DNA from: Arcobacter sp. CECT 8986
GTDB taxonomy: Bacteria > Campylobacterota > Campylobacteria > Campylobacterales > Arcobacteraceae
NCBI RefSeq assembly: GCF_004116725.1
Contig: NZ_PDKG01000001.1
Location: forward strand, 372,001-436,000
Length of the DNA: 64,000 nucleotides
Reading direction: 5' to 3'
In this document: positions 1 to 64,000 of the stretch, piece by piece
Numbering within the stretch: position 1 is the first letter of the stretch
Layout of the letters: every line of letters begins with the position of its first letter
Program-made: the position numbers and the translations under genes
Notes under the pieces: generated by a model
Told to the model about the DNA's origin: nothing
What the model saw: only the letters and a program-made list of their open reading frames with translations
Database searches by the model: none

Positions 1-1
1 A

Positions 2-451
2 TCTTTATTGGTAATTGACTCAATTCTCAATTATGATGTAGATATTGGATTTATATGTGGAAAAACTGAACATAAAGATATAAAAATTTTAAAAGAGTTT
101 GAAGAAGAATTATATATAGTAGAAGCCTTAAATGACAATATTCAAAACTGCGTATTTACTTATATTGATTCTTGTATCTATTATATATATTTAGCATCAT
201 TGTTAAGAAATGAAGGTAATAATGATTTTGAAACGGTAACAATTGAAAATTATGAAACTATTTTAGCTTGTGTTGAACTTGGGATGGGAAGAGCAATACT
301 ACCAATAAACTTGATTAAAAAATATGGATATGAAAATAAACTAAAATTAAAAAAAGTTGATGATTCAAACACAAATTTTTCTACTTGTTTAATCTGTAGA
401 AAAGACAATGAACCTAATGAAATCAATTATTTTAAAAATATAGAATTATAA
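2..451 (+). CDS. LysR-type regulator, C-terminal part (cut by window edge)
   Basis: The open frame runs in from the window edge, so the true start and the N-terminal DNA-binding domain lie outside. What is visible (about 149 residues) looks like the second half of a LysR substrate-binding domain: a stretch reading DVDIGFICG, then a late segment VELGMGRAILPINLIKKYG, which is the usual 'G.GIa.lP' strand-helix of this fold. It ends 11 bases before a same-strand run of small metabolic and transport genes. LysR genes often sit beside the genes they control, but here the target cannot be judged. Confident on fold, not on ligand. Confidence 0.72.
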   Translation, partial: SLLVIDSILNYDVDIGFICGKTEHKDIKILKEFEEELYIVEALNDNIQNCVFTYIDSCIYYIYLASLLRNEGNNDFETVTIENYETILACVELGMGRAILPINLIKKYGYENKLKLKKVDDSNTNFSTCLICRKDNEPNEINYFKNIEL

Positions 452-462
452 AAGGAATAAAA

Positions 463-792
463 TTGGAAAAACTATTTATATATGGAACACTTGCACCTGG
501 AATACCAAATGAACATAAACTAAGTGATATAAAAGGAGTTTGGAAAGAAGCAACAGTAAAAGGAAGACTTCACCAAGAAGGATGGGGAGCACAGATGGGA
601 TATCCTGGAATTGTTTTAGATGAAACTGCCCAAAGTGTTCAAGGATTTTTATTTAGTTCAGATGAACTTTACAAAAAGTGGGAGCTTTTAGATTCTTTTG
701 AAGGAGATGAATATCAAAGAACACTTACAAAAGTACAACTTAGTGATGGCACTATTGAAGAAGCATTTATTTATGAATTGAATCAAAAGTAA
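463..792 (+). CDS. gamma-glutamylcyclotransferase-like (AIG2/GGCT fold) protein
   Basis: A 109-residue protein of the GGCT-like fold. The N-terminal YGTL motif (residues 7-10) forms the substrate loop, and E80 in DSFEGDEY sits where the family's catalytic glutamate normally is. Family members cyclise gamma-glutamyl amines to 5-oxoproline, but many bacterial ones have no proven substrate. The start is TTG at 463, chosen because AAGGAA lies just upstream and no in-frame ATG precedes it. It is first in a tight run with an MFS carrier, a VOC protein and a LysE exporter, so the set may be co-transcribed. Confidence 0.8.
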   Translation: MEKLFIYGTLAPGIPNEHKLSDIKGVWKEATVKGRLHQEGWGAQMGYPGIVLDETAQSVQGFLFSSDELYKKWELLDSFEGDEYQRTLTKVQLSDGTIEEAFIYELNQK

Positions 793-796
793 GTTT

Positions 797-1933
797 ATGA
801 AAAAACTTGATTTATTTATTTTAGTATATTGCATAATAATTGTCTTTTCAGTTATGTATGCAACTCAACCTTTACAACCATTGCTTGCAAAAGAGTTTGA
901 TATTTCAATTACCAAAGCTTCTCAATTTACGGCTGTAATTATGCTATTTCTAGCTATTTCACCAATTATTTATGGATATATTTTAGAAAAAGTAAATGCA
1001 AAAAAGATGTTAATAAACTCTTCAATGATTTTATTTGTAACAAATATCTTACTTGGACTTTCTTATAACTATGAATTTTTCTTATTATTTAGAACTATTG
1101 AGGCTTTAGTAGTACCTGCTATATTAACTTCACTTATGAGTATACTTGCAAATATAGATAAAGATAATATCAAAAAAAATATGTCTATTTATGTAGCGGC
1201 TACTGTATTTGGTGGACTTGTTGGTAGAGTTTTCTCGGGATTCATTGCTACTACATTTTCTTATGAGTATGTATTTAATTCATTGTCTTTAGGTATTCTA
1301 ATCTCTTTATATTTTATAAATAAATTCACTTATGAAGGGGAAGCAACAATTGTTAAACCAAAAATAAGTGATGTAACTTCAATACTAAAAGATAAAAGAT
1401 TCACAACAATTTACTTACTTATGTTTTGCATATTTTTTGTATTTGCAGGAGTTTTAAATGTCTTACCTTTTAGATTAAAGGAGATATCAAATGATATATC
1501 TGAGTTTCGTATTTCACTTTTATATTTAGGTTATGGGATGGGAATATTAGTGTCCTTAAACTCAAAAAAGATTATTAAGTTTTTTAAAAGTGAATTAAAT
1601 ACTATTTTATTTGGAATTGTATTTTTTCTATTTATAACAATATTTCTAAAAATACCAAATGTTTTAGTAATGTTTGGATTAATATTCCTTTTTTGTTTAG
1701 GTATGTTTACAGTTCATACAGTAAGTACTGGTCTTGCAAATTCATTAAGAGCTTCTCAAAAATCTCTAACATCAGGAATGTATTTATCTTTTTATTATCT
1801 TGGTGGTGCAGTAGGTTCTTTTGTTCCTTCTATTATTTATGAAAAATATGGATGGAATGTTGTTCTTTACACATTTTGTATTATCTTATGTGTAATTTTA
1901 ATATTAATAATAAATCGTAGAAAAATATTTTAA
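797..1933 (+). CDS. MFS transporter, YnfM-like
   Basis: A 378-residue very hydrophobic protein with about 12 predicted membrane segments and no signal peptide. The N-terminal stretch YATQPLQPLLAKEF is typical of the AraJ/YnfM group of major facilitator drug or sugar efflux proteins. It lies 4 bases after the GGCT-like gene and 11 before the VOC gene. An exporter role is likely from the family; the substrate is unknown. Slightly shorter than the usual 390-400 residues but apparently complete at both ends. Confidence 0.85.
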   Translation: MKKLDLFILVYCIIIVFSVMYATQPLQPLLAKEFDISITKASQFTAVIMLFLAISPIIYGYILEKVNAKKMLINSSMILFVTNILLGLSYNYEFFLLFRTIEALVVPAILTSLMSILANIDKDNIKKNMSIYVAATVFGGLVGRVFSGFIATTFSYEYVFNSLSLGILISLYFINKFTYEGEATIVKPKISDVTSILKDKRFTTIYLLMFCIFFVFAGVLNVLPFRLKEISNDISEFRISLLYLGYGMGILVSLNSKKIIKFFKSELNTILFGIVFFLFITIFLKIPNVLVMFGLIFLFCLGMFTVHTVSTGLANSLRASQKSLTSGMYLSFYYLGGAVGSFVPSIIYEKYGWNVVLYTFCIILCVILILIINRRKIF

Positions 1934-1944
1934 AAGGAATTATC

Positions 1945-2334
1945 ATGATAAATATTCAAAGATTAGATCACTTAGTTTTAACAGTAAAGGATATTAATAA
2001 AACAGTTGAATTTTATGAAAAACTAGGAATGAAAAAAGAGATTTTTAAAGAAACAAGAGTTGCTTTGAAATTTGGGAGTCAGAAAATAAATCTACATAAA
2101 CTTGGAAATGAATTTGAGCCTAAAGCATTTAATGTAAAAGATGGTAGTGCTGATTTATGTTTTATAGTTGAACAAAAATTGGAAGATATAATTATTTATC
2201 TAGAAAACAACAACATAAATATAGAAGAAGGTATTGTAGAAAGAACAGGCGCAACAGGAGCAATAAAATCAATATATTTAAGAGATCCTGATAAAAACCT
2301 AATTGAGTTGTCAAATTATATTAAGAAAGGATAA
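1945..2334 (+). CDS. VOC (glyoxalase/bleomycin resistance) family protein
   Basis: A 129-residue protein with the paired beta-alpha-beta-beta-beta pattern of the vicinal oxygen chelate superfamily: the first strand is RLDHLVLTV and the last is YLRDPDKNLIELSNY. His9 (RLDH) and the late glutamate (LIEL) occupy the usual metal-ligand places. It resembles the small 'virulence' VOC proteins (YwbC/Glo-like). An AAGGAATT ribosome site precedes the ATG. Reaction not predictable from sequence. Sits inside a same-strand run of transport genes. Confidence 0.82.
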   Translation: MINIQRLDHLVLTVKDINKTVEFYEKLGMKKEIFKETRVALKFGSQKINLHKLGNEFEPKAFNVKDGSADLCFIVEQKLEDIIIYLENNNINIEEGIVERTGATGAIKSIYLRDPDKNLIELSNYIKKG

Positions 2335-2337
2335 TTA

Positions 2338-2949
2338 GTGGAAACTTATTTACTTTATTGTTTATCTGCCATTGTAATTGTAGCCATTCCTGGACCAGGA
2401 ATTATTTTAACAATAACAAACTCTTTAAAGTTTGGATATAAATATACTATATGGGGAATATTGGGAAATGCGTTAGGAATTTTAATTGTTGCATCAATTT
2501 GTGCAACTAGTATTGGTATTATTTTAATTGTTTCCTCTTCTTTTTTTATAGTTATTAAGTATATTGGAGCAATATATTTAATATATCTAGGATTTAAACT
2601 CTATAAAAATTCAAAAAACTTTTCAAAAAATATAAGAGTATTAAAAAAAACTAATTTTAAAATATTTAAAGAGGGTTTATACGTAACTCTTCTAAATCCA
2701 AAGGCAAGTTTATTCTTTTTATCTTTTATGCCACAATTCATTGATCACAAAAAAGAGTACTTATATCAGTTTTTTTTATTAACTTTTTTATTTGCATTAA
2801 TTATTATTTTAGTACATTTATTTTATGCCTTTATTTTTTCAAAAATTGGTCAAAAAGTATCAATGCAAAATTTTGGTGAATATATTAGTAAAATTGGAGG
2901 AAGTATCTTAATTGGTTTAGGGATTAGTTTATCTACAATAAGTAAGTAA
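2338..2949 (+). CDS. LysE family translocator
   Basis: A 203-residue membrane protein with about six hydrophobic segments. The N-terminal motif AIPGPGIILTITNSLKFG is the signature of the LysE/RhtB amino-acid exporter family, and LLNPKASLFFLSFMPQF near residue 120 is its second hallmark. The start is GTG at 2338, preceded by AAAGGAT. Predicted to export an amino acid or derivative; the substrate is unknown. It faces a second LysE paralogue on the other strand, 13 bases away across a hairpin. Confidence 0.88.
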   Translation: METYLLYCLSAIVIVAIPGPGIILTITNSLKFGYKYTIWGILGNALGILIVASICATSIGIILIVSSSFFIVIKYIGAIYLIYLGFKLYKNSKNFSKNIRVLKKTNFKIFKEGLYVTLLNPKASLFFLSFMPQFIDHKKEYLYQFFLLTFLFALIIILVHLFYAFIFSKIGQKVSMQNFGEYISKIGGSILIGLGISLSTISK

Positions 2950-2966
2950 ATTAAAACTTTACTTAC
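2942..2966. terminator. bidirectional hairpin between two convergent lysE-type genes
   Basis: The arms GTAAGTAAA (2942-2950) and TTTACTTAC (2958-2966) are perfectly complementary around a 7-base loop. Both stop codons lie in the stem, so it probably ends transcription from both sides. Confidence 0.6.
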
Positions 2967-3592
2967 CGTGAAGAGAAAGCTAATTTTAGTCCTAGACTAA
3001 CAAGTACAGCTGAAGTTAATATATTCATATATTTTACAATACTAGGTTTTTCAATTAATTTTGAACTTAAAATGTTACTTATTATTCCAATTAAAGAAAA
3101 AACAATAATAGTAATTATCATGAAAATACAACCAAGAATAATCATTTGAAATGGGATATTACCATTTTCTGATGTTATAAATTGAGGTAAGAATGCTAAA
3201 AAAAATATTGAAACTTTAGGATTTAAGATATTCATTATAAAGCCTCTAATATACAGCTTTTTTAGTTCAGAAGTAGAATTTTGAACTTGTAAATCCAAAG
3301 GTTTATTTCTATATTTAAATGCTTGATATGCTAGATATAATAAATACATAGCCCCTAAAAACTTAAAAATATTAAAAGCAATTTCTGATGTTTTAAAAAT
3401 AACAGAAATCCCAAATGCTGCTGCACTAGTATGAATAATTAATCCCGTAGTCAATCCTAATGTAGTTATTATTGCTGCCTTTTTACTTTTTGTCATACCC
3501 TGTGTTAATACAAATATGTTATCTGGCCCTGGAACTAGACATAATATAATAGATGTTATTATAAACATATATAAATTTGATAATTCAATCAC
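2963..3592 (-). CDS. LysE family translocator
   Basis: A 209-residue six-segment membrane protein. LVPGPDNIFVLTQGMTKSKK at the N-terminus and ILNPKVSIFFLAFLPQF in the middle are the two LysE/RhtB signatures. It is downstream of a MarR regulator on the same strand (30 bases apart), so it is probably the regulator's target and part of its operon. Predicted amino-acid or metabolite exporter. It is only distantly similar to the neighbouring plus-strand LysE protein, so this is not a recent duplication. Confidence 0.88.
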   Translation of the reverse strand: MIELSNLYMFIITSIILCLVPGPDNIFVLTQGMTKSKKAAIITTLGLTTGLIIHTSAAAFGISVIFKTSEIAFNIFKFLGAMYLLYLAYQAFKYRNKPLDLQVQNSTSELKKLYIRGFIMNILNPKVSIFFLAFLPQFITSENGNIPFQMIILGCIFMIITIIVFSLIGIISNILSSKLIEKPSIVKYMNILTSAVLVSLGLKLAFSSR

Positions 3593-3622
3593 TTTTTTCC
3601 TTTTATAATATAAATGATAAAT

Positions 3623-4114
3623 TTATTTACTACTATTTAATTTAAAGAGAATTTCTTTCAAATGAATTATATCTTTTTTGTCTAAATTTTCAAAACACTT
3701 TTCATCAGATATCTTTAAAGCAACACTGGCTTTTAGTAATAGTTCTTCACCTTTTTGTGTTAATTTAACAAGTGTACTTCGTTTATCTTCATTATTTGGA
3801 ATTCTAATAAGATATTCTAACTTTTCTAATCTCTTTAATAATTTTGATAAACTACTTGAGGAAAAAAGAAGTCTTTCGCTTAATTTAGTAGGAGAAAGAG
3901 TACAATTATCGCCCCCAGAATAATATAAACAAGCTAAAGTATCAAGTTCAATAGATGAAATTCCATAATTTGATTTTAATACTGAATCTGCATCACCTAA
4001 TAATTTCTTATAAAACTGGTGAAAAGGAACACTTACATAAAAAATATCACTATATAAGTGCGGTGTCTTTTTTTTTATTTGTTCTAAATCTTTATCTAGT
4101 TCTTCTATTTTCAT
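3623..4114 (-). CDS. MarR family transcriptional regulator
   Basis: A 163-residue winged-helix protein. The recognition helix region is LSPTKLSERLLFSSSSLSKL and the wing is RIPNNEDKRSTLVKLT, with the DKRS motif typical of MarR. It is clearly paralogous to the MarR protein encoded at 26206-26691, with the same length and the shared pattern NIxxPDxYxD...TPTKL...LFSS...NDKRS. The promoter side carries two palindromes (4154-4165 and 4190-4207) that are likely its operators, shared with the divergent gene at 4238. It is followed by a LysE exporter gene in the same direction. Confidence 0.9.
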   Translation of the reverse strand: MKIEELDKDLEQIKKKTPHLYSDIFYVSVPFHQFYKKLLGDADSVLKSNYGISSIELDTLACLYYSGGDNCTLSPTKLSERLLFSSSSLSKLLKRLEKLEYLIRIPNNEDKRSTLVKLTQKGEELLLKASVALKISDEKCFENLDKKDIIHLKEILFKLNSSK

Positions 4115-4153
4115 GAGAATAATTATACAAAAAAATACTTCATTTCAATTTAA

Positions 4154-4165
4154 AGTCCTAAGACT
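4154..4165. promoter_or_regulatory. MarR operator candidate, copy 1
   Basis: AGTC-CTAA-GACT is an inverted repeat identical in its core to copy 2 (4190-4207). The two centres are 39 bases apart, in the divergent region between the MarR gene and the gene at 4238. Confidence 0.6.
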
Positions 4166-4189
4166 ATAAAATATTAAGTTTAAAGATGT

Positions 4190-4207
4190 TATAGTCCTAA
4201 GACTATA
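4190..4207. promoter_or_regulatory. MarR operator candidate, copy 2
   Basis: TATAGTC-CTAA-GACTATA is a perfect 7-base inverted repeat with a 4-base centre. Together with copy 1 it forms the kind of paired operator found next to autoregulated MarR genes. It lies about 30 bases before the divergent start codon. Confidence 0.65.
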
Positions 4208-4237
4208 AAATAACAATATAAAAAAAGGAAATAAATA

Positions 4238-4693
4238 GTGAAAAATAAATATATAATAATTGCAATAATAATGGTGTTATTTTCTAATACAATAGAAGCT
4301 AATTCTCAAACTAATAATTCAAAAGAAATAGCAGTTGCTTTTTTTAATATGGCTTTTGTGAATAGACAACCAATTAAAGCAGCAGATATGTATATAGATA
4401 AAGATAAATATATTCAACATAATCCAGAAGGAAAAAATGGCAGAGATAATTTTAAAAAAGGTTATGCTCAATTTGTGTTAAGTTCAAAATATAAAGCAAT
4501 AATTAAAAGAGTAATTGCTCAAAATAATATGGTAGTTATACATTCCCATGGAAAACTTAACCCTGATGATCAAAAAGAAAGAGGTGAAGCAGTTATTGAT
4601 ATTTTTAGAATAGAAAATAACAAAATAGTAGAACATTGGGATGTTGTTCAACAAATACCTTTATTGAGTAACAATACGAATACTATGTTTTAA
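4238..4693 (+). CDS. secreted SnoaL/NTF2-like protein
   Basis: 151 residues. The first 22 (MKNKYIIIAIIMVLFSNTIEA) look like a cleavable signal peptide, so the mature protein is periplasmic. The remainder has the NTF2-like cone pattern seen in SnoaL-like predicted enzymes: MYIDKDKYIQHNP in the first half and EHWDVVQQIP near the end. The start is GTG at 4238 after AAAGGAA. It is divergent from the MarR gene across the twin palindromes, so it is probably under MarR control. Its biochemical role is unknown. Confidence 0.75.
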   Translation: MKNKYIIIAIIMVLFSNTIEANSQTNNSKEIAVAFFNMAFVNRQPIKAADMYIDKDKYIQHNPEGKNGRDNFKKGYAQFVLSSKYKAIIKRVIAQNNMVVIHSHGKLNPDDQKERGEAVIDIFRIENNKIVEHWDVVQQIPLLSNNTNTMF

Positions 4694-5219
4694 TTTTGTT
4701 AGGATATTTTCTATTTTTTGATATATTATTAATTATTATTGCAATAATTAATAATATAAAAGCCCCCGTTGAGACAGGATATAATACATAGATAAATCCC
4801 AGATTATGAATATGTTCACTACCTAGAACAGCAATTAATGCAGTAGCTCCCCCTGGAGGATGAAGGGTAAGAGTTAACTGCATTATTAAAATAGATGTTG
4901 CTACTGCAAAAGCTGAACATAAAAGAATATTTCCAAAAAAAAGTTTATAAGAAACTACTCCAACTAATGCCGACAATATATGTCCACCTACAAGATTTCT
5001 TGGCTGTGCTAAAGGAGAGTGAATTGCTCCATAAACTAATACAGCACTTGCTCCAAATGAACCAATAACTAAACCTAAGTCACTATCTCCTAAAATATTT
5101 CTATGAAATAAAACTATACCCATTATTCCTATAAAAGAACCTATCCATGACCATACAATATTCGAACGTTCAAGAGGTTCCGTGTTAATTTTTTTAAATT
5201 GTTTAAAAAATTTCTTCAT
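4683..5219 (-). CDS. HPP family membrane protein
   Basis: 178 residues with four or five hydrophobic segments. The family-defining motif TLHPPGGATALIAVLGS is present around residue 118. HPP proteins are small integral membrane proteins; some plant and cyanobacterial members transport nitrite, but bacterial roles are mostly unproven. The 3' end overlaps the convergent gene at 4238-4693 by 11 bases. Length is normal for the family. Confidence 0.88.
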   Translation of the reverse strand: MKKFFKQFKKINTEPLERSNIVWSWIGSFIGIMGIVLFHRNILGDSDLGLVIGSFGASAVLVYGAIHSPLAQPRNLVGGHILSALVGVVSYKLFFGNILLCSAFAVATSILIMQLTLTLHPPGGATALIAVLGSEHIHNLGFIYVLYPVSTGAFILLIIAIIINNISKNRKYPNKIKT

Positions 5220-5302
5220 TTTAAACCTATTATTTTAATTAAAATAATAATAGCATTATCAACAATTTTAATCTTTGATTTATATCAAAACTTACTTTTA
5301 TT

Positions 5303-5377
5303 TTAACTATGTTGTAGTTTTAAGATGATAGATCCAATAATAATAAGACTAATTGCAAGAATTTTTTGTAAACTCAT
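5303..5377 (-). pseudogene. possible remnant of an SMR-type efflux gene (last helix only)
   Basis: Right after, and overlapping, the end of the broken TetR frame, another minus-strand frame reads ILAISLIIIGSIILKLQ then stop, 24 residues in all. It resembles the last membrane helix of a small multidrug resistance protein. A TetR gene followed by an SMR gene is a common pair, so this may be what is left after a deletion. The similarity is short and hydrophobic, so chance cannot be excluded. Confidence 0.35.
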
Positions 5378-5942
5378 ATGAAATATTTTTAATAAAATTT
5401 TTTAATTCTTTTTGCAAATTAAAACTTCTATCAGCCAATGATCTAAAATACATCCCATCTGCTGTTGAAGAAATTGACTTAATAAAATAATTTGATTCTT
5501 TCTTTTTACTAAAAGTATTATAGATATCATAAAGTTTATCTTCTATCCATTTATAATATTCAATATTGAAAATTTTTACTTTTTCTTTATTTGAATGTGT
5601 ATATATATTAATACTATCAAATAGTAATTTTCTAATATTAGAAGAATTTTCATCATTATCAATATACACTTTAAACAAAATATATAAACTTTCTTCTAAT
5701 GATTTTGCATTTCATAAATTTTCTTCACATTGATTAAACATTTCTAATGTTTTATGAGACATTACTTCAAAAATTAAATCTTCTTTTGTTTTAAAGTAAT
5801 GATAAAATTGACCTTTTGAGATACCTATGTTTAATATCATTTGATTCAATAAAATATTTTTTATTCCAAATTTACTAAATTCATCAAAAGCTTTTTTACA
5901 AATTAATTTAACTTTTTCTTCTTTATTTATAATAATTGGCAT
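5349..5942 (-). pseudogene. TetR/AcrR regulator interrupted by an in-frame TGA
   Basis: One reading frame runs from the ATG at 5942 to the stop at 5349 and is broken only by TGA at 5714-5712. The N-terminal 76 residues hold the TetR helix-turn-helix (NIGISKGQFYHYFKTKEDL). Beyond the TGA the same frame continues with 12 codons into the C-terminal ligand domain (ESLYILFKVYID...DGMYFRSLADRSF). Without the stop the protein would be 197 residues, the normal TetR length. TGA is a normal stop here (the permease gene at 23604 ends in TGA). This is therefore a recent nonsense mutation or a sequencing error. Confidence 0.85.
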
Positions 5943-5972
5943 ATAAATCCTTATATAAACTAATGGTTTATG

Positions 5973-5996
5973 ATAATATGATTCATGTCATATTAT
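5973..5996. promoter_or_regulatory. TetR operator candidate
   Basis: ATAATATGA-TTCATG-TCATATTAT is a perfect 9-base inverted repeat with a 6-base centre, about 30 bases upstream of the broken tetR start codon. Size and symmetry fit a TetR-family operator. Confidence 0.6.
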
Positions 5997-6305
5997 TTAT
6001 CTTATAAAGTAATAATTGATTAGTTATTTATTATTTTAAAACATTATCAACTGATTCTATTTTCATTATTAGATTACTTATACTTTTTTTATTAAATTTT
6101 ATATTTGGTATGTTTAAAAAAGTGATTACTTCAATTTGAAATATGTTAATCTTTAATTCAATCTTCGGTATTATTTACATAAATAATTTTATCCCTACTT
6201 TTTTAATTTTATTGGGGATTATTTTTTATGTACATATGTTGTAGTATAGTAATAATTAAAATATTTACAATGATATAAATAGAATATTTTTAAAAGGTTA
6301 AAACA
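5997..6305. other. A+T-rich intergenic region, no intact gene
   Basis: Together with the operator region this makes about 360 bases without a gene. A plus-strand frame ending near 6244 reads like a membrane-protein tail (SIFGIIYINNFIPTFLILLGIIFYV), with an in-frame TGA upstream of it. In sequence this A+T-rich such patterns arise easily, so it is only a weak candidate for an eroded transporter. The promoter of yggS must lie in the last 60 bases. Nothing else is recognised. Confidence 0.4.
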
Positions 6306-6983
6306 ATGCAAATGCAAAAAGCAATTGATAATTTAGATAGAATTATTGCAGATGTAGAAGATGCAAGATTACAACTTTCAGGTCATCATATCGTAAAAAT
6401 TATAGGTATTAGTAAATATAATAGTAGTGATGATGTAAATTCACTTTATAAAGCTGGTCAAAGAGCATTTGGTGAAAATAAAGTTCAAGACTTAAAACAA
6501 AAAATGTCTGATTTAGAAGAGTTACCAATTGAGTGGCACTTTGTAGGAAGACTTCAAAAAAATAAAATAAATAATTTAATAGATTTAAAACCAACGTTGA
6601 TGCAAAGTTTAGACTCATTGGATTTAGCACAAGAGTTAAATAAAAAACTTGAAGCAAAAGAAAGAACAATGAATTGTCTACTTCAAATAAACTCTGCAAA
6701 AGAGGATAGCAAAGCAGGTGTTATGCCAGAAGAAGCTATTGAAGTTTATAAACAAATTGCACAAACATGCCCAAATATCAAACTTAAAGGTGTTATGAGT
6801 ATTGGTGCGCATGTTGAAGATGAAGATGTAATAGAAGCAAGTTTTAAAACAACTAGAGCAATTTTTGATGAGTTACAATCTCTTGGAGCAAAATATTGTT
6901 CTATGGGTATGAGTAGTGATTTTAAACTTGCAATTAAGTGTGGTTCAAATATGATAAGAGTTGGTTCAACTCTATTTAAATAA
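6306..6983 (+). CDS. yggS: YggS family pyridoxal-phosphate homeostasis protein
   Basis: A 225-residue single-domain TIM-barrel protein of the PLPBP family, which binds pyridoxal 5'-phosphate and balances the vitamin B6 and amino-acid pools without a known catalytic role. The PLP lysine is K37 (IIGISKYNS). Other family blocks are FGENKVQDLKQK, WHFVGRLQKNK and the phosphate loop SMGMSSDFKLAI followed by MIRVGSTLF at the end. Length is normal. A single gene, closed by a strong bidirectional hairpin shared with the convergent gene. Confidence 0.95.
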   Translation: MQMQKAIDNLDRIIADVEDARLQLSGHHIVKIIGISKYNSSDDVNSLYKAGQRAFGENKVQDLKQKMSDLEELPIEWHFVGRLQKNKINNLIDLKPTLMQSLDSLDLAQELNKKLEAKERTMNCLLQINSAKEDSKAGVMPEEAIEVYKQIAQTCPNIKLKGVMSIGAHVEDEDVIEASFKTTRAIFDELQSLGAKYCSMGMSSDFKLAIKCGSNMIRVGSTLFK

Positions 6984-7008
6984 AGATACAACTTTTTAGT
7001 TGTATCTT
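6983..7008. terminator. bidirectional terminator between yggS and the rimK operon
   Basis: The arms AAGATACAACT (6983-6993) and AGTTGTATCTT (6998-7008) form a perfect 11-base stem with a TTTT loop, between two converging genes. Confidence 0.8.
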
Positions 7009-8053
7009 ACTCTATTATCTCTTCTTTATTTAGTTCTACAAATTCACTTTCATTGATTATTTCTTCACTAAAATACTCAATTTTTGTCTCTGCAACTTCT
7101 AAATTTTTAAATTTTGCAATATGAAAAATTGCATCACCTTCTTGAACAAGAGGAATTTCTGATTTTCCTATAATAATTCCATCAAAAGAAGATTTCACTT
7201 CAAATGATGCATCACCTAAAGGCTCATCAATATATGCAATTACATCCTCTTTTTTTACAATATCACCTAAAGCTTTTATAGTTCTTAAAACTCCACTTTC
7301 CCCTGCTCTTATCCATTGACTACTTTTTGTAATAATAGGCAGTTTTTTCGATTTTCTTTTACTAATTGGAAGCATATCAAGTTCTCTTAATACATTTACA
7401 ATTCCTTTTACACCTATTCGAATACATGTTTCATCAAACCTTAGTGCCTCACCAGCTTCATAAAGCAAAATAGGAATTCCCTCTTCTTGTGCTGTTTCTC
7501 TTAGTGAACCATCTCTTAATTCAGAATGCAATACAACAGGTGCTTCAAAAGATTTTGCTAATTTATATGTAAATTCATCTTTTATATTTGTTCTTATTTG
7601 CGGTAAATTTGATTTATGAATTGAAGCAGTATGCAAATCAATTCCATAATTACAAATACTTACAACTTCTTTGAAAAATATATTTGCTACCCTACTTGCA
7701 AGTGAACCTCTATTTGAACCAGGGAAAGAACGATTTAAATCCCTTCTATCTGGCATATATCTAGACAAAGTCATAGTTCCATATACATTAACAATAGGAA
7801 CTAAAATAAGTGTTCCTCTTAGTCTTCTTAGTATATTTAACTTTCTTAATCGTCTAATTATTTCAATACCATTTAATTCATCACCATGCACAGCTGCACT
7901 AACAAATACACAAGGGCCTTCTTTTTTACCTCTTATTACGTGAATAGGAAGTTTTGTAGGTGTATTATATAACTTTGGTAATTCTAAGTTAACCGTTATA
8001 TCTACACCTTTGGGAATTTTTTCTTTTCCCAAAGTTATAAAATCAGAACTCAT
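7007..8053 (-). CDS. succinylglutamate desuccinylase/aspartoacylase family protein (RimB-like)
   Basis: A 348-residue zinc-peptidase-fold protein (M14-like AspA/AstE family). The metal site is visible as H56 and E59 in AAVHGDELNG and H141 in YGIDLHTAS. The C-terminal third is a lipoyl-like beta module, as in other members. It starts 2 bases after rimK, so the two are translationally linked. In several bacteria a rimK gene is followed by just such a peptidase-like partner, thought to process the glutamate tails RimK adds. The exact reaction here is inferred. Confidence 0.87.
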   Translation of the reverse strand: MSSDFITLGKEKIPKGVDITVNLELPKLYNTPTKLPIHVIRGKKEGPCVFVSAAVHGDELNGIEIIRRLRKLNILRRLRGTLILVPIVNVYGTMTLSRYMPDRRDLNRSFPGSNRGSLASRVANIFFKEVVSICNYGIDLHTASIHKSNLPQIRTNIKDEFTYKLAKSFEAPVVLHSELRDGSLRETAQEEGIPILLYEAGEALRFDETCIRIGVKGIVNVLRELDMLPISKRKSKKLPIITKSSQWIRAGESGVLRTIKALGDIVKKEDVIAYIDEPLGDASFEVKSSFDGIIIGKSEIPLVQEGDAIFHIAKFKNLEVAETKIEYFSEEIINESEFVELNKEEIIE

Positions 8054-8055
8054 AC

Positions 8056-8988
8056 TTATGCTCCAATATTATCTTTTCTTATTTTTCTTTTTTTAGTAGG
8101 TGTTGTTGTAACTTCTACATTTCTTTCTATATAGTCCATAATTTTACCAGCTATATCTATTTTTGTAGAAGTTTCTATTCCTTCAAGTCCAGGAGAAGAG
8201 TTTACTTCCATTACTAAAGGACCTCTTTTTGAAGGAATCATATCAACTCCACAAACTCCAAGTCCCATAGCTTTTGCTGCTGCAATTGCTGTTGATTTTT
8301 CTTTTCTTGTAAGTTTATGAGCAGTTGCACTTCCACCTTGATGTAAATTTGATCTAAATTCACCATCTGCACCTTGTCTTTTCATAGCTCCAACTACTTC
8401 ACCATCAACAACCAATGCTCTTATATCTGAACCATTTGCTTCTTCAATAAACTCTTGAACAAGTAAGTTAACATCCATACCATAAAAAGCATCAAGAACA
8501 CTCTTAGCAGCTTTTTCACTCTCAACTAAAACTACTCCCACACCTTGAGTTCCTTCTAAAATTTTTAGAACTAAAGGAGTTCCTCCACTAAGTGCAATAA
8601 CATCTTTTGCACTTGATTCATTTGATGCAAAAATAGTCTTTGGCATATCAATTGCTTTTTTTGAAAGTATTTGTAAACTTCTTAATTTATCTCTACTTCT
8701 TTTAATAGCTAAACTTCCAGTAACAGAAAATACATCCATCATCTCAAAGTGCCTTACCATTGCAGTTCCATAAAATGTTCTACTTGCACCAATTCTTGGA
8801 ATTATAGCATCAGGTTTTGGCAATTCTTCGCCCAAATAATTAATTTTTAGTTCACCTTTCATAATTTCAATACTACACTTCAAATAATCAATAACTCGAA
8901 CTTCCCAATCTCTTTGAGCTGCAGCTTCAACTAATCTTTTTGTTGAGTAAAGTTCTTCATTTCTTGATAGGATGTATAATCTCATCAT
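8056..8988 (-). CDS. rimK: RimK-type alpha-L-glutamate ligase
   Basis: A 310-residue ATP-grasp ligase that adds glutamate residues to the C-terminus of ribosomal protein S6 in well-studied bacteria. It has the N-terminal RLYILSRN start, the ATP-grasp block [17 protein letters not shown], the basic loop [18 protein letters not shown], and the metal site [13 protein letters not shown]. Two ATG codons lie in tandem at 8988 and 8985; the second sits at a better distance from AAGGA. Operon with the RimB-like gene. Confidence 0.93.
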
Positions 8989-9064
8989 TCTTCCTTATAT
9001 AATCTAAAGTGCAATTATATTCAAAAAAAATGGATTTGCAGAAAATAAATGTAGATATTTTGAA

Positions 9065-9090
9065 TAAAAAGAGAATTTACTCTCTTTTTA
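9065..9090. terminator. hairpin terminator downstream of the YbjQ-like gene
   Basis: TAAAAAGAGA and TCTCTTTTTA form a perfect 10-base stem with a 6-base loop. It is A-rich on one side and T-rich on the other, between the YbjQ-like gene and rimK. Confidence 0.65.
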
Positions 9091-9120
9091 TTTTAGGTTT
9101 AAATTTGAAATTTAATATAT

Positions 9121-9597
9121 TTATTGATTATATAATCTGACAACAGTTCCCGTGGCAAATAAAGAAACCATATTATTAGCTGCATAGTTGTGCTCAATTC
9201 TCAAAGCTATAACTGCATTTCCTCTCATTAAATATGCTTTTTCTAGTATTTCTAATTCTAACTCTCTTTTTGCATCTTCTATTGAGTTTTCAACATTTTT
9301 AACTCTTCCTCCGACAACATCTCTAACAGCAGAAAAAAAATCTTTTACAATATTCATACCATATACTCTTTGAGCAGTAACTATTCCTAACCTTTTTTCA
9401 ATAGATATATTTATAGTATGTTCTGTTGTTATAATCATATTTTTAAATTTTTCTTTTTTCTCTTGTATAGATAGATATTCAAATTGATTTAACTCTTTTT
9501 TACTCTCTACTATTTCAGGTGTTTGACAATCAGGACATAATTTATCTACCATTAAATTTGTACTTACTACTTCACCACAATTTCGACACATTCCCAT
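9121..9597 (-). CDS. YbjQ/DUF74 heavy-metal-binding-like protein with zinc ribbon
   Basis: 158 residues in two parts. Residues 1-30 form a zinc ribbon with C4-x2-C7 and C21-x2-C24. Residues about 50-158 match the YbjQ/DUF74 family: the strand ending RLGIVTAQRVYGMNIVKDFF, then the helix with EDAKRELELEILEKAYLMRGNAVIAL. DUF74 proteins assemble as pentamers; their function is unknown despite the 'heavy metal' label. The added zinc ribbon is an occasional variation. Single gene with its own terminator. Confidence 0.87.
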   Translation of the reverse strand: MGMCRNCGEVVSTNLMVDKLCPDCQTPEIVESKKELNQFEYLSIQEKKEKFKNMIITTEHTINISIEKRLGIVTAQRVYGMNIVKDFFSAVRDVVGGRVKNVENSIEDAKRELELEILEKAYLMRGNAVIALRIEHNYAANNMVSLFATGTVVRLYNQ

Positions 9598-9736
9598 TTA
9601 TTATATCCTTTATTATTTTGTATTATCATCTAACACTAGAAAATATTTTTCCACTTAATAATATAATAAATATTCTTAACACTACTCTTGAAAAGTTATA
9701 CTTTTATTATTTAACAGTAACAATTAATAATTAGAT

Positions 9737-9770
9737 TAATACAAAAGATTTATATTAATCTTTTGTATTA
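9737..9770. terminator. terminator at the end of trpC
   Basis: TAATACAAAAGATT (9737-9750) and AATCTTTTGTATTA (9757-9770) form a perfect 14-base stem with loop TATATT. The trpC stop codon is inside the stem. Confidence 0.8.
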
Positions 9771-10559
9771 GTTAAGTGCGTTTTTAAACGATTGTAGTTC
9801 TTCTTTTATTGATGGTACTCTCATAAAGTGTTCACCAATTAAGAAAGCATCTGCTCCTATTGAGCTAAGTCTTTTGATAGTTTCTGTGTTACTTACTCCA
9901 CTTTCAGCAACAATAATTTTTCCATTTGGAATCATAGGAATTAATTTATCACAAAGTTCCATATCCATATCAAATGTATCTAGGTTTCTATGATTTATTC
10001 CTACTATATTTGCACCACATTTCATAGCTTTAGTTAAGTCTTCTTTATCATGGATTTCAACTAATACTTCAAGCCCTAAATGAAGAGCATATTCATATAA
10101 CTCTTTTAATTCATTTGTACTTAATGCTTTTGCAATTAATAGTATAAAATCAGCTCCATAAACTAAAGCTTCAACGATTTGATATTTATCAACTATAAAA
10201 TCTTTTCTAAGAAGTGGTGTTGGCACATATCTTCTTATTTGAGTTAGATACTCTAAATTTCCTTTAAAATAGTGAGGTTCCGTCAATACTGAAATTGCAT
10301 TTGCACCATTTGCACTATACTCTTGTGCAATAGAAATTGGGTCAAAATCTTCTTTTATGATTCCTTTACTAGGACTTGCTTTTTTTACTTCTGCAATTAT
10401 TCTAATTGGCTCTTCTTTTGTAGAAGTTAAAAACTTTTTAACATCTCTTGGTGCATATGGATTTGAAGATAGACTTCTTCCTAATAAATCCAAAGGAAGT
10501 TCTACTTTTCTTCTTTCTAAATCATATTTTGTTTTTTCAATTATTTCATCTAAAATCAC
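9768..10559 (-). CDS. trpC: indole-3-glycerol-phosphate synthase
   Basis: 263 residues. Converts carboxyphenylaminodeoxyribulose phosphate to indole-3-glycerol phosphate in tryptophan synthesis. Family blocks: [13 protein letters not shown] (catalytic Lys), [34 protein letters not shown] and VAESGVS. The start is GTG at 10559, directly abutting the stop codon of the preceding TPR gene, whose end holds the ribosome-binding GGAG. Last gene of a four-gene operon with unrelated functions; trpF is encoded about 20 kb away. Confidence 0.96.
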
Positions 10560-11834
10560 TTATTTACACTCCTTAATTTTATTCCAGTGAAGTTTAATCT
10601 CTTTTTCATCAAGTCCTATTGCATCAACAACTTTTTTCATTTGAATATATGCTTTTTTACACTCTTTTTTCTTATATAATCCCCAAGCTAGAGAATCAAT
10701 ATAAGCTACATTATTTGGTGCTTTTTCCAATGCTTTTTTAACTAAAGCAAGACCTTTATTTACATCTACATTATAATCAATAAGTAAATATCCTAAAAAG
10801 TTTTGATAAATATGATTATCTAAAATCATCAAAGCACTTTCAAATTTAGTTATCACTTCTTTTAATACTTTTTTCTTATCTTTTGCCATTTCAAATTCAA
10901 GTATTGCTATTTGTGCTAATAAATCAATATTTCCAGTATCTTTATACAATTTGTATAATAAATCTAAAGATTTTTTCTTATAATCTTTCTTTTGATATAA
11001 AGATAAAAGTTTTGAATCATCTAAATCATTTTTTTCTAAAAAAGCAATTGCAGCATCTAAATCTTTTTGTTCTAAATATGCAATTAAAAATTTATAAGTT
11101 CTATTCATAGCATACAAATTATCATCTTTTTTATACTCATAAAAAGCTTTTTTTAATACGGAAATAATTCCATCAATATTTCTTTGCTCTCTATAAAAAG
11201 AGAAAAGTTTTGAACAAACTCCACCTTTACAGCCATAAAGTCTTATATGTGTTTCTAGATATGAGATTGCTTTTTCTTTTTTATTTAAATATGAGTAAAG
11301 AACATCAACCAAATTTGTAAGTGTTTCTCCACTTATATTTGAAACATAAGCACTTTCAAAATACTCTTCTGCTTTTTTATACTCTTGTCTTTCAAAATAT
11401 ATATTTGCTAATAACTCATAGTTTTCTGAGTTATTAAACTTTTCTAACAGTAAAGTACCCTGTTTTAAAGCTTCATCTAATTTTTCAAGTTTAAGTAATG
11501 AAATAGTATAAAATCTTAATATATCTTCATAAGATGCACTATCTTCATCAAGATATTTTTTACTATTTACTCTCACATCTTCAAATTTTTTAAGCTGCAT
11601 ACTAAATGATAAATATCTTTTTATGTATCTATATCTATTACTTTGTTCAAATAATTTTAGGTACATTTGTCTTGCATTTTCTAAGTCTCTATGCTTTTCA
11701 AATTCCAGTGCATACAAGATATATGTATCTTCTTGTTCAAATGCTTTTTTATTTACTGGAATATTTGAAGTTCCAACACAAGAAGCAAGAAACAGTGGTA
11801 AGATTAAAATTATAAGGGTTTTATAGCTGGGCAC
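10560..11834 (-). CDS. TPR-repeat lipoprotein
   Basis: 424 residues. A signal sequence ends in the lipobox LASC with the lipidated Cys at residue 19, so the protein is anchored in a membrane and faces the periplasm. The rest is a long alpha-helical solenoid of degenerate tetratricopeptide repeats (for instance NYELLANIYFERQEYKKAEEYFESAY). The last repeat is VAYIDSLAWGLYKKKECKKAY. The start is GTG at 11834, overlapping the upstream ykgJ-like gene by 25 bases. Probably a scaffold in envelope assembly; the partner is unknown. Confidence 0.85.
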   Translation of the reverse strand: MPSYKTLIILILPLFLASCVGTSNIPVNKKAFEQEDTYILYALEFEKHRDLENARQMYLKLFEQSNRYRYIKRYLSFSMQLKKFEDVRVNSKKYLDEDSASYEDILRFYTISLLKLEKLDEALKQGTLLLEKFNNSENYELLANIYFERQEYKKAEEYFESAYVSNISGETLTNLVDVLYSYLNKKEKAISYLETHIRLYGCKGGVCSKLFSFYREQRNIDGIISVLKKAFYEYKKDDNLYAMNRTYKFLIAYLEQKDLDAAIAFLEKNDLDDSKLLSLYQKKDYKKKSLDLLYKLYKDTGNIDLLAQIAILEFEMAKDKKKVLKEVITKFESALMILDNHIYQNFLGYLLIDYNVDVNKGLALVKKALEKAPNNVAYIDSLAWGLYKKKECKKAYIQMKKVVDAIGLDEKEIKLHWNKIKECK

Positions 11835-12187
11835 TCTTCGTATACCTCTTTCTCATTATTTTTAAAATATTCCCAAAAAGGAAATGTTCTACATTGTGTA
11901 GGTCTAGCTTCATAAACAGAGCATTGTCTTTTTTCTGTATCAAAAAAAATACATGCAAAATTATCAGGGGCTAATTGTCTCTCTTTTATGCTATATTTGT
12001 ACCCTACTTTACGTAAATAGTTTACTCTTACTTCATCTAATGATATATTTAAATGTTTTGCCAAATTTTCTATTTCATCTTTAGTAATCCAAATATAACC
12101 ACTCTCCCCAATACAGCAGTTACCTTTGCAAGATGAGCATTCATTTGCATCAAAACAGTAATTATATCCTTTTTCTTTTAATATCAT
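11810..12187 (-). CDS. YkgJ family cysteine-cluster protein
   Basis: 125 residues with the cysteine pattern of the YkgJ/UPF0153 family: C11, C17, C20, C24, C25 near the N-terminus (CSSCKGNCC), and three more in CIFFDTEKRQC and ARPTQCRTFPFW. These are believed to bind zinc or an iron-sulfur cluster. Function is not established. It overlaps the upstream methyltransferase gene by 4 bases (ATGA type), indicating coupled translation. Confidence 0.9.
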   Translation of the reverse strand: MILKEKGYNYCFDANECSSCKGNCCIGESGYIWITKDEIENLAKHLNISLDEVRVNYLRKVGYKYSIKERQLAPDNFACIFFDTEKRQCSVYEARPTQCRTFPFWEYFKNNEKEVYEECPAIKPL

Positions 12188-12981
12188 ATTTCCACTTTTA
12201 TACTATGAGTTGAAGACTTTTCATAAATTTTTGTTACTTCATTTGTAAACTCATTATCATTAAAAACAAATAAAGCAGGTAACACTTTAGTAAGTGATTT
12301 TGAACTTTTTCTAGCATAAACAAGTACTAGGGTAGCATCTTTTGAACTATTTGGATGTACAAATTGTAAACTTTCAATATTAAATTTATATTTATTCAAT
12401 AAAAGTAATATTTCGTTTATCTGTTTTACATCATAACAGAAGAAAAATTTCCCTTTTGGTTTTAATATTTTATTTGTTTTGCAAATGAAATCTTCTAAAG
12501 GCATCGAATCATTATATCTTGCAATTTTTAAGTTTTCATTTTCACTTTTTATTACATCTGAGTGATAAAAAGGAGGATTTGATACACAAATATCAAATGT
12601 CTTATCAAACTGCATTTGTAAAAAAGAGCCTTTATACATAGTTGAATTTATTTTATTACATTTACTATTTATTTGACTTAATAATTGAAACTTCTCTTGT
12701 ATTTCAGATTGATTTAAATTTAAAGATGCCAAATCTCTACAAATCAACAATCCTAAAATACCACTTCCACTTCCAATATCTAAAAGTTCACCTTTTACAT
12801 TTTTAAAGCAAGCTAAGTTTCTTAATACAAAATCATATAGAAAATGCGTGTCACTATTATAACAATATCCATCTTTTGGCTGATATAAAACCAATCTTAT
12901 TACCTTTTTAATTTTTTGTATTATATCTAATAAAACAAATAATTGATTTAAACAAAATCTTAAAGCAAAAAAAAGCGTCAT
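12184..12981 (-). CDS. tRNA1(Val) adenine-N6 methyltransferase-like protein (TrmN6/YfiC)
   Basis: A 265-residue class I S-adenosylmethionine methyltransferase. The SAM motif is LLDIGSGSGILGLL at about residues 66-79, and the amino-methylating motif NPPFYH is at 135-140. The region before residue 30 is hydrophobic and not conserved-looking, so the real start may be an internal codon before VLYQPKDGYCYNSDTHFL, a block typical of TrmN6 proteins. First gene of the operon leading to trpC. Substrate assignment rests on family resemblance. Confidence 0.8.
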   Translation of the reverse strand: MTLFFALRFCLNQLFVLLDIIQKIKKVIRLVLYQPKDGYCYNSDTHFLYDFVLRNLACFKNVKGELLDIGSGSGILGLLICRDLASLNLNQSEIQEKFQLLSQINSKCNKINSTMYKGSFLQMQFDKTFDICVSNPPFYHSDVIKSENENLKIARYNDSMPLEDFICKTNKILKPKGKFFFCYDVKQINEILLLLNKYKFNIESLQFVHPNSSKDATLVLVYARKSSKSLTKVLPALFVFNDNEFTNEVTKIYEKSSTHSIKVEI

Positions 12982-13134
12982 TATTCTTCAAAATATTGCT
13001 ATTTTAGGCGTTTAGTTTTGATTTTTAAAGTATTTTTTAAGGCTGAATTTCTTAAAGTTTAAGTATTTTTTATAATTAACATAAGTTATTAGAGATTTAA
13101 TAATTTTTGACATAATTACAGTATGTTATTTTTA

Positions 13135-13140
13135 TATAAT
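13135..13140 (+). promoter_or_regulatory. -10 element candidate for oorDABC
   Basis: TATAAT about 35 bases before the oorD ATG, in a T-rich upstream context. A TTGACA at 13107-13112 is 22 bases away, too far for a standard -35. Confidence 0.45.
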
Positions 13141-13174
13141 TATAAATGATTATTAATAGAAAAGAGGAAAGATT

Positions 13175-13492
13175 ATGGGAATAATACAAGCGCCCGAGAA
13201 TACTCCTGTTTGGGTAGATGAGAATAGATGTAAAGCATGTGATATGTGTGTATCTGTTTGCCCTGCTGGTGTATTATCGATGAAATATGATGCTTCTTCA
13301 ACTCTTGGTGCAATGGCAAGTGTTGTTTATGAAGACTCATGTATTGGATGTACAGACTGTGAACTATCTTGCCCAGATTTTGCAATCTTCGTTGCAGATA
13401 AAAAAGAATTTAAATTTGCTAAGTTAACAGCTGAAGCAAAAGAACGAAGTGTTGCAATAAAAAATAATAATTATAGAATACCAAAAGCTTAA
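13175..13492 (+). CDS. oorD: 2-oxoglutarate:acceptor oxidoreductase, delta (ferredoxin) subunit
   Basis: A 105-residue ferredoxin-like subunit with two 4Fe-4S motifs: C19, C22, C25, C29 (CKACDMCVSVCP) and C56, C59, C62, C66 (CIGCTDCELSCP). It passes electrons from 2-oxoglutarate oxidation in the reductive or oxidative TCA cycle. It is followed at 9, 1 and 9 bases by the alpha, beta and gamma subunits, the gene order known from Helicobacter and Campylobacter oor operons. GAGGAAA precedes the ATG. Confidence 0.95.
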   Translation: MGIIQAPENTPVWVDENRCKACDMCVSVCPAGVLSMKYDASSTLGAMASVVYEDSCIGCTDCELSCPDFAIFVADKKEFKFAKLTAEAKERSVAIKNNNYRIPKA

Positions 13493-13501
13493 GGAAACTA
13501 A

Positions 13502-14632
13502 ATGGCAAGAGAATTAATATCAACGGGAAATGAATTAGCAGCTCTAGCTGCAGTTGATGCAGGATGTGAATTTTTTGCAGGATATCCTATTACTCCATCT
13601 AGTGAAATTATGCATACTATTTCTGACTTATTACCAGCTCGTGGTGGAGTTTCTATGCAAATGGAAGATGAAATTGCGGGAGTTTGTGCAGCACTTGGTG
13701 CAGCAATGAGTGGTAAAAGAGCTTTAACAGCAACTAGTGGACCAGGAATTTCTTTAAAAGCTGAGAATATTGGTCTTGGATATATAGCAGAAGTTCCAAT
13801 CGTAATAGTAAATGTAATGAGAGGTGGTCCATCAACAGGACTTCCAACTAGAGTTCAACAAGGTGATGTTTTACAAGCAAAATCACCAACTCATGGTGAT
13901 TTCAACTCTATTACATTAACTGCTTCAACATTAGAAGAGTGTTATACACAAACAATTAGAGCATTTAATTTAGCAGATAGATTTATGCAACCTGTATTTT
14001 TACTACTTGATGAAACAGTTGGACATATGAGTGGAAAAGCAGTAATTCCAGATTTAGAAGAAGTAAAAAAATCTATTGTACCAAGAAGAGTTTATGAAGG
14101 TGACCCAAAAGAGTATAAACCTTATGGAGTACCACAAGATGAACCAGCAATATTAAATCCAATGTTCAAAGGATATAGATTTCACTTTACTGGATTACAT
14201 CATGGACCAACTGGACATCCAACAGAAGATGCACAACTTAGTCAAAATTTAATAGATAGATTATTTAATAAAGTAAATGCACACTTAGATGAAGTAGAAC
14301 AATGCGAAGAGTATATGCTTGAAGATGCAGATTATATGATTATTGCATATGGTTCTGTTGCATTATCAGCTAAAGATGCGATTAGAAGACTAAGAGATGA
14401 AGGAATAAAAGTAGGACTATTTAGACCAATTACACTTTGGCCAAGTCCAGCAAATAAAATAAAAGAATATTGTGAAAAAATAGATAAAGTTTTAGTTACA
14501 GAGCTAAATAAAGGTCAATATATACAAGAGATTCAAAGAGTTAGTAAAAGAGATGATTTTACTACACTATTTAAAGCAAATGGAAGACCTATTGCTCCGT
14601 TAGAAATTATTGAAAAAATAAAAGGAATGTAG
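13502..14632 (+). CDS. oorA: 2-oxoglutarate:acceptor oxidoreductase, alpha subunit
   Basis: 376 residues, the subunit with pyrimidine-type and transketolase C-terminal domains. The block AGYPITPSSEIMH near residue 27 and QMEDEIAGVCAALGAAMSG are the hallmarks, with the family's conserved glutamate in MEDE helping to activate thiamine diphosphate. Works with OorB to convert 2-oxoglutarate plus CoA to succinyl-CoA and CO2. Length is typical. Confidence 0.96.
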   Translation: MARELISTGNELAALAAVDAGCEFFAGYPITPSSEIMHTISDLLPARGGVSMQMEDEIAGVCAALGAAMSGKRALTATSGPGISLKAENIGLGYIAEVPIVIVNVMRGGPSTGLPTRVQQGDVLQAKSPTHGDFNSITLTASTLEECYTQTIRAFNLADRFMQPVFLLLDETVGHMSGKAVIPDLEEVKKSIVPRRVYEGDPKEYKPYGVPQDEPAILNPMFKGYRFHFTGLHHGPTGHPTEDAQLSQNLIDRLFNKVNAHLDEVEQCEEYMLEDADYMIIAYGSVALSAKDAIRRLRDEGIKVGLFRPITLWPSPANKIKEYCEKIDKVLVTELNKGQYIQEIQRVSKRDDFTTLFKANGRPIAPLEIIEKIKGM

Positions 14633-14633
14633 T

Positions 14634-15467
14634 ATGGCTTTTAACTATGATCAATACCTAAGAGTAGATAAAATGCCAACACTATGGTGTTGGGGTTGTG
14701 GAGATGGTGTTATCTTAAAAGCACTAATTAGAGCCATTGAAAAAGTTGGTTGGAATATGGATGATGTGTGTGTTGTATCTGGAATTGGTTGTTCTGGAAG
14801 ATTTTCATCATATATAAATTGTAATACTGTTCACACAACACATGGTAGAACAATTGCTTATGCAACTGGTATAAAAATGGCAAACCCAGATAAACACGTA
14901 ATTTGTGTAACTGGAGATGGTGATGGTCTTGCAATTGGAGGAAATCACACAATTCATGGATGTAGAAGAAATATAGATATAAATCATATTGTAGTAAATA
15001 ACTTTATTTATGGATTAACTAACTCTCAAACAAGTCCTACAACTCCACAAGGAATGTGGACAGTAACTGCAAAAAGAGGTAATATTGACCCTACTTTTAA
15101 TGCTTGTAATTTAGCAATTGCAGCTGGTGCTAGTTTTGTAGCAAGAGAGAGTATGTTAGAACCTAAAAAATTAGAAAAAGTTTTTGTTAAAGGTTTACAA
15201 CATAAAGGTTACTCATTTTTTGATGTATTTTCAAACTGTCATGTTAATCTTGGTAGAAAAAATAAAATGGGTACTGCAATGGAAAATTTAGCATGGATTG
15301 ATTCAATTACAGTTGCTAAAACAAAATTTGATAAATTAGAAGATAGTGAAAAAATAGGAAAATTTCCTACTGGAATTTTAAAACAAGATGACAAAGCTTT
15401 AGAGTATTGTGATGCATATGCAAAAGTAAAAGAAGCACACCAAAACAATACTAAAGTAGAACTTTAG
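14634..15467 (+). CDS. oorB: 2-oxoglutarate:acceptor oxidoreductase, beta subunit
   Basis: A 277-residue thiamine-diphosphate-binding subunit. CWGCGDG at residues 19-25 holds two cysteines of the core 4Fe-4S cluster, and GDGDGLAIGGNH is the GDG(X)n diphosphate/magnesium motif. It starts 1 base after oorA. The region NFIYGLTNSQTSPTTPQG is characteristic of this subgroup. Confidence 0.96.
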   Translation: MAFNYDQYLRVDKMPTLWCWGCGDGVILKALIRAIEKVGWNMDDVCVVSGIGCSGRFSSYINCNTVHTTHGRTIAYATGIKMANPDKHVICVTGDGDGLAIGGNHTIHGCRRNIDINHIVVNNFIYGLTNSQTSPTTPQGMWTVTAKRGNIDPTFNACNLAIAAGASFVARESMLEPKKLEKVFVKGLQHKGYSFFDVFSNCHVNLGRKNKMGTAMENLAWIDSITVAKTKFDKLEDSEKIGKFPTGILKQDDKALEYCDAYAKVKEAHQNNTKVEL

Positions 15468-15476
15468 GAGATATAA

Positions 15477-16037
15477 ATGGCTAGAACATTGATGAGATTT
15501 ACAGGTGTTGGTGGACAAGGTGTTTTACTTGCAGGTTCTATTTTTGCAGCTGCAAAAATTAAAGCTGGCGGATATGGATTAAAAACAGCAACATATACTT
15601 CACAAGTAAGAGGTGGTCCAACAGTTGTGGATATTACACTAGAAGATGAGCCTATTTTATTTCCATATGCAAATGATGGAGAGATAGATTTTATGCTTTC
15701 AGTTGCACAAATTTCATATGACCAATTTAAAAAAGGTGTAAAAGATGGTGGAATTATTGTAATTGAGCCAAATTTAGTAAAACCAACTAAAGAAGATAGA
15801 GAAAAATTTAAAATCTATGAAATTCCAATTATTACAATTGCAAAAGAAGAAGTAGGAAATGTTATTACTCAATCAGTATTAGCTTTATCAATAGCAAATC
15901 ATATGTCAGGTGACATAGTTGATAATGAAATACTAAGAGAAACAATGCTTTCAAAAGTACCAGCAAAAGTACATGATATTAATAACAAAGCATTTGATTT
16001 GGGAATTAAATATGCCCAAGAAGCATTAGAAAAATAA
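15477..16037 (+). CDS. oorC: 2-oxoglutarate:acceptor oxidoreductase, gamma subunit
   Basis: 186 residues, the gamma domain of pyruvate/2-oxoacid ferredoxin oxidoreductases. The N-terminal motif RFTGVGGQGVLLAG is diagnostic, followed by TYTSQVRGGPT. Last gene of the operon, closed by a hairpin. Length is normal. Confidence 0.95.
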   Translation: MARTLMRFTGVGGQGVLLAGSIFAAAKIKAGGYGLKTATYTSQVRGGPTVVDITLEDEPILFPYANDGEIDFMLSVAQISYDQFKKGVKDGGIIVIEPNLVKPTKEDREKFKIYEIPIITIAKEEVGNVITQSVLALSIANHMSGDIVDNEILRETMLSKVPAKVHDINNKAFDLGIKYAQEALEK

Positions 16038-16057
16038 AAACTCAATTTGAGTTTTTA
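16035..16057. terminator. bidirectional terminator after oorC
   Basis: AAAAACTC and GAGTTTTT flank a short AT loop. It separates oorC from the convergent guanidine locus. Confidence 0.7.
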
Positions 16058-16444
16058 TTTTATAAAGTTTCGCCAACTTTTTAAAGAAGTTATCTCTTTA
16101 TTACCTTTTAGAAAATCACTTTCACACAAAAAACCATAAACAGAACTATCATCTTCTAAAAAAACTGTTCCTATACATAAAGGTGAAGCAATTTGTTTCA
16201 TAAACTTACCAAAGTTTTCCACTTTCATAGACCAAACTTCAACTTCAATTTGTGTTTGAACATTACTATCATATATCATTCCTGGTCTTATTGGCGATTT
16301 ATTTTCAAGTACAAAAAGTCTATAACCTTTTTTTGTTTGTGTTTTTTTAACAAATTTTGCATCAAGCTCAACTAATTGCCAGTTTAATGCTAAGCCACTC
16401 ATATGAGCACCACAAACACCTATTAAAATTTCATCTTCTTGCAT
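16055..16444 (-). CDS. allophanate hydrolase C-terminal domain as a separate protein
   Basis: 129 residues. The N-terminus ILIGVCGAHMSGLALNWQL and the middle block SPIRPGMIYD match the C-terminal domain of AtzF-type allophanate hydrolases, a GGCT-like fold that completes the second step to ammonia and CO2. Normally it is fused to the amidase domain in one chain of about 600 residues. Here it is a separate gene starting 2 bases after the amidase stop. The intact frame and good spacing suggest a natural split rather than decay. Last gene of the guanidine operon. Confidence 0.82.
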   Translation of the reverse strand: MQEDEILIGVCGAHMSGLALNWQLVELDAKFVKKTQTKKGYRLFVLENKSPIRPGMIYDSNVQTQIEVEVWSMKVENFGKFMKQIASPLCIGTVFLEDDSSVYGFLCESDFLKGNKEITSLKSWRNFIK

Positions 16445-16446
16445 AA

Positions 16447-17778
16447 TTAATCCTTTGATAAATATCTTGAAGAGTATTCAAATAGTAGTTCTTCATCAAA
16501 ATTATCACCAACTATTGTTACACCAAAAGGAAGACTATTTTTTCTAAATCCAGCTGGAAGTGCAATAGCACTTAAATCAAGAAGATTCATAAAATTTGTA
16601 TAATAACCAAGATTTGTATTAAGTTGTATTGGATTTGCATTTACCTCATCAATTTTATATATTGTTCCAGTTGTAGGAGTTAAAATAAAATCAAACTTTT
16701 CTAATACTTCATCAACATATTTTCTATTTTTTTTCAAAATATACTCTGATTCAAAATAGTTTACTGCATCTATTTTTTCACCACTTTTTACAATAGTTCC
16801 AACTGTTTTATTTACAGCTTCTTCATGATTTGTAATCATATCTTTTATTGCAATATATCTTTCAGTTACCCAAGGTCCACTATAAAGTAAATTTGCACTT
16901 TCAATAAATGGTTCAAAATCTATTTCAACTACTTTTGCACCTAAAGACTCAAACTTTTCAACTGCTTTTATATATAAATTTTTTGCTTCTTCATCACCAA
17001 AAAATTCCAAATTCTCTTTTTTAGGTATCGCAAAAGTAAACTCTTTTTTTGCTTTTTTATTTGATGGAGTATAAACTCTACTATAAATATCTTCTTTGTC
17101 ATATTTATTTGCCAAATTAAAAACAGTTTTTGCTTCACTTAATGTCTTAGCAAAAATAGTAACACAATCCAAACTTCTACAAGCTGGAACAACTCCAGAT
17201 GTACTAATAACTCCTTTGGTTGCTTTTACTCCAATTAAGTTATTAAAAGCAGCTGGAACTCTTCCTGAACCTGCTGTATCAGTTCCTAAAGAAAAACTTG
17301 CCATTTCAAGTGCAACACTAACAGCACTTCCAGAACTAGAACCACCTGAAATATACTCTTTATTTATAGAGTTTCTACACTCACCATAATCACTTCTAGT
17401 TCCAACAAGTCCTGTTGCAAATTGGTCTAGGTTTGTTTTTCCTATTGGAATTGCACCTGCTTCTATTAATTTTTTTACTACAAATGCTGATTCATTTGCT
17501 ATATATTTATACTCTTTACAAGCAGCAGTAGTAGGAATATTTTCTAAGTTTATATTATCTTTTATAGCAAAAGGAATACCATATAAAGGTAAATCTTCAA
17601 TATTTTTATCTTTTAAATTTTCTATATAAGAAGATATTTCATCATTATTTAAAGTATAAATCCAAATATTATAATCTTTTGTTTGCTCTATTTTTTCAAA
17701 AATAGAAGAGATTACCTCTTCTACTTTAAGCTCACCACTTAGATATTTTTCTCTTAGAAGTTCAATATTTAAATTCAT
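16447..17778 (-). CDS. atzF: allophanate hydrolase, amidase domain
   Basis: A 443-residue amidase-signature enzyme. The catalytic triad is visible as K73 (PFAIKDNI), the cis-Ser in GGSSSGS (about 147-148) and nucleophile S171 in TDTAGSGR. The sequence GVVPACRSLDCVTIFAK is characteristic of the allophanate hydrolase branch. It hydrolyses allophanate after the carboxylase and deiminase steps. It overlaps the carboxylase gene by 4 bases. The usual C-terminal domain is on the next gene. Confidence 0.9.
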   Translation of the reverse strand: MNLNIELLREKYLSGELKVEEVISSIFEKIEQTKDYNIWIYTLNNDEISSYIENLKDKNIEDLPLYGIPFAIKDNINLENIPTTAACKEYKYIANESAFVVKKLIEAGAIPIGKTNLDQFATGLVGTRSDYGECRNSINKEYISGGSSSGSAVSVALEMASFSLGTDTAGSGRVPAAFNNLIGVKATKGVISTSGVVPACRSLDCVTIFAKTLSEAKTVFNLANKYDKEDIYSRVYTPSNKKAKKEFTFAIPKKENLEFFGDEEAKNLYIKAVEKFESLGAKVVEIDFEPFIESANLLYSGPWVTERYIAIKDMITNHEEAVNKTVGTIVKSGEKIDAVNYFESEYILKKNRKYVDEVLEKFDFILTPTTGTIYKIDEVNANPIQLNTNLGYYTNFMNLLDLSAIALPAGFRKNSLPFGVTIVGDNFDEELLFEYSSRYLSKD

Positions 17779-20700
17779 TTTTCATCCTTTTTTATAACCA
17801 CTAAAATATCTCCACTTTCTATATTATCACCCTCTTTATATAATATTTTAGTAATAGTTCCAGATAATTCAGCTTCAATTTCTACTTCCATTTTCATACT
17901 TTCAAGTACTACTATTACATCAGAAGCTTTTACTTTATCACCAACTTTTACTTGCATTTTCCATATATTTCCAGACATAATAGATTCAACTGCTTCTTCA
18001 TCATCACCTAATTCTATCTCATCTTTTACTTCATGATGTGCATCTTGAGCTTTAAAACTATCTAAGCCTTTCTCTTTCCACATATTTTTTTCATCATTGA
18101 AAGCTTTTTGTCTCATTTGATTAAATTCATCAATTTGAGTTTTTTTAGATTCAAGGAATTTTTTATACTCTTTTAGATTAAAGCTACCCTCTTCTATTTT
18201 CAATGAATACTTTCCAAATAAAAACTTACTTCTTATATCCATTAATTCATCATGACTCACTGGATAAAACTTAACAACATCAAAAAATCTAAGTAACCAA
18301 GGTTTAGTAAACTCTTTTGTAGTTTTAAAACTATTCCACATTTGTAAAGTTCTACCAAAAAGTTGATAACCTCCTGGCCCTTCCATTCCATATACACACA
18401 TATAAGCTCCACCAATACCAACAGCATTTTGTGGAGTCCAAGTCCTTGCTGGATTATATTTTGTAGTTACAAATCTATGTGTTGGGTCAAGTGGCGTTGC
18501 AACAGGTGCTCCTAAATAAACATCTCCTAATCCCATAACTAAATAATCAGCATCAAAAATTGTATTTTTTACACTATCAATACTATTTATTCCATTTATT
18601 CTTCTAATAAATTCTATATTACTAGGACACCAAGGAGCATCTTTTCTAACCCCTTGTTGATACTTTTTAATAGCTAGTTGTATTCCCTCATCATTCCAAG
18701 ATAGAGGTAAATAAACTGTTCTTGATTTAACTTCTAAATCATTTATACCATTTAATGAGTTTAATGCTTCATCAAGTAAACTAAGTAATTCATCTCTACT
18801 TATTTTTTTAGGATTAAAGTGTATTTGTAAAGACCTAATTCCAGGTGTTAAATCAACTAATCCTTCAATATTTTTATCTTCATAAAAACTCATTAAAGCA
18901 TGAATAAAAAATCTAAGTTCAATATCAAGTTTTAACTCCCCTGCTTCAATTAAGATAAATTTATCTCCTGAAACCCTTACAGTTATATCAATACCTAACT
19001 CATCAAATTTTGCTTGTTTTATAATAGGAGTTTTAGATTCTATTTCATCTTTTATTGAATTAAAATCTTTTATATTTGGTAAAGTAGTATTATTTTCAAT
19101 TGCACGTTCATACTCTTTTGTAAAATTATCTGCATCTTCAATAGACAATGGAATAAATTTTATTTTATCTCCAGCTTTTAGCTGTCCAACTTTATATAAT
19201 TCACTTGATATTACAGTAGCAGGACAAACAAATCCACCTAAACTTGGTCCATCGGGTCCTAATATAATTGGCATATCTCCTGTAAAATCTATTGTTCCAA
19301 AAGCGTATGCATTATCATGAATATTTGAAGGGTGAAGCCCAGCATCACCTCCATCTTCCCTTGCCCATTTTGGAGCTGGTCCTATTAGTCTTACTCCTGT
19401 TCTACTTGAGTTAAAGTGAACTTCCCAAGATGAGTTAAAAAACTCTTTTATATCTTCATTTGTAAAAAAGTCAGGACTTCCATGAGGGCCATAAACTACA
19501 CCAATTTCCCACTCATTTGTAAGAGAAGTAGATACTTTTAAAGTATTAAATTCTTGAGTTTTTGAAGCACTATATGATAATACATCTCCAGCTTTTAATG
19601 CTCTTCCAGAATGCCCTCCAAATTCACCTAAAGTAAATGTTGATGAACTTCCTAAAAATTTAGCCACATCAAAACCACCTTGAATAGCTAAATAAGTTCT
19701 ATTTCCATTTCCAATAACTTTTTTAAACTCTAAAATATCATTTTCATTTACACTAATTGGCTCATACATATTTATCTCTTTGCCATTTAGTTTTGCTTGC
19801 ATATTTGCTCCACCAAATGCAATAATACTTTTTTGTCTAAACTTAAATGTAGCTCCTATAAAAGTCATCTCTATAAATGAAGCATCTTCACTATTTTTTA
19901 ATAATTTATTTAAAAGTCTTGGAGTTAAACTATCCATTGCTCCAGATGGTGGAATACCAACTGCCCAATATCCATGTCTTGCTGGATAGTCTTGAATTGT
20001 TGTCATTGTTCCTGATTTTAAAATATCAACTTTATAAGGTTTATACTCAAAGCTATCTAATACTTTTGTATAAAATGTTGCATCTTTAAAAAACTCTTGT
20101 TTACTAATTTGACTAAGATAAGTTAAGTTTGATTCTATTCCATAAACTCTACTTTTTTCTAAAACCTCTTGTAGTTTATTTATACTTTCACTTCTTGTAT
20201 CTTCATATGTAATTAGTTTTGCTAATAATGGATCATAAAAAGCACTTACTTCACATCCATCATCAATCCAAGTATCACATCTTATATCACTTGGAAATTC
20301 CACTTTTGTAATAAGACCTGTGCTAGGTTGAAAGTTTTTAGAAGCATCTTCTGCATAAACTCTTACTTCAATAGCATGACCTTTTGGATTGTGCTTATAC
20401 TCTAATAAATCACTATTATCACCAGCTGCTATTTTTATCATCCACTCAACTAAATCTACATTACAAACTTTTTCTGTAACACCATGCTCTACTTGAAGTC
20501 TTGTATTTACTTCAAGAAAATAGAACTCTTGTGTATTTGAATCATAAATATACTCAACAGTTCCAGCACTTTTATAGTTAACTGCTTTTGCAAGTTTAAA
20601 AGAGCTTTCATAAAGTTTTTCTCTTATCTCATCACTTAAATTAGGAGCAGGTGTCTCTTCAATTACTTTTTGATTTCTTCTTTGAATAGAACAATCTCTC

Positions 20701-21374
20701 TCTCCTAATGTTTTTACATTTCCTAACCCATCACCAAATATCTGAACTTCTATATGTCTTGCTTTTTCTATATATTTTTCTAAAAATACTCCACTATTAC
20801 TAAAGTTATTTCCAGCTAATTTAATAACATTATCATAAGCTTCTTCTAATTGCTCTTTTGAAAAACAAAGTTTCATTCCTATTCCGCCACCACCAGCAGT
20901 ACTTTTAAGCATCACTGGATAGCCAATTTCATCAGCTATTTTTACTGCTTCTTCTAAACTATTTAATAGTTCACTTCCTTCAAGTAATGGAACATTATTT
21001 TCTTTTGCAATTTTTCTTGCAGTATGTTTTAATCCAAAATCTTCAATCTGTTTTGAAGTTGGTCCTATAAATACAATACCGTTTTCTTCACATTTTTTTA
21101 CAAATTCAACATTTTCACTTAAAAATCCATATCCAGGATGAATAGCATCAATTTCATACTCTTTTGAAATCTCTAATATTTTATTTGTATCTAAATATGA
21201 TTCACTTAATACGTTTGAATTTAAAGCAACACTAATATCAGCATTCATCACAAAAGATGCATTTTTATCTGCATCACTATATATAGCAACAGATGTTATT
21301 CCTAGTTTTTTTAATGTTTTAATAATTCTATTAGCTATTTCACCACGATTGGCGATTAATACCTTTTTGAACAT
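17775..21374 (-). CDS. biotin-dependent urea/guanidine carboxylase
   Basis: 1199 residues. Order of domains: biotin carboxylase (about 1-450, with KSTAGGGGIGMKLC and EVNTRLQVEHGVTE), then a KipA/KipI-like carboxyltransferase region (about 460-1050), then a biotinyl domain with VLESMKMEVE, biotin lysine K1161. This is the urea carboxylase architecture. Guanidine riboswitch elements lie upstream, and DUF1989 deiminase genes and allophanate hydrolase lie alongside. Guanidine, carboxylated to carboxyguanidine, is therefore the more likely main substrate. The urea versus guanidine choice depends on active-site residues I could not align. Confidence 0.9.
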   Translation of the reverse strand: MFKKVLIANRGEIANRIIKTLKKLGITSVAIYSDADKNASFVMNADISVALNSNVLSESYLDTNKILEISKEYEIDAIHPGYGFLSENVEFVKKCEENGIVFIGPTSKQIEDFGLKHTARKIAKENNVPLLEGSELLNSLEEAVKIADEIGYPVMLKSTAGGGGIGMKLCFSKEQLEEAYDNVIKLAGNNFSNSGVFLEKYIEKARHIEVQIFGDGLGNVKTLGERDCSIQRRNQKVIEETPAPNLSDEIREKLYESSFKLAKAVNYKSAGTVEYIYDSNTQEFYFLEVNTRLQVEHGVTEKVCNVDLVEWMIKIAAGDNSDLLEYKHNPKGHAIEVRVYAEDASKNFQPSTGLITKVEFPSDIRCDTWIDDGCEVSAFYDPLLAKLITYEDTRSESINKLQEVLEKSRVYGIESNLTYLSQISKQEFFKDATFYTKVLDSFEYKPYKVDILKSGTMTTIQDYPARHGYWAVGIPPSGAMDSLTPRLLNKLLKNSEDASFIEMTFIGATFKFRQKSIIAFGGANMQAKLNGKEINMYEPISVNENDILEFKKVIGNGNRTYLAIQGGFDVAKFLGSSSTFTLGEFGGHSGRALKAGDVLSYSASKTQEFNTLKVSTSLTNEWEIGVVYGPHGSPDFFTNEDIKEFFNSSWEVHFNSSRTGVRLIGPAPKWAREDGGDAGLHPSNIHDNAYAFGTIDFTGDMPIILGPDGPSLGGFVCPATVISSELYKVGQLKAGDKIKFIPLSIEDADNFTKEYERAIENNTTLPNIKDFNSIKDEIESKTPIIKQAKFDELGIDITVRVSGDKFILIEAGELKLDIELRFFIHALMSFYEDKNIEGLVDLTPGIRSLQIHFNPKKISRDELLSLLDEALNSLNGINDLEVKSRTVYLPLSWNDEGIQLAIKKYQQGVRKDAPWCPSNIEFIRRINGINSIDSVKNTIFDADYLVMGLGDVYLGAPVATPLDPTHRFVTTKYNPARTWTPQNAVGIGGAYMCVYGMEGPGGYQLFGRTLQMWNSFKTTKEFTKPWLLRFFDVVKFYPVSHDELMDIRSKFLFGKYSLKIEEGSFNLKEYKKFLESKKTQIDEFNQMRQKAFNDEKNMWKEKGLDSFKAQDAHHEVKDEIELGDDEEAVESIMSGNIWKMQVKVGDKVKASDVIVVLESMKMEVEIEAELSGTITKILYKEGDNIESGDILVVIKKDEK

Positions 21375-21398
21375 TTAATATCCTTAGAAATTTATTTG

Positions 21399-21446
21399 TG
21401 GGCCGTCCCAAGTGATAATATATTTTATAAGTCGTCTCATAAAATA
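21399..21446 (-). ncRNA. guanidine-II (mini-ykkC) riboswitch candidate
   Basis: Read on the minus strand, two hairpins stand 10 bases apart. P1 (21446-21421) is an 11-base stem with one G-U pair and loop ACGA. P2 (21410-21399) is TGGG-ACGG-CCCA. Paired stem-loops, both with ACGR tetraloops, just before a ribosome-binding site are the definition of the guanidine-II class. The AAGGA for the carboxylase gene follows at 21385-21381. Likely acts on translation initiation of the carboxylase. Confidence 0.82.
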
Positions 21447-21465
21447 AAAAGAGTAAGGCTCTTTT
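21447..21465 (-). terminator. hairpin after the DUF1989 genes, just before the guanidine-II element
   Basis: On the minus strand AAAAGAG-CCTTA-CTCTTTT forms a 7-base stem followed by a T-rich run. That run is also the 5' arm of the guanidine-II P1 stem, so terminator and riboswitch share bases. Confidence 0.55.
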
Positions 21466-21485
21466 AAACCTGTGTTGTTAGTTTA

Positions 21486-22106
21486 TTAATTATCCCAAAT
21501 AATTAATTGAATAGGTGTTGGGTTATATCCATTACAAGGATTATTTAATTGAGGACAATTTGAAATTAAAACTAATGTATCCATTTGTGCTTGCATTTCA
21601 ATATAATCTCCTGGTTTAGAAATACCATCAACAATTGCTAAATGCCCATCTTCTTCAACTGGAACATTCATAAAAAAGTTAATATTATTTGTAATATCTT
21701 TTGGATTCATCTCTAATTGAGAAATAACAGTTAAAAAATTATCTCTACATGAGTGCATATATTTTTTATTTAATCCAAATCTAACAGAGTTACTCTCAGC
21801 ACTACAATGTCCACCTAAAGTATCATGATTTCCACAAGTATCTTCTACTATTTCCATCAATACATTATCATCACTACTTAAAAGTTTTGTTCCTGTTGTA
21901 ATAAAAATACTACCTTGTTCTCTAATTGTATCAGTTGCACTATATCTATCATTTACATTATTTGCATTATAAAAAAGTGTATCAACTGCTTGACAACCTT
22001 CTAAATCAACTATTCTAAAAGTTTGACCTTTTTTTATAACTCTTCCCCAAGGAAGTCCTGATGGTAATTTTTCATTATAAATTGCATTTTCTATATTTTT
22101 TGACAT
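21486..22106 (-). CDS. DUF1989 protein, carboxyguanidine deiminase subunit with metal site
   Basis: 206 residues of the 'urea carboxylase-associated' DUF1989 family. In guanidine-degrading bacteria two such proteins (CgdA and CgdB) form the carboxyguanidine deiminase that yields allophanate. This copy holds a Cys/His cluster, C91, H94, H100 and C101 in EDTCGNHDTLGGHCSAESN, that looks like the metal and catalytic site. It lies 9 bases after its paralogue, which lacks the cluster. Which of the two is CgdA or CgdB cannot be settled by eye. Confidence 0.85.
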   Translation of the reverse strand: MSKNIENAIYNEKLPSGLPWGRVIKKGQTFRIVDLEGCQAVDTLFYNANNVNDRYSATDTIREQGSIFITTGTKLLSSDDNVLMEIVEDTCGNHDTLGGHCSAESNSVRFGLNKKYMHSCRDNFLTVISQLEMNPKDITNNINFFMNVPVEEDGHLAIVDGISKPGDYIEMQAQMDTLVLISNCPQLNNPCNGYNPTPIQLIIWDN

Positions 22107-22115
22107 CTTAAATCC

Positions 22116-22838
22116 TTACACAAAATATCTATTAGTATTAATAAAGCCTCTTTTAGCTTCTTCTGAATAATCAATATAATCTTCATCTTTGATTTCAACA
22201 CTTTCAAAAACAGTAATCTCAACATCACTTGGATTATAAACTCCACTTTTGTCCATTGCATGTGGTGTATTAGATAAAATAAGTAAAATATCCATATGAG
22301 CAGTCAACTCAATATAATCACCCTCTTTTGCAGTTCTTTCATTTAAAACTAATTTTGAACCATCTTTAACATCAACTTTTCTAAATAAATTAAGCCCTTC
22401 TATTAGGTCTTTTTTTGTCATTCCATATTTTCCAAGTTCTATTAAAAAGTTCTCTTTATCAGATTTGTGATATCCGTTTCTACAACTTTGATAAGTAGCT
22501 TCACCACCAAAGTTTTCTTTGATAACTCTTTCATTACTAATTCCACCTAAAACATCTAATAATCCATCAGTTGTATCATCAGTAATAGCAAATAAAACTC
22601 TTCCCATTTCAGATAAAAGAACTTTTCCTTTACCTAAAAAAGCATTCCATTGAACTTTTACAGTATCAGCACTGTTAAATCTCTCTGCTGTATTAAAAGC
22701 GTTATAAAACATCGCACTTAAACTTGCATTTTCACCTAAAGCTTTTAATCTTACAGTTTGTCCTCTTTTTATAATTTTTGACCATTTTACACTTGAAGGT
22801 AATACTTCATTTAAAACTACATTATCACTTTTTATCAT
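22116..22838 (-). CDS. DUF1989 protein, carboxyguanidine deiminase second subunit
   Basis: 240 residues, same family as the next gene, beginning VLPSSVKWSKIIKRGQTVRL. At the place of the Cys/His cluster of the paralogue it has TDDTTDGLLDVLGGISNE, so the obvious metal ligands are absent. That suggests a structural or regulatory partner in a heteromer. It follows the ABC ATPase gene by 22 bases and is part of the guanidine-I controlled operon. Confidence 0.83.
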   Translation of the reverse strand: MIKSDNVVLNEVLPSSVKWSKIIKRGQTVRLKALGENASLSAMFYNAFNTAERFNSADTVKVQWNAFLGKGKVLLSEMGRVLFAITDDTTDGLLDVLGGISNERVIKENFGGEATYQSCRNGYHKSDKENFLIELGKYGMTKKDLIEGLNLFRKVDVKDGSKLVLNERTAKEGDYIELTAHMDILLILSNTPHAMDKSGVYNPSDVEITVFESVEIKDEDYIDYSEEAKRGFINTNRYFV

Positions 22839-22860
22839 TTTTTACTCCTATTAAATATCC

Positions 22861-23601
22861 TTATTTCAAGGAATTTATACCTTTATGTTTTGCATCTATA
22901 TCATTTACAATTGTTGAACCATATCTATTTGGATACTCTTCATCAACTCTTACTTTATCAAATACCAATACTCTTGTTCCTAGTTTAAAAGCTTCACTTA
23001 TATCGTGAGTAACCATAACAACTCCAAAATTTAATTTTGAGTGTATATCCAAAAGTAACTCATGCATATCCATACTAATTCCAGGGTCTAATGCTCCAAA
23101 AGGTTCATCCAAAAGTAATAGTTTTGGTTTTTTAACTAAAGATTGTGCAATAGATAATCTTTGTTTCATACCTCCACTTAATTCATGTGGATATTTATCT
23201 TTTGAATCTATAAGACCAACAGCTTTTAATATCTCTTGTGCTTTTTCATAAGCTTGCTTTTTTTTAGCACCAAAAAGTTTTCCTAATAGTTTAGATTCTT
23301 CAAACTCTAAACCAATAATCACATTATCAATAACACTCAAATGATTTAAAGTTGAATATCTTTGAAAAACTATTCCTCTTTCATCACTTGGTTCATTTGG
23401 ATAATCTTCACCCTCAAAATATAATCTTCCTTTAGATGGGTTTTCAACTCCCAAAAGCATTCTTAAAAATGTTGTTTTTCCACATCCAGATGGACCAACT
23501 AAAGTACAGAACTCTCCACTATCCATAGAAAAATTCAAATTTTCAAGAATAATATTTTCTCCATACTCTTTCCATATTCTTTTTGCTTCAACTAATTTCA
23601 T
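22861..23601 (-). CDS. ABC transporter ATP-binding protein (guanidine/urea importer)
   Basis: About 246 residues. Walker A is GPSGCGKTT, the signature is LSGGMKQR, Walker B is LLLLDEPFGAL and the switch histidine lies in VMVTHDISEA. Similar to NitT/TauT-type ATPases found with urea carboxylases. Two ATG codons lie in tandem at 23604 and 23601; AAAGGAG is better spaced for the second. The permease stop codon TGA overlaps the first ATG, so translation is coupled. Confidence 0.9.
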   Translation of the reverse strand: MKLVEAKRIWKEYGENIILENLNFSMDSGEFCTLVGPSGCGKTTFLRMLLGVENPSKGRLYFEGEDYPNEPSDERGIVFQRYSTLNHLSVIDNVIIGLEFEESKLLGKLFGAKKKQAYEKAQEILKAVGLIDSKDKYPHELSGGMKQRLSIAQSLVKKPKLLLLDEPFGALDPGISMDMHELLLDIHSKLNFGVVMVTHDISEAFKLGTRVLVFDKVRVDEEYPNRYGSTIVNDIDAKHKGINSLK

Positions 23602-23603
23602 CA

Positions 23604-24416
23604 TCACTCCTTTCCAAACCAAGGAAATAGCCTTTGATTAAATTGTCTTAAGATAAAATCAATTAAAAAAGCTAAAATAGTAATCCAAATTACATATGGT
23701 AAAATCACATCCATTGCTAAATATCTTCTTACTAAAAATATCCTATATCCTAATCCTTCAGTTGCTGCAATCGCTTCTGCTGAGATTAAAAATATCCATG
23801 CTGTTCCTAAAGTCAATCTAATTGCATCAATTAGCCTTGGTAAAACTTGAGGTACAATTACTCTTGTTATTATCTGCCAAGTAGAAGCACCTAATGTTTG
23901 AACTTTTATTATCTGTTCACTTGGTATCTCTTTTACTCTTTGATAAATTTCTCTTGTCATAATAGGTGCAACACCTAAAATAATCAAAACAACTTTTGAA
24001 ACTTCTCCTAAACCAAACACAATAAATAATATTGGTAACATAGCCATAGTTGGGACTAAAGATAAAAACCAAATCATTGGTGATAAAGTTGAAGTAACAT
24101 AAGGAATAACTCCTATTGAAATACCTATCATTAGTGCAAATAAAGCACTAATGCCAACACCCATTGCCAATCTTTTCAAACTTGAAAGAGTATCATTTAG
24201 TAAAATATACTCTCCACTTCTTTTACTTTTTTCAAAAGCCATTCTACTCATAGAATCTATACACTTCTCAACAGAAGGTAGTAGTTTATCATTTGGGTTT
24301 TGAGCTAATCTTGCATTTGATGAGCTTACATAAACTACTACTATTAGTAAAAAAGGAAGAACTCCTAAAAAAAGGTTTATACTCTTTGAAGGGATTTGAT
24401 TTATTAACCTTTTCAT
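23604..24416 (-). CDS. ABC transporter permease (guanidine/urea importer)
   Basis: 270 residues with about six membrane segments, of the BPD transport superfamily (SsuC/TauC type). The cytoplasmic coupling loop is QIIKVQTLGASTWQIITRVIVPQVLPRLIDAIR, here holding the EAA-like motif. It lies between binding protein and ATPase genes. Predicted to import guanidine or a related small cation, judged from the riboswitch and the catabolic genes. Ends in TGA. Confidence 0.9.
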   Translation of the reverse strand: MKRLINQIPSKSINLFLGVLPFLLIVVVYVSSSNARLAQNPNDKLLPSVEKCIDSMSRMAFEKSKRSGEYILLNDTLSSLKRLAMGVGISALFALMIGISIGVIPYVTSTLSPMIWFLSLVPTMAMLPILFIVFGLGEVSKVVLIILGVAPIMTREIYQRVKEIPSEQIIKVQTLGASTWQIITRVIVPQVLPRLIDAIRLTLGTAWIFLISAEAIAATEGLGYRIFLVRRYLAMDVILPYVIWITILAFLIDFILRQFNQRLFPWFGKE

Positions 24417-24428
24417 TAATTATCCTAT

Positions 24429-25508
24429 TTAAAGCTTACCGTCCGCAGCCATTTTCATATATGTATCATCAAATCTTAATTTGATATTTCCTTTATCTCC
24501 TATAACTTTACCTTTAGGAAATTCAATTCCTACAAAACCATAATCACTTGCACCTTCTCCATAAAGACCATGATTAAATGAAAATTTTGCAACAAATTCC
24601 ATTGTTTTCATAATTTGTTCGCTATTATTAAATTTAACAGCACTTGCTGGAGTATAGAACATATTTGTAGTTTTTAGTTGGTCTTCAAATCCTGGTAAAT
24701 CTGTTCCTGAAGCTTTTGCCATAAGTGTTTTAAACTCATTTGCTTTTTTTGTATTTGCATTCATTAAACTCATCATTTCATACCAAGCACCAGTTAATGC
24801 TTTTCCTAAAGCTGGATTATCTTTTAAAGTTTTTGTATTTACTACCATTAAGTCAATAATTTCTCCAGGAATTTCTGAACTATTAAATAAGTTTTTAGCT
24901 TTAGGCATTGCTAAAATTTGACTAACTTGAGGTTTCCATGTAACAACAGAAGAAACTTGAGGAGTAGTATAAGCTGAAACAATATCAGCATCAGAAGTAT
25001 TTACAACAGTTATATCTTTTTCACTAAGACCATTTTTTTCTAATGCTCTTGCTAATAAATAGTGAGAGATAGATAACTCAACTAAATTGATGTTTGTACC
25101 TTTTAAATCTGCAACTTTTTTAGCATCTTTAGAAATAATTACATCATTTCCATTTGAGAAATCCCCAATAATTAATGCAGTAGAATCAACTCCACCAGCT
25201 GCTGGAATCCCTAATGCATCAGTATTTGCCATAACACATCCATCAAACTCACCAGCGCTATATTGATTTATAGATTCAATATAATCATTAATTTGAACAA
25301 TATCAATATTTATACCGTATTTTTTAGCCCATTTATCGATTATTTTTTGAGAATCAATAACATCCCAAGGCATCCAACCTACATAAATACTCCAAGCAAC
25401 TTTGAAGTCTTTCTTAGTTTGTCCAAAAAGTGAAGTTGTAGAAATTCCTACAAATAAAGCTGTTATAGCCAATAACTTGAAAAGTTTTGTACTAGTTGAT
25501 AGTTTCAT
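24429..25508 (-). CDS. ABC transporter substrate-binding protein (guanidine/urea importer)
   Basis: 359 residues. I place the start at the ATG at 25508 because AGGAGAGAC stands just upstream and the protein then begins with a clear signal peptide (MKLSTSTKLFKLLAITALF, ending near SLFGQ). A longer frame to 25541 would run into the riboswitch. The mature protein is a NitT/TauT-like periplasmic binding protein (VAWSIYVGWMPWDVI near the N-terminus, aromatic residues that could hold a planar cation). First gene of the operon. Confidence 0.9.
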   Translation of the reverse strand: MKLSTSTKLFKLLAITALFVGISTTSLFGQTKKDFKVAWSIYVGWMPWDVIDSQKIIDKWAKKYGINIDIVQINDYIESINQYSAGEFDGCVMANTDALGIPAAGGVDSTALIIGDFSNGNDVIISKDAKKVADLKGTNINLVELSISHYLLARALEKNGLSEKDITVVNTSDADIVSAYTTPQVSSVVTWKPQVSQILAMPKAKNLFNSSEIPGEIIDLMVVNTKTLKDNPALGKALTGAWYEMMSLMNANTKKANEFKTLMAKASGTDLPGFEDQLKTTNMFYTPASAVKFNNSEQIMKTMEFVAKFSFNHGLYGEGASDYGFVGIEFPKGKVIGDKGNIKLRFDDTYMKMAADGKL

Positions 25509-25540
25509 CTTAGTCTCTCCTAAATAGAATTTAAAACACA

Positions 25541-25690
25541 CTAGGAGGCATTAAACCTCCCGGGCTTTTATCCCTCCGTGTAACTCTATTTAAGAGTCGG
25601 TAACTCTCGGACCAGTCATTTAAAAAAATCGGAACCCTAGATACCTTTGTAGTTATACTGAGGCTAACGCCTCTCTAATATGTTTTTGTT
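25541..25690 (-). ncRNA. guanidine-I (ykkC) riboswitch
   Basis: On the minus strand three conserved blocks of the ykkC class occur in order: CTAGGGTTCCG (25640-25630), ACTGGTCCGAGAG (25616-25604) and a long 3' block at 25581-25556 that begins ACACGGAGGG and contains AAAAGCCCGGGAGG. This matches the guanidine-I aptamer almost base for base. At the 3' end GGAGG and CCTCC (25560-25544) can form a competing hairpin, a likely expression platform. A 5' hairpin GAGGC-GTTA-GCCTC precedes the aptamer. It controls the importer and deiminase genes. Confidence 0.95.
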
Positions 25691-25696
25691 GTATTC

Positions 25697-25702
25697 ATTA
25701 TA
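25697..25702 (-). promoter_or_regulatory. -10 element candidate for the guanidine operon
   Basis: TATAAT on the minus strand, placing a transcription start near 25690, just before the guanidine-I leader. No clear -35 is seen. Confidence 0.45.
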
Positions 25703-25771
25703 AATATTTTTTTTACAAATTATAAGATAGTTTATGTATAAATATTATCCAATTAAAATATTTAACAAATT

Positions 25772-26092
25772 TTAGTTGCTAACATATTTTAAGCCAATAA
25801 TAGAAGAGATAAGAGTAAATAAGAAAAAAAGTCTTAAAAAACTTGCTGGCTCTTTATAATATAAAATTCCAACAATAATAGTTCCAAAAGCACCAATTCC
25901 TGTCCATATTGCATATGCTGTTCCTATTGGTATTGATTGTATTGCTTTTGTAAGAGAATAAAAGCTTCCAGCTGCAAATAGTAAAAATATTATTGTAGGG
26001 AATACTCTTGTGAAATTATCTGTCAATTTTAACATTGAAGCAAAACCAACTTCTAAAATCCCTGCTAAAATCAAATACATCCATGCTGTCAT
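25772..26092 (-). CDS. gdx: SMR family guanidinium exporter (Gdx/SugE type)
   Basis: 106 residues with four membrane helices. The essential glutamate is E14 (LAGILEVGF). Residues 57-70, GTAYAIWTGIGAFG, match the Gdx/SugE subtype rather than the EmrE-like drug pumps. Gdx proteins exchange guanidinium for protons. The gene sits directly upstream of the guanidine-I leader on the same strand, and its promoter side has two palindromes shared with a divergent MarR gene. Together with the importer this makes a complete guanidine uptake, breakdown and relief system. Confidence 0.87.
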   Translation of the reverse strand: MTAWMYLILAGILEVGFASMLKLTDNFTRVFPTIIFLLFAAGSFYSLTKAIQSIPIGTAYAIWTGIGAFGTIIVGILYYKEPASFLRLFFLFTLISSIIGLKYVSN

Positions 26093-26112
26093 TTTAATCC
26101 TTTTTTTAAATA

Positions 26113-26131
26113 TATCTTTCCTAGAAAGATA
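26113..26131. promoter_or_regulatory. MarR operator candidate near gdx
   Basis: TATCTTTC-CTA-GAAAGATA is a perfect 8-base inverted repeat, about 20 bases before the gdx start codon. Confidence 0.65.
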
Positions 26132-26161
26132 ATTGTATATTATTAAATTTGTTCTTAAATC

Positions 26162-26180
26162 TATCTTTCTTAGAAAGATA
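26162..26180. promoter_or_regulatory. MarR operator candidate near the MarR gene
   Basis: TATCTTTC-TTA-GAAAGATA has the same arms as the site at 26113, with centres 49 bases apart. Its position before the MarR gene suggests joint control of gdx and marR. Confidence 0.65.
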
Positions 26181-26205
26181 AATTTTATTATGTTATAATT
26201 TTATT

Positions 26206-26691
26206 ATGAATATAAAACAACTAAAAGAAAACCTTGAAAATATAAAAATACAAACACCAGATATTTATAAAGATAGTATGAATATAACAATTCCTTTTTT
26301 CCTATTATCAAGTAAATTATTTGAACATGGTGAAAAAATGTTAAAAGAAAAGTACAATCTAAATCAAACAGAGCTTGATATTTTATCACTTGTATATTAT
26401 TCAACTGATGAAAAATATAGAATTACTCCTACAAAACTATATGATATGATGCTTTTTTCTTCAGGAGGAATGACAAAAGCACTAAAAAAACTTGAAAGCA
26501 AAAATTATATAAAAAGAGTTGAAAATGAAAATGACAAAAGAAGTAAATTAGTTGAGTTAACTTCATTGGGAAAAGAAATTGCAGTAAAAGCTATAAAAGA
26601 TATCGTTGAGTTTGAAGATAAATCTTTTTCAAAATTAGATAAACAAGAACAACAGCTTTTAAGCAAACTACTATTAAAAGCACTTTATTAA
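26206..26691 (+). CDS. MarR family transcriptional regulator
   Basis: A 161-residue winged-helix regulator with recognition region ITPTKLYDMMLFSSGGMTKAL and wing RVENENDKRSKLVEL. It is a paralogue of the MarR protein at 3623-4114; both have an extended N-terminal helix (NIKIQTPDIYKDS here). It is divergent from gdx with two identical palindromes between them, so it most likely represses both. The inducer may be guanidine or another cation; this is inference from position only. Confidence 0.9.
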   Translation: MNIKQLKENLENIKIQTPDIYKDSMNITIPFFLLSSKLFEHGEKMLKEKYNLNQTELDILSLVYYSTDEKYRITPTKLYDMMLFSSGGMTKALKKLESKNYIKRVENENDKRSKLVELTSLGKEIAVKAIKDIVEFEDKSFSKLDKQEQQLLSKLLLKALY

Positions 26692-26786
26692 AACTATATA
26701 TAAAATAGCACTAAAATTGCCTCTATATAAGCTCTAATTAGATAAAATATAGCCCTTATAAAAGTTATATCAAAGGTTTTATTAAT

Positions 26787-29051
26787 ATGAGTGAAAACAA
26801 AGATTTTTTACGTACAATAGTTGAAAAAGACTTAAAATCAAACAAATATAAAGAGATTATTACTAGATTTCCTCCTGAGCCAAATGGTTTCCCACACATT
26901 GGACATGCAAAATCAATTTGTATAAATTTTGGAATTGCAAAAGATTATAATGGTTATTGTAATTTAAGAATGGATGATACAAATCCAACAACAGAAGATA
27001 CAAAATATGTAGAAGCATTAAAAGATGCTGTTCAATGGCTAGGTTTTGAATGGAAAGGTGAAGTAAAACATACATCTGATTATTTTCCTAAAATATATGA
27101 ATATGCTATAAAACTAATCAAAATGGGTAAAGCCTATGTTGATAGTATTTCAGAAGAACAGATGAAAGAGTATAGAGGAACAGTAACAGAGCCTGGAAAA
27201 AGAAGTGAATTTGCAAATAGAACAATAGAAGAAAACCTTGAACTTTTTGAAAAAATGAAAAATGGTGAATTTAAAGATGGTGAGCATGTACTAAGAGCAA
27301 AAATTGATATGAGTGCAGCAAATATGAAACTAAGAGACCCACTTTTATATAGAATTAGACATTCACACCATTTTAGAACAGGTGATGAGTGGTGTATCTA
27401 TCCTATGTATGATTTTGCTCATTGTTTATCTGATTATATAGAAGGTGTATCTCACTCAATTTGTACACTTGAATTTGAAAACAATAGAGATATTTATGAC
27501 TGGACACTAGATGCTTTAGAATTAGAGCCACCAAGACCATACCAACATGAGTTTGCAAGATTAGGTATAAATTATACTGTAATGAGTAAAAGAAAACTTT
27601 TAGAGCTTGTAAATGGTAATTATGTAAATGGTTGGGATGACCCAAGAATGCCAACAATCGCAGGATATAAAAGAAGAGGATATACTCCTGAATCTATATT
27701 AAATTTTTGTGACCAAATAGGTATTGCAAAAGCTAACTCAATGGTTGATGTATCACAACTTGAATTTTGTATTAGAGATGATTTAAATAAAAAAGTTCCA
27801 AGAGTTATGTGTGTACTTGACCCTATAAAAGTAACTATTGAAAACTATGAAGGAAGTGAAGAAATAGAAGCTTCATACTATCCTCATGATGTTCCAAAAG
27901 AGGGTTCAAGAAAAATTCCTTTTTCTAGTGAAGTTTATATTGAAAGAGAAGACTTTAGTGAAAACCCAGTAAAAGGTTATAATAGATTAACTTTAGAACA
28001 ACCAGTAAGATTAAGATATGCATATATCATAACTTGTAAAGAGATAAAAAAAGATGCAAATGGAAATATCGTAGAGATAATTGCAACTTATAATCCAAAC
28101 TCAAAAAGTGGTCATGATACAAGTGGAATAAAAGTAAAAAGTGCTATTCACTGGGTTGATGCAAAACAATCTAAAAAAGTTGAAGTAAGACTTTATGATA
28201 GACTTTACAAAAATGAAGCACCGCAAGGATTAGAAGACTTAAATCCTCACTCACTTTCAATTATAAAAGATGCTTTAGTTGAACCTGCTGTGATTACACA
28301 AAAAGCAGATGAGAGATTTCAATTTGAAAGACAAGGTTATTTTTATGCAGACCCAATTGATTATACTGATGAAAAACCAGTATTTAATAAAATTGTTAGT
28401 TTAAAAGACTCTTGGGCTAAAAAAAGTAAAAAAGAAGAAGATAAACCAAAAGAAGAAACTGTAAAAAAAGTTGAGAAAAAAGAGGTTATTCATGGTGAAG
28501 CAGAACCTTTAACACAAGAACAACAAATACTTTTTGATAGATATACAAAAGAGTTAAAACTTAATAATGAAGTTTCAAATATTTTAGCAAGAGATGAAAA
28601 ACTATCTTCTTTTTATGAACAAGCATTAAAAGAGTTAAACAGCCCTATTTCATTAGCAAATGTAATTGCAAATGATGTAGCAAAAGAGTTAAAAGAAAAA
28701 GAGATAACTGAACTTAAATTTACACCATCACAAATTGCTAAACTTGTAAAAATGATAGATGAAGAACTTATCTCAAGTAAAATTGCAAAACAAGTATTTG
28801 AAGAGATGGTAAAAACTGGAGAAGAACCTTCTAAGATTGTTGAAGATAAAGGTTTAGTTCAAATTAGCGACCCTAATGTAATTTTACCAATTATTGATGA
28901 AATTATTGAGAAAAATCCAGAAAATGTAGAAAAATACAAAGCTGGAAATCAAAAACTATTTGGATTTTTTATTGGTCAAGTTTTAAAAGCAACAGGCGGA
29001 AAAGCAAATCCTAAAGTAGTAAATAATCTTGTGGCTGAAAAGTTAAAATAG
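26787..29051 (+). CDS. glnS: glutaminyl-tRNA synthetase with C-terminal YqeY domain
   Basis: 754 residues, a class I synthetase that charges tRNA(Gln) directly. The HIGH motif is in FPHIGHAKS (near residue 36) and the KMSKS-like loop is VMSKR. The anticodon-binding beta barrels follow. After a lysine-rich linker at about residue 560-590, the last 150 residues are a GatB/YqeY domain (ANVIANDVAKEL, KLFGFFIGQVLKATGGKANPK), thought to improve tRNA binding. Campylobacter and Helicobacter lack GlnRS, so this is a useful lineage marker. Confidence 0.95.
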   Translation: MSENKDFLRTIVEKDLKSNKYKEIITRFPPEPNGFPHIGHAKSICINFGIAKDYNGYCNLRMDDTNPTTEDTKYVEALKDAVQWLGFEWKGEVKHTSDYFPKIYEYAIKLIKMGKAYVDSISEEQMKEYRGTVTEPGKRSEFANRTIEENLELFEKMKNGEFKDGEHVLRAKIDMSAANMKLRDPLLYRIRHSHHFRTGDEWCIYPMYDFAHCLSDYIEGVSHSICTLEFENNRDIYDWTLDALELEPPRPYQHEFARLGINYTVMSKRKLLELVNGNYVNGWDDPRMPTIAGYKRRGYTPESILNFCDQIGIAKANSMVDVSQLEFCIRDDLNKKVPRVMCVLDPIKVTIENYEGSEEIEASYYPHDVPKEGSRKIPFSSEVYIEREDFSENPVKGYNRLTLEQPVRLRYAYIITCKEIKKDANGNIVEIIATYNPNSKSGHDTSGIKVKSAIHWVDAKQSKKVEVRLYDRLYKNEAPQGLEDLNPHSLSIIKDALVEPAVITQKADERFQFERQGYFYADPIDYTDEKPVFNKIVSLKDSWAKKSKKEEDKPKEETVKKVEKKEVIHGEAEPLTQEQQILFDRYTKELKLNNEVSNILARDEKLSSFYEQALKELNSPISLANVIANDVAKELKEKEITELKFTPSQIAKLVKMIDEELISSKIAKQVFEEMVKTGEEPSKIVEDKGLVQISDPNVILPIIDEIIEKNPENVEKYKAGNQKLFGFFIGQVLKATGGKANPKVVNNLVAEKLK

Positions 29052-29059
29052 CCACAAGA
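29027..29059 (+). terminator. hairpin at the end of glnS
   Basis: TCTTGTGGCT and AGCCACAAGA are perfectly complementary across 13 bases and include the glnS stop region. No clear T-run follows on the plus strand, so termination strength is uncertain. Confidence 0.45.
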
Positions 29060-29064
29060 AAAAA

Positions 29065-29604
29065 TCAATCAAGATAAGAAGTATATTCTTCTATCTTTTT
29101 TTCTAATCTAGAAGATAGATAAAGGTTTGAATTTTTTAAACAAGAAAGAATAAACTTCGCTTCTTTTAAATAAGAGTTTTTCTTCTCATTATCCCAATGT
29201 TTTGGAGGCTCTTGTAAGTTTGTAATTCTATCTGCTAATTTAACTAATTGAATTTCATATGGCTGCTCTAAAATTCTATTTAAACTGTCTTGCATCTGCT
29301 CTTTTTTAGGTAAGTTTTTATTTTTACTTAAAGCATCAACACCCTCTGCTACTTCAAGTCCAAATTCATCAAAAACATCATCAAAAGTAAAAGATGTATC
29401 TTCTATTACATCATGTAATAAAGCACAAGTAATAGCTAAATCGGCTTTATCATCTGGCATATTTGATTCTATTGAAGCATGAATAACTTCCATAGCAACA
29501 CTACAAAGATGAGATAAATAAGGTAAATCTTTTGGTGTTTTTTGTTCACCATGTGCTTTTGCTGCAAAATTTAATGCTTTTAAATATTTCTCTTGTGAAA
29601 ACAT
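29065..29604 (-). CDS. HD-domain hydrolase, small SpoT-like
   Basis: 179 residues of the HD superfamily. The metal motif set is YLSHLCSVA (H), LLHDVIEDT (HD) and the late DRITNLQEP (D). It resembles the hydrolase half of RelA/SpoT or single-domain alarmone hydrolases, with no synthetase or regulatory domains. Activity on (p)ppGpp is plausible but unproven. Last gene of the rpe-trpF-exonuclease operon. Confidence 0.85.
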   Translation of the reverse strand: MFSQEKYLKALNFAAKAHGEQKTPKDLPYLSHLCSVAMEVIHASIESNMPDDKADLAITCALLHDVIEDTSFTFDDVFDEFGLEVAEGVDALSKNKNLPKKEQMQDSLNRILEQPYEIQLVKLADRITNLQEPPKHWDNEKKNSYLKEAKFILSCLKNSNLYLSSRLEKKIEEYTSYLD

Positions 29605-29605
29605 A

Positions 29606-30406
29606 CTATTTTCCTTGATTTATAATATTATTTGATTTTGAAAAGTTAATCAAATCTTCTGTTGTTTGTACTGTATCTGGCAGATTATTTATACTTTTTT
29701 GTAAAAGATGAGTTGTACTTAAAGCATCACTATATGCTCTATGTAAATTATCAATATTTATATGAAGTAACTCTTTTAAAAAATCTAGTCCATATCTTTG
29801 TGCAGCTATTGTTCTTTTTGCAAGGGCAATAGTACAAAGTTTTCTATTTTCTAATTTTCCTAAATGATACTTTTTAAAAGAGTTAGATATAAAGTTATAA
29901 TCAAATTTAATATCATGCGCAACAAAAACATCATCTTGTAAAAAGATTTTAAAATCACTTAATACTTTTTCAATTGCTGGAGCATGTTCTAACATTTTTG
30001 GTGTAATATGAGTAACTTCTTGAATATATCTTGGTACTTGCTTGGCATAAACCAGTGAATCAAATTTATCAATTACTTTTCCAGCTTTATATTTAACTGC
30101 ACCCAATTCAATAATTTGTCCTTTATTTACATCAGAACCATTTGTTTCTATATCAACAATACAAAAAGTTTGTTCTTTTAGTAATGTTTTTGCAGTTTTC
30201 AAATAGATATTATCACCACTTAATTCAATTGGTAAACCATTTGATAAAAGTAGTTCAAACTCTAGTTCTGGATTGTCATAAAAAGTATCTTTAAAACTAT
30301 CCAATTCATTTAAAAACTCTTCTAGTGGCATTTCACTTTTTTTTAGTTTTGCAACTAGTTTATCTATATTTGATAAGACTATTTTGTTTTTTCTTTTATT
30401 TCCCAT
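29606..30406 (-). CDS. DnaQ-like 3'-5' exonuclease
   Basis: 266 residues. The N-terminal about 70 residues are family-specific helices. The exonuclease domain follows with FCIVDIETNG (Exo I), FVAHDIKFDYNFI (Exo II) and HRAYSDALSTTHLL (Exo III), that is the DEDDh type. It may be the epsilon proofreading subunit of DNA polymerase III or a related RNase T-like enzyme. It overlaps trpF by 11 bases and precedes the HD gene by one base. Confidence 0.9.
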   Translation of the reverse strand: MGNKRKNKIVLSNIDKLVAKLKKSEMPLEEFLNELDSFKDTFYDNPELEFELLLSNGLPIELSGDNIYLKTAKTLLKEQTFCIVDIETNGSDVNKGQIIELGAVKYKAGKVIDKFDSLVYAKQVPRYIQEVTHITPKMLEHAPAIEKVLSDFKIFLQDDVFVAHDIKFDYNFISNSFKKYHLGKLENRKLCTIALAKRTIAAQRYGLDFLKELLHINIDNLHRAYSDALSTTHLLQKSINNLPDTVQTTEDLINFSKSNNIINQGK

Positions 30407-30989
30407 TTGCTGATTTTATAAACTCTTTCATTTTTTCTTTATCTTTTTTCCCTTTTGACTTTTCAACACCACTACTAACATCAACAGCAAAAAAGTTATA
30501 ATCTTTTAACTCTTTTAAATTAGCAGAAGTTAATCCCCCTGCTAAAATAAATTTAGAACAATCAACATTATCAAACCACTCTAAAGCAACTCTTTTTCCA
30601 GCCCCACCAAACTCTTCAACAAAAGCATCAATTAAATAGTAACTATTTTTATTTAGTTGTTCCAAATCTTTTTTTGATTTTGCTCTTACAACTTCAATAT
30701 ATTTGATATTTAAATTATCAAAATCAGTGTTATTTTCATCATCAATAATTTGTGCTAATTGCATATTTGATACTTTACATATATCATTTATATGCTTAGA
30801 AGATTCATTAACAAACAATCCAACAGATTGAACAAAAGGAGGTAATAAATCTACAATTTGTCTAGCTTCGAAAGGATCAATATATCTTGGACTTTTTTCA
30901 TAGAAAACAAAACCTAAAGCATTAACTCCTGCATCTATGGCATCAAGAGCATCTTGTAAGTTTGTTATTCCACATATTTTTACACGCAT
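30396..30989 (-). CDS. trpF: phosphoribosylanthranilate isomerase
   Basis: 197 residues, a TIM-barrel enzyme of tryptophan synthesis. The catalytic cysteine is in RVKICGITNLQDA at the N-terminus, the acid is D126-like in YLIDAFVEEFGGAGKR, and FFAVDVSSGVEKSKGKKD closes the barrel. It lies 9 bases after rpe. Its natural partners trpC and others are elsewhere, so the trp genes are scattered. Confidence 0.95.
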   Translation of the reverse strand: MRVKICGITNLQDALDAIDAGVNALGFVFYEKSPRYIDPFEARQIVDLLPPFVQSVGLFVNESSKHINDICKVSNMQLAQIIDDENNTDFDNLNIKYIEVVRAKSKKDLEQLNKNSYYLIDAFVEEFGGAGKRVALEWFDNVDCSKFILAGGLTSANLKELKDYNFFAVDVSSGVEKSKGKKDKEKMKEFIKSANGK

Positions 30990-30998
30990 TTTATTTCT

Positions 30999-31640
30999 TT
31001 ATATTTGTAAACTTTTTATTGCTTTTGAATAATCTTCATTTCCAAAAACATAACTTCCAGCAACTACAACATCAACACCTGCATCTTTTAATTGCTGAAT
31101 ATTTTTATCATTAACTCCACCATCTACTTCAATTAAACAGTTTGGGTTTCTTTTATTTATTAGCTCTTTTAACTTAGAGGCTTTTTCTACTACGCTAGAG
31201 ATGAATTTTTGTCCACCAAAACCTGGATTTACTGACATCAATAAAACCATATCCAAATCTTCAAGTAAGTATTCAATACTTTCAGGAGTTGTATGTGGAT
31301 TTAATACAATTGCAGGTTTTATTCCATAAGATCTAATTTTTTGAATAAGTCTATGAGGATGTTTTTCACTTTCAATATGAAAAGAGATAAACTCAGGTTT
31401 TAAAGGTGCAAAAAGTTCAACAAAAAAAGTATTATTTTCAACCATAAGATGAACATCTAATGGTTTTGTTGCTGCTTTTGCAACAGGATTTACAACAACT
31501 GGTCCAATTGTCATATTAGGAACAAAATGTCCATCCATAATGTCAACATGAATTAAATCACAACCACCATCACAAATTGCTTTTATCTCTTCATCTAATT
31601 TTCCAAAATCTGCTGAAAGTATTGAGGGTGCTACAAGCAT
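30999..31640 (-). CDS. rpe: ribulose-phosphate 3-epimerase
   Basis: 213 residues from the ATG at 31640, chosen because the family begins with VAPSILSADFGKL, which follows at once, and AAAGG stands upstream. A longer frame to 31700 adds 20 non-family residues. Metal and catalytic blocks: HVDIMDGHFVPNMTIGP, HLMVENN, MSVNPGFGGQKF and EVDGGVN. Interconverts ribulose- and xylulose-5-phosphate. First gene of a four-gene operon. Confidence 0.96.
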   Translation of the reverse strand: MLVAPSILSADFGKLDEEIKAICDGGCDLIHVDIMDGHFVPNMTIGPVVVNPVAKAATKPLDVHLMVENNTFFVELFAPLKPEFISFHIESEKHPHRLIQKIRSYGIKPAIVLNPHTTPESIEYLLEDLDMVLLMSVNPGFGGQKFISSVVEKASKLKELINKRNPNCLIEVDGGVNDKNIQQLKDAGVDVVVAGSYVFGNEDYSKAIKSLQI

Positions 31641-31773
31641 AGAGTATAACCTTTGATAAATTAATTTTTGGGGATTATAGCATTTTTTCTTGAAAAGCAA
31701 TTTTAAAAATTTAAAATAAGATACTTAAAGATATATTGTGTTATAAATTACTTACAAAATTATAGGAATTTAT

Positions 31774-32796
31774 ATGAAGATAATCACACTTTTTATTTTA
31801 CTTTTTACAACACTTTATTCTCAAGATATTGATGCAGATTTATTAAAAAAAGCAAAAGCATTTGAAAATAATAGAAACTATAAAGAAGCTATGCAAATAT
31901 ATAAACAAATTGCTTTAAAGCAATATCCCAAGAAAGAAGAAGTTTCAATAAAAAAAGAAGAAAAAGTAGTAGATATAAAACTTAATAAATTTGAGAAAAT
32001 AAAAAAAAGATTTTATAGAGAACATATAGAAAGAACAGATGATAAACAAACATCAAATACTTTAGAACAGATGATTATTAGTGATTTTGGATTATATCCT
32101 TATAAAACAAATTATTTATTACCTATTACATATGATACAAAACAAAAAGATGGAAGAGACCAATATGAAACAAAATTTCAATTTAGTATAGAAAAACCTC
32201 TTTTTTATAATGCTTTTGGATTAAAAGAGACAATTTCATTTGGATATACACAAAAATCATATTGGCAAACAGCAAAAGATTCATCTCCATTTAGAGAATC
32301 AAATTACCAACCAGAGATATTTGTAACTTTTCCATATGGAAACAAACAATCAAGTCTAAAAGCATATAAAGTCTCACTATTGCATGAATCAAATGGTCAA
32401 GATAAAGAGGATTCAAGGTCATGGAATAGAATATACTTAGAGAGTTATTTTCAGTTTACAAATCTACTTTTTGTACCTAGAATTTGGTATAGAATTCCAG
32501 AGAGTGAAAGTAGTGACGATAACAAAGATATTGAGAAATATTTAGGTTATGGAGATATAACATTAATCTATCCATATAAAAAACATACATTTGAATTAAA
32601 ACTTAGAAATAATCTAAGATTAAATGAAGAAAATAAAGGTTCTGCTGAATTTAACTGGACATTTCCTTTACCTGATTTTCTTAATTTTGCTAATAGTTTT
32701 GGATACTTACAAATATTTTCTGGATATGGTGATAGTTTAATTGATTATGATGAAGAGATAAATAAAATAGGTTTTGGTATCGCTTTTTCTCGATAA
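31774..32796 (+). CDS. pldA: outer-membrane phospholipase A
   Basis: 340 residues with a signal peptide (first 16). A helical stretch to residue about 95 is followed by a beta barrel. The OMPLA active site is clear: H204 and S206 in LLHESNGQ and N218 in SRSWNRIY. The family block SPFRESNYQPEIF precedes it. It hydrolyses phospholipids that reach the outer leaflet and needs calcium and dimerisation in known members. The N-terminal helical extension resembles a short TPR. Monocistronic. Confidence 0.93.
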   Translation: MKIITLFILLFTTLYSQDIDADLLKKAKAFENNRNYKEAMQIYKQIALKQYPKKEEVSIKKEEKVVDIKLNKFEKIKKRFYREHIERTDDKQTSNTLEQMIISDFGLYPYKTNYLLPITYDTKQKDGRDQYETKFQFSIEKPLFYNAFGLKETISFGYTQKSYWQTAKDSSPFRESNYQPEIFVTFPYGNKQSSLKAYKVSLLHESNGQDKEDSRSWNRIYLESYFQFTNLLFVPRIWYRIPESESSDDNKDIEKYLGYGDITLIYPYKKHTFELKLRNNLRLNEENKGSAEFNWTFPLPDFLNFANSFGYLQIFSGYGDSLIDYDEEINKIGFGIAFSR

Positions 32797-32818
32797 TTTA
32801 TACCAAATATTCTTTTTG

Positions 32819-32852
32819 TAGAATTTGGTATATAATTTGTAGAATCTGGTAT
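32819..32852 (+). promoter_or_regulatory. two direct repeats, AraC-type activator site candidate
   Basis: TAGAATTTGGTAT (32819-32831) and TAGAATCTGGTAT (32840-32852) are spaced 21 bases start to start, two helical turns. An inverted, weaker copy lies just upstream near 32799-32811. The second repeat ends about 22 bases before the -10 at 32875, so it would overlap a -35, as for class II activation by an AraC protein. Confidence 0.65.
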
Positions 32853-32874
32853 TCAAATAGTTTTGCAATCCTTT

Positions 32875-32880
32875 TATAAT
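32875..32880 (+). promoter_or_regulatory. -10 element for the alcohol dehydrogenase gene
   Basis: TATAAT about 35 bases before the ATG at 32915, with no good -35, which fits an activator-dependent promoter. Confidence 0.5.
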
Positions 32881-32914
32881 ACCCTTGCGAATTTAAATTA
32901 AAAGGACGAAACAA

Positions 32915-34054
32915 ATGGAATTTTCTTTTCATAATCCAACTGGTATAGAATTTGGAAAAGGTAAAATAAAAGAGATTGCAAACTTAATCCCAAAAGATAA
33001 TAAAGTATTAGTAGTTTATGGTGGTGGGTCAATCAAAAAAAATGGTGCTTACGACCAAGTAGTTGAAGCTTTAAAAGATCACCAATGGGTAGAATTTGGT
33101 GGAGTTGAAGTAAATCCTACTGTTGAAACAATGAACAAAGCAGTTGAACTTATCAAAGCTGAAGGTGTTGATTTTATCTTAGCTGTTGGTGGTGGTTCTG
33201 TTATTGATGGATGTAAATATGCTGCTGCAACTGCACTATATGATGGTGATGGTTGGGACTTCTTAGATGGTACTGCTGAAGTTCAAAAAGCACTTCCTAT
33301 TGGAGTTGTTTTAACACTTGCTGCAACTGGTTCAGAATCAAATAACTTAACTGTTGTTTCAAGAAAAACTACAGATGAAAAAAGAATGTATTTTTCTAAT
33401 CATTCATACCCACAATTTGCAGTATTAGACCCATCATTTATGGGAACTTTATCTGACAGACAATTAGGTAATGGTTTAGTAGATGCATTTGTACATATTT
33501 CTGAACAATATTTAACAAAAACAAATGACTTATTAGTAAATGATGGTTATGCTGAAACATTATATAAAGGTTTAGTAACTTTAGCCCAAAGATGGGATGA
33601 AAGAAGAACATTATGGTGGCAAGAAAACTTAATGCACATCTGTAATCAAGCACTTAACTTCCAATTAGCAAATGGTGTTTGCCAAGACTGGTCAACTCAC
33701 ATTATTGGACACGAGTTAACTGCATTCTATGGATTAGACCATGCTAGATCATTAGCTGTTATCTTACCTCACTTATTAAGAGAAATGATTGATGAAAAAC
33801 AAGATAAATTAGCTCAATTTGGTAAAAATGTATTTGGAATTGAAAATAACAATGAAGCAATTATTAACAAAATGGAAAAAGTATTTGAATCAGTTGGATT
33901 ACCAACAAGATTAAGTGCTTATGAAATTGATGATAAAGTAGTTGAAAATGTTCAAAATGCATTTAAATCTCATGGTTACACAGAGATTGGAGAAAATGGA
34001 ACTGTTACTTTAGATAAAGTAGAAAAAATTATTAACAGATCTATTGCAGCGTAA
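32915..34054 (+). CDS. iron-containing alcohol dehydrogenase, YqhD-like
   Basis: 379 residues. The start FHNPTGIEFGKG and the nucleotide loop VVYGGGSIKKNG are typical of NADPH-dependent YqhD/BDH aldehyde reductases. Metal ligands are visible in GLVDAFVHISEQYL (Asp, His) and in DWSTHIIGHELTAFYGLDHA (two His). It reduces a range of aldehydes. Codons are more optimised than its neighbours, which suggests strong expression. The AraC regulator on the opposite strand just downstream and the direct repeats upstream form an E. coli yqhC-yqhD-like pair. Confidence 0.93.
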   Translation: MEFSFHNPTGIEFGKGKIKEIANLIPKDNKVLVVYGGGSIKKNGAYDQVVEALKDHQWVEFGGVEVNPTVETMNKAVELIKAEGVDFILAVGGGSVIDGCKYAAATALYDGDGWDFLDGTAEVQKALPIGVVLTLAATGSESNNLTVVSRKTTDEKRMYFSNHSYPQFAVLDPSFMGTLSDRQLGNGLVDAFVHISEQYLTKTNDLLVNDGYAETLYKGLVTLAQRWDERRTLWWQENLMHICNQALNFQLANGVCQDWSTHIIGHELTAFYGLDHARSLAVILPHLLREMIDEKQDKLAQFGKNVFGIENNNEAIINKMEKVFESVGLPTRLSAYEIDDKVVENVQNAFKSHGYTEIGENGTVTLDKVEKIINRSIAA

Positions 34055-34066
34055 GTTTAAACTTAC
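34051..34066. terminator. short palindrome after the alcohol dehydrogenase gene
   Basis: GTAAGTTTAAACTTAC overlaps the stop codon. A second stem AAGAGGC-TTTT-GCCTCTT (34078-34095) followed by TTTT lies just beyond, inside the end of the convergent AraC gene. One or both may end transcription. Confidence 0.55.
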
Positions 34067-34072
34067 CCTACA

Positions 34073-34939
34073 CTAACAAGAGGCTTTTGCCTCTTTTGGT
34101 GAATAACCAAAATAACTCTTAAAATCTCTACTAAAATGTGAAGGATTATCATATCCTAACTCATTAGCTACATCAACAACTTTATAATCATATTTTGTTA
34201 AAAAATCTTTTGCTTTTGAAAGTCTAATTTTTTTAATATATTGTAAAGGAGTATGAGAAGTAATCTTTTTAAAATGGTTATGAAAAGATGAAACACTCAT
34301 ATCACAAACTCTTGCAAGAGTTTCCATATCATGATTTTCTTTATAGTTATCATGTATTATTTTCAAGGCTTTTGCAATTTTTGATTCTGTATTCTCTTCT
34401 AAAAACATTTTATGCAACATTTTTGCATTTTGACCTATTGCTATCCTATAAAATAGCTCAGTTAATACACCATTTGCTAATATTGTTGATTCTTCTTTTG
34501 ATTCTAATATATCTAATAATTTTGAAGTGATATTCTCTATTTCTTCTGTTACTTTATCTGAAAAAATACCAAAAGTACTATTACTTTTATTTTCAAACTC
34601 TCGTGTACCTAATTTTTCTATAATATCATACATAATTTTTCTATCTAGCGAAATTAGTAAACAAATAAATGGCTCATCTTTTGTTGCATAAGTTTCACAC
34701 TCTAAAGGAAGTGTAGTAGGAACAACTAAATAGTTATCACAGTCAAAGGCAAAACTATTGCTAGCTAAATTAGCAATCTTTTTACCTTGTAAAACCAATA
34801 TTAAACATACATCATAAATTAAAGGGCTTTTAGGTTCATAAGTAGCTGTTTTAAAAATTTTTACACTTGGTAAATTTGTATCGTGAACTCCATCTTCTAT
34901 ATATAATATTTCTCTATTTTCTATAATACTTTTTTTCAT
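34073..34939 (-). CDS. AraC family regulator, YqhC-like
   Basis: 288 residues. An N-terminal AraC_N-type sensor domain (to about 165) is followed by two helix-turn-helix units (MSVSSFHNHFKKITSHTPLQYIKKIRL and DVANELGYDNPSHFSRDFKSYFG). The combination with a YqhD-like dehydrogenase gene mirrors the YqhC aldehyde-responsive activator. The probable target is the direct repeat pair at 32819-32852. Confidence 0.88.
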   Translation of the reverse strand: MKKSIIENREILYIEDGVHDTNLPSVKIFKTATYEPKSPLIYDVCLILVLQGKKIANLASNSFAFDCDNYLVVPTTLPLECETYATKDEPFICLLISLDRKIMYDIIEKLGTREFENKSNSTFGIFSDKVTEEIENITSKLLDILESKEESTILANGVLTELFYRIAIGQNAKMLHKMFLEENTESKIAKALKIIHDNYKENHDMETLARVCDMSVSSFHNHFKKITSHTPLQYIKKIRLSKAKDFLTKYDYKVVDVANELGYDNPSHFSRDFKSYFGYSPKEAKASC

Positions 34940-35010
34940 TTTCGTCTTTAATATTCATATAATTTCGCAATTATAATATAAAAACTTTAATATATAATTT
35001 TTGCTTTAAA

Positions 35011-36081
35011 TTAGTTTTTTGCAATAGAATCTAATAACTTATGCAATTGAACTGCATCATCAAAACTAGGAGCAGTTTTTGTACCATTTTTTATATCACT
35101 TGCAATTAAAGCATAAATTCCAGCAACATTTCTAGGTATTAAATCTTCTGGTTTATTTTGATATAACTCTTTTGGTATTTCTACTTTTTTCAACTCTTTA
35201 TCTTCACTTTTAGCTGCATATATTTCAAAATTTGCAAACTGTCCATGTCCGATATCACCTCTTACTTGAATATCCCCATTTGTTCCATTTATTTCCCATA
35301 AAAAGTTTGTACCTTTTGATAATCCACCTCTATAATGTGCAGAAAATGCAGCGCCATTTTGAAATACTCCATTTGCCATAATTTGATCTGCTGCTGATTG
35401 AGTGATAGTTTCATTTGTATCTGCAACTAAAACTTTATCTCTTCTTGTAATTAATCGACCAGAAATATCTGTGATATTTCCTATTACTTCTTGAATTCCA
35501 GCAAGTGTATGTCCAAAAGGAATTGTAAGCATTGTTGCACCTTTTGATTTATCACTTAAATATGCTAAATCTTTTATAGTTTGTGCACCCCATTGTCCAC
35601 CATCTCCAACAAGTGTAGAGGAAAGAACATCTCCAACAAAACCTTTATTTAGCATCTGTTTTATATAATTTACTTCAACTGATACTCTCATTTGATTTCC
35701 AACAGTTGCTACAACACCTTTTTGTTTTGCAAGTTGTGCTAATTTAATAGCCTCTTCTAAACCATTTCCCAATGGCCATTCACAATGAACATTTTTGCCA
35801 GCATTTAATGCAGCACTTACTAATTCAAAATGATAAGGAACTTTAACAGTAACAACTACTAAATCAATTTCGTCACTATTTACTAAATCATTTGCTGTTT
35901 CAAAAGCAAAAGGAATATTTAATACTTCGGCACTTTTTTTTGCACTTTCATAAGTTGAATTTGCAACACCTACTATTTCAAAATCATCTTTTAGAAACTT
36001 CAATGCAGGATAGTGAGCCACAAAAGCCCAATGACTATCAAAATTTAAACCTATAAAACCTACTCTAATTTTATTATTCAT
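35011..36081 (-). CDS. Gfo/Idh/MocA family oxidoreductase
   Basis: 356 residues. The Rossmann fold starts RVGFIGLNFDSHWAFVAHYP, with an unusual glycine pattern like that of Gal80-type proteins. The family block for the substrate lysine is GKNVHCEWPLG, where the usual EKP is EWP; several Gal80-like members share this. Its sugar or inositol substrate cannot be named. Free-standing between the AraC gene and the macro-domain gene. Confidence 0.85.
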   Translation of the reverse strand: MNNKIRVGFIGLNFDSHWAFVAHYPALKFLKDDFEIVGVANSTYESAKKSAEVLNIPFAFETANDLVNSDEIDLVVVTVKVPYHFELVSAALNAGKNVHCEWPLGNGLEEAIKLAQLAKQKGVVATVGNQMRVSVEVNYIKQMLNKGFVGDVLSSTLVGDGGQWGAQTIKDLAYLSDKSKGATMLTIPFGHTLAGIQEVIGNITDISGRLITRRDKVLVADTNETITQSAADQIMANGVFQNGAAFSAHYRGGLSKGTNFLWEINGTNGDIQVRGDIGHGQFANFEIYAAKSEDKELKKVEIPKELYQNKPEDLIPRNVAGIYALIASDIKNGTKTAPSFDDAVQLHKLLDSIAKN

Positions 36082-36171
36082 TTTATACTCCCCACAAATA
36101 TATTATAAATAATTATAAACTATTGATAAAAAATTTACTAGAAAAATAATCCAAACAAATTGTCATATCCT

Positions 36172-36630
36172 CTAAATTTTTTCATATTTAACCAAAGTAT
36201 GGTTTTCTTCCTTTAAACAATCATCAATTATCTTAGAAATAATTTTCCAATCACCCCTTGCTAAACCAGCTCCAATTTTAGGATATGCAATTTTTTTACC
36301 ATGAAATTCTTCTTTTATTTTTAAAAATACACTTTTTATTGCTTCATAATCTACATTTATTTTATCTGTATTCCAGTCATATTGAGTATATGCATTTATA
36401 ATATAAAAGGAACTATTTTTATTTTCAATTTTTACTTTAGTATAAGTACCAAGTTTTGATTTATCGCCTTTTTTAGTTTTACAATCCTCTTCATAAGCAC
36501 TTGGAAATTCATCTTTTATTCTCTTTGCAATTCCAGCATCCATTGCACAAAAACAGTTACAGCCATGAATAATTACATCAAATTCTCCACTTTTGGCTAA
36601 AAAAATCAAATCTGCTTTTTTTATGTTCAT
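36172..36630 (-). CDS. macro-domain protein (ADP-ribose binding)
   Basis: 152 residues, a single macro domain. The ADP-ribose loop block is VIIHGCNCFCAMDAGIAKRI, and the second loop is IAYPKIGAGLARGDWKII. Similar to ADP-ribose 1''-phosphatase/de-ADP-ribosylating macro proteins of the Poa1p-like group. Monocistronic. A role against ADP-ribosylation damage is possible but not shown. Confidence 0.88.
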   Translation of the reverse strand: MNIKKADLIFLAKSGEFDVIIHGCNCFCAMDAGIAKRIKDEFPSAYEEDCKTKKGDKSKLGTYTKVKIENKNSSFYIINAYTQYDWNTDKINVDYEAIKSVFLKIKEEFHGKKIAYPKIGAGLARGDWKIISKIIDDCLKEENHTLVKYEKI

Positions 36631-36723
36631 TAAATACCTTTTTTTATTTTGCTTTTGTTCTTTTTATACAATAATTTGCTATTATTAATACTTAATTAAA
36701 AAAATAATAAAAAAGGCTTATAT

Positions 36724-38037
36724 ATGAATTCAAATGATGAGGAGTCTTTGCAATTAGAAGATTATATATTAAAAGCAGATAAATTAATAACTTTTGATAA
36801 AAACTTTGATGAAGCAATAAAATATTTAGAAGAAGCTCTTATTTTACACCCTACTAACTATCTAATTTATAGTAAAATTGGTTACTGCTTTATGCAATTA
36901 GAAGATTATGATGATGCAATAATATTTTTTAAAAAAGCGATTTCTTTTTCAATAAATGATTCTACTACTTATTATAATTTAGCTATTTGTCTTGAAGAGT
37001 TAGATTATGAAGATTATGAAGAAATAGATAAGTACTATGAAAAAAGTATAGTATGTGCACTTGCATCATTTGAAAAAGACCCTTCAAATTATATCTATAT
37101 AAAATATATTGCTGATGCGTTTTTCAAACTTGAAAACTATAAAAAATCTATAAACTATTATGAAAGATTTTTAAAATATCAATTAGATGAAGAAGTACTT
37201 GAATTTTTAGGGTATTCTTATCTTTATCAAAAAGAAGATTTTAATAAAGCCATTTTAAATTTAAAAAAAGCCATCAAATACATAAAAGATAATGATAAAA
37301 AAATATATCTTTATAAAGTAATTATTAGTATTTATTACTACGATTTAAGACAATATGATGAAGCCATAAAAATCTATCATAAAATAATAGAGATTTCACC
37401 AAAAGAAGATTTAGTACAACTATATTTTAATATTGCAGATATTTATAGAAGAGATGTAAAAGATTATGAAAAAGCAGTTGAGTTTTATCATAAGTCATTA
37501 GAATATGATGATAACTTTGAGCCATCATATACTTGGCTTGCTTGTACACACAGCTATAAAAAAGAGCATCAATTAGCATTAAAATATTTTTTAATTGCAA
37601 AAGATTTAAATCCTACAAGTGTTGAAGTTTACAACAATTTAGTTTATGTATATAGTGATTTAGGAATGTATGATAAAGTAGAAGAAAATTTACTAAAAGC
37701 TTTAGAAATTGATCCATTATATGATGCTGTTTTATTAGCAATGCTTGAAATAAATCTTATTTTAGGAAAAGAGTTTGATAAAAATTGTGTAAATACTATT
37801 TTAGAAAATTATAGTGAAGTAAGTTCTGTAATGGCAGAGTATAATATGCTAAGAATTTTAAAACTTGCAGTTGAAAATAAAGATATAAAAGATGAATTAG
37901 CAAATTGGGAAAAAGAATATAATCAATTAAGACAAGGTTATAGTATAGAAGCTTTAAGAAATTGGGCAAATAAATTAAATAATCAAACTAAACAAACTGT
38001 ATTAAATGCTTTAGATATTTTCAAAAAAGAAGATTAA
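36724..38037 (+). CDS. cytoplasmic TPR-repeat protein
   Basis: 437 residues without signal peptide. About nine tetratricopeptide repeats are visible (for example LIYSKIGYCFMQLEDYDDAIIFFKKAI and VEVYNNLVYVYSDLGMYDKVEENL; shown in part). Very acidic and A+T-rich. A protein-binding scaffold whose partner is unknown. Separated from the malate synthase stump by a strong hairpin. Confidence 0.85.
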   Translation: MNSNDEESLQLEDYILKADKLITFDKNFDEAIKYLEEALILHPTNYLIYSKIGYCFMQLEDYDDAIIFFKKAISFSINDSTTYYNLAICLEELDYEDYEEIDKYYEKSIVCALASFEKDPSNYIYIKYIADAFFKLENYKKSINYYERFLKYQLDEEVLEFLGYSYLYQKEDFNKAILNLKKAIKYIKDNDKKIYLYKVIISIYYYDLRQYDEAIKIYHKIIEISPKEDLVQLYFNIADIYRRDVKDYEKAVEFYHKSLEYDDNFEPSYTWLACTHSYKKEHQLALKYFLIAKDLNPTSVEVYNNLVYVYSDLGMYDKVEENLLKALEIDPLYDAVLLAMLEINLILGKEFDKNCVNTILENYSEVSSVMAEYNMLRILKLAVENKDIKDELANWEKEYNQLRQGYSIEALRNWANKLNNQTKQTVLNALDIFKKED

Positions 38038-38065
38038 ATATGACCTACTTTAAGTAGGTCATATT
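38037..38065. terminator. bidirectional terminator after the TPR gene
   Basis: AATATGACCTACTT and AAGTAGGTCATATT form a nearly loopless perfect inverted repeat (in practice a stem with a CTTTAAG loop). Confidence 0.75.
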
Positions 38066-38067
38066 AG

Positions 38068-38275
38068 TTATTTATTTTCTTTATATTCTCTTCTATATTT
38101 ATGTAAAAGAGGCTCTGTATAACCTGAAGGTTGAGCTTTTCCTTTAAAAATCAAATCACTTGCTGCTTTAAATGCATATCCATCGTAATTTGGTGCCATA
38201 TTTTCATAACTTGCATCTTTTTCATTTTGTTTATCAACAACTTTTGCCATCTGTTTTTGATCTGTCAACCCTATA
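38068..38275 (-). pseudogene. glcB: malate synthase G, C-terminal stump
   Basis: The last 66 or so residues match the C-terminus of malate synthase [28 protein letters not shown] and [16 protein letters not shown]. The normal protein has about 720 residues. The frame continues up to the edge of the IS3-family element at 38276, and no further glcB sequence appears on the far side of the insertion. The first 90 percent of the gene has been lost, probably by an IS-linked deletion. A TTG could start a small protein, but that is unlikely to be meaningful. Confidence 0.85.
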
Positions 38276-38297
38276 TCATACTCAAAACAATAAAATT

Positions 38298-39140
38298 CTA
38301 AGCAGCCATTTCTTTTTGTAACATTTTTTCTTTCATCATTCTTTTTTCAAACTCTACTGGTGATAAATTATTATTTGCACTATGTAATCTCTCACGATTA
38401 TAAAACACTTCAATATATTCAAATATATCTTGATTAGCTTGTGCTTTAGTATGATATATTTTGTGATGTGTAAGTTCAGTTTTTAGTGTATGGAAAAAAC
38501 TCTCTGCAACTGCATTATCATGACAATTACCTTTTCTACTCATACTTTGAATGACACCATATTGTTTGAGTAAATCTTTATGTTCATAAGAAGCGTATTG
38601 ACTACCTCTATCTGTATGCCACAATAACCCTTTTAATGGTCTACGCCTAGTTATAGCCATATTTAAAGCATCATTCACAAGTTTTGTATGTAATTTATCT
38701 TGCATTGACCATCCAACTATTTTTCTTGAATATAAATCAATAACAGTCGCTAAATACAACCATCCTTCACTTGTAGAGATATAGGTAATATCACCAACAT
38801 ACTTCTCATCTGGAGATGATGCATAAAAGTCTCTATTTAAAATATTTGGAGCTATTGGAAGATTGTGATTAGAATCTGTTGTCATCACTTTAAATCTTTT
38901 TTTCATTTTTACAGACAGTCCCAGATAACTCATGATATTTCTAACTCTTCTTCGAGATACAATCACTCCATATCGCTCAAGCAATTTATCCTTGATTCTT
39001 CTTGTTCCATATGTCTGGCGTGACTGTAAAAATATAATCTCAATAAGTTCATTTAACTTCTCATCAATTTTGTGTATGACTGATCCATTTTTAATCCAAT
39101 GATAGTAACTACTTTTATCTACTTGAAAAACTTTACACAT
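38298..39140 (-). CDS. IS3-family transposase OrfB (DDE)
   Basis: 280 residues from the ATG; the frame extends further upstream (SIKYAWIKEHKES), consistent with production as an OrfAB fusion by -1 frameshifting. An N-terminal HTH_21-like region is followed by an rve integrase core: [10 protein letters not shown] (D), [10 protein letters not shown] (D) and the final E in [15 protein letters not shown] region/[10 protein letters not shown]. It appears intact. Confidence 0.93.
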
Positions 39141-39187
39141 AACTCCAACACTGAAACTCTCTTTATGCTCTTTAATCCATGCATACT

Positions 39188-39328
39188 TTATAGAGTTTCC
39201 TTTGCGAAATATGCTGTTGCCTTTTTTAATATATCCTTTTCTTGTTTTAAAAGCTTATTTTCTTTATGTAAGCGTTTGAGCTCTTCAGTAGAATCCCTAA
39301 ACTCTTTTGTGTGTCTTTGTCCTCTCAT
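39188..39328 (-). pseudogene. IS3-family OrfA, internally shortened
   Basis: Only 46 residues: the first 13 (MRGQRHTKEFRDS) look like the usual OrfA start and the rest (ELKRLHKENKLLKQEKDILK) is the usual leucine-zipper end with AKE before the frameshift zone. The helix-turn-helix in between, normally about 40 residues, is missing. An in-frame deletion is the simplest explanation, so the element may be unable to transpose by itself. Confidence 0.7.
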
Positions 39329-39479
39329 TTGAACCTCTCAATAATTCTTATTTTAACTCAGTCTTTATTAATTTCTGAGTATGAATTATTGTAGCCGGAT
39401 CAGTATTTATTGTCTACAATTTATACAAAAATAAAATTTTTTATTTTACAAATTTAAATTTTGATTTTTGTAATTGTGC

Positions 39480-39485
39480 TATAAT
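39480..39485 (+). promoter_or_regulatory. extended -10 promoter of pncB
   Basis: TG-C-TATAAT, an extended -10, about 60 bases before the pncB ATG. It lies beyond the IS, so the gene keeps its own promoter. Confidence 0.55.
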
Positions 39486-39545
39486 AGGCGTTCAAAGAGA
39501 TTTTATAAATATAATAATTTTTTTAAAAAATTTTGAAAGAAAAAA

Positions 39546-40997
39546 ATGAATAATACAAAAAGAAACAGAACAATGTTAATTGACTTTTATGAATTCACAA
39601 TGGCAAATGGCTATTTTAATTCAAAACTAAAAGATAAAACTGTCTATTTTGATATATCTTTTAGAAAAGTTCCAGACCAAGGTGGCTATGCAATTTTTGC
39701 AGGTCTTGAAAGTATGATTAAATATATTGAGAATTTTGAGTTTACTAAAGATGATTTAGAATATCTAAAAAAACAAAATCTTTTTAGCGAAGATTTTTTA
39801 GAATATTTAAAAACTTTTAAATTTACTGGGGATATTTATTGTGTAAAAGAAGGTACTGTAATATTTCCTTATGAACCAGTTCTTACTGTTAAAGCAAATT
39901 TAGTAGAAGCACAACTTTTAGAAACATATCTTTTATTATGTTTCAACCACCAATCATTAATTGCTACAAAATCAAGTAGAATTAAAAGAGCAGCAAAAGG
40001 TAGAGTTGTATTAGAAATGGGTGCAAGAAGAGCACATGGAGTAAGTAGTGCAAATAATGGTTCAAGAGCAGCTTATATTGCTGGAATTGATGCTACTAGT
40101 AATACTTTAGCTGATTGTATGTATGGAATACCTTGTAGTGGAACAATGGCACATTCTTGGGTTCAGATGTTTGATAGTGAAGAAGAAGCATTTAGAGAGT
40201 ATGTTAAAACTTACCCAAATAATGCAACTTTACTTGTAGATACATATGATACATTAAGATCTGGTATTCCAAATGCAATAAAAATTATAAAAGAAGAGTT
40301 ACTTCCAAAAAATGTAACTAATTTTGCAATTAGAATTGATTCAGGAGATTTAACATATTTATCTAAACAAGCAAGAAAAATGTTAGATGAAGCTGGATTA
40401 CAAATGTGTAAAATAGTAGTTAGTAATGCTTTAGATGAGTATCTAATTGAAGCTTTATTAAATCAAGGTGCACCAATTGATGTATTTGGAGTAGGAGAAA
40501 GACTTGTAACTGCTAAAAGTAATCCTGTACTTGGTGGTGTTTACAAACTTTGTGCAATGGAAGATGAAGATAAAATTACACCAAAAATAAAAATTAGTGA
40601 TAATCCTGTAAAAATTACTATTCCCCACTTCAAAAAGTTATATAGAATATATGATAAAAAAACACACAAAGCAAAAGCTGATTTAATAACTATATTTGAT
40701 GAAAAAATTGATGAATCAAAACCTTTAACAATTTTTGACCCAGAACATACATGGAAAACACAAACATTTAAAGAATACATAATAAAAGATATCAGAGAAA
40801 CTATTTATAAAGATGGTAAATTAGTATATAAATTACCAACATTAGATGAAATTAGAGCTCATGCAAAAGATGAACTTAGTTATTTATGGGATGAAGTTTT
40901 AAGATTTGATAATCCTCACAAATATTATGTTGATTTATCTGAAGATTTATGGCAAACAAAACTTGATTTAATCAAAAAAATGAAAAGTTCTCTTTAA
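39546..40997 (+). CDS. pncB: nicotinate phosphoribosyltransferase
   Basis: A 483-residue enzyme of NAD salvage: nicotinate plus PRPP to nicotinate mononucleotide. N-terminal LIDFYEFTMANGYF, then FDISFRKVPDQGGYAIFAGLE, the central LEMGARRAHG and FAIRIDSGDLTYLSKQAR blocks are all family hallmarks. It has the longer (Gram-positive-like/type 2) architecture. Monocistronic with its own promoter. It overlaps the convergent DUF2062 gene by 4 bases. Confidence 0.95.
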   Translation: MNNTKRNRTMLIDFYEFTMANGYFNSKLKDKTVYFDISFRKVPDQGGYAIFAGLESMIKYIENFEFTKDDLEYLKKQNLFSEDFLEYLKTFKFTGDIYCVKEGTVIFPYEPVLTVKANLVEAQLLETYLLLCFNHQSLIATKSSRIKRAAKGRVVLEMGARRAHGVSSANNGSRAAYIAGIDATSNTLADCMYGIPCSGTMAHSWVQMFDSEEEAFREYVKTYPNNATLLVDTYDTLRSGIPNAIKIIKEELLPKNVTNFAIRIDSGDLTYLSKQARKMLDEAGLQMCKIVVSNALDEYLIEALLNQGAPIDVFGVGERLVTAKSNPVLGGVYKLCAMEDEDKITPKIKISDNPVKITIPHFKKLYRIYDKKTHKAKADLITIFDEKIDESKPLTIFDPEHTWKTQTFKEYIIKDIRETIYKDGKLVYKLPTLDEIRAHAKDELSYLWDEVLRFDNPHKYYVDLSEDLWQTKLDLIKKMKSSL

Positions 40998-41515
40998 TTA
41001 GAGCTTTTCATTAGATTTTCAATACTTCTTTGATTTCTAGTTTTTCTTACACTCTTTATCCAATAAAAATTTGTAAAATACATACAAATTAAAGCTGAAA
41101 CTACTCCTAAAACAATTGCACCTGTATATAAACTAAGAGCAATTTGGTCCATATTGTCATACATTGATTTGAAACTAAATGTTACTGGATTTTTTGTTTG
41201 AAAAATAAAATTACCAATCTCATATTCAAAATAGAATAGTGGTGGCATTGTTACTGGATTACTTACAAATATAAGAGCAAAACTAATTGGAAAATTTGCA
41301 TTAAAAACAATTGCTAAAAAAGTTGCTAATAACATTTGCAAAGGCATTGGAATACAAGCAACAAATATACCTATAAAGACTCCTAATGCTACTTTTCTTC
41401 GTGAAAGACTCCATATTTGTTTTTTATATAATAGTTTTCCAAAGATTTTTAAAAATTTCTGTTTTTGTATTTTTTCATGTGTAGGAAGTATCTTTTTTAA
41501 CTTTTTTCTTGGCAA
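40994..41515 (-). CDS. DUF2062 membrane protein
   Basis: 173 residues. The motif VALGVFIGIFVACIPMPLQM followed by NFPISFALIFVSNPVTMPP defines the DUF2062 family. Three hydrophobic segments. Function is unknown; in other bacteria it is a short inner-membrane protein, sometimes beside glycosyltransferases. No helpful context here. Confidence 0.88.
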   Translation of the reverse strand: MPRKKLKKILPTHEKIQKQKFLKIFGKLLYKKQIWSLSRRKVALGVFIGIFVACIPMPLQMLLATFLAIVFNANFPISFALIFVSNPVTMPPLFYFEYEIGNFIFQTKNPVTFSFKSMYDNMDQIALSLYTGAIVLGVVSALICMYFTNFYWIKSVRKTRNQRSIENLMKSSN

Positions 41516-41610
41516 AGCTAACCCTTTATTTTAGATGAATTATTTTATCTAAAAAAAGGGATTTTTCTGTTTACAAAACAGATATAATTTTTATTTTAAG
41601 TCTATTTTAT

Positions 41611-42984
<1,374 letters not shown>

Positions 42985-42998
<14 letters not shown>

Positions 42999-43878
42999 TT
43001 CTTTTTGATTCTATTTGTGAACATATAGATAAAGCAATTGATTCAGAAGTATTACTTCCTATATCTAATCCAACAGGAGCAAAAAATCTATTACTATTTT
43101 CTAAATTAAATTTCTTTTTGATATTTACCATATTTTTTTTATTTCCCATCATTCCAATATAATTCATATTTGAAACAAGTAAAGATTCTAAATATATATA
43201 ATCAGTATTTGGATTATGACTTAAAATAACAGAAGCATCATAAGCTTGCATATCAACGTTAAAAACCTCATCAATACTTTGTAAATTTATAATATTATCT
43301 GCATTACTTACAAAGTTTTCATCTATATTTACATCAATAATTGTTGTATTCCAACCCAATAAATTTGACAAATCAACTAAAGGTAAAACATGATTAGCAG
43401 CACCAAAAATAAACAATGAAAATGGTCTTTTTATTATTTGATAAAACTTATCTTTTTCTAGTTTTGTATCTACATTTGTATCAATAAATTTATACTCTTC
43501 GTCATTTGTTATACTACGAACTAATGTTTTATCAAAGTTGTTAAAACACTCTTTTAAAGCACCATAATTATCTTCATAAAAAAATCCAGAAATCAAATAT
43601 TTACTTGTACCATGACCTGAAGAGTTATCTTTTGGAATGCTTTCAAAAACTTCTGAGTGTTTAGATTCTAATACTTTTAAAGATAATTCATCTATTTTTC
43701 TATGTAAAAAAGGACTTCCTAGTATTCCTATACTTTCATTATTTGAGTTATAAATAGAAATATTGCCAGCTTTTGAGTAAGTAGAACCGTGTGTTGATAT
43801 CACACTAGTTACTACTATGTCCAGCTTTTCATCTATACTTTTTTGTATAAATTTTAAAACTTTTTTATCCCAAAACAT
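42985..43878 (-). CDS. XdhC/CoxI family maturation factor
   Basis: 297 residues with the two XdhC parts: the N-terminal CoxI domain (VVTSVISTHGSTYSKAG) and a C-terminal Rossmann-like domain (LFIFGAANHVLPLVDLS...; NYIGMMGNKK). It binds and sulfurates molybdenum cofactor for insertion into molybdenum hydroxylases. It begins 3 bases after the stump of such a hydroxylase gene, so it may now have lost its client here. Confidence 0.9.
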
Positions 43879-43881
43879 AAA

Positions 43882-44098
43882 TTAACCTAATTTTATTGGA
43901 TAACTTGTATATCTTTTATTTGTTGCATCATATAAAGCATTTGCAATTGCAGGGAAAACAGGAGGAACACCTGGTTCTCCAATTCCACCAAGTTTTGCAC
44001 CTGAATTTATAATCTTCACATTGATATTTGGTGTATCTGTTATTCTATTTACTTCATAACCTGATTTGTGATATAAGCTACAGGTTTTGAATCAGAAT
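43882..44098 (-). pseudogene. molybdenum hydroxylase large subunit (IorB/CoxL-like), C-terminal stump
   Basis: The last about 60 codons before the stop at 43882 read KLGGIGEPGVPPVFPAIANA and then RYTSYPIKLG, the C-terminal signature of xanthine-dehydrogenase-family molybdopterin subunits (isoquinoline oxidoreductase beta type). Full proteins have about 700 residues. The frame is lost near the end of the integron integrase gene, so the integron replaced or cut the rest. Confidence 0.8.
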
Positions 44099-45065
44099 TT
44101 AAAAATCCAATGGTGATTTAATATCACCTTTATTTAATTCTTTTACCACATGAGTATATATCATTGTTGTTTCTATTGATTTATGTCCTAAAAGTTCTTG
44201 AATACTTCGTATATCTGTACCATTTTGAAGTAAATGAGTGGCATAAGAGTGTCTAAAAATATGAGAGGTTACTCTTTTATCTATATTGGATTTTTCAACT
44301 GCATTTTTTATATTTCGACTTAAAGTCACATTTAAAATATGATGTCGTCTTTGTTCACCACTTCTTGGGTCTTTCGAGATTTTATTCAGAGGAAAAATAT
44401 ATTGCCATTTGGTTTCAAATTTTGCTTTTTGCAAGTGTGGATTCCGTTCCACTCCATGGAAATTTTCGTTCAAGTGCATAAGGGATGTAAACACTTCCAT
44501 ATCCATTTTCTAAATCTTTTTGGTGTATTTCTTTTACTTTTTCAACTTGAATTTTAAGTTCATCTTTTATTTTTAGAGGAAGTGGTAAAGTTCTATCTTT
44601 AAGTGACTTACTATCCCAAATATAGATTTTATTGTATCCGAAATCAATATCTTTTATACGTATATTTTGTGCTTCTTTCATTCTTAATCCACACCCATAC
44701 ATAAGTTTAACTATGAGTTGATAAATACCTGTCATATTTAATATAATACTTCTTACTTCATTTATAGTTAAAACTACCGGAATATGCTTTCTCTCTTTTG
44801 CTCTTAAAGCTTGAATATTCTCATCTTTTAATGATATATTCAAAACTTGTTCATATAAAAATAATATTGCATTAAAGGCTTGATTCTGAGTTGTAGGAGA
44901 GACATTAAACTCAGTGGCAAGATGGGTTAAGAATTGTTCAATTTCAACTTTACCCATATATTTAGGATGCTTTTTGTTATGGTATAGTATATATTTTTTA
45001 GCCCAATAGATATAGACTCTTTCTGTGCTCATACTATAATGGTTAAACCTTATCTTATCTCTCAT
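44099..45065 (-). pseudogene. intI: integron integrase (IntI), frameshifted
   Basis: Two overlapping frames together give one IntI-type tyrosine recombinase of about 320 residues. The first (45065 to about 44450) has the SAM-like core-binding domain (FNHYSMSTERVYIYWAKKY) and the first catalytic Arg in YGCGLRMKEAQ, ending near YALERKFP. The second (to 44099) has the IntI-specific insert [22 protein letters not shown], then [12 protein letters not shown] and [16 protein letters not shown] with the nucleophile Tyr. The reading shift lies between about 44415 and 44470. All catalytic residues survive, but the protein is split. Confidence 0.9.
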
Positions 45066-45301
45066 AATATAATGTAGTATTATTATGTTTTTTTCTAATT
45101 AACATACATAATGTATTTTTATTACCTTCAACAAGACAAAAAATATATATTTAAATTATAATTAAAAATAAAAAATCAATTAAAAATATTACATTTTGTA
45201 ATATTTTTTCATTAAATACCTATTTTAAGGATATTTTATATGAATGTTTAGTTATTGAGATAATTAAGTAATAAATATATATAATGTATTGTTATTAAAT
45301 A
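45066..45301. other. intI upstream region / attI side
   Basis: About 240 very A+T-rich bases between the integrase start and the first recombination core, where attI and the integrase and cassette promoters should be. A stretch TATTACATTTTGTAATATT is an inverted repeat. No gene is seen. Confidence 0.5.
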
Positions 45302-45308
45302 GTTAAAC
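45302..45308 (+). other. attI/cassette 1 junction core site
   Basis: GTTAAAC fits the GTTRRRY recombination core. Its last six bases belong to cassette 1, and they are exactly complementary to that cassette's R'' (GTTTAAC at 46831). Confidence 0.8.
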
Positions 45309-46878
45309 CATAAAAAGGTCTCAAAAGAATATGAATATAAACCAAAATATTATCAAAGAAATTTTAAAGATAAAAGCAGAAGAAAATACAGAGTTATCAG
45401 AAATACCTTCTGAAATAGCATTTGGTGGTTCAGACGATACAGATTACGAGACAATAGCTAAACATTTTGACATTGGCAATAAATATAACAATAAAATTAA
45501 AGAATTATTAAAACAATATGATGAAGGAGATATACACAAAGTATATGTATATTACTATTATGGAAGAAGTTTTTCAGATGGTTCCATGAGTAAAACAACT
45601 TCTTTTAAAGATATGCTTGATTATCATAAAGATGATACTTATGATGAAATTTTAGAAAAGTTGCTTAGTACTCAATATTTGGCATTAAAGCAATTTTGGG
45701 AAGTTGCAAATAGCAAATTTGAAGAACATGAAAATAATGTTCAAAAGGAAAAAGAAATATTTGATAAAAGGTTAAAGTCGTACACAAAACCTAAAGAATA
45801 TGAATTTTTCAAATTCAATAAACTATTAAATAAAAATAGTTCTAATACAGTATTTGAAAAAATATTTAATGAATTAGGATTGACGGAAACAAAAAATATA
45901 GATATAGCTAAATCTATAATTGATAAAGTAATTTTAGAAACGAATGGTTCCATTGTTATAGATTTTTTAGGAAATGAAAATTTTGATCATTTAGATTATG
46001 TAGAAAATGATACTGAGATGTTAAAGCTGTATTGGAAATATAGTAATGGAAACAATAATTATCCAATACCTCCACATAATAAAAGAGTTGATATTGCATT
46101 TGAAAAACTTGAGTTAATAAAATACAGTAATACTAATGTAGCAATAGTATTAAAGGGATTTTATAGAAATAAAAATGAAATAAAACAATATTATTGTAAT
46201 CAAGAAAAAATAAAAAAAATGTATGAATTTTATGAAACAAAATGGTCTTTATTTTATAATGAGTTGAATTTTGATAAAAAACAAAGAGGTGCAATGGAAA
46301 ATTTTCAAGTTACTTTTTTACCTTGGAGATATTATAATATTATCATATTACCTAGAGAGAACCTACCATCTGTTGAAAATACAACTAAAATATTAATATT
46401 AAAAAATCTGTACGATATACGAGATTCTGTTATTAAAACTTTTAATAATTTTCAAGAAAAATTTGAAGAAAATGAAGATTTTATTACTATGTATGGAAAT
46501 CGTTTTAGAAAAATACTTGAAAAATTATTGAAATTTATTTTACTTGCAAGCAAAATAATGTTTAAAGAAAATTATGAAAAAGATATGATTGGAAATCTAC
46601 TTGAACAAATGAAACTTGAAATAAAAAAAGAAGAAGATTATTTAAATTTTTACGATAAAAATAAATTACATGCAATTGTTCAAAAAATTGAAAATGATGG
46701 TTTATTAGATAATTTAAATTTATGCTCACATGATAATGTAAAACACAAAATTGATAGAAAAATTATAGATGAAATCAAAAAAGACATAATTGAACTTTTA
46801 GATGAGAGTTTTCGATATTTTAAATTAAAAGTTTAACAAAACCTAGCAGTGAACACGAAGTGTCACTGAAGTCAAACG
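45303..46878 (+). mobile_element. integron gene cassette 1
   Basis: About 1.58 kb, from TTAAAC at the left core to the G of the right core (GTTATAC, 46878-46884). It holds a single gene and ends in a short attC. Boundaries follow from the matching R'/R'' pair. Confidence 0.85.
45331..46836 (+). CDS. uncharacterised 501-residue cassette protein
   Basis: I do not recognise this protein. 501 residues, no signal peptide or membrane segment, strongly charged and A+T-rich. Residues 100-160 look coiled-coil-like (KFEEHENNVQKEKEIFDKR). The last about 120 residues are helical with RFRKILEKLLKFILLASK, slightly reminiscent of HEPN-like helical domains but without an R-x4-H motif. The stop codon TAA lies inside the R'' site of attC, as is normal in cassettes. 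Cassette genes often encode defence or toxin functions, so that is a guess here. Confidence 0.7.
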   Translation: MNINQNIIKEILKIKAEENTELSEIPSEIAFGGSDDTDYETIAKHFDIGNKYNNKIKELLKQYDEGDIHKVYVYYYYGRSFSDGSMSKTTSFKDMLDYHKDDTYDEILEKLLSTQYLALKQFWEVANSKFEEHENNVQKEKEIFDKRLKSYTKPKEYEFFKFNKLLNKNSSNTVFEKIFNELGLTETKNIDIAKSIIDKVILETNGSIVIDFLGNENFDHLDYVENDTEMLKLYWKYSNGNNNYPIPPHNKRVDIAFEKLELIKYSNTNVAIVLKGFYRNKNEIKQYYCNQEKIKKMYEFYETKWSLFYNELNFDKKQRGAMENFQVTFLPWRYYNIIILPRENLPSVENTTKILILKNLYDIRDSVIKTFNNFQEKFEENEDFITMYGNRFRKILEKLLKFILLASKIMFKENYEKDMIGNLLEQMKLEIKKEEDYLNFYDKNKLHAIVQKIENDGLLDNLNLCSHDNVKHKIDRKIIDEIKKDIIELLDESFRYFKLKV

Positions 46879-46884
46879 TTATAC
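46831..46884 (+). repeat. attC site of cassette 1
   Basis: 54 bases: R'' GTTTAAC, a 9-base spacer, CAGTG-A-ACAC, loop GAA, GTGT-CACTG, another 9-base spacer, and R' GTTATAC. The inner arms are perfectly complementary except for one bulged A, the extrahelical base typical of attC. Equal 9-base spacers on both sides support it. Confidence 0.85.
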
Positions 46885-46943
46885 GGCTCTGCGGGCAGCT
46901 GATAAAATTATATATATAATTGATTAAAGTAAGGAATGAAAAT

Positions 46944-47267
46944 ATGAATAATAATATTTTATATACGTTTGTTGCTGAAGATGCAATAAAGGATACAGAA
47001 ATGTTTACCTTAAATTGTAACTGTGGAGGTAAAGTAATAATAATGTCTCCGTTTCAAGAAACTGAAGTGACATGTCCAGAATGTGAATCATTAATCAAGA
47101 TTCTTATTGTGAGTGGAGACCCTGGATACATAATTGGTGCAGATGAAAATGGAGAACCAAAATTGTTACCAGTTCAAGGAAGCAAAGCCAAACCAATAGA
47201 GCTTTTGTCAGAATCGGAAAAAAATAAAATACTTTCTAATGTGAAGAATCAGATAAAAAAGGACTGA
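46944..47267 (+). CDS. small zinc-ribbon-like protein, cassette 2 gene 1
   Basis: 107 residues from the ATG at 46944, which has AAGGA 8 bases upstream; an earlier TTG at 46920 is less likely. Cysteines CNCGG and CPEC, about 20 residues apart, form a probable zinc ribbon in the first half. The second half is charged (KPIELLSESEKNKILSNVK). No family recognised. It ends 4 bases before the next gene, so the three genes are surely translated as a unit. Confidence 0.75.
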   Translation: MNNNILYTFVAEDAIKDTEMFTLNCNCGGKVIIMSPFQETEVTCPECESLIKILIVSGDPGYIIGADENGEPKLLPVQGSKAKPIELLSESEKNKILSNVKNQIKKD

Positions 47268-47271
47268 TGTT

Positions 47272-47652
47272 ATGGGTTTACCTAAGGAAAACTTGTTACT
47301 CATTAGTAGTAATGGAAAAGAGATTGACATTGATGAACTATTTAATCGTTATAGTGATGATTCTGATAGAGTGCTTGCAAACGATGAAATTGGAACAATA
47401 ATTTATACTGCAGATTTAGATGTATTTTCACTCGAAGTAACATCAAACGGACAACTGTTTCCTAAAAAAGTTAATCAACTTAGTAGAAGTAGATTTGGTA
47501 CATCAATTATAAGATTACAAATTGGTGGAAAAATAGCTTCTTATTCGTCAGATACAATTTTTCATATAAAAAAGGATGATTATGTCTACAAAGTACGAGC
47601 AGACAAATTAAAAAAGGGAATGGTACTATCAACTGGAGATAAAGTATACTAA
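47272..47652 (+). CDS. Hint/intein-like domain protein, cassette 2 gene 2
   Basis: 126 residues. The second half, with SSDTIFHIKKDDYVYKV followed by RADKLKKGMVL, resembles the TxxH block and the 'v.A.dL.kGd.v' strand of Hint (hedgehog/intein) domains. However, there is no N-terminal Cys and no C-terminal His-Asn, so splicing is not expected. Similarity is structural by eye and short. Its stop codon overlaps the start of the nuclease gene (TAATG). Possibly a binding or sensor module for the nuclease. Confidence 0.6.
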   Translation: MGLPKENLLLISSNGKEIDIDELFNRYSDDSDRVLANDEIGTIIYTADLDVFSLEVTSNGQLFPKKVNQLSRSRFGTSIIRLQIGGKIASYSSDTIFHIKKDDYVYKVRADKLKKGMVLSTGDKVY

Positions 47653-48638
47653 TGAAGTTTAAAAATCAATTTGAAAAGGTAATATACGATATTGTAATAG
47701 ATGTTTTTGGAGGAGAAAGTGCTCTAATAGAACATAATAAGGTAATCTATATTGAGGACAAAATGGCAAAAAGCACAATCTCATTTGCAGGACCACCAAA
47801 GAAAGAAATTGATGTTTTAAGTGTAACAATCTCAAAAGAAATAAAAACTCAGCTTCTTATTAGTTGTAAGGAATTTAAAACTTCAAAAGCAGAACCTGCC
47901 CATGTGCAAGAGTGGTGTTCTGTTGTGAGTACGATGAATAAACATGCTGTTGATTCAAACTATATCGGAATTGTTATTTCATCTAGTGGTTTTTCTTCTG
48001 GTTGCGAAGGATGGGCTTCATCTGAAAATATTGCTTTAATTCCACCGTTAAAAGGAACTAATATAAAATTCTCCGAAGAACAAGTTTTGAGAATGTTTAG
48101 AAGAGTTTGTATTGCGATTTTTCGTAGATTAAAATTTCCTTTCGAAGATTTGATAGTTGCTCCAAACTTTTTTGATTTTTGTTTTACCATTACCTCGGAT
48201 TTTGAAGGATTTGTTGGGGCAGATACAAGTTCGCGATATAAAAAAGTGAGTAAAGGTTGGAATTCAAATTTTTCAGAATTAGTAAACTCTATAATTGGCA
48301 GAAAAATAGAATCAATATATTATTCAAAAGGAAAGTTTTATATCATCCTCGATGAAAACTTTCTTCTTAGTTATTCACAAAACCATATTGAATTCGGGGA
48401 GTTTGATAAACTTGAAATAGAAAATGATGAATCTCCACTTTGTAAAAAAAATATTAATAATGAAGATATTTCATTTGAATCAGTCAGAGAATTGATTATT
48501 GGAGCGAAAGTAACAAGTGCTGCAGATTTTCAGGAATATATTGAACTTGGAATAGATGGTAAACTGAATTTAGGACTTTTATCGCCTAAAAGAATACATG
48601 TAATGATTTTTGATGAAACAAAAGATTGGAATAAATAA
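47652..48638 (+). CDS. PD-(D/E)XK nuclease, Mrr-like, cassette 2 gene 3
   Basis: 328 residues. The catalytic core is in the first half: KKEIDVLSVT (Asp) and LLISCKEFKTSKAEP (ExK), then HVQEW and a GIVISSSGFSSGCEGWA block that matches the Mrr-type restriction endonuclease pattern 'v.ttsgFs..A'. The second half (about 170-328) is not recognised and may read the target or regulate activity. Mrr-like enzymes cut modified or foreign DNA. Third gene of the cassette; attC follows. Confidence 0.78.
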   Translation: MKFKNQFEKVIYDIVIDVFGGESALIEHNKVIYIEDKMAKSTISFAGPPKKEIDVLSVTISKEIKTQLLISCKEFKTSKAEPAHVQEWCSVVSTMNKHAVDSNYIGIVISSSGFSSGCEGWASSENIALIPPLKGTNIKFSEEQVLRMFRRVCIAIFRRLKFPFEDLIVAPNFFDFCFTITSDFEGFVGADTSSRYKKVSKGWNSNFSELVNSIIGRKIESIYYSKGKFYIILDENFLLSYSQNHIEFGEFDKLEIENDESPLCKKNINNEDISFESVRELIIGAKVTSAADFQEYIELGIDGKLNLGLLSPKRIHVMIFDETKDWNK

Positions 48639-48647
48639 AAAGAAAGC

Positions 48648-48745
48648 GTATAACAAAAACATGAAGCAGAATTGACAATTTTTCACAGAAATTGCTTACG
48701 CATTTTCTGCGCCAAATCATCAATCAGCTTATGTAGGCGTTAGTT
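48648..48745 (+). repeat. attC site of cassette 2
   Basis: 98 bases, R'' GTATAAC to R' GTTAGTT. Inner arms ACAT-G-AAGC-AGA-ATTG (48659-48674) and CAAT-CA-GCTTATGT (48721-48734) pair with the usual one- to three-base bulges. GCAGAA and TTCTGC give a further pair in the middle. Resembles VCR-type attC sites in length. Confidence 0.8.
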
Positions 48746-48896
48746 CAAATACTCCTAATTTTCGGAACAAAATTTGAAAATCTCACTTATTGATTTTATT
48801 ACCTTTATTTAGAGATAGACTTTGTTCCTAAAAGTGTTCAAGAAGTAGAATTTATAGATTCTTTCAAACTCTAAGACTTTTTGAACAACAAAATTT
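48746..48896. other. end of cassette array, no gene
   Basis: After the last attC no matching R'' (GAACTAA) is found, so any third cassette is truncated. GGAACAAA (48764) and TTTGTTCC (48821) form a wide inverted repeat of unknown meaning. The downstream histidine kinase gene ends at 48897. Confidence 0.4.
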
Positions 48897-50084
48897 CTAA
48901 AACTCCCCTTTATCAACATCTACTAATATATTTTTCAAATCCACAAAAAAAGTAGAACCAACGTTCTGCTTTGAAATTAGTTTTATATCTAACTCATACT
49001 CTTTTGCTACTCTTTTTACGATATCAAGCCCTATTCCAAAGCCACCTTCACTATTTTCACCTCTTTTATATCTTTTAAAAATCTCTTTTTGTTGAGCTTT
49101 GTCTATTCCTATTCCAAAGTCTTGAACACTAAAAATACCATCAACTAAAGATACTATAATTTTAGAGTTATTATGGCTATATTTTATTGCATTTGAAATT
49201 AAGTTATTTACTATTTTTTGTATCTTATTTTTATCTGCTTTTATTTTACAAACTTCTATTTTAGACTCAATTTCAATATTTTTTGTAATTGAAATATCAT
49301 TAAAATACTCTACACTATGACTTACTAAATCCTCTAAATTAAACTCCTCTTCAATACTATCATCCATATTTGAAAAAGTTGAGAAATGAATATCATTATA
49401 AAGCTGTGATATTTGTTTTGAGCTACTTACAATATACTTCATCATCTTTTCAGGATTTTTACCTTTTTTTAGCATCGCAACAGATGTCATCAAAACAGAT
49501 ACAGGCGTATTTAATTCATGTGCAGTATCTTTTATAAAATTATCCATTGATTCTACTTTTTCTCTTACTGGTTTTAAAAGTAGTTTTGCTAATAAATAAG
49601 CAACAATAGCAACAAAAATAGAAGTCAAAATAAGTATAGTTATCATAATTAACTTTAACCTATCAATATCTTGAACTTGACTACAAGTCTGTATTGCAAT
49701 ATACTCAATAGGAATATCATCTTCATTTAACTTTACAATATAATAGCTATATTGGGATGTTTGATAGTTTGTTTTATGAAAAATAACCTCATCTTTATTT
49801 ATCATATTTGAAAATAATAAATTTTTATCTTTATCAAATAAAGCGTATTTTATATCTTTGTTTTTAAACTCAATTGGTCTGAATTGCTGTTTTTTCATAT
49901 ATGTATTTAAAATATGTGCTTTTATCTCATTTGAAGCATTTTTCATCTGCATAGAGCACTGTTGAGAAACAGATTTTAATTCATTTTTATAATATAAAGA
50001 TAAAAATAATCCAACAAGTAAAACTATTGACCCCACATATATTGAGAGAAAACTAAAAAGTGCTTTTTTTTCATTTTTATTCAA
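48897..50084 (-). CDS. sensor histidine kinase
   Basis: 395 residues. Two membrane segments (about 10-30 and 145-170) enclose a periplasmic sensor region. The phosphoacceptor His is in FIKDTAHELNTPVSV, N box NLISNAIKYS, G boxes QDFGIGI and GFGIGLDIV. It overlaps the response regulator gene by 8 bases. Divergent from a molybdoenzyme operon, which is the likely target. The signal is unknown. Confidence 0.92.
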   Translation of the reverse strand: MNKNEKKALFSFLSIYVGSIVLLVGLFLSLYYKNELKSVSQQCSMQMKNASNEIKAHILNTYMKKQQFRPIEFKNKDIKYALFDKDKNLLFSNMINKDEVIFHKTNYQTSQYSYYIVKLNEDDIPIEYIAIQTCSQVQDIDRLKLIMITILILTSIFVAIVAYLLAKLLLKPVREKVESMDNFIKDTAHELNTPVSVLMTSVAMLKKGKNPEKMMKYIVSSSKQISQLYNDIHFSTFSNMDDSIEEEFNLEDLVSHSVEYFNDISITKNIEIESKIEVCKIKADKNKIQKIVNNLISNAIKYSHNNSKIIVSLVDGIFSVQDFGIGIDKAQQKEIFKRYKRGENSEGGFGIGLDIVKRVAKEYELDIKLISKQNVGSTFFVDLKNILVDVDKGEF

Positions 50085-50736
50085 ATTTATATCCTATTGC
50101 TCTAATTGTTTTTATTTTATCTTTTCCTATTAATTCTCTTAAATTCTTTATATAAACTCTAATTGTTGCATCTGTTGGCATCTCTTCATAAGCCCATACA
50201 TTTTGTAATAACTCTTCACTTGAAATCACCCTATTTTTATGAGCATAAAAATATTTCAAAATATCTCTTTCTTTTAAAGCTAGTTTTTTTACTTTATTAT
50301 CTATTTTTAACTCACATAAACTAGGGTCAAAAACTATATTTTCACTTATAGTTATTTCATCATTTTGCTCAATCAAAAAAATCTTACATAATTTCATAAT
50401 TCTTTGGTCTAACTCTTCTAAATCAAATGGCTTTTTTATATAGTCATCAACTCCACTTTCAAAAGACTCTTTTAAATGTTTTGTATCTTGATAAGCAGTC
50501 AAGACTATTACTGGTGTATTATCTTTATAATCTTGTCTAAGAGCTCTTAAGACTTCTAATCCAGATAAAATAGGAGTATTTATATCTAAAAGTGCAAAAT
50601 CAACTTTATTATCTATTAAGTACTCTAAAGCTTCTTGTCCATTATTTTTAGTAATAACTTCATAACCTTTATCTTCCAAATGAAAACTAAGTAAATCACA
50701 TAATGCACTGTCATCTTCTAATAATAAAACCTTCAT
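50077..50736 (-). CDS. OmpR-type response regulator
   Basis: 219 residues from the ATG at 50736, selected because AAGGAG precedes it and the receiver domain begins at once (MKVLLLEDDSALCDLL). A longer frame to 50790 adds 18 residues with no support. Phosphoacceptor Asp is in FALLDINTP. The C-terminal winged helix ends KDKIKTIRAIGYKFE. It pairs with the overlapping histidine kinase. Confidence 0.93.
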   Translation of the reverse strand: MKVLLLEDDSALCDLLSFHLEDKGYEVITKNNGQEALEYLIDNKVDFALLDINTPILSGLEVLRALRQDYKDNTPVIVLTAYQDTKHLKESFESGVDDYIKKPFDLEELDQRIMKLCKIFLIEQNDEITISENIVFDPSLCELKIDNKVKKLALKERDILKYFYAHKNRVISSEELLQNVWAYEEMPTDATIRVYIKNLRELIGKDKIKTIRAIGYKFE

Positions 50737-50855
50737 AATACTCCTTTTTTTTATTATATATAATATTTGTTTATTATACGTGTAATGCATTTTGGTAAAG
50801 AATATTTTACCTTTTATTCTATTTTTATATTATTTTTATTAAAATTGCACTTTAG

Positions 50856-50870
50856 ACTTGCGTTGCAAGT
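50856..50870. promoter_or_regulatory. palindrome upstream of the molybdoenzyme operon
   Basis: ACTTGC-GTT-GCAAGT is a perfect 6-base inverted repeat in the divergent region between the two-component system and the Fe-S subunit gene. Candidate binding site, perhaps for the response regulator, although OmpR types prefer direct repeats. Confidence 0.45.
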
Positions 50871-50947
50871 AGTGTTTAAGAATTACCTTTTTTTATTATC
50901 TTCAACACAATCTCCTTAATTTTCTTCTAAACGGAGACACCCAATCA

Positions 50948-51544
50948 ATGAAAAAAAATTACAAAATGATAATTGATGCACAAAAATGTGTAGGTTGTCA
51001 TGCATGTGAAGTAGCATGTAAACAAGAGTTCAAAGCTCCACTTGGATTTTTTAGAACTATGACTTTATATTTAGACGAGGGAACTTTCCCAAATGTTAAA
51101 AGAGAGTTTTTACCTTTAATGTGTAGACAATGTGATGATGCCTTATGCCAAAAAGCATGTACTAAAGGGGCAATAACAAAAGAGAATGGAATAGTAAAAA
51201 TTGATTCATCAAAATGTGATGGCTGTCAAGACTGTGTAAGTGCTTGTTCTATTGGTGCTGTTTATGTAAATCCGTATACAAATATTGCAGAAAAATGTAA
51301 TTTGTGTGAACATAGATTAGAAATTGGTCTAAAAGCTGCATGTGAAGCAACATGTGTAGCAAATGCAATAAGTATAATTACAGATGAAAAAGATATACCT
51401 TCAAATGCAACTGGATTTAAAAATCATAAACTTGATAAACCATCAACACTTCATATAGGTGCAAATGAAAAGATGAAAAAGAAAATAAAACATGGACAAA
51501 TATTTTCTGCAACAAACTACGAAATTTATACATGGGCGGAATAA
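50948..51544 (+). CDS. molybdoenzyme electron-transfer subunit, four 4Fe-4S clusters
   Basis: 198 residues of the DmsB/PsrB/TtrB type. Four cysteine groups are visible: CVGCHACEVAC, CRQCDDALCQKAC, CDGCQDCVSAC and CNLCEH...CEATC. It carries electrons between quinol or another donor and the catalytic subunit encoded 3 bases downstream. No signal peptide; presumably co-exported with the Tat-tagged catalytic subunit. Confidence 0.92.
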   Translation: MKKNYKMIIDAQKCVGCHACEVACKQEFKAPLGFFRTMTLYLDEGTFPNVKREFLPLMCRQCDDALCQKACTKGAITKENGIVKIDSSKCDGCQDCVSACSIGAVYVNPYTNIAEKCNLCEHRLEIGLKAACEATCVANAISIITDEKDIPSNATGFKNHKLDKPSTLHIGANEKMKKKIKHGQIFSATNYEIYTWAE

Positions 51545-51547
51545 AAG

Positions 51548-54079
51548 ATGAATAGAAGAGACTTTATAAGAAATGGTGCTTTATCTCTTGCTGCATTAAA
51601 ATTAGGAGAAGTAATATCACTATCACCTACTAAATTAGAAGCAAAAGAGATTAAAACATTTCAAGATTTTAATACTTTAGCAAAAAATATAAAAGGTATA
51701 CAAAGAGTTCCTAGTGTTTGTTTAAACTGTTCTACTATTTGTGGTATGACTGTTTTAGTTAAAAATGGTCAGATTTTAGGTGTTGAAGGAAACCCACTTG
51801 ACCCAAATAGTGAAGGTAAACTTTGTGCAAAAGCTCATGGTGGAGTAAATGCAGTTGATTATCCAGAAAGAATTGTTTATCCTCTAAAAAGAGTTGGAAA
51901 AAGAGGTGATGGATTATGGAAAAGAATCACTATGGAAGAAGCTTATGAGATGATGAGCTCAAAAATCAAAAAATGTCTTGATGATAAAAAACCTGAAGGC
52001 ATTGTTTTCCACGGTGGAAGAAATAAAATGGGTGATATCACAGGAAGATTTATGGATGCAGTTGGTTCACCAGTTATATTAAATCACAGAGCATTATGTT
52101 CATCAAATAAAAGAGCAGCTAACTATACAACAATTGGTGATACTAGTTGGGAAACAGTTGATGCTAGAAAATGTAAATATTTCTTAAATTTTGGTTCAAA
52201 CTTTTTAGAAAACCATCAAGGTGGATTTGCTTTAATGAAAAGATTTATTGAAGCAAAACAAAATGGAGCAAAACTAATTACTTTTGATACAAGACTTTCA
52301 AATACTGCTGGAAAAAGTGATGAATGGTATGCACCTTATCCATCAAGTGAAGGAGCAATTGCACTTGCAATGGCAAATGTAATTATGCAAAAAAATCTTT
52401 ATAATGAAAAATTTATAAACGAATGGTGTAATACTAGTGTTGAAGAATTTAAAGAACAAATCAAAACTTATACACCAGAATTTGCACAAAAACAAAGTGG
52501 AATTGCTGCAAAAGATATTGAAAGAATGGCAATAGAGTTTGCAAAAGCAGCTCCAAATTGTGCAGCATTTACAAATAGAGGTTCTCAAGCACATTACAAT
52601 GGATTACATAATGATAGAGCAGTTGTAATTTTAAATGCACTTGTTGGAAGTATCGGTCAAGAAGGTGGTTATGCATATGGTGGTTCAAAAAGTAAAAAAG
52701 ATTTCCCTATGCCAAAACCTATTCCTCCTAAACCAAAATTTACAACAGATTTAGAAGACCCTCAACTTTATCCTTTTGCAAACAAATGGCAAAAGATGAG
52801 AGTTAGTGAACTTTGTTATGACAAAATCAAAACAAAAAAACATGGTATTCAAGTCTATATGTCTTATACAATCTCTTCACCTCAAACTTGGCCAGAAGGT
52901 CCTCAAACAGCAGTTGAAGTTCTAAAAGATGAAAAACTTATTCCTTTTCATGTTTGTTCTGATGTTGTTTATTCAGAGATGGCACACTATGCAGATTTAA
53001 TTTTACCTGATGCAACATATTTTGAAAGATATACAATTGAAGGAAGAAATGCTTATGAATTAATTCCATACTTTGTATTAAGACAGCCAGCAGTTAAACC
53101 ACCATATGATTGTGAAAATTTTGCAGATACTTTAATCAAAGTTGCAAAAAGATTAGGTGAACCAGTTGCAAAATATTTTGCTTTTGATTCTTATGAAGAG
53201 TTTATCTCTTTAAGATTTTCAACACTACCAAAAAGAGAAGGTTTAAGTGGTTTTGAATATATGAAAAAATATGGTGCTTGGGTTGAAGATAAGCCTAAAA
53301 ACTATGAGCCATACAATCATAAACTTTCACAAAAAGATTTAGATGGAAGCTTTGTTGAAAATAATATCGTTTATAAAACTAAAAAAGGTAAGAAAACTGC
53401 AATTGGTATTATAAAAGATGGACAAAAAGTAAAAGGATTTAAAACTCCTTCAAGAAAATTTGAGATTGTTTCAAATGACATTATAAAATACTCAAAAAAA
53501 CTTGGACTTGATGAGACAGGTTTTCCTCACTTTAAGATGCCAAAATCTCTAAAAGAGAAAAAAGATGATGAACTTGTACTTACAACATTTAAATGGAATG
53601 TTCACACACAAGCAAGAACAGCTCCTCAAAAATATTTAACAGAAATAGTTCATGATAATCCAATGTGGATTAATACTAAAACAGCAAAAAAATATGGTGT
53701 AAAAAATGGTGATATGGTAGATATCACTACATATAGACCAAAAGAAGGTTATAAAGCCTCACAAAATGAAGTTGTTGGAACTATGAGAGTTAAAGCTTTT
53801 GTAACAGAAGGTATTCATCCAGAAGTTTTAGCAATAAGTAACTCTTTGGGTATGAATTATGGAGGAAGAGTTCCAAAAGCTAGAAATGGTTTAAAACAAA
53901 ATCTAAAAGCTTACCCAGAGCATGAAGATTTAGACTTAAATGGACATATTTGGTGGGATAAAAGACTTGGTGGAAGTGGAAATGGATTTAATCCAAATAA
54001 TGTAATTCCAGTAAACCCTGCACCACTTGCAGGTATGCAATCATGGAATGATACTATCTGTAAAATTCAAAAAGTATAA
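51548..54079 (+). CDS. Tat-exported molybdopterin oxidoreductase, catalytic subunit
   Basis: 843 residues of the DMSO reductase family. Twin-arginine signal MNRRDFIRNGALSLAAL. An N-terminal 4Fe-4S site follows (SVCLNCSTICGM ... KLCAKAHGG). Near residue 180 HRALCSSNKR offers a cysteine as possible molybdenum ligand. C-terminal cofactor domain with NPMWINTKTAKKYGVKNGD. Related to polysulfide, thiosulfate, tetrathionate or arsenate reductases; the substrate is not clear. The pair has no gene for a membrane anchor. A YeiH sulfur-type exporter follows on the other strand. Confidence 0.88.
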   Translation: MNRRDFIRNGALSLAALKLGEVISLSPTKLEAKEIKTFQDFNTLAKNIKGIQRVPSVCLNCSTICGMTVLVKNGQILGVEGNPLDPNSEGKLCAKAHGGVNAVDYPERIVYPLKRVGKRGDGLWKRITMEEAYEMMSSKIKKCLDDKKPEGIVFHGGRNKMGDITGRFMDAVGSPVILNHRALCSSNKRAANYTTIGDTSWETVDARKCKYFLNFGSNFLENHQGGFALMKRFIEAKQNGAKLITFDTRLSNTAGKSDEWYAPYPSSEGAIALAMANVIMQKNLYNEKFINEWCNTSVEEFKEQIKTYTPEFAQKQSGIAAKDIERMAIEFAKAAPNCAAFTNRGSQAHYNGLHNDRAVVILNALVGSIGQEGGYAYGGSKSKKDFPMPKPIPPKPKFTTDLEDPQLYPFANKWQKMRVSELCYDKIKTKKHGIQVYMSYTISSPQTWPEGPQTAVEVLKDEKLIPFHVCSDVVYSEMAHYADLILPDATYFERYTIEGRNAYELIPYFVLRQPAVKPPYDCENFADTLIKVAKRLGEPVAKYFAFDSYEEFISLRFSTLPKREGLSGFEYMKKYGAWVEDKPKNYEPYNHKLSQKDLDGSFVENNIVYKTKKGKKTAIGIIKDGQKVKGFKTPSRKFEIVSNDIIKYSKKLGLDETGFPHFKMPKSLKEKKDDELVLTTFKWNVHTQARTAPQKYLTEIVHDNPMWINTKTAKKYGVKNGDMVDITTYRPKEGYKASQNEVVGTMRVKAFVTEGIHPEVLAISNSLGMNYGGRVPKARNGLKQNLKAYPEHEDLDLNGHIWWDKRLGGSGNGFNPNNVIPVNPAPLAGMQSWNDTICKIQKV

Positions 54080-54100
54080 AAGTGGGTCTCCCCACTTTTA
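54077..54100. terminator. bidirectional terminator after the molybdoenzyme gene
   Basis: TAAAAGTGGG-TCTC-CCCACTTTTA, a perfect 10-base stem. Confidence 0.85.
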
Positions 54101-55114
54101 TGCAATAAATTTAACTAAAAAATATCCACCAACACTTAAATAAACAAAAAGAATTGAAGCTAATAAGATAGGTTTTATTCCAACTTCAAAAAATGATTTA
54201 AAGTTTGTACTTATACCTAAAGCCATCATCGCCATTGCAAGAGCAAACGTATCAACAGAATTAATTACACTTATTACAGATTTATTTACTATATCAAAAG
54301 AGTTAAAACATGCAACTAAAATAAAAAATATTGCAAACCATGGAATTGTTATTTTTGTTTTCTCTTTTTTTGTTGCAGTTTTTGCAAGAAAAAACATCAA
54401 AGCAATTAAAAATGGAGCAATTAACATAACTCTAATCATCTTAACAACAACTGCATTGTTTGCAACTATTGGATTTCCTATACTATTTCCAGCACCTACA
54501 ACATGTGCAACTTCATGAAGTGTTCCTCCAATATAAATAGCCATCTCTTTTGGTAAGAAATTAACCACATGAACACTATATAAATATGGATATAAAAACA
54601 TCGCTATTGTTCCAAATAAAACTACTGTTGAAACTGCAATTGAGCTTTTATATGCTTTATTTTTTAATACAGCTTCAGTTGCTAAAACTGCTGCTGCTCC
54701 ACAAATTGAACTACCTGCACTTGTTAAAATTGTTATTTCTTTATCTAATTTTAGTATCTTAACCCCAATAAAATATCCTAAAATAAATGTAGAAAAAACA
54801 ACTATAACCGCAACAATTATTGCTTGAAATCCAACGTCATAAATTTCCCCAAAAGTAAGTCTAAAACCATAAAAAACAATTGCTGTTCTTAGTAAAGTTT
54901 TTGTAGCAAATGAGAATGAATTTTCAAACTTTGCACTAACTTTTATTTTAAAAACGTTTGTAAAAATCATACCTATTAATATTGAAACAATAAGGAATGA
55001 AAATCCCAAATGTTGTATAATTTCTAAAGTTGAAATATATTTTGCTAGTGCTGTTAAAAGTGCTAAAAAAGCCAGCCCAATATAAAAATTTTTATTTACT
55101 AAATTCTGTTTCAT
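54098..55114 (-). CDS. YeiH family putative sulfate exporter
   Basis: 338 residues with about ten membrane segments. Blocks ILTSAGSSICGAAAVLAT and GGTLHEVAHVVGAG are hallmarks of the YeiH/PSE family. Often paired with a LysR regulator, as here with the divergent gene at 55216. Transport of sulfite or sulfate-related anions is suggested for the family, not proven. Confidence 0.9.
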   Translation of the reverse strand: MKQNLVNKNFYIGLAFLALLTALAKYISTLEIIQHLGFSFLIVSILIGMIFTNVFKIKVSAKFENSFSFATKTLLRTAIVFYGFRLTFGEIYDVGFQAIIVAVIVVFSTFILGYFIGVKILKLDKEITILTSAGSSICGAAAVLATEAVLKNKAYKSSIAVSTVVLFGTIAMFLYPYLYSVHVVNFLPKEMAIYIGGTLHEVAHVVGAGNSIGNPIVANNAVVVKMIRVMLIAPFLIALMFFLAKTATKKEKTKITIPWFAIFFILVACFNSFDIVNKSVISVINSVDTFALAMAMMALGISTNFKSFFEVGIKPILLASILFVYLSVGGYFLVKFIA

Positions 55115-55215
55115 TATAACTTTCCTTTATATTTGTGAAATTATAATACTTTATTTTTTATTTGTAAAATTAATTATTTTTGTTATAATCATAAATATTT
55201 TTAATAAGGAATAGT

Positions 55216-56094
55216 ATGTTTACATTAAAAGAGTTGGAGATATTTTTTAAACTAAGTGAAAATCCTCATATATCAAATCTTGCAAAACAGATAAATCTAA
55301 CACAATCAGCAATATCTATATCTTTGAATAGTTTAGAAAAAAAACTAGGAGAAAAACTTTTTGATAGAATTGGTAAAAAACTAATACTAAATGAAAGAGG
55401 AAGAGTTTTTAAACAAGAAACATTTAATGCCTATTCTCAACTTGTAAATATAAAAGATACATTTAGTTCAAATAGTCTAAAAGGTCAGTTAAATATAGCT
55501 TCTAGTAAAACTTTTAATAGTATAAACTTATCTTTATATATTTATGATTTTATTTCAAAAAATGATGTAAACATTACTAAATATTCACAAAATACACAAG
55601 AGATAATAAATGAAGTTTTAGACTCATCAGTTGACGTAGGTTTTGTGGAAAAAGAGTTTGAAGATTCAAATATAATAAAAGAAAAAATTGCAAATGACTC
55701 TTTAATAATAGTTACAAGTGATAAAGAACTAGCAAAAAATAGCTACTATATTGACCAATTATATAGTAAAAAATGGATTTTAAGAGAGAAAGGTTCAGGA
55801 ACTAGAGAAGTATTTTTAAGTAAATTAAAATATCTAGAAGATTTTAAAATAACAATGGAAATATCAAACTTTGAAGAGATAAAAAGTATATTATTAAAAC
55901 ATAAAGATACTTTAACTTGTATATCTAAACTTGCAGTAAAAAAAGAGCTAGAAGACAAAAAACTATTTGAAATAAAACTAAAAAATTTAGAGTTTGATAG
56001 ACAACTTTATATGATTTATCACAAAGATAAATATAAAAGTAGACTCTTTTTAGAGTTTACTTCATATATAAAAAAATGTTTTGAAAAGATTTAA
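55216..56094 (+). CDS. LysR family regulator (YeiE-like position)
   Basis: 292 residues. N-terminal winged helix (ELEIFFKLSENPHISNLAKQINLTQSAIS... region) and a LysR substrate domain (VDVGFVEKEFED). Divergent from the YeiH gene with about 100 bases between, the arrangement of yeiE-yeiH in enterobacteria. Probably controls that exporter. The 3' end overlaps the next convergent gene by 4 bases. Confidence 0.9.
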   Translation: MFTLKELEIFFKLSENPHISNLAKQINLTQSAISISLNSLEKKLGEKLFDRIGKKLILNERGRVFKQETFNAYSQLVNIKDTFSSNSLKGQLNIASSKTFNSINLSLYIYDFISKNDVNITKYSQNTQEIINEVLDSSVDVGFVEKEFEDSNIIKEKIANDSLIIVTSDKELAKNSYYIDQLYSKKWILREKGSGTREVFLSKLKYLEDFKITMEISNFEEIKSILLKHKDTLTCISKLAVKKELEDKKLFEIKLKNLEFDRQLYMIYHKDKYKSRLFLEFTSYIKKCFEKI

Positions 56095-56903
56095 GATTTT
56101 TTCTTTTGTTTTGCATTTACATTTATTCCAAAATAATCTAATAATTTTAATTGGATAATTATATAAATAACACAAGTAATAAAAGAGACAACTGTTCCTA
56201 AAAATACGCCTAATATTGGATAAGTAAAATGAACCCCAACACAAAAAATAACAATACTGCTTAATCCAGATGGAGTATTTTTCAAAATTGTTCTTGCTTG
56301 ATTTCCACTATGATTAAAATGTACAATCAATAAAAGAGGAAACATCATACTTGGAAATGCAGAAAAAATTCCTGCGATATTTACAGGTGCAATTTTTGGA
56401 ATAGAAGTAATCAATAAAAATATAACAACAGTTAAAACTGTTCTATAAAAAATATCTTTAAAAGTGATTTTTGTATTTATAACCTTTGCATTATCAGGTT
56501 TTTTTGCAAAATAAATTGTAGCTAATGTGATTATAAATATAACTGCAATTGGTGTAAACATAATATTAACTGGAACTTTTGAAAGAATAAAAGCAGCAAC
56601 TAAATAAAAAAGAAAAGATATAATAATACTTACAAATATCTCAAATCTTCTTTTGTAAAATGTACTAATATAATATCCAATAATAAAAGATAATAAAGCC
56701 AATAAACCATGCATATTATAAAGTGATGCTTGTACAGCATAATCAACACCATGTTCTATTGAAAAAAAGATTAGTACTACTAATGTTCCTAGAGGAAGAC
56801 CTGATAGAATACCCGAAAGTTTTGCACTTACTCTTTCAGCGATTATTGAAAGAGAAATTACAATAAATACAGCCGTAACGGCTTTAATAATTAAAAGTTC
56901 CAT
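56091..56903 (-). CDS. uncharacterised multi-pass membrane protein
   Basis: 270 residues with about eight hydrophobic segments, no signal peptide. LSGILSGLPLGTLVVLIFFSIEHG near the N-terminus and AGIFSAFPSMMFPLLLI in the second half look like two repeated halves, so it may be a duplicated four-helix unit. No family named with certainty. Monocistronic between lysR and yajQ. Confidence 0.7.
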   Translation of the reverse strand: MELLIIKAVTAVFIVISLSIIAERVSAKLSGILSGLPLGTLVVLIFFSIEHGVDYAVQASLYNMHGLLALLSFIIGYYISTFYKRRFEIFVSIIISFLFYLVAAFILSKVPVNIMFTPIAVIFIITLATIYFAKKPDNAKVINTKITFKDIFYRTVLTVVIFLLITSIPKIAPVNIAGIFSAFPSMMFPLLLIVHFNHSGNQARTILKNTPSGLSSIVIFCVGVHFTYPILGVFLGTVVSFITCVIYIIIQLKLLDYFGINVNAKQKKKS

Positions 56904-56989
56904 GTTCTCTACTTATAAAAAATTAGCAAGAATAATAACACTAATTGCTTAATTATATAATTAAGCAATCAGGTTAAATAATTTTTTAA

Positions 56990-57493
56990 TTATCTAAAGT
57001 TATCAAAAACAAGTGGAGCTTTTAATTCTAAAGATTTAAGATGTCTCATTACAGCTTGTAAATCATCAATATTTTTACCTGTAACTCTTATCTCTTCACC
57101 TTGATTAACAGCAGTAACTTTTAATTTTAGTTTTTTTATCTCTAATTGAATAGTTTTTGCTTCATCTTTTTCAATTGTATCAATTATTTTATATGAAACT
57201 TTTCTATTCCCAGCACTTGCATCTTCTACTTTTAACTCTTCTAATGAATTTAAAGAGATTCCTCTTTTATTCATCTTTGATAATAAAATATCTTTCATTG
57301 CATCAATTTTATTATCTGTTGCAGTTAAAACAGTTAAGATTTTTGTAGTTTGATTAAGTTCAATCTCTTTTTTTATTCCTTTGAAATCATATCTATTATC
57401 AACCTCTTTTTGAGCTTGAATAACAGCATTTTTCATCTCTTGCATATCAAGTTTTGCGGAAATATCAAAGTGATGTTCTTTTGCTTTTGCCAT
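56990..57493 (-). CDS. yajQ: YajQ family nucleotide-binding protein
   Basis: 167 residues. N-terminal HHFDISAKLDMQEMKNA and DNRYDFKGIKKEIEL (here VDNRYDFKG) are family signatures, and the end LKSLELKAPLVFDNFR fits the usual C-terminus. YajQ proteins have two RNP-like ferredoxin folds; some bind cyclic di-GMP and act as co-regulators. It lies 10 bases downstream of uraA on the same strand. Confidence 0.94.
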   Translation of the reverse strand: MAKAKEHHFDISAKLDMQEMKNAVIQAQKEVDNRYDFKGIKKEIELNQTTKILTVLTATDNKIDAMKDILLSKMNKRGISLNSLEELKVEDASAGNRKVSYKIIDTIEKDEAKTIQLEIKKLKLKVTAVNQGEEIRVTGKNIDDLQAVMRHLKSLELKAPLVFDNFR

Positions 57494-57503
57494 ATAAATC
57501 CTT

Positions 57504-58739
57504 TTAGTGTCTTGGTTGAGGAAGAATCATATTTAAAAATATTCCTATAATTGCACCTAATCCAATTCCAGAGAACTCAACTCCCCAAAATTTAAATGCC
57601 ATTCCACCAATAGAAAATACTAAAATCATAGCTACAATCGTCATATTTCTAGAACAAGATAAATCAACATTTGCTTTTACTAATGTTGAAATACCAATTG
57701 AAGCAATAATACCAAAAAGTAATAACATAATTCCACCCATAACAGGAACAGGAATAGTTGCTAAAACTCCACCTAATTTTCCAACAAATGCTAAAATAAT
57801 TGCACTAATTGCAGTCCAAGTCATAATTGCAGGATTGTATGCTTTTGTAATCGTAACAGCACCAGTAACTTCAGAATAAGTTGTATTTGGTGGTCCACCA
57901 AATAGTGATGCAACAGAAGTAGCTAAACCATCACCTAAAAGTGTATTTTTTAAACCTGGTTTTTTTAAGTAATCTTCTTTTACTACATTAGAAATAGTTA
58001 ACATATCTCCAATATGCTCAACAGTTGGAGCAATTGCAATTGGTAAAATAAAAATAATTGCTTGCCAATTAAACTCAGGAGCAGTAAAATTAGGAATAGC
58101 AAACCAAGCAGCTTTTGAAATTGAAGAAAAATCAATAATTCCATAATATAAAGATACTAAGTATCCAATAATAATTCCACCTAAAATAGGAATTAATTTA
58201 AACATTCCTTTTGCTAATAATGAAATTAATACAGTTGAAGTTAATGAAATCAAAGAGATAACAATAGCAGTATCATAAGGAACTAATACTGTTCCATCAC
58301 TTGTTTGTCCCATAGCCATATGCACAGCAACTGGAGATAAACTAAGTCCAATAGACATAATAACTGGCCCAACAACGATTGGAGGTAATAATTTATGAAT
58401 GAAATTGTCACCTTTTACTCTAATTACTAAACTAATTAAAACATATAAAAGACCAGCAGCAACAAGTCCAGACATAGTAGCAGCAATTCCCCATGTTTTT
58501 ACTCCCATTGAAATAGGAGCAATAAATGCAAAAGAAGAAGCAAGAAAAATTGGAGGAACGTTTTTTCGTGTAACAAATTGAAAGATTAATGTACCAATAC
58601 CAGCAGTAAACAACGCAACATTAGGGTCAAGTCCTGTAAGAATAGGAACTAAAACCAATGCACCAAATGCAACAAATAAAAATTGCACACCCAATAAAGA
58701 GTCCTTGACTCTAAAATTATAATCCGTAGCTTTTCCCAT
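57504..58739 (-). CDS. uraA: uracil permease, NCS2 family
   Basis: 411 residues from the ATG at 58739 (AGAGGATCT upstream; a longer frame to 58787 lacks a ribosome site). About 14 membrane segments. Blocks LLGVQFLFVAFGALVLVPIL and PIAIAPTVEHIGDML (substrate Glu in the VEHIGD motif) define the UraA branch. Divergent from upp, which encodes the enzyme that traps uracil as UMP, so the pair forms a uracil uptake unit. Confidence 0.92.
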   Translation of the reverse strand: MGKATDYNFRVKDSLLGVQFLFVAFGALVLVPILTGLDPNVALFTAGIGTLIFQFVTRKNVPPIFLASSFAFIAPISMGVKTWGIAATMSGLVAAGLLYVLISLVIRVKGDNFIHKLLPPIVVGPVIMSIGLSLSPVAVHMAMGQTSDGTVLVPYDTAIVISLISLTSTVLISLLAKGMFKLIPILGGIIIGYLVSLYYGIIDFSSISKAAWFAIPNFTAPEFNWQAIIFILPIAIAPTVEHIGDMLTISNVVKEDYLKKPGLKNTLLGDGLATSVASLFGGPPNTTYSEVTGAVTITKAYNPAIMTWTAISAIILAFVGKLGGVLATIPVPVMGGIMLLLFGIIASIGISTLVKANVDLSCSRNMTIVAMILVFSIGGMAFKFWGVEFSGIGLGAIIGIFLNMILPQPRH

Positions 58740-58861
58740 AGATCCTCTTGTGTATGTAAAATTTGACAATAATATCAAAAATGTCATTAATAACTAGTAA
58801 ATTGTTATAAAGTTCTTTTTTGTTACAATTAAAGGTTTAAATAAAATTTTAGGATAATTAT

Positions 58862-59485
58862 ATGTATAAAGAAAGTACAAATGTAGTTGTAAAACACTTA
58901 GTAAATAGACTAAGAGATGTTAGAACTGCATCAAATGAATTTAGATTAACAATAGAAGAAATCTCAAGAATGATTGCATCAGAAGCCCTTTGCGATTTTC
59001 CTACAATTACTACAAATATCAACACATGGCAAGGTCCAGTAGATGTTGAAATGCTAGAAGTTCAAAAAATAGTTTTAGTTCCAATTTTAAGAGCTGGTGA
59101 ACCAATGCTTACTGGTATTTTAAAGACGTTACCATATGCAAGAAGTGGTTTTTTAGCAATGAAAAGAGATGAGAAAACTGCACAAAGTAAACTTTTTTAT
59201 GAAAATATTCCAGATGTAGAAGATAAAACTATTTTATTATTAGACCCAATGGTTGCAACAGGTGGTTCTTTAATTGATGCTATTACTTACTTAAAAGATA
59301 AAGGTGCTAAAAAAATATTATCATTAAATGTACTTGGAGCACCAGAAGGTGTGAAAGCAGTACAAGATGCACATCCAGATGTAGATATTTATATTGCTCA
59401 AATTGATGAAAGATTAGATGATAATAAATATATTAGACCAGGTTTAGGTGACGCTGGAGATAGAGCTTTTAATACTCATGGATAA
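58862..59485 (+). CDS. upp: uracil phosphoribosyltransferase
   Basis: 207 residues. Converts uracil and PRPP to UMP. PRPP loop LLLDPMVATGGSLIDAI, substrate loop VPILRAGEPMLTG and C-terminal PGLGDAGDRAFNTHG are diagnostic. Divergent from uraA with about 120 bases between, where a shared control could sit. Confidence 0.97.
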   Translation: MYKESTNVVVKHLVNRLRDVRTASNEFRLTIEEISRMIASEALCDFPTITTNINTWQGPVDVEMLEVQKIVLVPILRAGEPMLTGILKTLPYARSGFLAMKRDEKTAQSKLFYENIPDVEDKTILLLDPMVATGGSLIDAITYLKDKGAKKILSLNVLGAPEGVKAVQDAHPDVDIYIAQIDERLDDNKYIRPGLGDAGDRAFNTHG

Positions 59486-59511
59486 ATAATAAGGAGTTAT
59501 TCCTTATTATT
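59485..59511. terminator. bidirectional terminator after upp
   Basis: AATAATAAGGA-GTTAT-TCCTTATTATT, a perfect 11-base stem between convergent genes. Confidence 0.8.
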
Positions 59512-60294
59512 CTTTATTTGTTTTATCTCTTCTTTTAAACTCTTTACTTCATCTAATAAAATATCAAGTTTTTTACTATCTTCGTGAATCTCTTCTTTCA
59601 TTTCAGACTCTTGAAGTTTTTGCATTTCTCCTATTATTACAGCTACAAATAGATTAAAAAATACAAATGCAGCTATTACGATAAATGACACAAAATATAC
59701 CCAAGCCCAAGGATATACTTCCATAGCTTCATACATAACATCTGTCCAATCTTCAAAAGTTAATATTCTAAACAGTGTTAGCATTGAAATTAAAAAATCT
59801 TTCCATAATCCTGATGGTAAATCAACAAAGAAAAAACTTCCAATAATTGCATAAATATAAAATATTATGAACATTAAAATAACAATATCAATAATTGAAG
59901 GTATTGCTTTTATAAGCATATCAATAATTGCTTTTAATTCAGGACGTGCTGTAAATAACCTTAATACTCTAAATACTCTTAATAACCTTGCAACTGCTGC
60001 AAAACCACTAGATTCTAAAGGTAATAGAGTAATAACTACTATTGTGAAATCAAAAAGATTCCAACCATTTTTGAAGAAATTAAAAAATCTCTTCTCCGCT
60101 GCCATTTTAATTGCAATTTCAAAAATAAAATATATAGTTACAAAAGTATCAGCAAATTGTAAAAATAGTGAATACTTTGTTTCTACATCGCCTAAAGTTT
60201 TAAATCCTAAAACACTTGCATAGGCAATAATTATAAGAGTTGTAAGATTTGAAAACCATCTTGCATCTCTTATAGATTCAATTTTCTCAATCAA
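59497..60294 (-). CDS. voltage-gated cation channel (prokaryotic one-domain type)
   Basis: 265 residues, six membrane helices and a pore loop. The voltage sensor S4 has arginines 103, 106, 109 and 112 (VARLLRVFRVLRLF). The pore reads MLTLFRILTFEDWTD, with filter residues T179-F180-E181-D182-W183-T184-D185. The C-terminus is a coiled coil (from about 225) that tetramerises such channels. It belongs to the NaChBac/NavAb superfamily, but the acidic residues at filter positions 4 and 7 resemble calcium-selective designs rather than the sodium filter TLESWS. Confidence 0.9.
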   Translation of the reverse strand: MIEKIESIRDARWFSNLTTLIIIAYASVLGFKTLGDVETKYSLFLQFADTFVTIYFIFEIAIKMAAEKRFFNFFKNGWNLFDFTIVVITLLPLESSGFAAVARLLRVFRVLRLFTARPELKAIIDMLIKAIPSIIDIVILMFIIFYIYAIIGSFFFVDLPSGLWKDFLISMLTLFRILTFEDWTDVMYEAMEVYPWAWVYFVSFIVIAAFVFFNLFVAVIIGEMQKLQESEMKEEIHEDSKKLDILLDEVKSLKEEIKQIKNNKE

Positions 60295-60305
60295 TTAAGT
60301 TCTCC

Positions 60306-60692
60306 TTATTTTTTATAAATTGATAAAGCTACTAAAATCCATGCTATTATAAGTAATGTTCCACCAATTGGAGTAATAGCACCTAATATTGGCATATTTA
60401 ATACAACTAATAGATATAATGAAAAACTAAATATCACCATTCCTATTAATATAAGCCATGAGGCAACAACAAGTTTTTTTGAGTTTGGTTTTAGATAAAT
60501 CATAAATGATGTAGCAAAAAGTCCTAAAGTATTATAAAATTGATACTCTACACCCGTATGATAAACTGTAAGCATTGAAGGTTCAACAATAGATTTTAAC
60601 CCGTGGGCACCAAAAGCTCCAAGTGAGATAGCAAGTGCCATCATAAATGAAGCAATAGCCAAAAATTTCTTTACATTGTTATTTTCAGTCAT
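60306..60692 (-). CDS. DUF423 membrane protein (YgdD/YwdK)
   Basis: 128 residues, four hydrophobic helices. The block LGAFGAHGLK near residue 24 and the YHTGVEYQFYNTLGLF stretch are the DUF423 signatures. Function unknown. It lies 11 bases upstream of the channel gene on the same strand, so they are probably co-transcribed. Confidence 0.9.
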   Translation of the reverse strand: MTENNNVKKFLAIASFMMALAISLGAFGAHGLKSIVEPSMLTVYHTGVEYQFYNTLGLFATSFMIYLKPNSKKLVVASWLILIGMVIFSFSLYLLVVLNMPILGAITPIGGTLLIIAWILVALSIYKK

Positions 60693-60751
60693 AGTAAACT
60701 TCCTATTTTTTCTGGAAGTTTAGCAAATTTTTATTAATAAATATTTAATAT

Positions 60752-61030
60752 CTATTTATCTTCTTTTTCTTCTTTGTCTTTTTTCTTAGAAAAACCAGCA
60801 CCTTTTTTCTCTTTTTTCTTCAAATCTAAATCATTTATTAAAGTTCTGTAATCGATACCTTCTTGATTCATTTTTGCAAAACAAGCAGCAACTGATGCTA
60901 TTGCATTTGGAACTTCTTTTTTCTTTTTATAAGCTTGAATATTCTTTTCACTTACTTTAATAAGTGCAGTAAACTTTGGAATTGTAAGTTCTGCATCAAG
61001 AAGCAGTTTTTTAAATTCAATAAAAGTCAT
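60752..61030 (-). CDS. small helix-turn-helix-like protein with lysine-rich tail
   Basis: 92 residues from the ATG at 61030, better spaced from AGGGA than the ATG at 61036. The first about 65 residues (FKKLLLDAELTIPKFTALIKVSEKNIQAY; in part) resemble a Cro/XRE-like helix-turn-helix. The tail KKKEKKGAGFSKKKDKEEKEDK is highly charged. Regulator or nucleoid-associated protein; no family named. Confidence 0.65.
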   Translation of the reverse strand: MTFIEFKKLLLDAELTIPKFTALIKVSEKNIQAYKKKKEVPNAIASVAACFAKMNQEGIDYRTLINDLDLKKKEKKGAGFSKKKDKEEKEDK

Positions 61031-61150
61031 TATCATTCCCTATTTTAATTTGAAAACATTATACAAAGAAAAGATTAAAAATAAAGTAAAAAAATAGTTT
61101 TTATATATATAAAAACCATAAAATATAGATATATATGTAGAAGATAAGAT

Positions 61151-61174
61151 TTTTGGAGTAAAAATACTCCAAAA
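61151..61174 (-). terminator. terminator after the phosphoribosyltransferase gene
   Basis: TTTTGGAGTA-AAAA-TACTCCAAAA is a perfect 10-base stem just beyond the stop codon. Confidence 0.75.
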
Positions 61175-61177
61175 TAT

Positions 61178-61624
61178 CTATTTTACGTCAACTTCCCAGA
61201 AGAAATCAATCCATTCAGTAGCTTCTCTAACTGTATAATCAGGTTGTAATACAGCTGTTTTTTTATAAAAAATTGTTGCAAGTTTGAAATCTACTTCAGG
61301 AAATTTTTCTCTTAAAACTTTTAAAATTTCTCTCATAGTTTCACCTGAGTCAACAATATCATCAACTACTAAAACTCTTTTTGCATGAGATACATCAGGA
61401 ATATTAAAAATATTAAATGTATCTAATTTTAATTCACCTTCGTAATGAATAGAATTTAAAGAGTATAAATTTCTCATATCTAAAGCTTGTGCCATTAGGT
61501 GAGATAGTGTTAAACCACCTCTTGCAACTGCTAATAAAATATCAGGGTTATAATCTCTACAACTATCAACTAACTTTTGAGTATCATTCTTGAACTCATC
61601 ATAACTATAATAAAATTTTTCCAA
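61178..61624 (-). CDS. purine phosphoribosyltransferase (xanthine-guanine type)
   Basis: 148 residues. PRPP motif RVLVVDDIVDSGETM; substrate end EWIDFFWEVD as in Gpt-like enzymes (WxxxPWE region altered). Salvages guanine, xanthine or hypoxanthine. It lies 4 bases after an NCS2 purine permease, so uptake and trapping are linked. Base specificity not certain. Confidence 0.87.
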   Translation of the reverse strand: MEKFYYSYDEFKNDTQKLVDSCRDYNPDILLAVARGGLTLSHLMAQALDMRNLYSLNSIHYEGELKLDTFNIFNIPDVSHAKRVLVVDDIVDSGETMREILKVLREKFPEVDFKLATIFYKKTAVLQPDYTVREATEWIDFFWEVDVK

Positions 61625-61628
61625 TTTC

Positions 61629-62927
61629 TTAACCTTGTAAAATAAAAACTAATAAACTTATTAATGTAATTGTCAATATACCAATATTTAAATCACTAAA
61701 CTCTCTTTTTGTTAATTTAATAATTGTATAAACAAGAAATCCTGCTGCAATTCCATTTGTGATTGAGTATGTTAATGGCATTAAAACAACAATTAAAAAT
61801 GCACCTGCGCTTGTTGCTAAGTCAGTTTGTTCAAAATTGATTTTACCAAGTTCAGTAAACATAAGAACACCAACTACAACTAATACAGGATAAATTGCAT
61901 TTGCTGGAATTGCTTTAAAAATAGGTAACATAAAAAGTGTAGAAACAAAAAACATTGCTGTAAATACTGCTGTTAAACCTGTTCTACCACCCTCTTCAAC
62001 TCCACTTGCACTTTCAATAAATGCAGTTGTTGTAGACACACCAAGTAAACTTCCTGCTGAAGTTGCGATTGCATCTGCTTCTAATGTTCTTTGTAAAGAT
62101 TTATCTTCTTTTTTACCATTTTGAAACATATTTGCTCTTGCTCCAATACCTGTTAAAGTACCTAATGTATCAAACATATCAGTAATTAAAAATGTAATAA
62201 TTACAGGAAGTAAAGATAAAGAAATTGCGCTTAAAATGTCAAGTTTTAAGAAGATTGGAGAGATAGAAGCTGGAGATGATAAAAATTCATGTGGAACTGG
62301 ACTTATTTTGAAAATCCATGCAATAATTGAAGTTAATGCAATTGCAAAAACAAAAGCACCTTTTAATCTATATGCATAAAAAATAAAACATAAAATTAAA
62401 CCAGTAACACCTAATAATACATTTGAATCAGAAAAATCACCTAATGTAACTAATGTAACATCATGTCCTTTAATCATTCCCATTTGTTTAAGACCAATAA
62501 ATGCAATAAAAGTACCAATACCAGCTGATATTGCTCTTCTTAAATTCATCGGAATTGAAGTCATAATCCAGACTCTAAAGTTTGTAAAAGATAAAAGAAT
62601 GAATAATAAACCAGATAAAAAAACTATCCCAAGTGCAGTTTCCCATGGAATTTTCATACCAAGAACAAGTCCATATGAAAAATATGCATTTAATCCCATT
62701 CCAACACTCATTGCAATAGGAGTATTAGCCCATATACCAGAAAATAAAGTTGCTAAGATAGTGATTAATGCTGTTGCAGTAACTACGGCATCCATTGGTA
62801 AGCCAGCATCTGCAAGAATGAAGCCATTTACAGGAACAATATACATCATTGTTAAAAATGTAGTAAACCCTGCTGTAAACTCGGTTTTAACTGTCGTACT
62901 ATTCTCTTTAAGCTTGAAGAGGTTCAT
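61629..62927 (-). CDS. purine permease, NCS2 family (AdeP/PbuG-like)
   Basis: 432 residues from the ATG at 62927 (TAAGGA upstream). N-terminal FKLKENSTTVKTEFTAGFTTFLTM and the NPGMGLNA-like block VGMGLNAYFSYG place it in the AzgA/AdeP hypoxanthine/adenine/guanine branch, as does TDMFDTLGTLTGIG. About 13 membrane segments. In an operon with the phosphoribosyltransferase. A repeat TAAAGTATT occurs twice, 14 bases apart, in the leader and could be a control site. Confidence 0.92.
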   Translation of the reverse strand: MNLFKLKENSTTVKTEFTAGFTTFLTMMYIVPVNGFILADAGLPMDAVVTATALITILATLFSGIWANTPIAMSVGMGLNAYFSYGLVLGMKIPWETALGIVFLSGLLFILLSFTNFRVWIMTSIPMNLRRAISAGIGTFIAFIGLKQMGMIKGHDVTLVTLGDFSDSNVLLGVTGLILCFIFYAYRLKGAFVFAIALTSIIAWIFKISPVPHEFLSSPASISPIFLKLDILSAISLSLLPVIITFLITDMFDTLGTLTGIGARANMFQNGKKEDKSLQRTLEADAIATSAGSLLGVSTTTAFIESASGVEEGGRTGLTAVFTAMFFVSTLFMLPIFKAIPANAIYPVLVVVGVLMFTELGKINFEQTDLATSAGAFLIVVLMPLTYSITNGIAAGFLVYTIIKLTKREFSDLNIGILTITLISLLVFILQG

Positions 62928-63070
62928 ACCCAAATCCTTAAGTTTTAAAATAAAGGCGCAATTATACAATACTTTACGTAAATACTTTATAAACAAAGAA
63001 GAATTTAAGCAAAGAATAAATTAAAAAATAGTAAAAGTGGCATATAAAATATTAATAAAAAAGAATAAAG

Positions 63071-63928
63071 ATGAATATTACAAATACTTGTGTTGAATGT
63101 ATAAAATCACAAATCAATAAAGCTACAAAGTTGCTGAATTTAGATGATTCTCTTGCAAATGAGATAAATAGTGAAGTACAAAAAAGAGCATCAAATTTTG
63201 ATTTTTCAAGAACTCCTCCTTATGTTGCAAAAGAGGTATATGAACTTCTTGCAAAAAAAACAAATATGCAAGACCCATTGGAAGATTTGAAGCAAAAATC
63301 AATACAAAATGCCACTTCTTATTTACCAATTATAAAAGAAGAGATAAAAAATGCAAAAGATAAACTTTTTGCATCTATAAAAGCTTCAGTTGCAGGAAAT
63401 GTAATTGATTTTGCTGTAACTAGAGAGTTTAGTTTAGAAGAAGAAATAAAAAATATTTTTCATACTAATTTTGCTATAAATGATTATGAAGTTTTCAAAC
63501 AAAAACTAGAAAAAGCAAATGAACTTTTAATTTTTTCTGATAATGCAGGTGAAAATGTATTTGATAAAGAGTTAATAAAAACAATCAAATCTTTATATCC
63601 AAATATAAAAATTATTTATGCAACAAGAGGTAAACCTATCATTAATGATATAACAACAAAAGAGGCTTTTCAAATCAATATGCAAGAGTATTGTGAAGTA
63701 ATAAGTAGTGGTGTTGATACTCCAGGAATTGAAAAATCTCAAGCATCAAATGAGTTTATGCAAATATTTAATAATGCATCACTGATTTTATCAAAAGGTA
63801 TGGGAAATTTTGAGTGTTTAGAATCTTACAATGATGATAGAATATTCTTTTTGTTTAAAGTTAAATGTGATGTTGTTGCAAATCAAATAAAAAAAGAAGT
63901 TGGAGAAATTGTTTTAAAAAGAGGCTAA
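63071..63928 (+). CDS. DUF89 family protein (metal-dependent phosphatase-like)
   Basis: 285 residues. N-terminal CVECIKSQ (C7, C10) and the central FSDNAGENVFDKELIK are the DUF89/ARMT1-like landmarks, with Asp and Asn ligating the metal. Members act as damage-control phosphatases on sugar phosphates or side products. The shorter bacterial/archaeal form with the N-terminal cysteines. Monocistronic. Confidence 0.88.
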   Translation: MNITNTCVECIKSQINKATKLLNLDDSLANEINSEVQKRASNFDFSRTPPYVAKEVYELLAKKTNMQDPLEDLKQKSIQNATSYLPIIKEEIKNAKDKLFASIKASVAGNVIDFAVTREFSLEEEIKNIFHTNFAINDYEVFKQKLEKANELLIFSDNAGENVFDKELIKTIKSLYPNIKIIYATRGKPIINDITTKEAFQINMQEYCEVISSGVDTPGIEKSQASNEFMQIFNNASLILSKGMGNFECLESYNDDRIFFLFKVKCDVVANQIKKEVGEIVLKRG

Positions 63929-63948
63929 ACTATTTAGTTAGTTTAGCC
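63923..63948. terminator. bidirectional terminator at the right edge
   Basis: GGCTAAACTA-TTTAGT-TAGTTTAGCC, a perfect 10-base stem covering both stop codons of the converging genes. Confidence 0.8.
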
Positions 63949-64000
63949 AATAATTTTATTCCCTCTTCTGTCTTTTTAAAATCACAATTTGTAAAATTAA
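63930..64000 (-). CDS. C-terminal end of an unidentified gene (cut by window edge)
   Basis: Minus-strand frame ending at TAG (63932-63930), reading NCDFKKTEEGIKLLAKLTK. Too short to name. The start is beyond the window. Confidence 0.5.
   Translation of the reverse strand, partial: NFTNCDFKKTEEGIKLLAKLTK

Follow-up and report, generated by a model that had tools for sequence, protein, structure and literature searches.

A probable guanidine-assimilation operon with guanidine riboswitches of two classes in Arcobacter sp. CECT 8986

The window analyzed here, a stretch of 64,000 nucleotides from Arcobacter sp. CECT 8986, includes a gene cluster in which every gene lies on the minus strand and intergenic gaps are short. 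The cluster opens with an ABC importer. Its substrate-binding protein (24429..25508) matches TIGR03427 with 541.5 bits against a cut-off of 333.9; the listed ORF begins at a GTG at 25541, while an ATG at 25508 is preceded by an AGGAG site. The permease (23604..24416) is TauC/SsuC-like, with scores under the named cut-offs, and the ATPase (22861..23622) resembles many ABC ATPase families, none of them over its cut-off among the 25 matches listed. Two DUF1989 proteins follow, UAAP1 (22116..22838; TIGR03425, 258.5 bits) and UAAP2 (21486..22106; TIGR03424, 341.5 bits), both over cut-off, which we take to be the carboxyguanidine deiminase subunits CgdA and CgdB. The cluster continues with a protein of 1199 amino acids (17775..21374, with its ATG at 21374) that matches TIGR02712, a family named urea carboxylase, with 1792.2 bits, and with an allophanate hydrolase (16447..17778; TIGR02713, 567.4 bits, over cut-off). 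In an alignment with yeast urea amidolyase (5i8i), aspartate 696 of the carboxylase takes the place of N1330, presumably the asparagine meant by the rule that separates guanidine from urea carboxylases. As described in a 2025 review, an aspartate in place of an active-site asparagine marks the guanidine carboxylases (PMC12186494). The TIGR02712 protein carries the aspartate, and its predicted activity is that of a guanidine carboxylase (Gca).

The leader of the importer and deiminase genes contains a guanidine-I (ykkC) aptamer (25555..25651, minus strand). The RF00442 covariance model aligns over its full length (model positions 1-107 of 107) and scores 88.2 bits against a gathering score of 63, the sole match above cut-off in the window; the gene directly downstream is that of the TIGR03427 substrate-binding protein, so that the aptamer stands in the leader of an uptake gene. 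The first-pass annotation, made from the letters alone, had thus been right to place guanidine-I here. The aptamer belongs to the guanidine-I class and is predicted to bind guanidinium. A hairpin GGGAGG...CCTCC, followed by a loosely U-rich stretch (25543..25561, minus strand), overlaps the 3' end of the aptamer and is its probable expression platform. The scan for terminator-like patterns that located this hairpin is weak on its own, because it found 2 patterns where 2.4 were expected in shuffles. In folds inspected by eye, however, a hairpin using the GGGAG block of the aptamer was predicted in 38/38 distinct guanidine-I leaders, with stem letters that differ in some of them. A guanidine-I leader was also observed before an OprD-type porin gene, an arrangement absent from the literature found.

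A second element, at 21399-21446 on the minus strand, is found in the interval separating cgdB from the carboxylase gene, 24 nt ahead of the latter's start codon. It consists of two hairpins: P1 (21421..21446), with 11 pairs, one of them G-U, and an ACGA loop at 21435-21432, and P2 (21399..21410), with 4 pairs and an ACGG loop at 21406-21403. The two are joined by a linker of 10 nt (21420-21411), and a carboxylase ribosome site, AAGGA, is found in the sequence at 21385-21381, 14-18 nt behind P2. All of these strings are as first described. Both ACGR tetraloops are closed by G-C, as in the two-hairpin form of guanidine-II. The distance between the two elements, put earlier at some 4 kb with no strand given, is about 4.1 kb, with both on the minus strand. 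Directly 5' of P1, folding of the window RNA predicts a further hairpin of 6 bp, AAAGAG-CCTTA-CTCTTT (21448..21464, minus strand), which we term P0.

The covariance search proposed earlier as a check of the second element came out positive by E-value and negative by the Rfam cut-off. RF01068 (mini-ykkC) aligns end to end at 21443-21399, with E 2.6e-4 when a stretch of 261 nt is searched and E 6.4e-4 when the whole genome is searched, and this is the only match in the genome at E up to 0.001; its score of 29.3 bits falls under the gathering score of 32, which is a search threshold and not a biological feature. Among 28 elements adjacent to gca, 11 reach that score and 17, the window's included, do not, which argues that the cut-off is too strict rather than that the element lies outside the family. 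We conclude that the second element belongs to guanidine-II, and guanidinium binding is predicted for it. The score below the cut-off and the failure of a search with a strict filter to recover the element could still be read as signs of a chance pair of ACGR hairpins, as could the covariation within the window's own family, whose 9 sequences alone are not decisive (their covariation score was reached by 22/500 shuffles and their paired cells by 81/500). Against such an accident, position, both ACGR loops and stem P1 are kept before gca in 28/32 related Campylobacterota clusters (21 distinct sequences; the element is absent in 4/32), so that the conservation of both loops, whose absence the first-pass annotation had named as refuting it, is clearly borne out. 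Moreover, P1 covaries: in the 21 distinct relatives, 193/210 cells are paired, compared with 153.6 +/- 3.7 in 2000 shuffles (maximum 169) and with 77-121 when the alignment is slid by 1-2 columns. P2 is nearly invariant, with three G-C pairs fixed and the fourth C-G or U-A in 18/21. A stricter two-hairpin motif occurs at the real place in 14/75 cases and in 0/450 control stretches. A coincidental pair of hairpins thus has a negligible probability.

The cluster is very probably an operon for the assimilation of guanidine, equipped with one guanidine riboswitch of each class. Guanidine on the guanidine-I aptamer would probably prevent a terminator formed with the 3' end of the aptamer itself, allowing transcription of the importer genes, of cgdA and cgdB and of those that follow. 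In guanidine-II, bound guanidine would probably close the two ACGR loops onto one another; this closure would free the ribosome site and raise translation of the carboxylase, and perhaps also that of allophanate hydrolase, through coupling. The view that the first element gates transcription and the second translation had been put forward from the sequence; it is plausible and agrees with the proposal for Vreelandella boliviensis, with guanidine-I acting on transcription and guanidine-II on translation (PMC12508155). Folding of the window RNA predicts that the ribosome site would be freed, but the outcome varies with the length folded. In the predicted fold of this RNA, AAGGA pairs with the linker and the 5' arm of P2 when P2 is unformed, and the unpaired fraction of the site rises from 0.05 in the free RNA to 0.46 with P1 and P2 imposed; in a shorter fold the site has another partner and almost no change is seen (0.15 to 0.22). 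Imposing P1 and P2 on 21 other distinct leaders shifts this fraction by at most 0.03. These models give a weak indication that the ribosome site of the window RNA may be sequestered and then released by guanidine-II. Pairing of linker and ribosome site as a mechanism common to the group was rejected, because linker complementarity does not exceed that of shuffled sequence (mean z 0.12 over 22 distinct leaders), the ribosome sites having been chosen by a simple rule whose pick is doubtful for leaders G402 and G263. The window's leader shows the lowest z for linker complementarity (-2.25), followed by G302 (-1.58).

The lack of predicted release in the 21 other leaders would also suit a genuine guanidine-II that acts mainly via the mRNA, halting or stabilizing the transcript between cgdB and gca, whether by access of Rho, by RNase processing or by reading through P0, and thereby fixing how much carboxylase is made relative to deiminase. 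In favor of such a role, many leaders have P0 right next to P1, and the element is internal to an apparent transcription unit. We consider this unlikely, since guanidine-II is described in print as translational (PMC9094411, PMC12186494) and, across the 28 gca elements, P2 stands 19-28 nt from the start codon, a spacing to be expected if control is exerted at the ribosome site. Less probable again is a carboxylase gene with its own promoter, for which guanidine-II would be the leader of a separate transcript. The short gaps and common strand of the cluster speak against it, as do promoter-like matches at chance level (60 versus 59.4); in addition, a TATAAAAT-like stretch is visible by eye upstream of several SMR-linked leaders of the same family, but none was seen here. 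In the favored arrangement of one operon with two riboswitches, guanidine-II lies inside what appears to be a single transcription unit and would therefore act on top of guanidine-I, and the earlier suggestion that it gates the carboxylase independently is not upheld.

Support for P0 rests on its fixed position and not on folding z-scores, which for single leaders are weak in this region (mean -0.81 over 31). From 33 elements, including five linked to cgdA, 30 distinct leaders were compared, which are not independent because they are related: at offset 1, all 6 pairs form in 16/30 and at least 5 pairs in 23/30, while at control offsets of 5-30 nt all 6 pairs form in 0-4 of 30. Pairing of the 3' side of P0 with the ribosome site of its own leader found no support, being weaker than in swapped leaders (permutation p 0.99), in a test of low power because the site hardly varies. 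In five clusters, a second guanidine-II precedes cgdA. Like the porin leader, neither P0 nor this cgdA-side copy was found in print. We offer only tentatively, as something that may well not hold, that the internal guanidine-II of Campylobacterota is a three-hairpin form in which P0 stacks on P1 and replaces the linker as expression platform, and that some lineages stage the output of importer, deiminase and carboxylase in succession via three riboswitches (guanidine-I, guanidine-II before cgdA and guanidine-II before gca). P0 and the clusters with two guanidine-II copies provide a concrete starting point for asking what reason an operon has to sense a single small molecule twice or even three times.

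The use of both classes in one cluster, which had seemed unusual, is already known and is not rare. It is described for three enterobacteria in the 2025 review (PMC12186494) and for an operon of V. boliviensis, both of whose RNAs were probed, in a 2025 paper (PMC12508155), and it is frequent in the genomes searched: both classes occur in 22/24 cgdB-bearing Campylobacterota genomes (from a sample of 397) and in 11/70 clusters from other groups. Guanidine-II was counted at 80 named loci from Infernal matches with E no higher than 0.05, which were placed by their coordinates and, since contig names could not be matched, were required to hold two ACGR; our own hairpin rules (9/75 and 14/75) both missed Infernal matches and were too strict, and so the Infernal count was used. 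Seven matches about 0.9 kb before cgdB (L093, L115, L116, L121, L155, L164 and L169) probably precede cgdA, as in L103, but fell into another class under a distance rule and were left out. Guanidine-I was scored at 54/80 of these loci by a motif rule rather than a covariance model, so misses are likely. A family search with a strict filter gave 20/104, a lower bound because the filter missed the window's own element. Campylobacterota can now be added to the groups in which this layout was found in print, and the Rfam cut-off for guanidine-II hides 17/28 of the carboxylase-linked copies here.

Several known systems resemble the window's cluster. In the window's family, SMR genes have guanidine-II leaders (18 loci, L003-L020) that share the two ACGR hairpins before the start codon, but whose P1 is mostly shorter. 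By eye, P0 was seen in none of the 18, and the linker holds CCTCTTTACTCA in 10/18, together with a stretch able to pair with the ribosome site. In Raoultella terrigena, Erwinia rhapontici and Klebsiella michiganensis, the importer and deiminase are likewise under guanidine-I, and guanidine-II governs the carboxylase and allophanate hydrolase genes that come immediately next (PMC12186494); these clusters belong to another phylum and are likened to the window's by layout. The operon of V. boliviensis differs in having, in addition, the methylguanidine genes mgdH and mgdL (PMC12508155), neither of which was named by family profiles among the nine cluster and neighbor proteins scanned in the window. 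Both V. boliviensis RNAs were measured to bind guanidine, whereas for those of the window binding is predicted. In its layout that operon matches the window's, with guanidine-I in front, guanidine-II between cgdB and gca, and the same pathway genes (PMC12508155).

The guanidine-I aptamer of the window (25651-25555, minus strand) scores 88.2 bits against RF00442, whose cut-off is 63, and is the only match to this model in the whole genome. Protein family profiles assign to the minus-strand genes that follow it an importer (solute-binding protein, TIGR03427, with permease and ATPase), two DUF1989 proteins, UAAP1 and UAAP2 (above both cut-offs), which we take to be the carboxyguanidine deiminase subunits CgdA and CgdB, a urea-carboxylase-family protein of 1199 amino acids (gca, 17775-21374) and, in the same cluster, an allophanate hydrolase. 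Aspartate 696 of the carboxylase aligns opposite asparagine 1330 of yeast urea amidolyase, presumably the residue meant by the published aspartate rule. According to PMC12186494, an aspartate distinguishes guanidine carboxylases, and the position of the UAAP1 and UAAP2 genes before gca agrees with the gene order described for the Vreelandella boliviensis operon in PMC12508155. The guanidine-I leader is closely preceded, on its own strand, by an SMR exporter gene (25772-26092, minus strand), from which a MarR-type regulator gene (26206-26691, plus strand) diverges; the window scan gave no riboswitch match before the exporter gene.

Directly before gca lies the guanidine-II element (21399-21446, minus strand), which consists of an ACGA loop closed by 11 pairs (P1), a linker of 10 nt and an ACGG loop closed by 4 pairs (P2); AAGGA and the carboxylase ATG follow. 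The first-pass annotation had described these loops, stems, linker and ribosome site, and its description was exact. End-to-end alignment to RF01068 gives 29.3 bits, below the gathering score of 32, with an E value of 2.6e-4 in a small stretch and 6.4e-4 in the genome, where the element is the sole match at E <= 0.001.

Among 104 Arcobacteraceae genomes, guanidine-I was found in 11 (E <= 0.01) and guanidine-II in 20 (E <= 0.1). Eighteen of the latter matches precede SMR genes and two the carboxylase gene, counts from a strict-filter search that missed the window element and six further carboxylase-linked ones. In the 11 genomes with guanidine-I, the DNA separating cgdB from the carboxylase gene was read directly: nine have both ACGR loops there, and G058 and G054 do not. 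In the phylum sample cgdB is carried by 24 of 397 genomes; all 24 contain guanidine-I, and in 22 the carboxylase gene is preceded by the ACGR pair, which is absent there from G429 and G453. Once eight family clusters, picked for having guanidine-I, are added, the pair is present in 28 of 32. Infernal recovers all 28 gca-adjacent elements with RF01068 at E <= 1, only 11 of them reaching 32 bits. In the 21 distinct sequences, 193 of 210 cells of stem P1 are paired; 2000 shuffles gave 153.6 +/- 3.7, with 169 as the maximum, and shifting the stem one or two positions gave 77-121. All 21 carry ACGR in both loops, this being also the rule used to locate the elements. The nine family sequences alone are not decisive (covariation score reached by 22 of 500 shuffles).

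A further 6-bp hairpin, P0 (21448-21464), adjoins P1 on its 5' side. At a 1-nt offset all six pairs are possible in 16 of 30 distinct leaders and at least five in 23; at offsets of 5-30 nt all six are possible in 0-4 of the 30. The arm sequences vary from lineage to lineage, and no P0 was seen by eye in SMR-linked guanidine-II leaders. P0 was also tried as a partner of the ribosome site, and this found no support.

The first-pass annotation had the first element gating transcription and the second independently gating carboxylase translation; it was right on the identity of both, and its mechanism is plausible. A hairpin using the 3' GGGAG block of the aptamer was seen by eye after guanidine-I in all 38 distinct leaders folded (32 DNA stretches), as would be expected of a terminator competing with the aptamer; a terminator pattern scan for it stayed at chance level (2 found, 2.4 expected). 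Guanidine binding to guanidine-II would release the ribosome site, and folding of the window RNA agrees: in the predicted 114-nt fold P1 is kept but P2 is lost, its 5' arm and the linker being paired with the site, whose predicted unpaired fraction goes from 0.05 to 0.46 when P1 and P2 are imposed. However, another segment length gives the site a different predicted partner and little change, and in 21 other distinct leaders imposing both stems shifts the fraction by at most 0.03, the site being predicted more than half unpaired regardless in 18. For the second element we therefore regard class and target gene as nearly certain and translational control of the carboxylase as likely; the particular alternative pairing predicted at the ribosome site is a candidate.

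Five clusters (L071-L075; genomes G458, G427, G286, G374 and G386) carry a second guanidine-II before cgdA (29.6-41.2 bits), and thus three guanidine riboswitches each; they do not amount to five independent cases, G427 closely resembling G286 and G374 closely resembling G386 in sequence. A literature search for guanidine operons with three riboswitches found nothing. After cgdB, L072 has a fatty-acid-desaturase-family gene (PF00487; 5822-6835, plus strand), possibly, by analogy with the methylguanidine gene mgdH of V. boliviensis only, an oxidase for alkylated guanidines; the other four show by eye a similar start behind cgdB. In several clusters a metallo-beta-lactamase-fold gene separates cgdB from the carboxylase gene, which nevertheless keeps its guanidine-II; examples are L078 (5459-6241, minus strand; PF00753) and, by similar sequence, L072 (6846-7628, plus strand) and L039.

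Six genomes from the order Campylobacterales but not from Arcobacteraceae (G215, G239, G368, G435, G429 and G453) have a second guanidine-I. The ORF behind it was inspected in two and is a porin-like outer-membrane gene (L078:10693-11970, minus strand, OprD family PF03573; L081:12324-13541, minus strand, assigned by eye); its first letters look similar in the other four. No paper on a guanidine-I riboswitch with a porin was found in a literature search. In G090 guanidine-I precedes a solute-binding protein gene of a different type (SBP_bac_8; L036:8908-9939, minus strand), which suggests a second guanidine importer.

Beyond the phylum, a scan by cgdB alignment gave at least 80 named loci, and for 76 of those listed the genomes were searched with RF01068; the four left out (L091, L098, L102 and L109) are all Campylobacterota, and L109 (Sulfuricurvum) has no ACGR pair by the motif rule. 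Mapped to the loci listed, 20 matches immediately precede the carboxylase gene. Nineteen of them are outside Campylobacterota, among 70 listed loci of other groups that include the carboxylase start. Eleven of these 70 also have the guanidine-I motif, including Vibrio albus, Vibrio breoganii, two Neptuniibacter, a Psychromonas, a Methylotenera and Plasticicumulans. The layout is thus not rare, and it is not limited to one group. A Thiotrichales genome has, besides the match before the carboxylase gene, an extra guanidine-II match downstream of it (L113:13280-13323, plus strand).

A literature search, with most subscription papers beyond its reach, found no paper on guanidine riboswitches in Campylobacterota or epsilonproteobacteria and, for Arcobacter, one paper, whose available passages do not deal with this locus. 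The use of both classes in one cluster had been called unusual at first; this was wrong, since the layout is frequent in the genomes searched and already in print. In their accessible parts, a 2025 review gives it for three enterobacteria (PMC12186494) and PMC12508155 describes it as "like in several other bacteria". The latter also reports in-line probing of both V. boliviensis RNAs: guanidine-I has a KD of ~44 uM, with methylguanidine unbound in the tested range, and for guanidine-II the values are near 93 uM (guanidine) and 83 uM (methylguanidine). The Arcobacteraceae cluster is a further case of this published arrangement.
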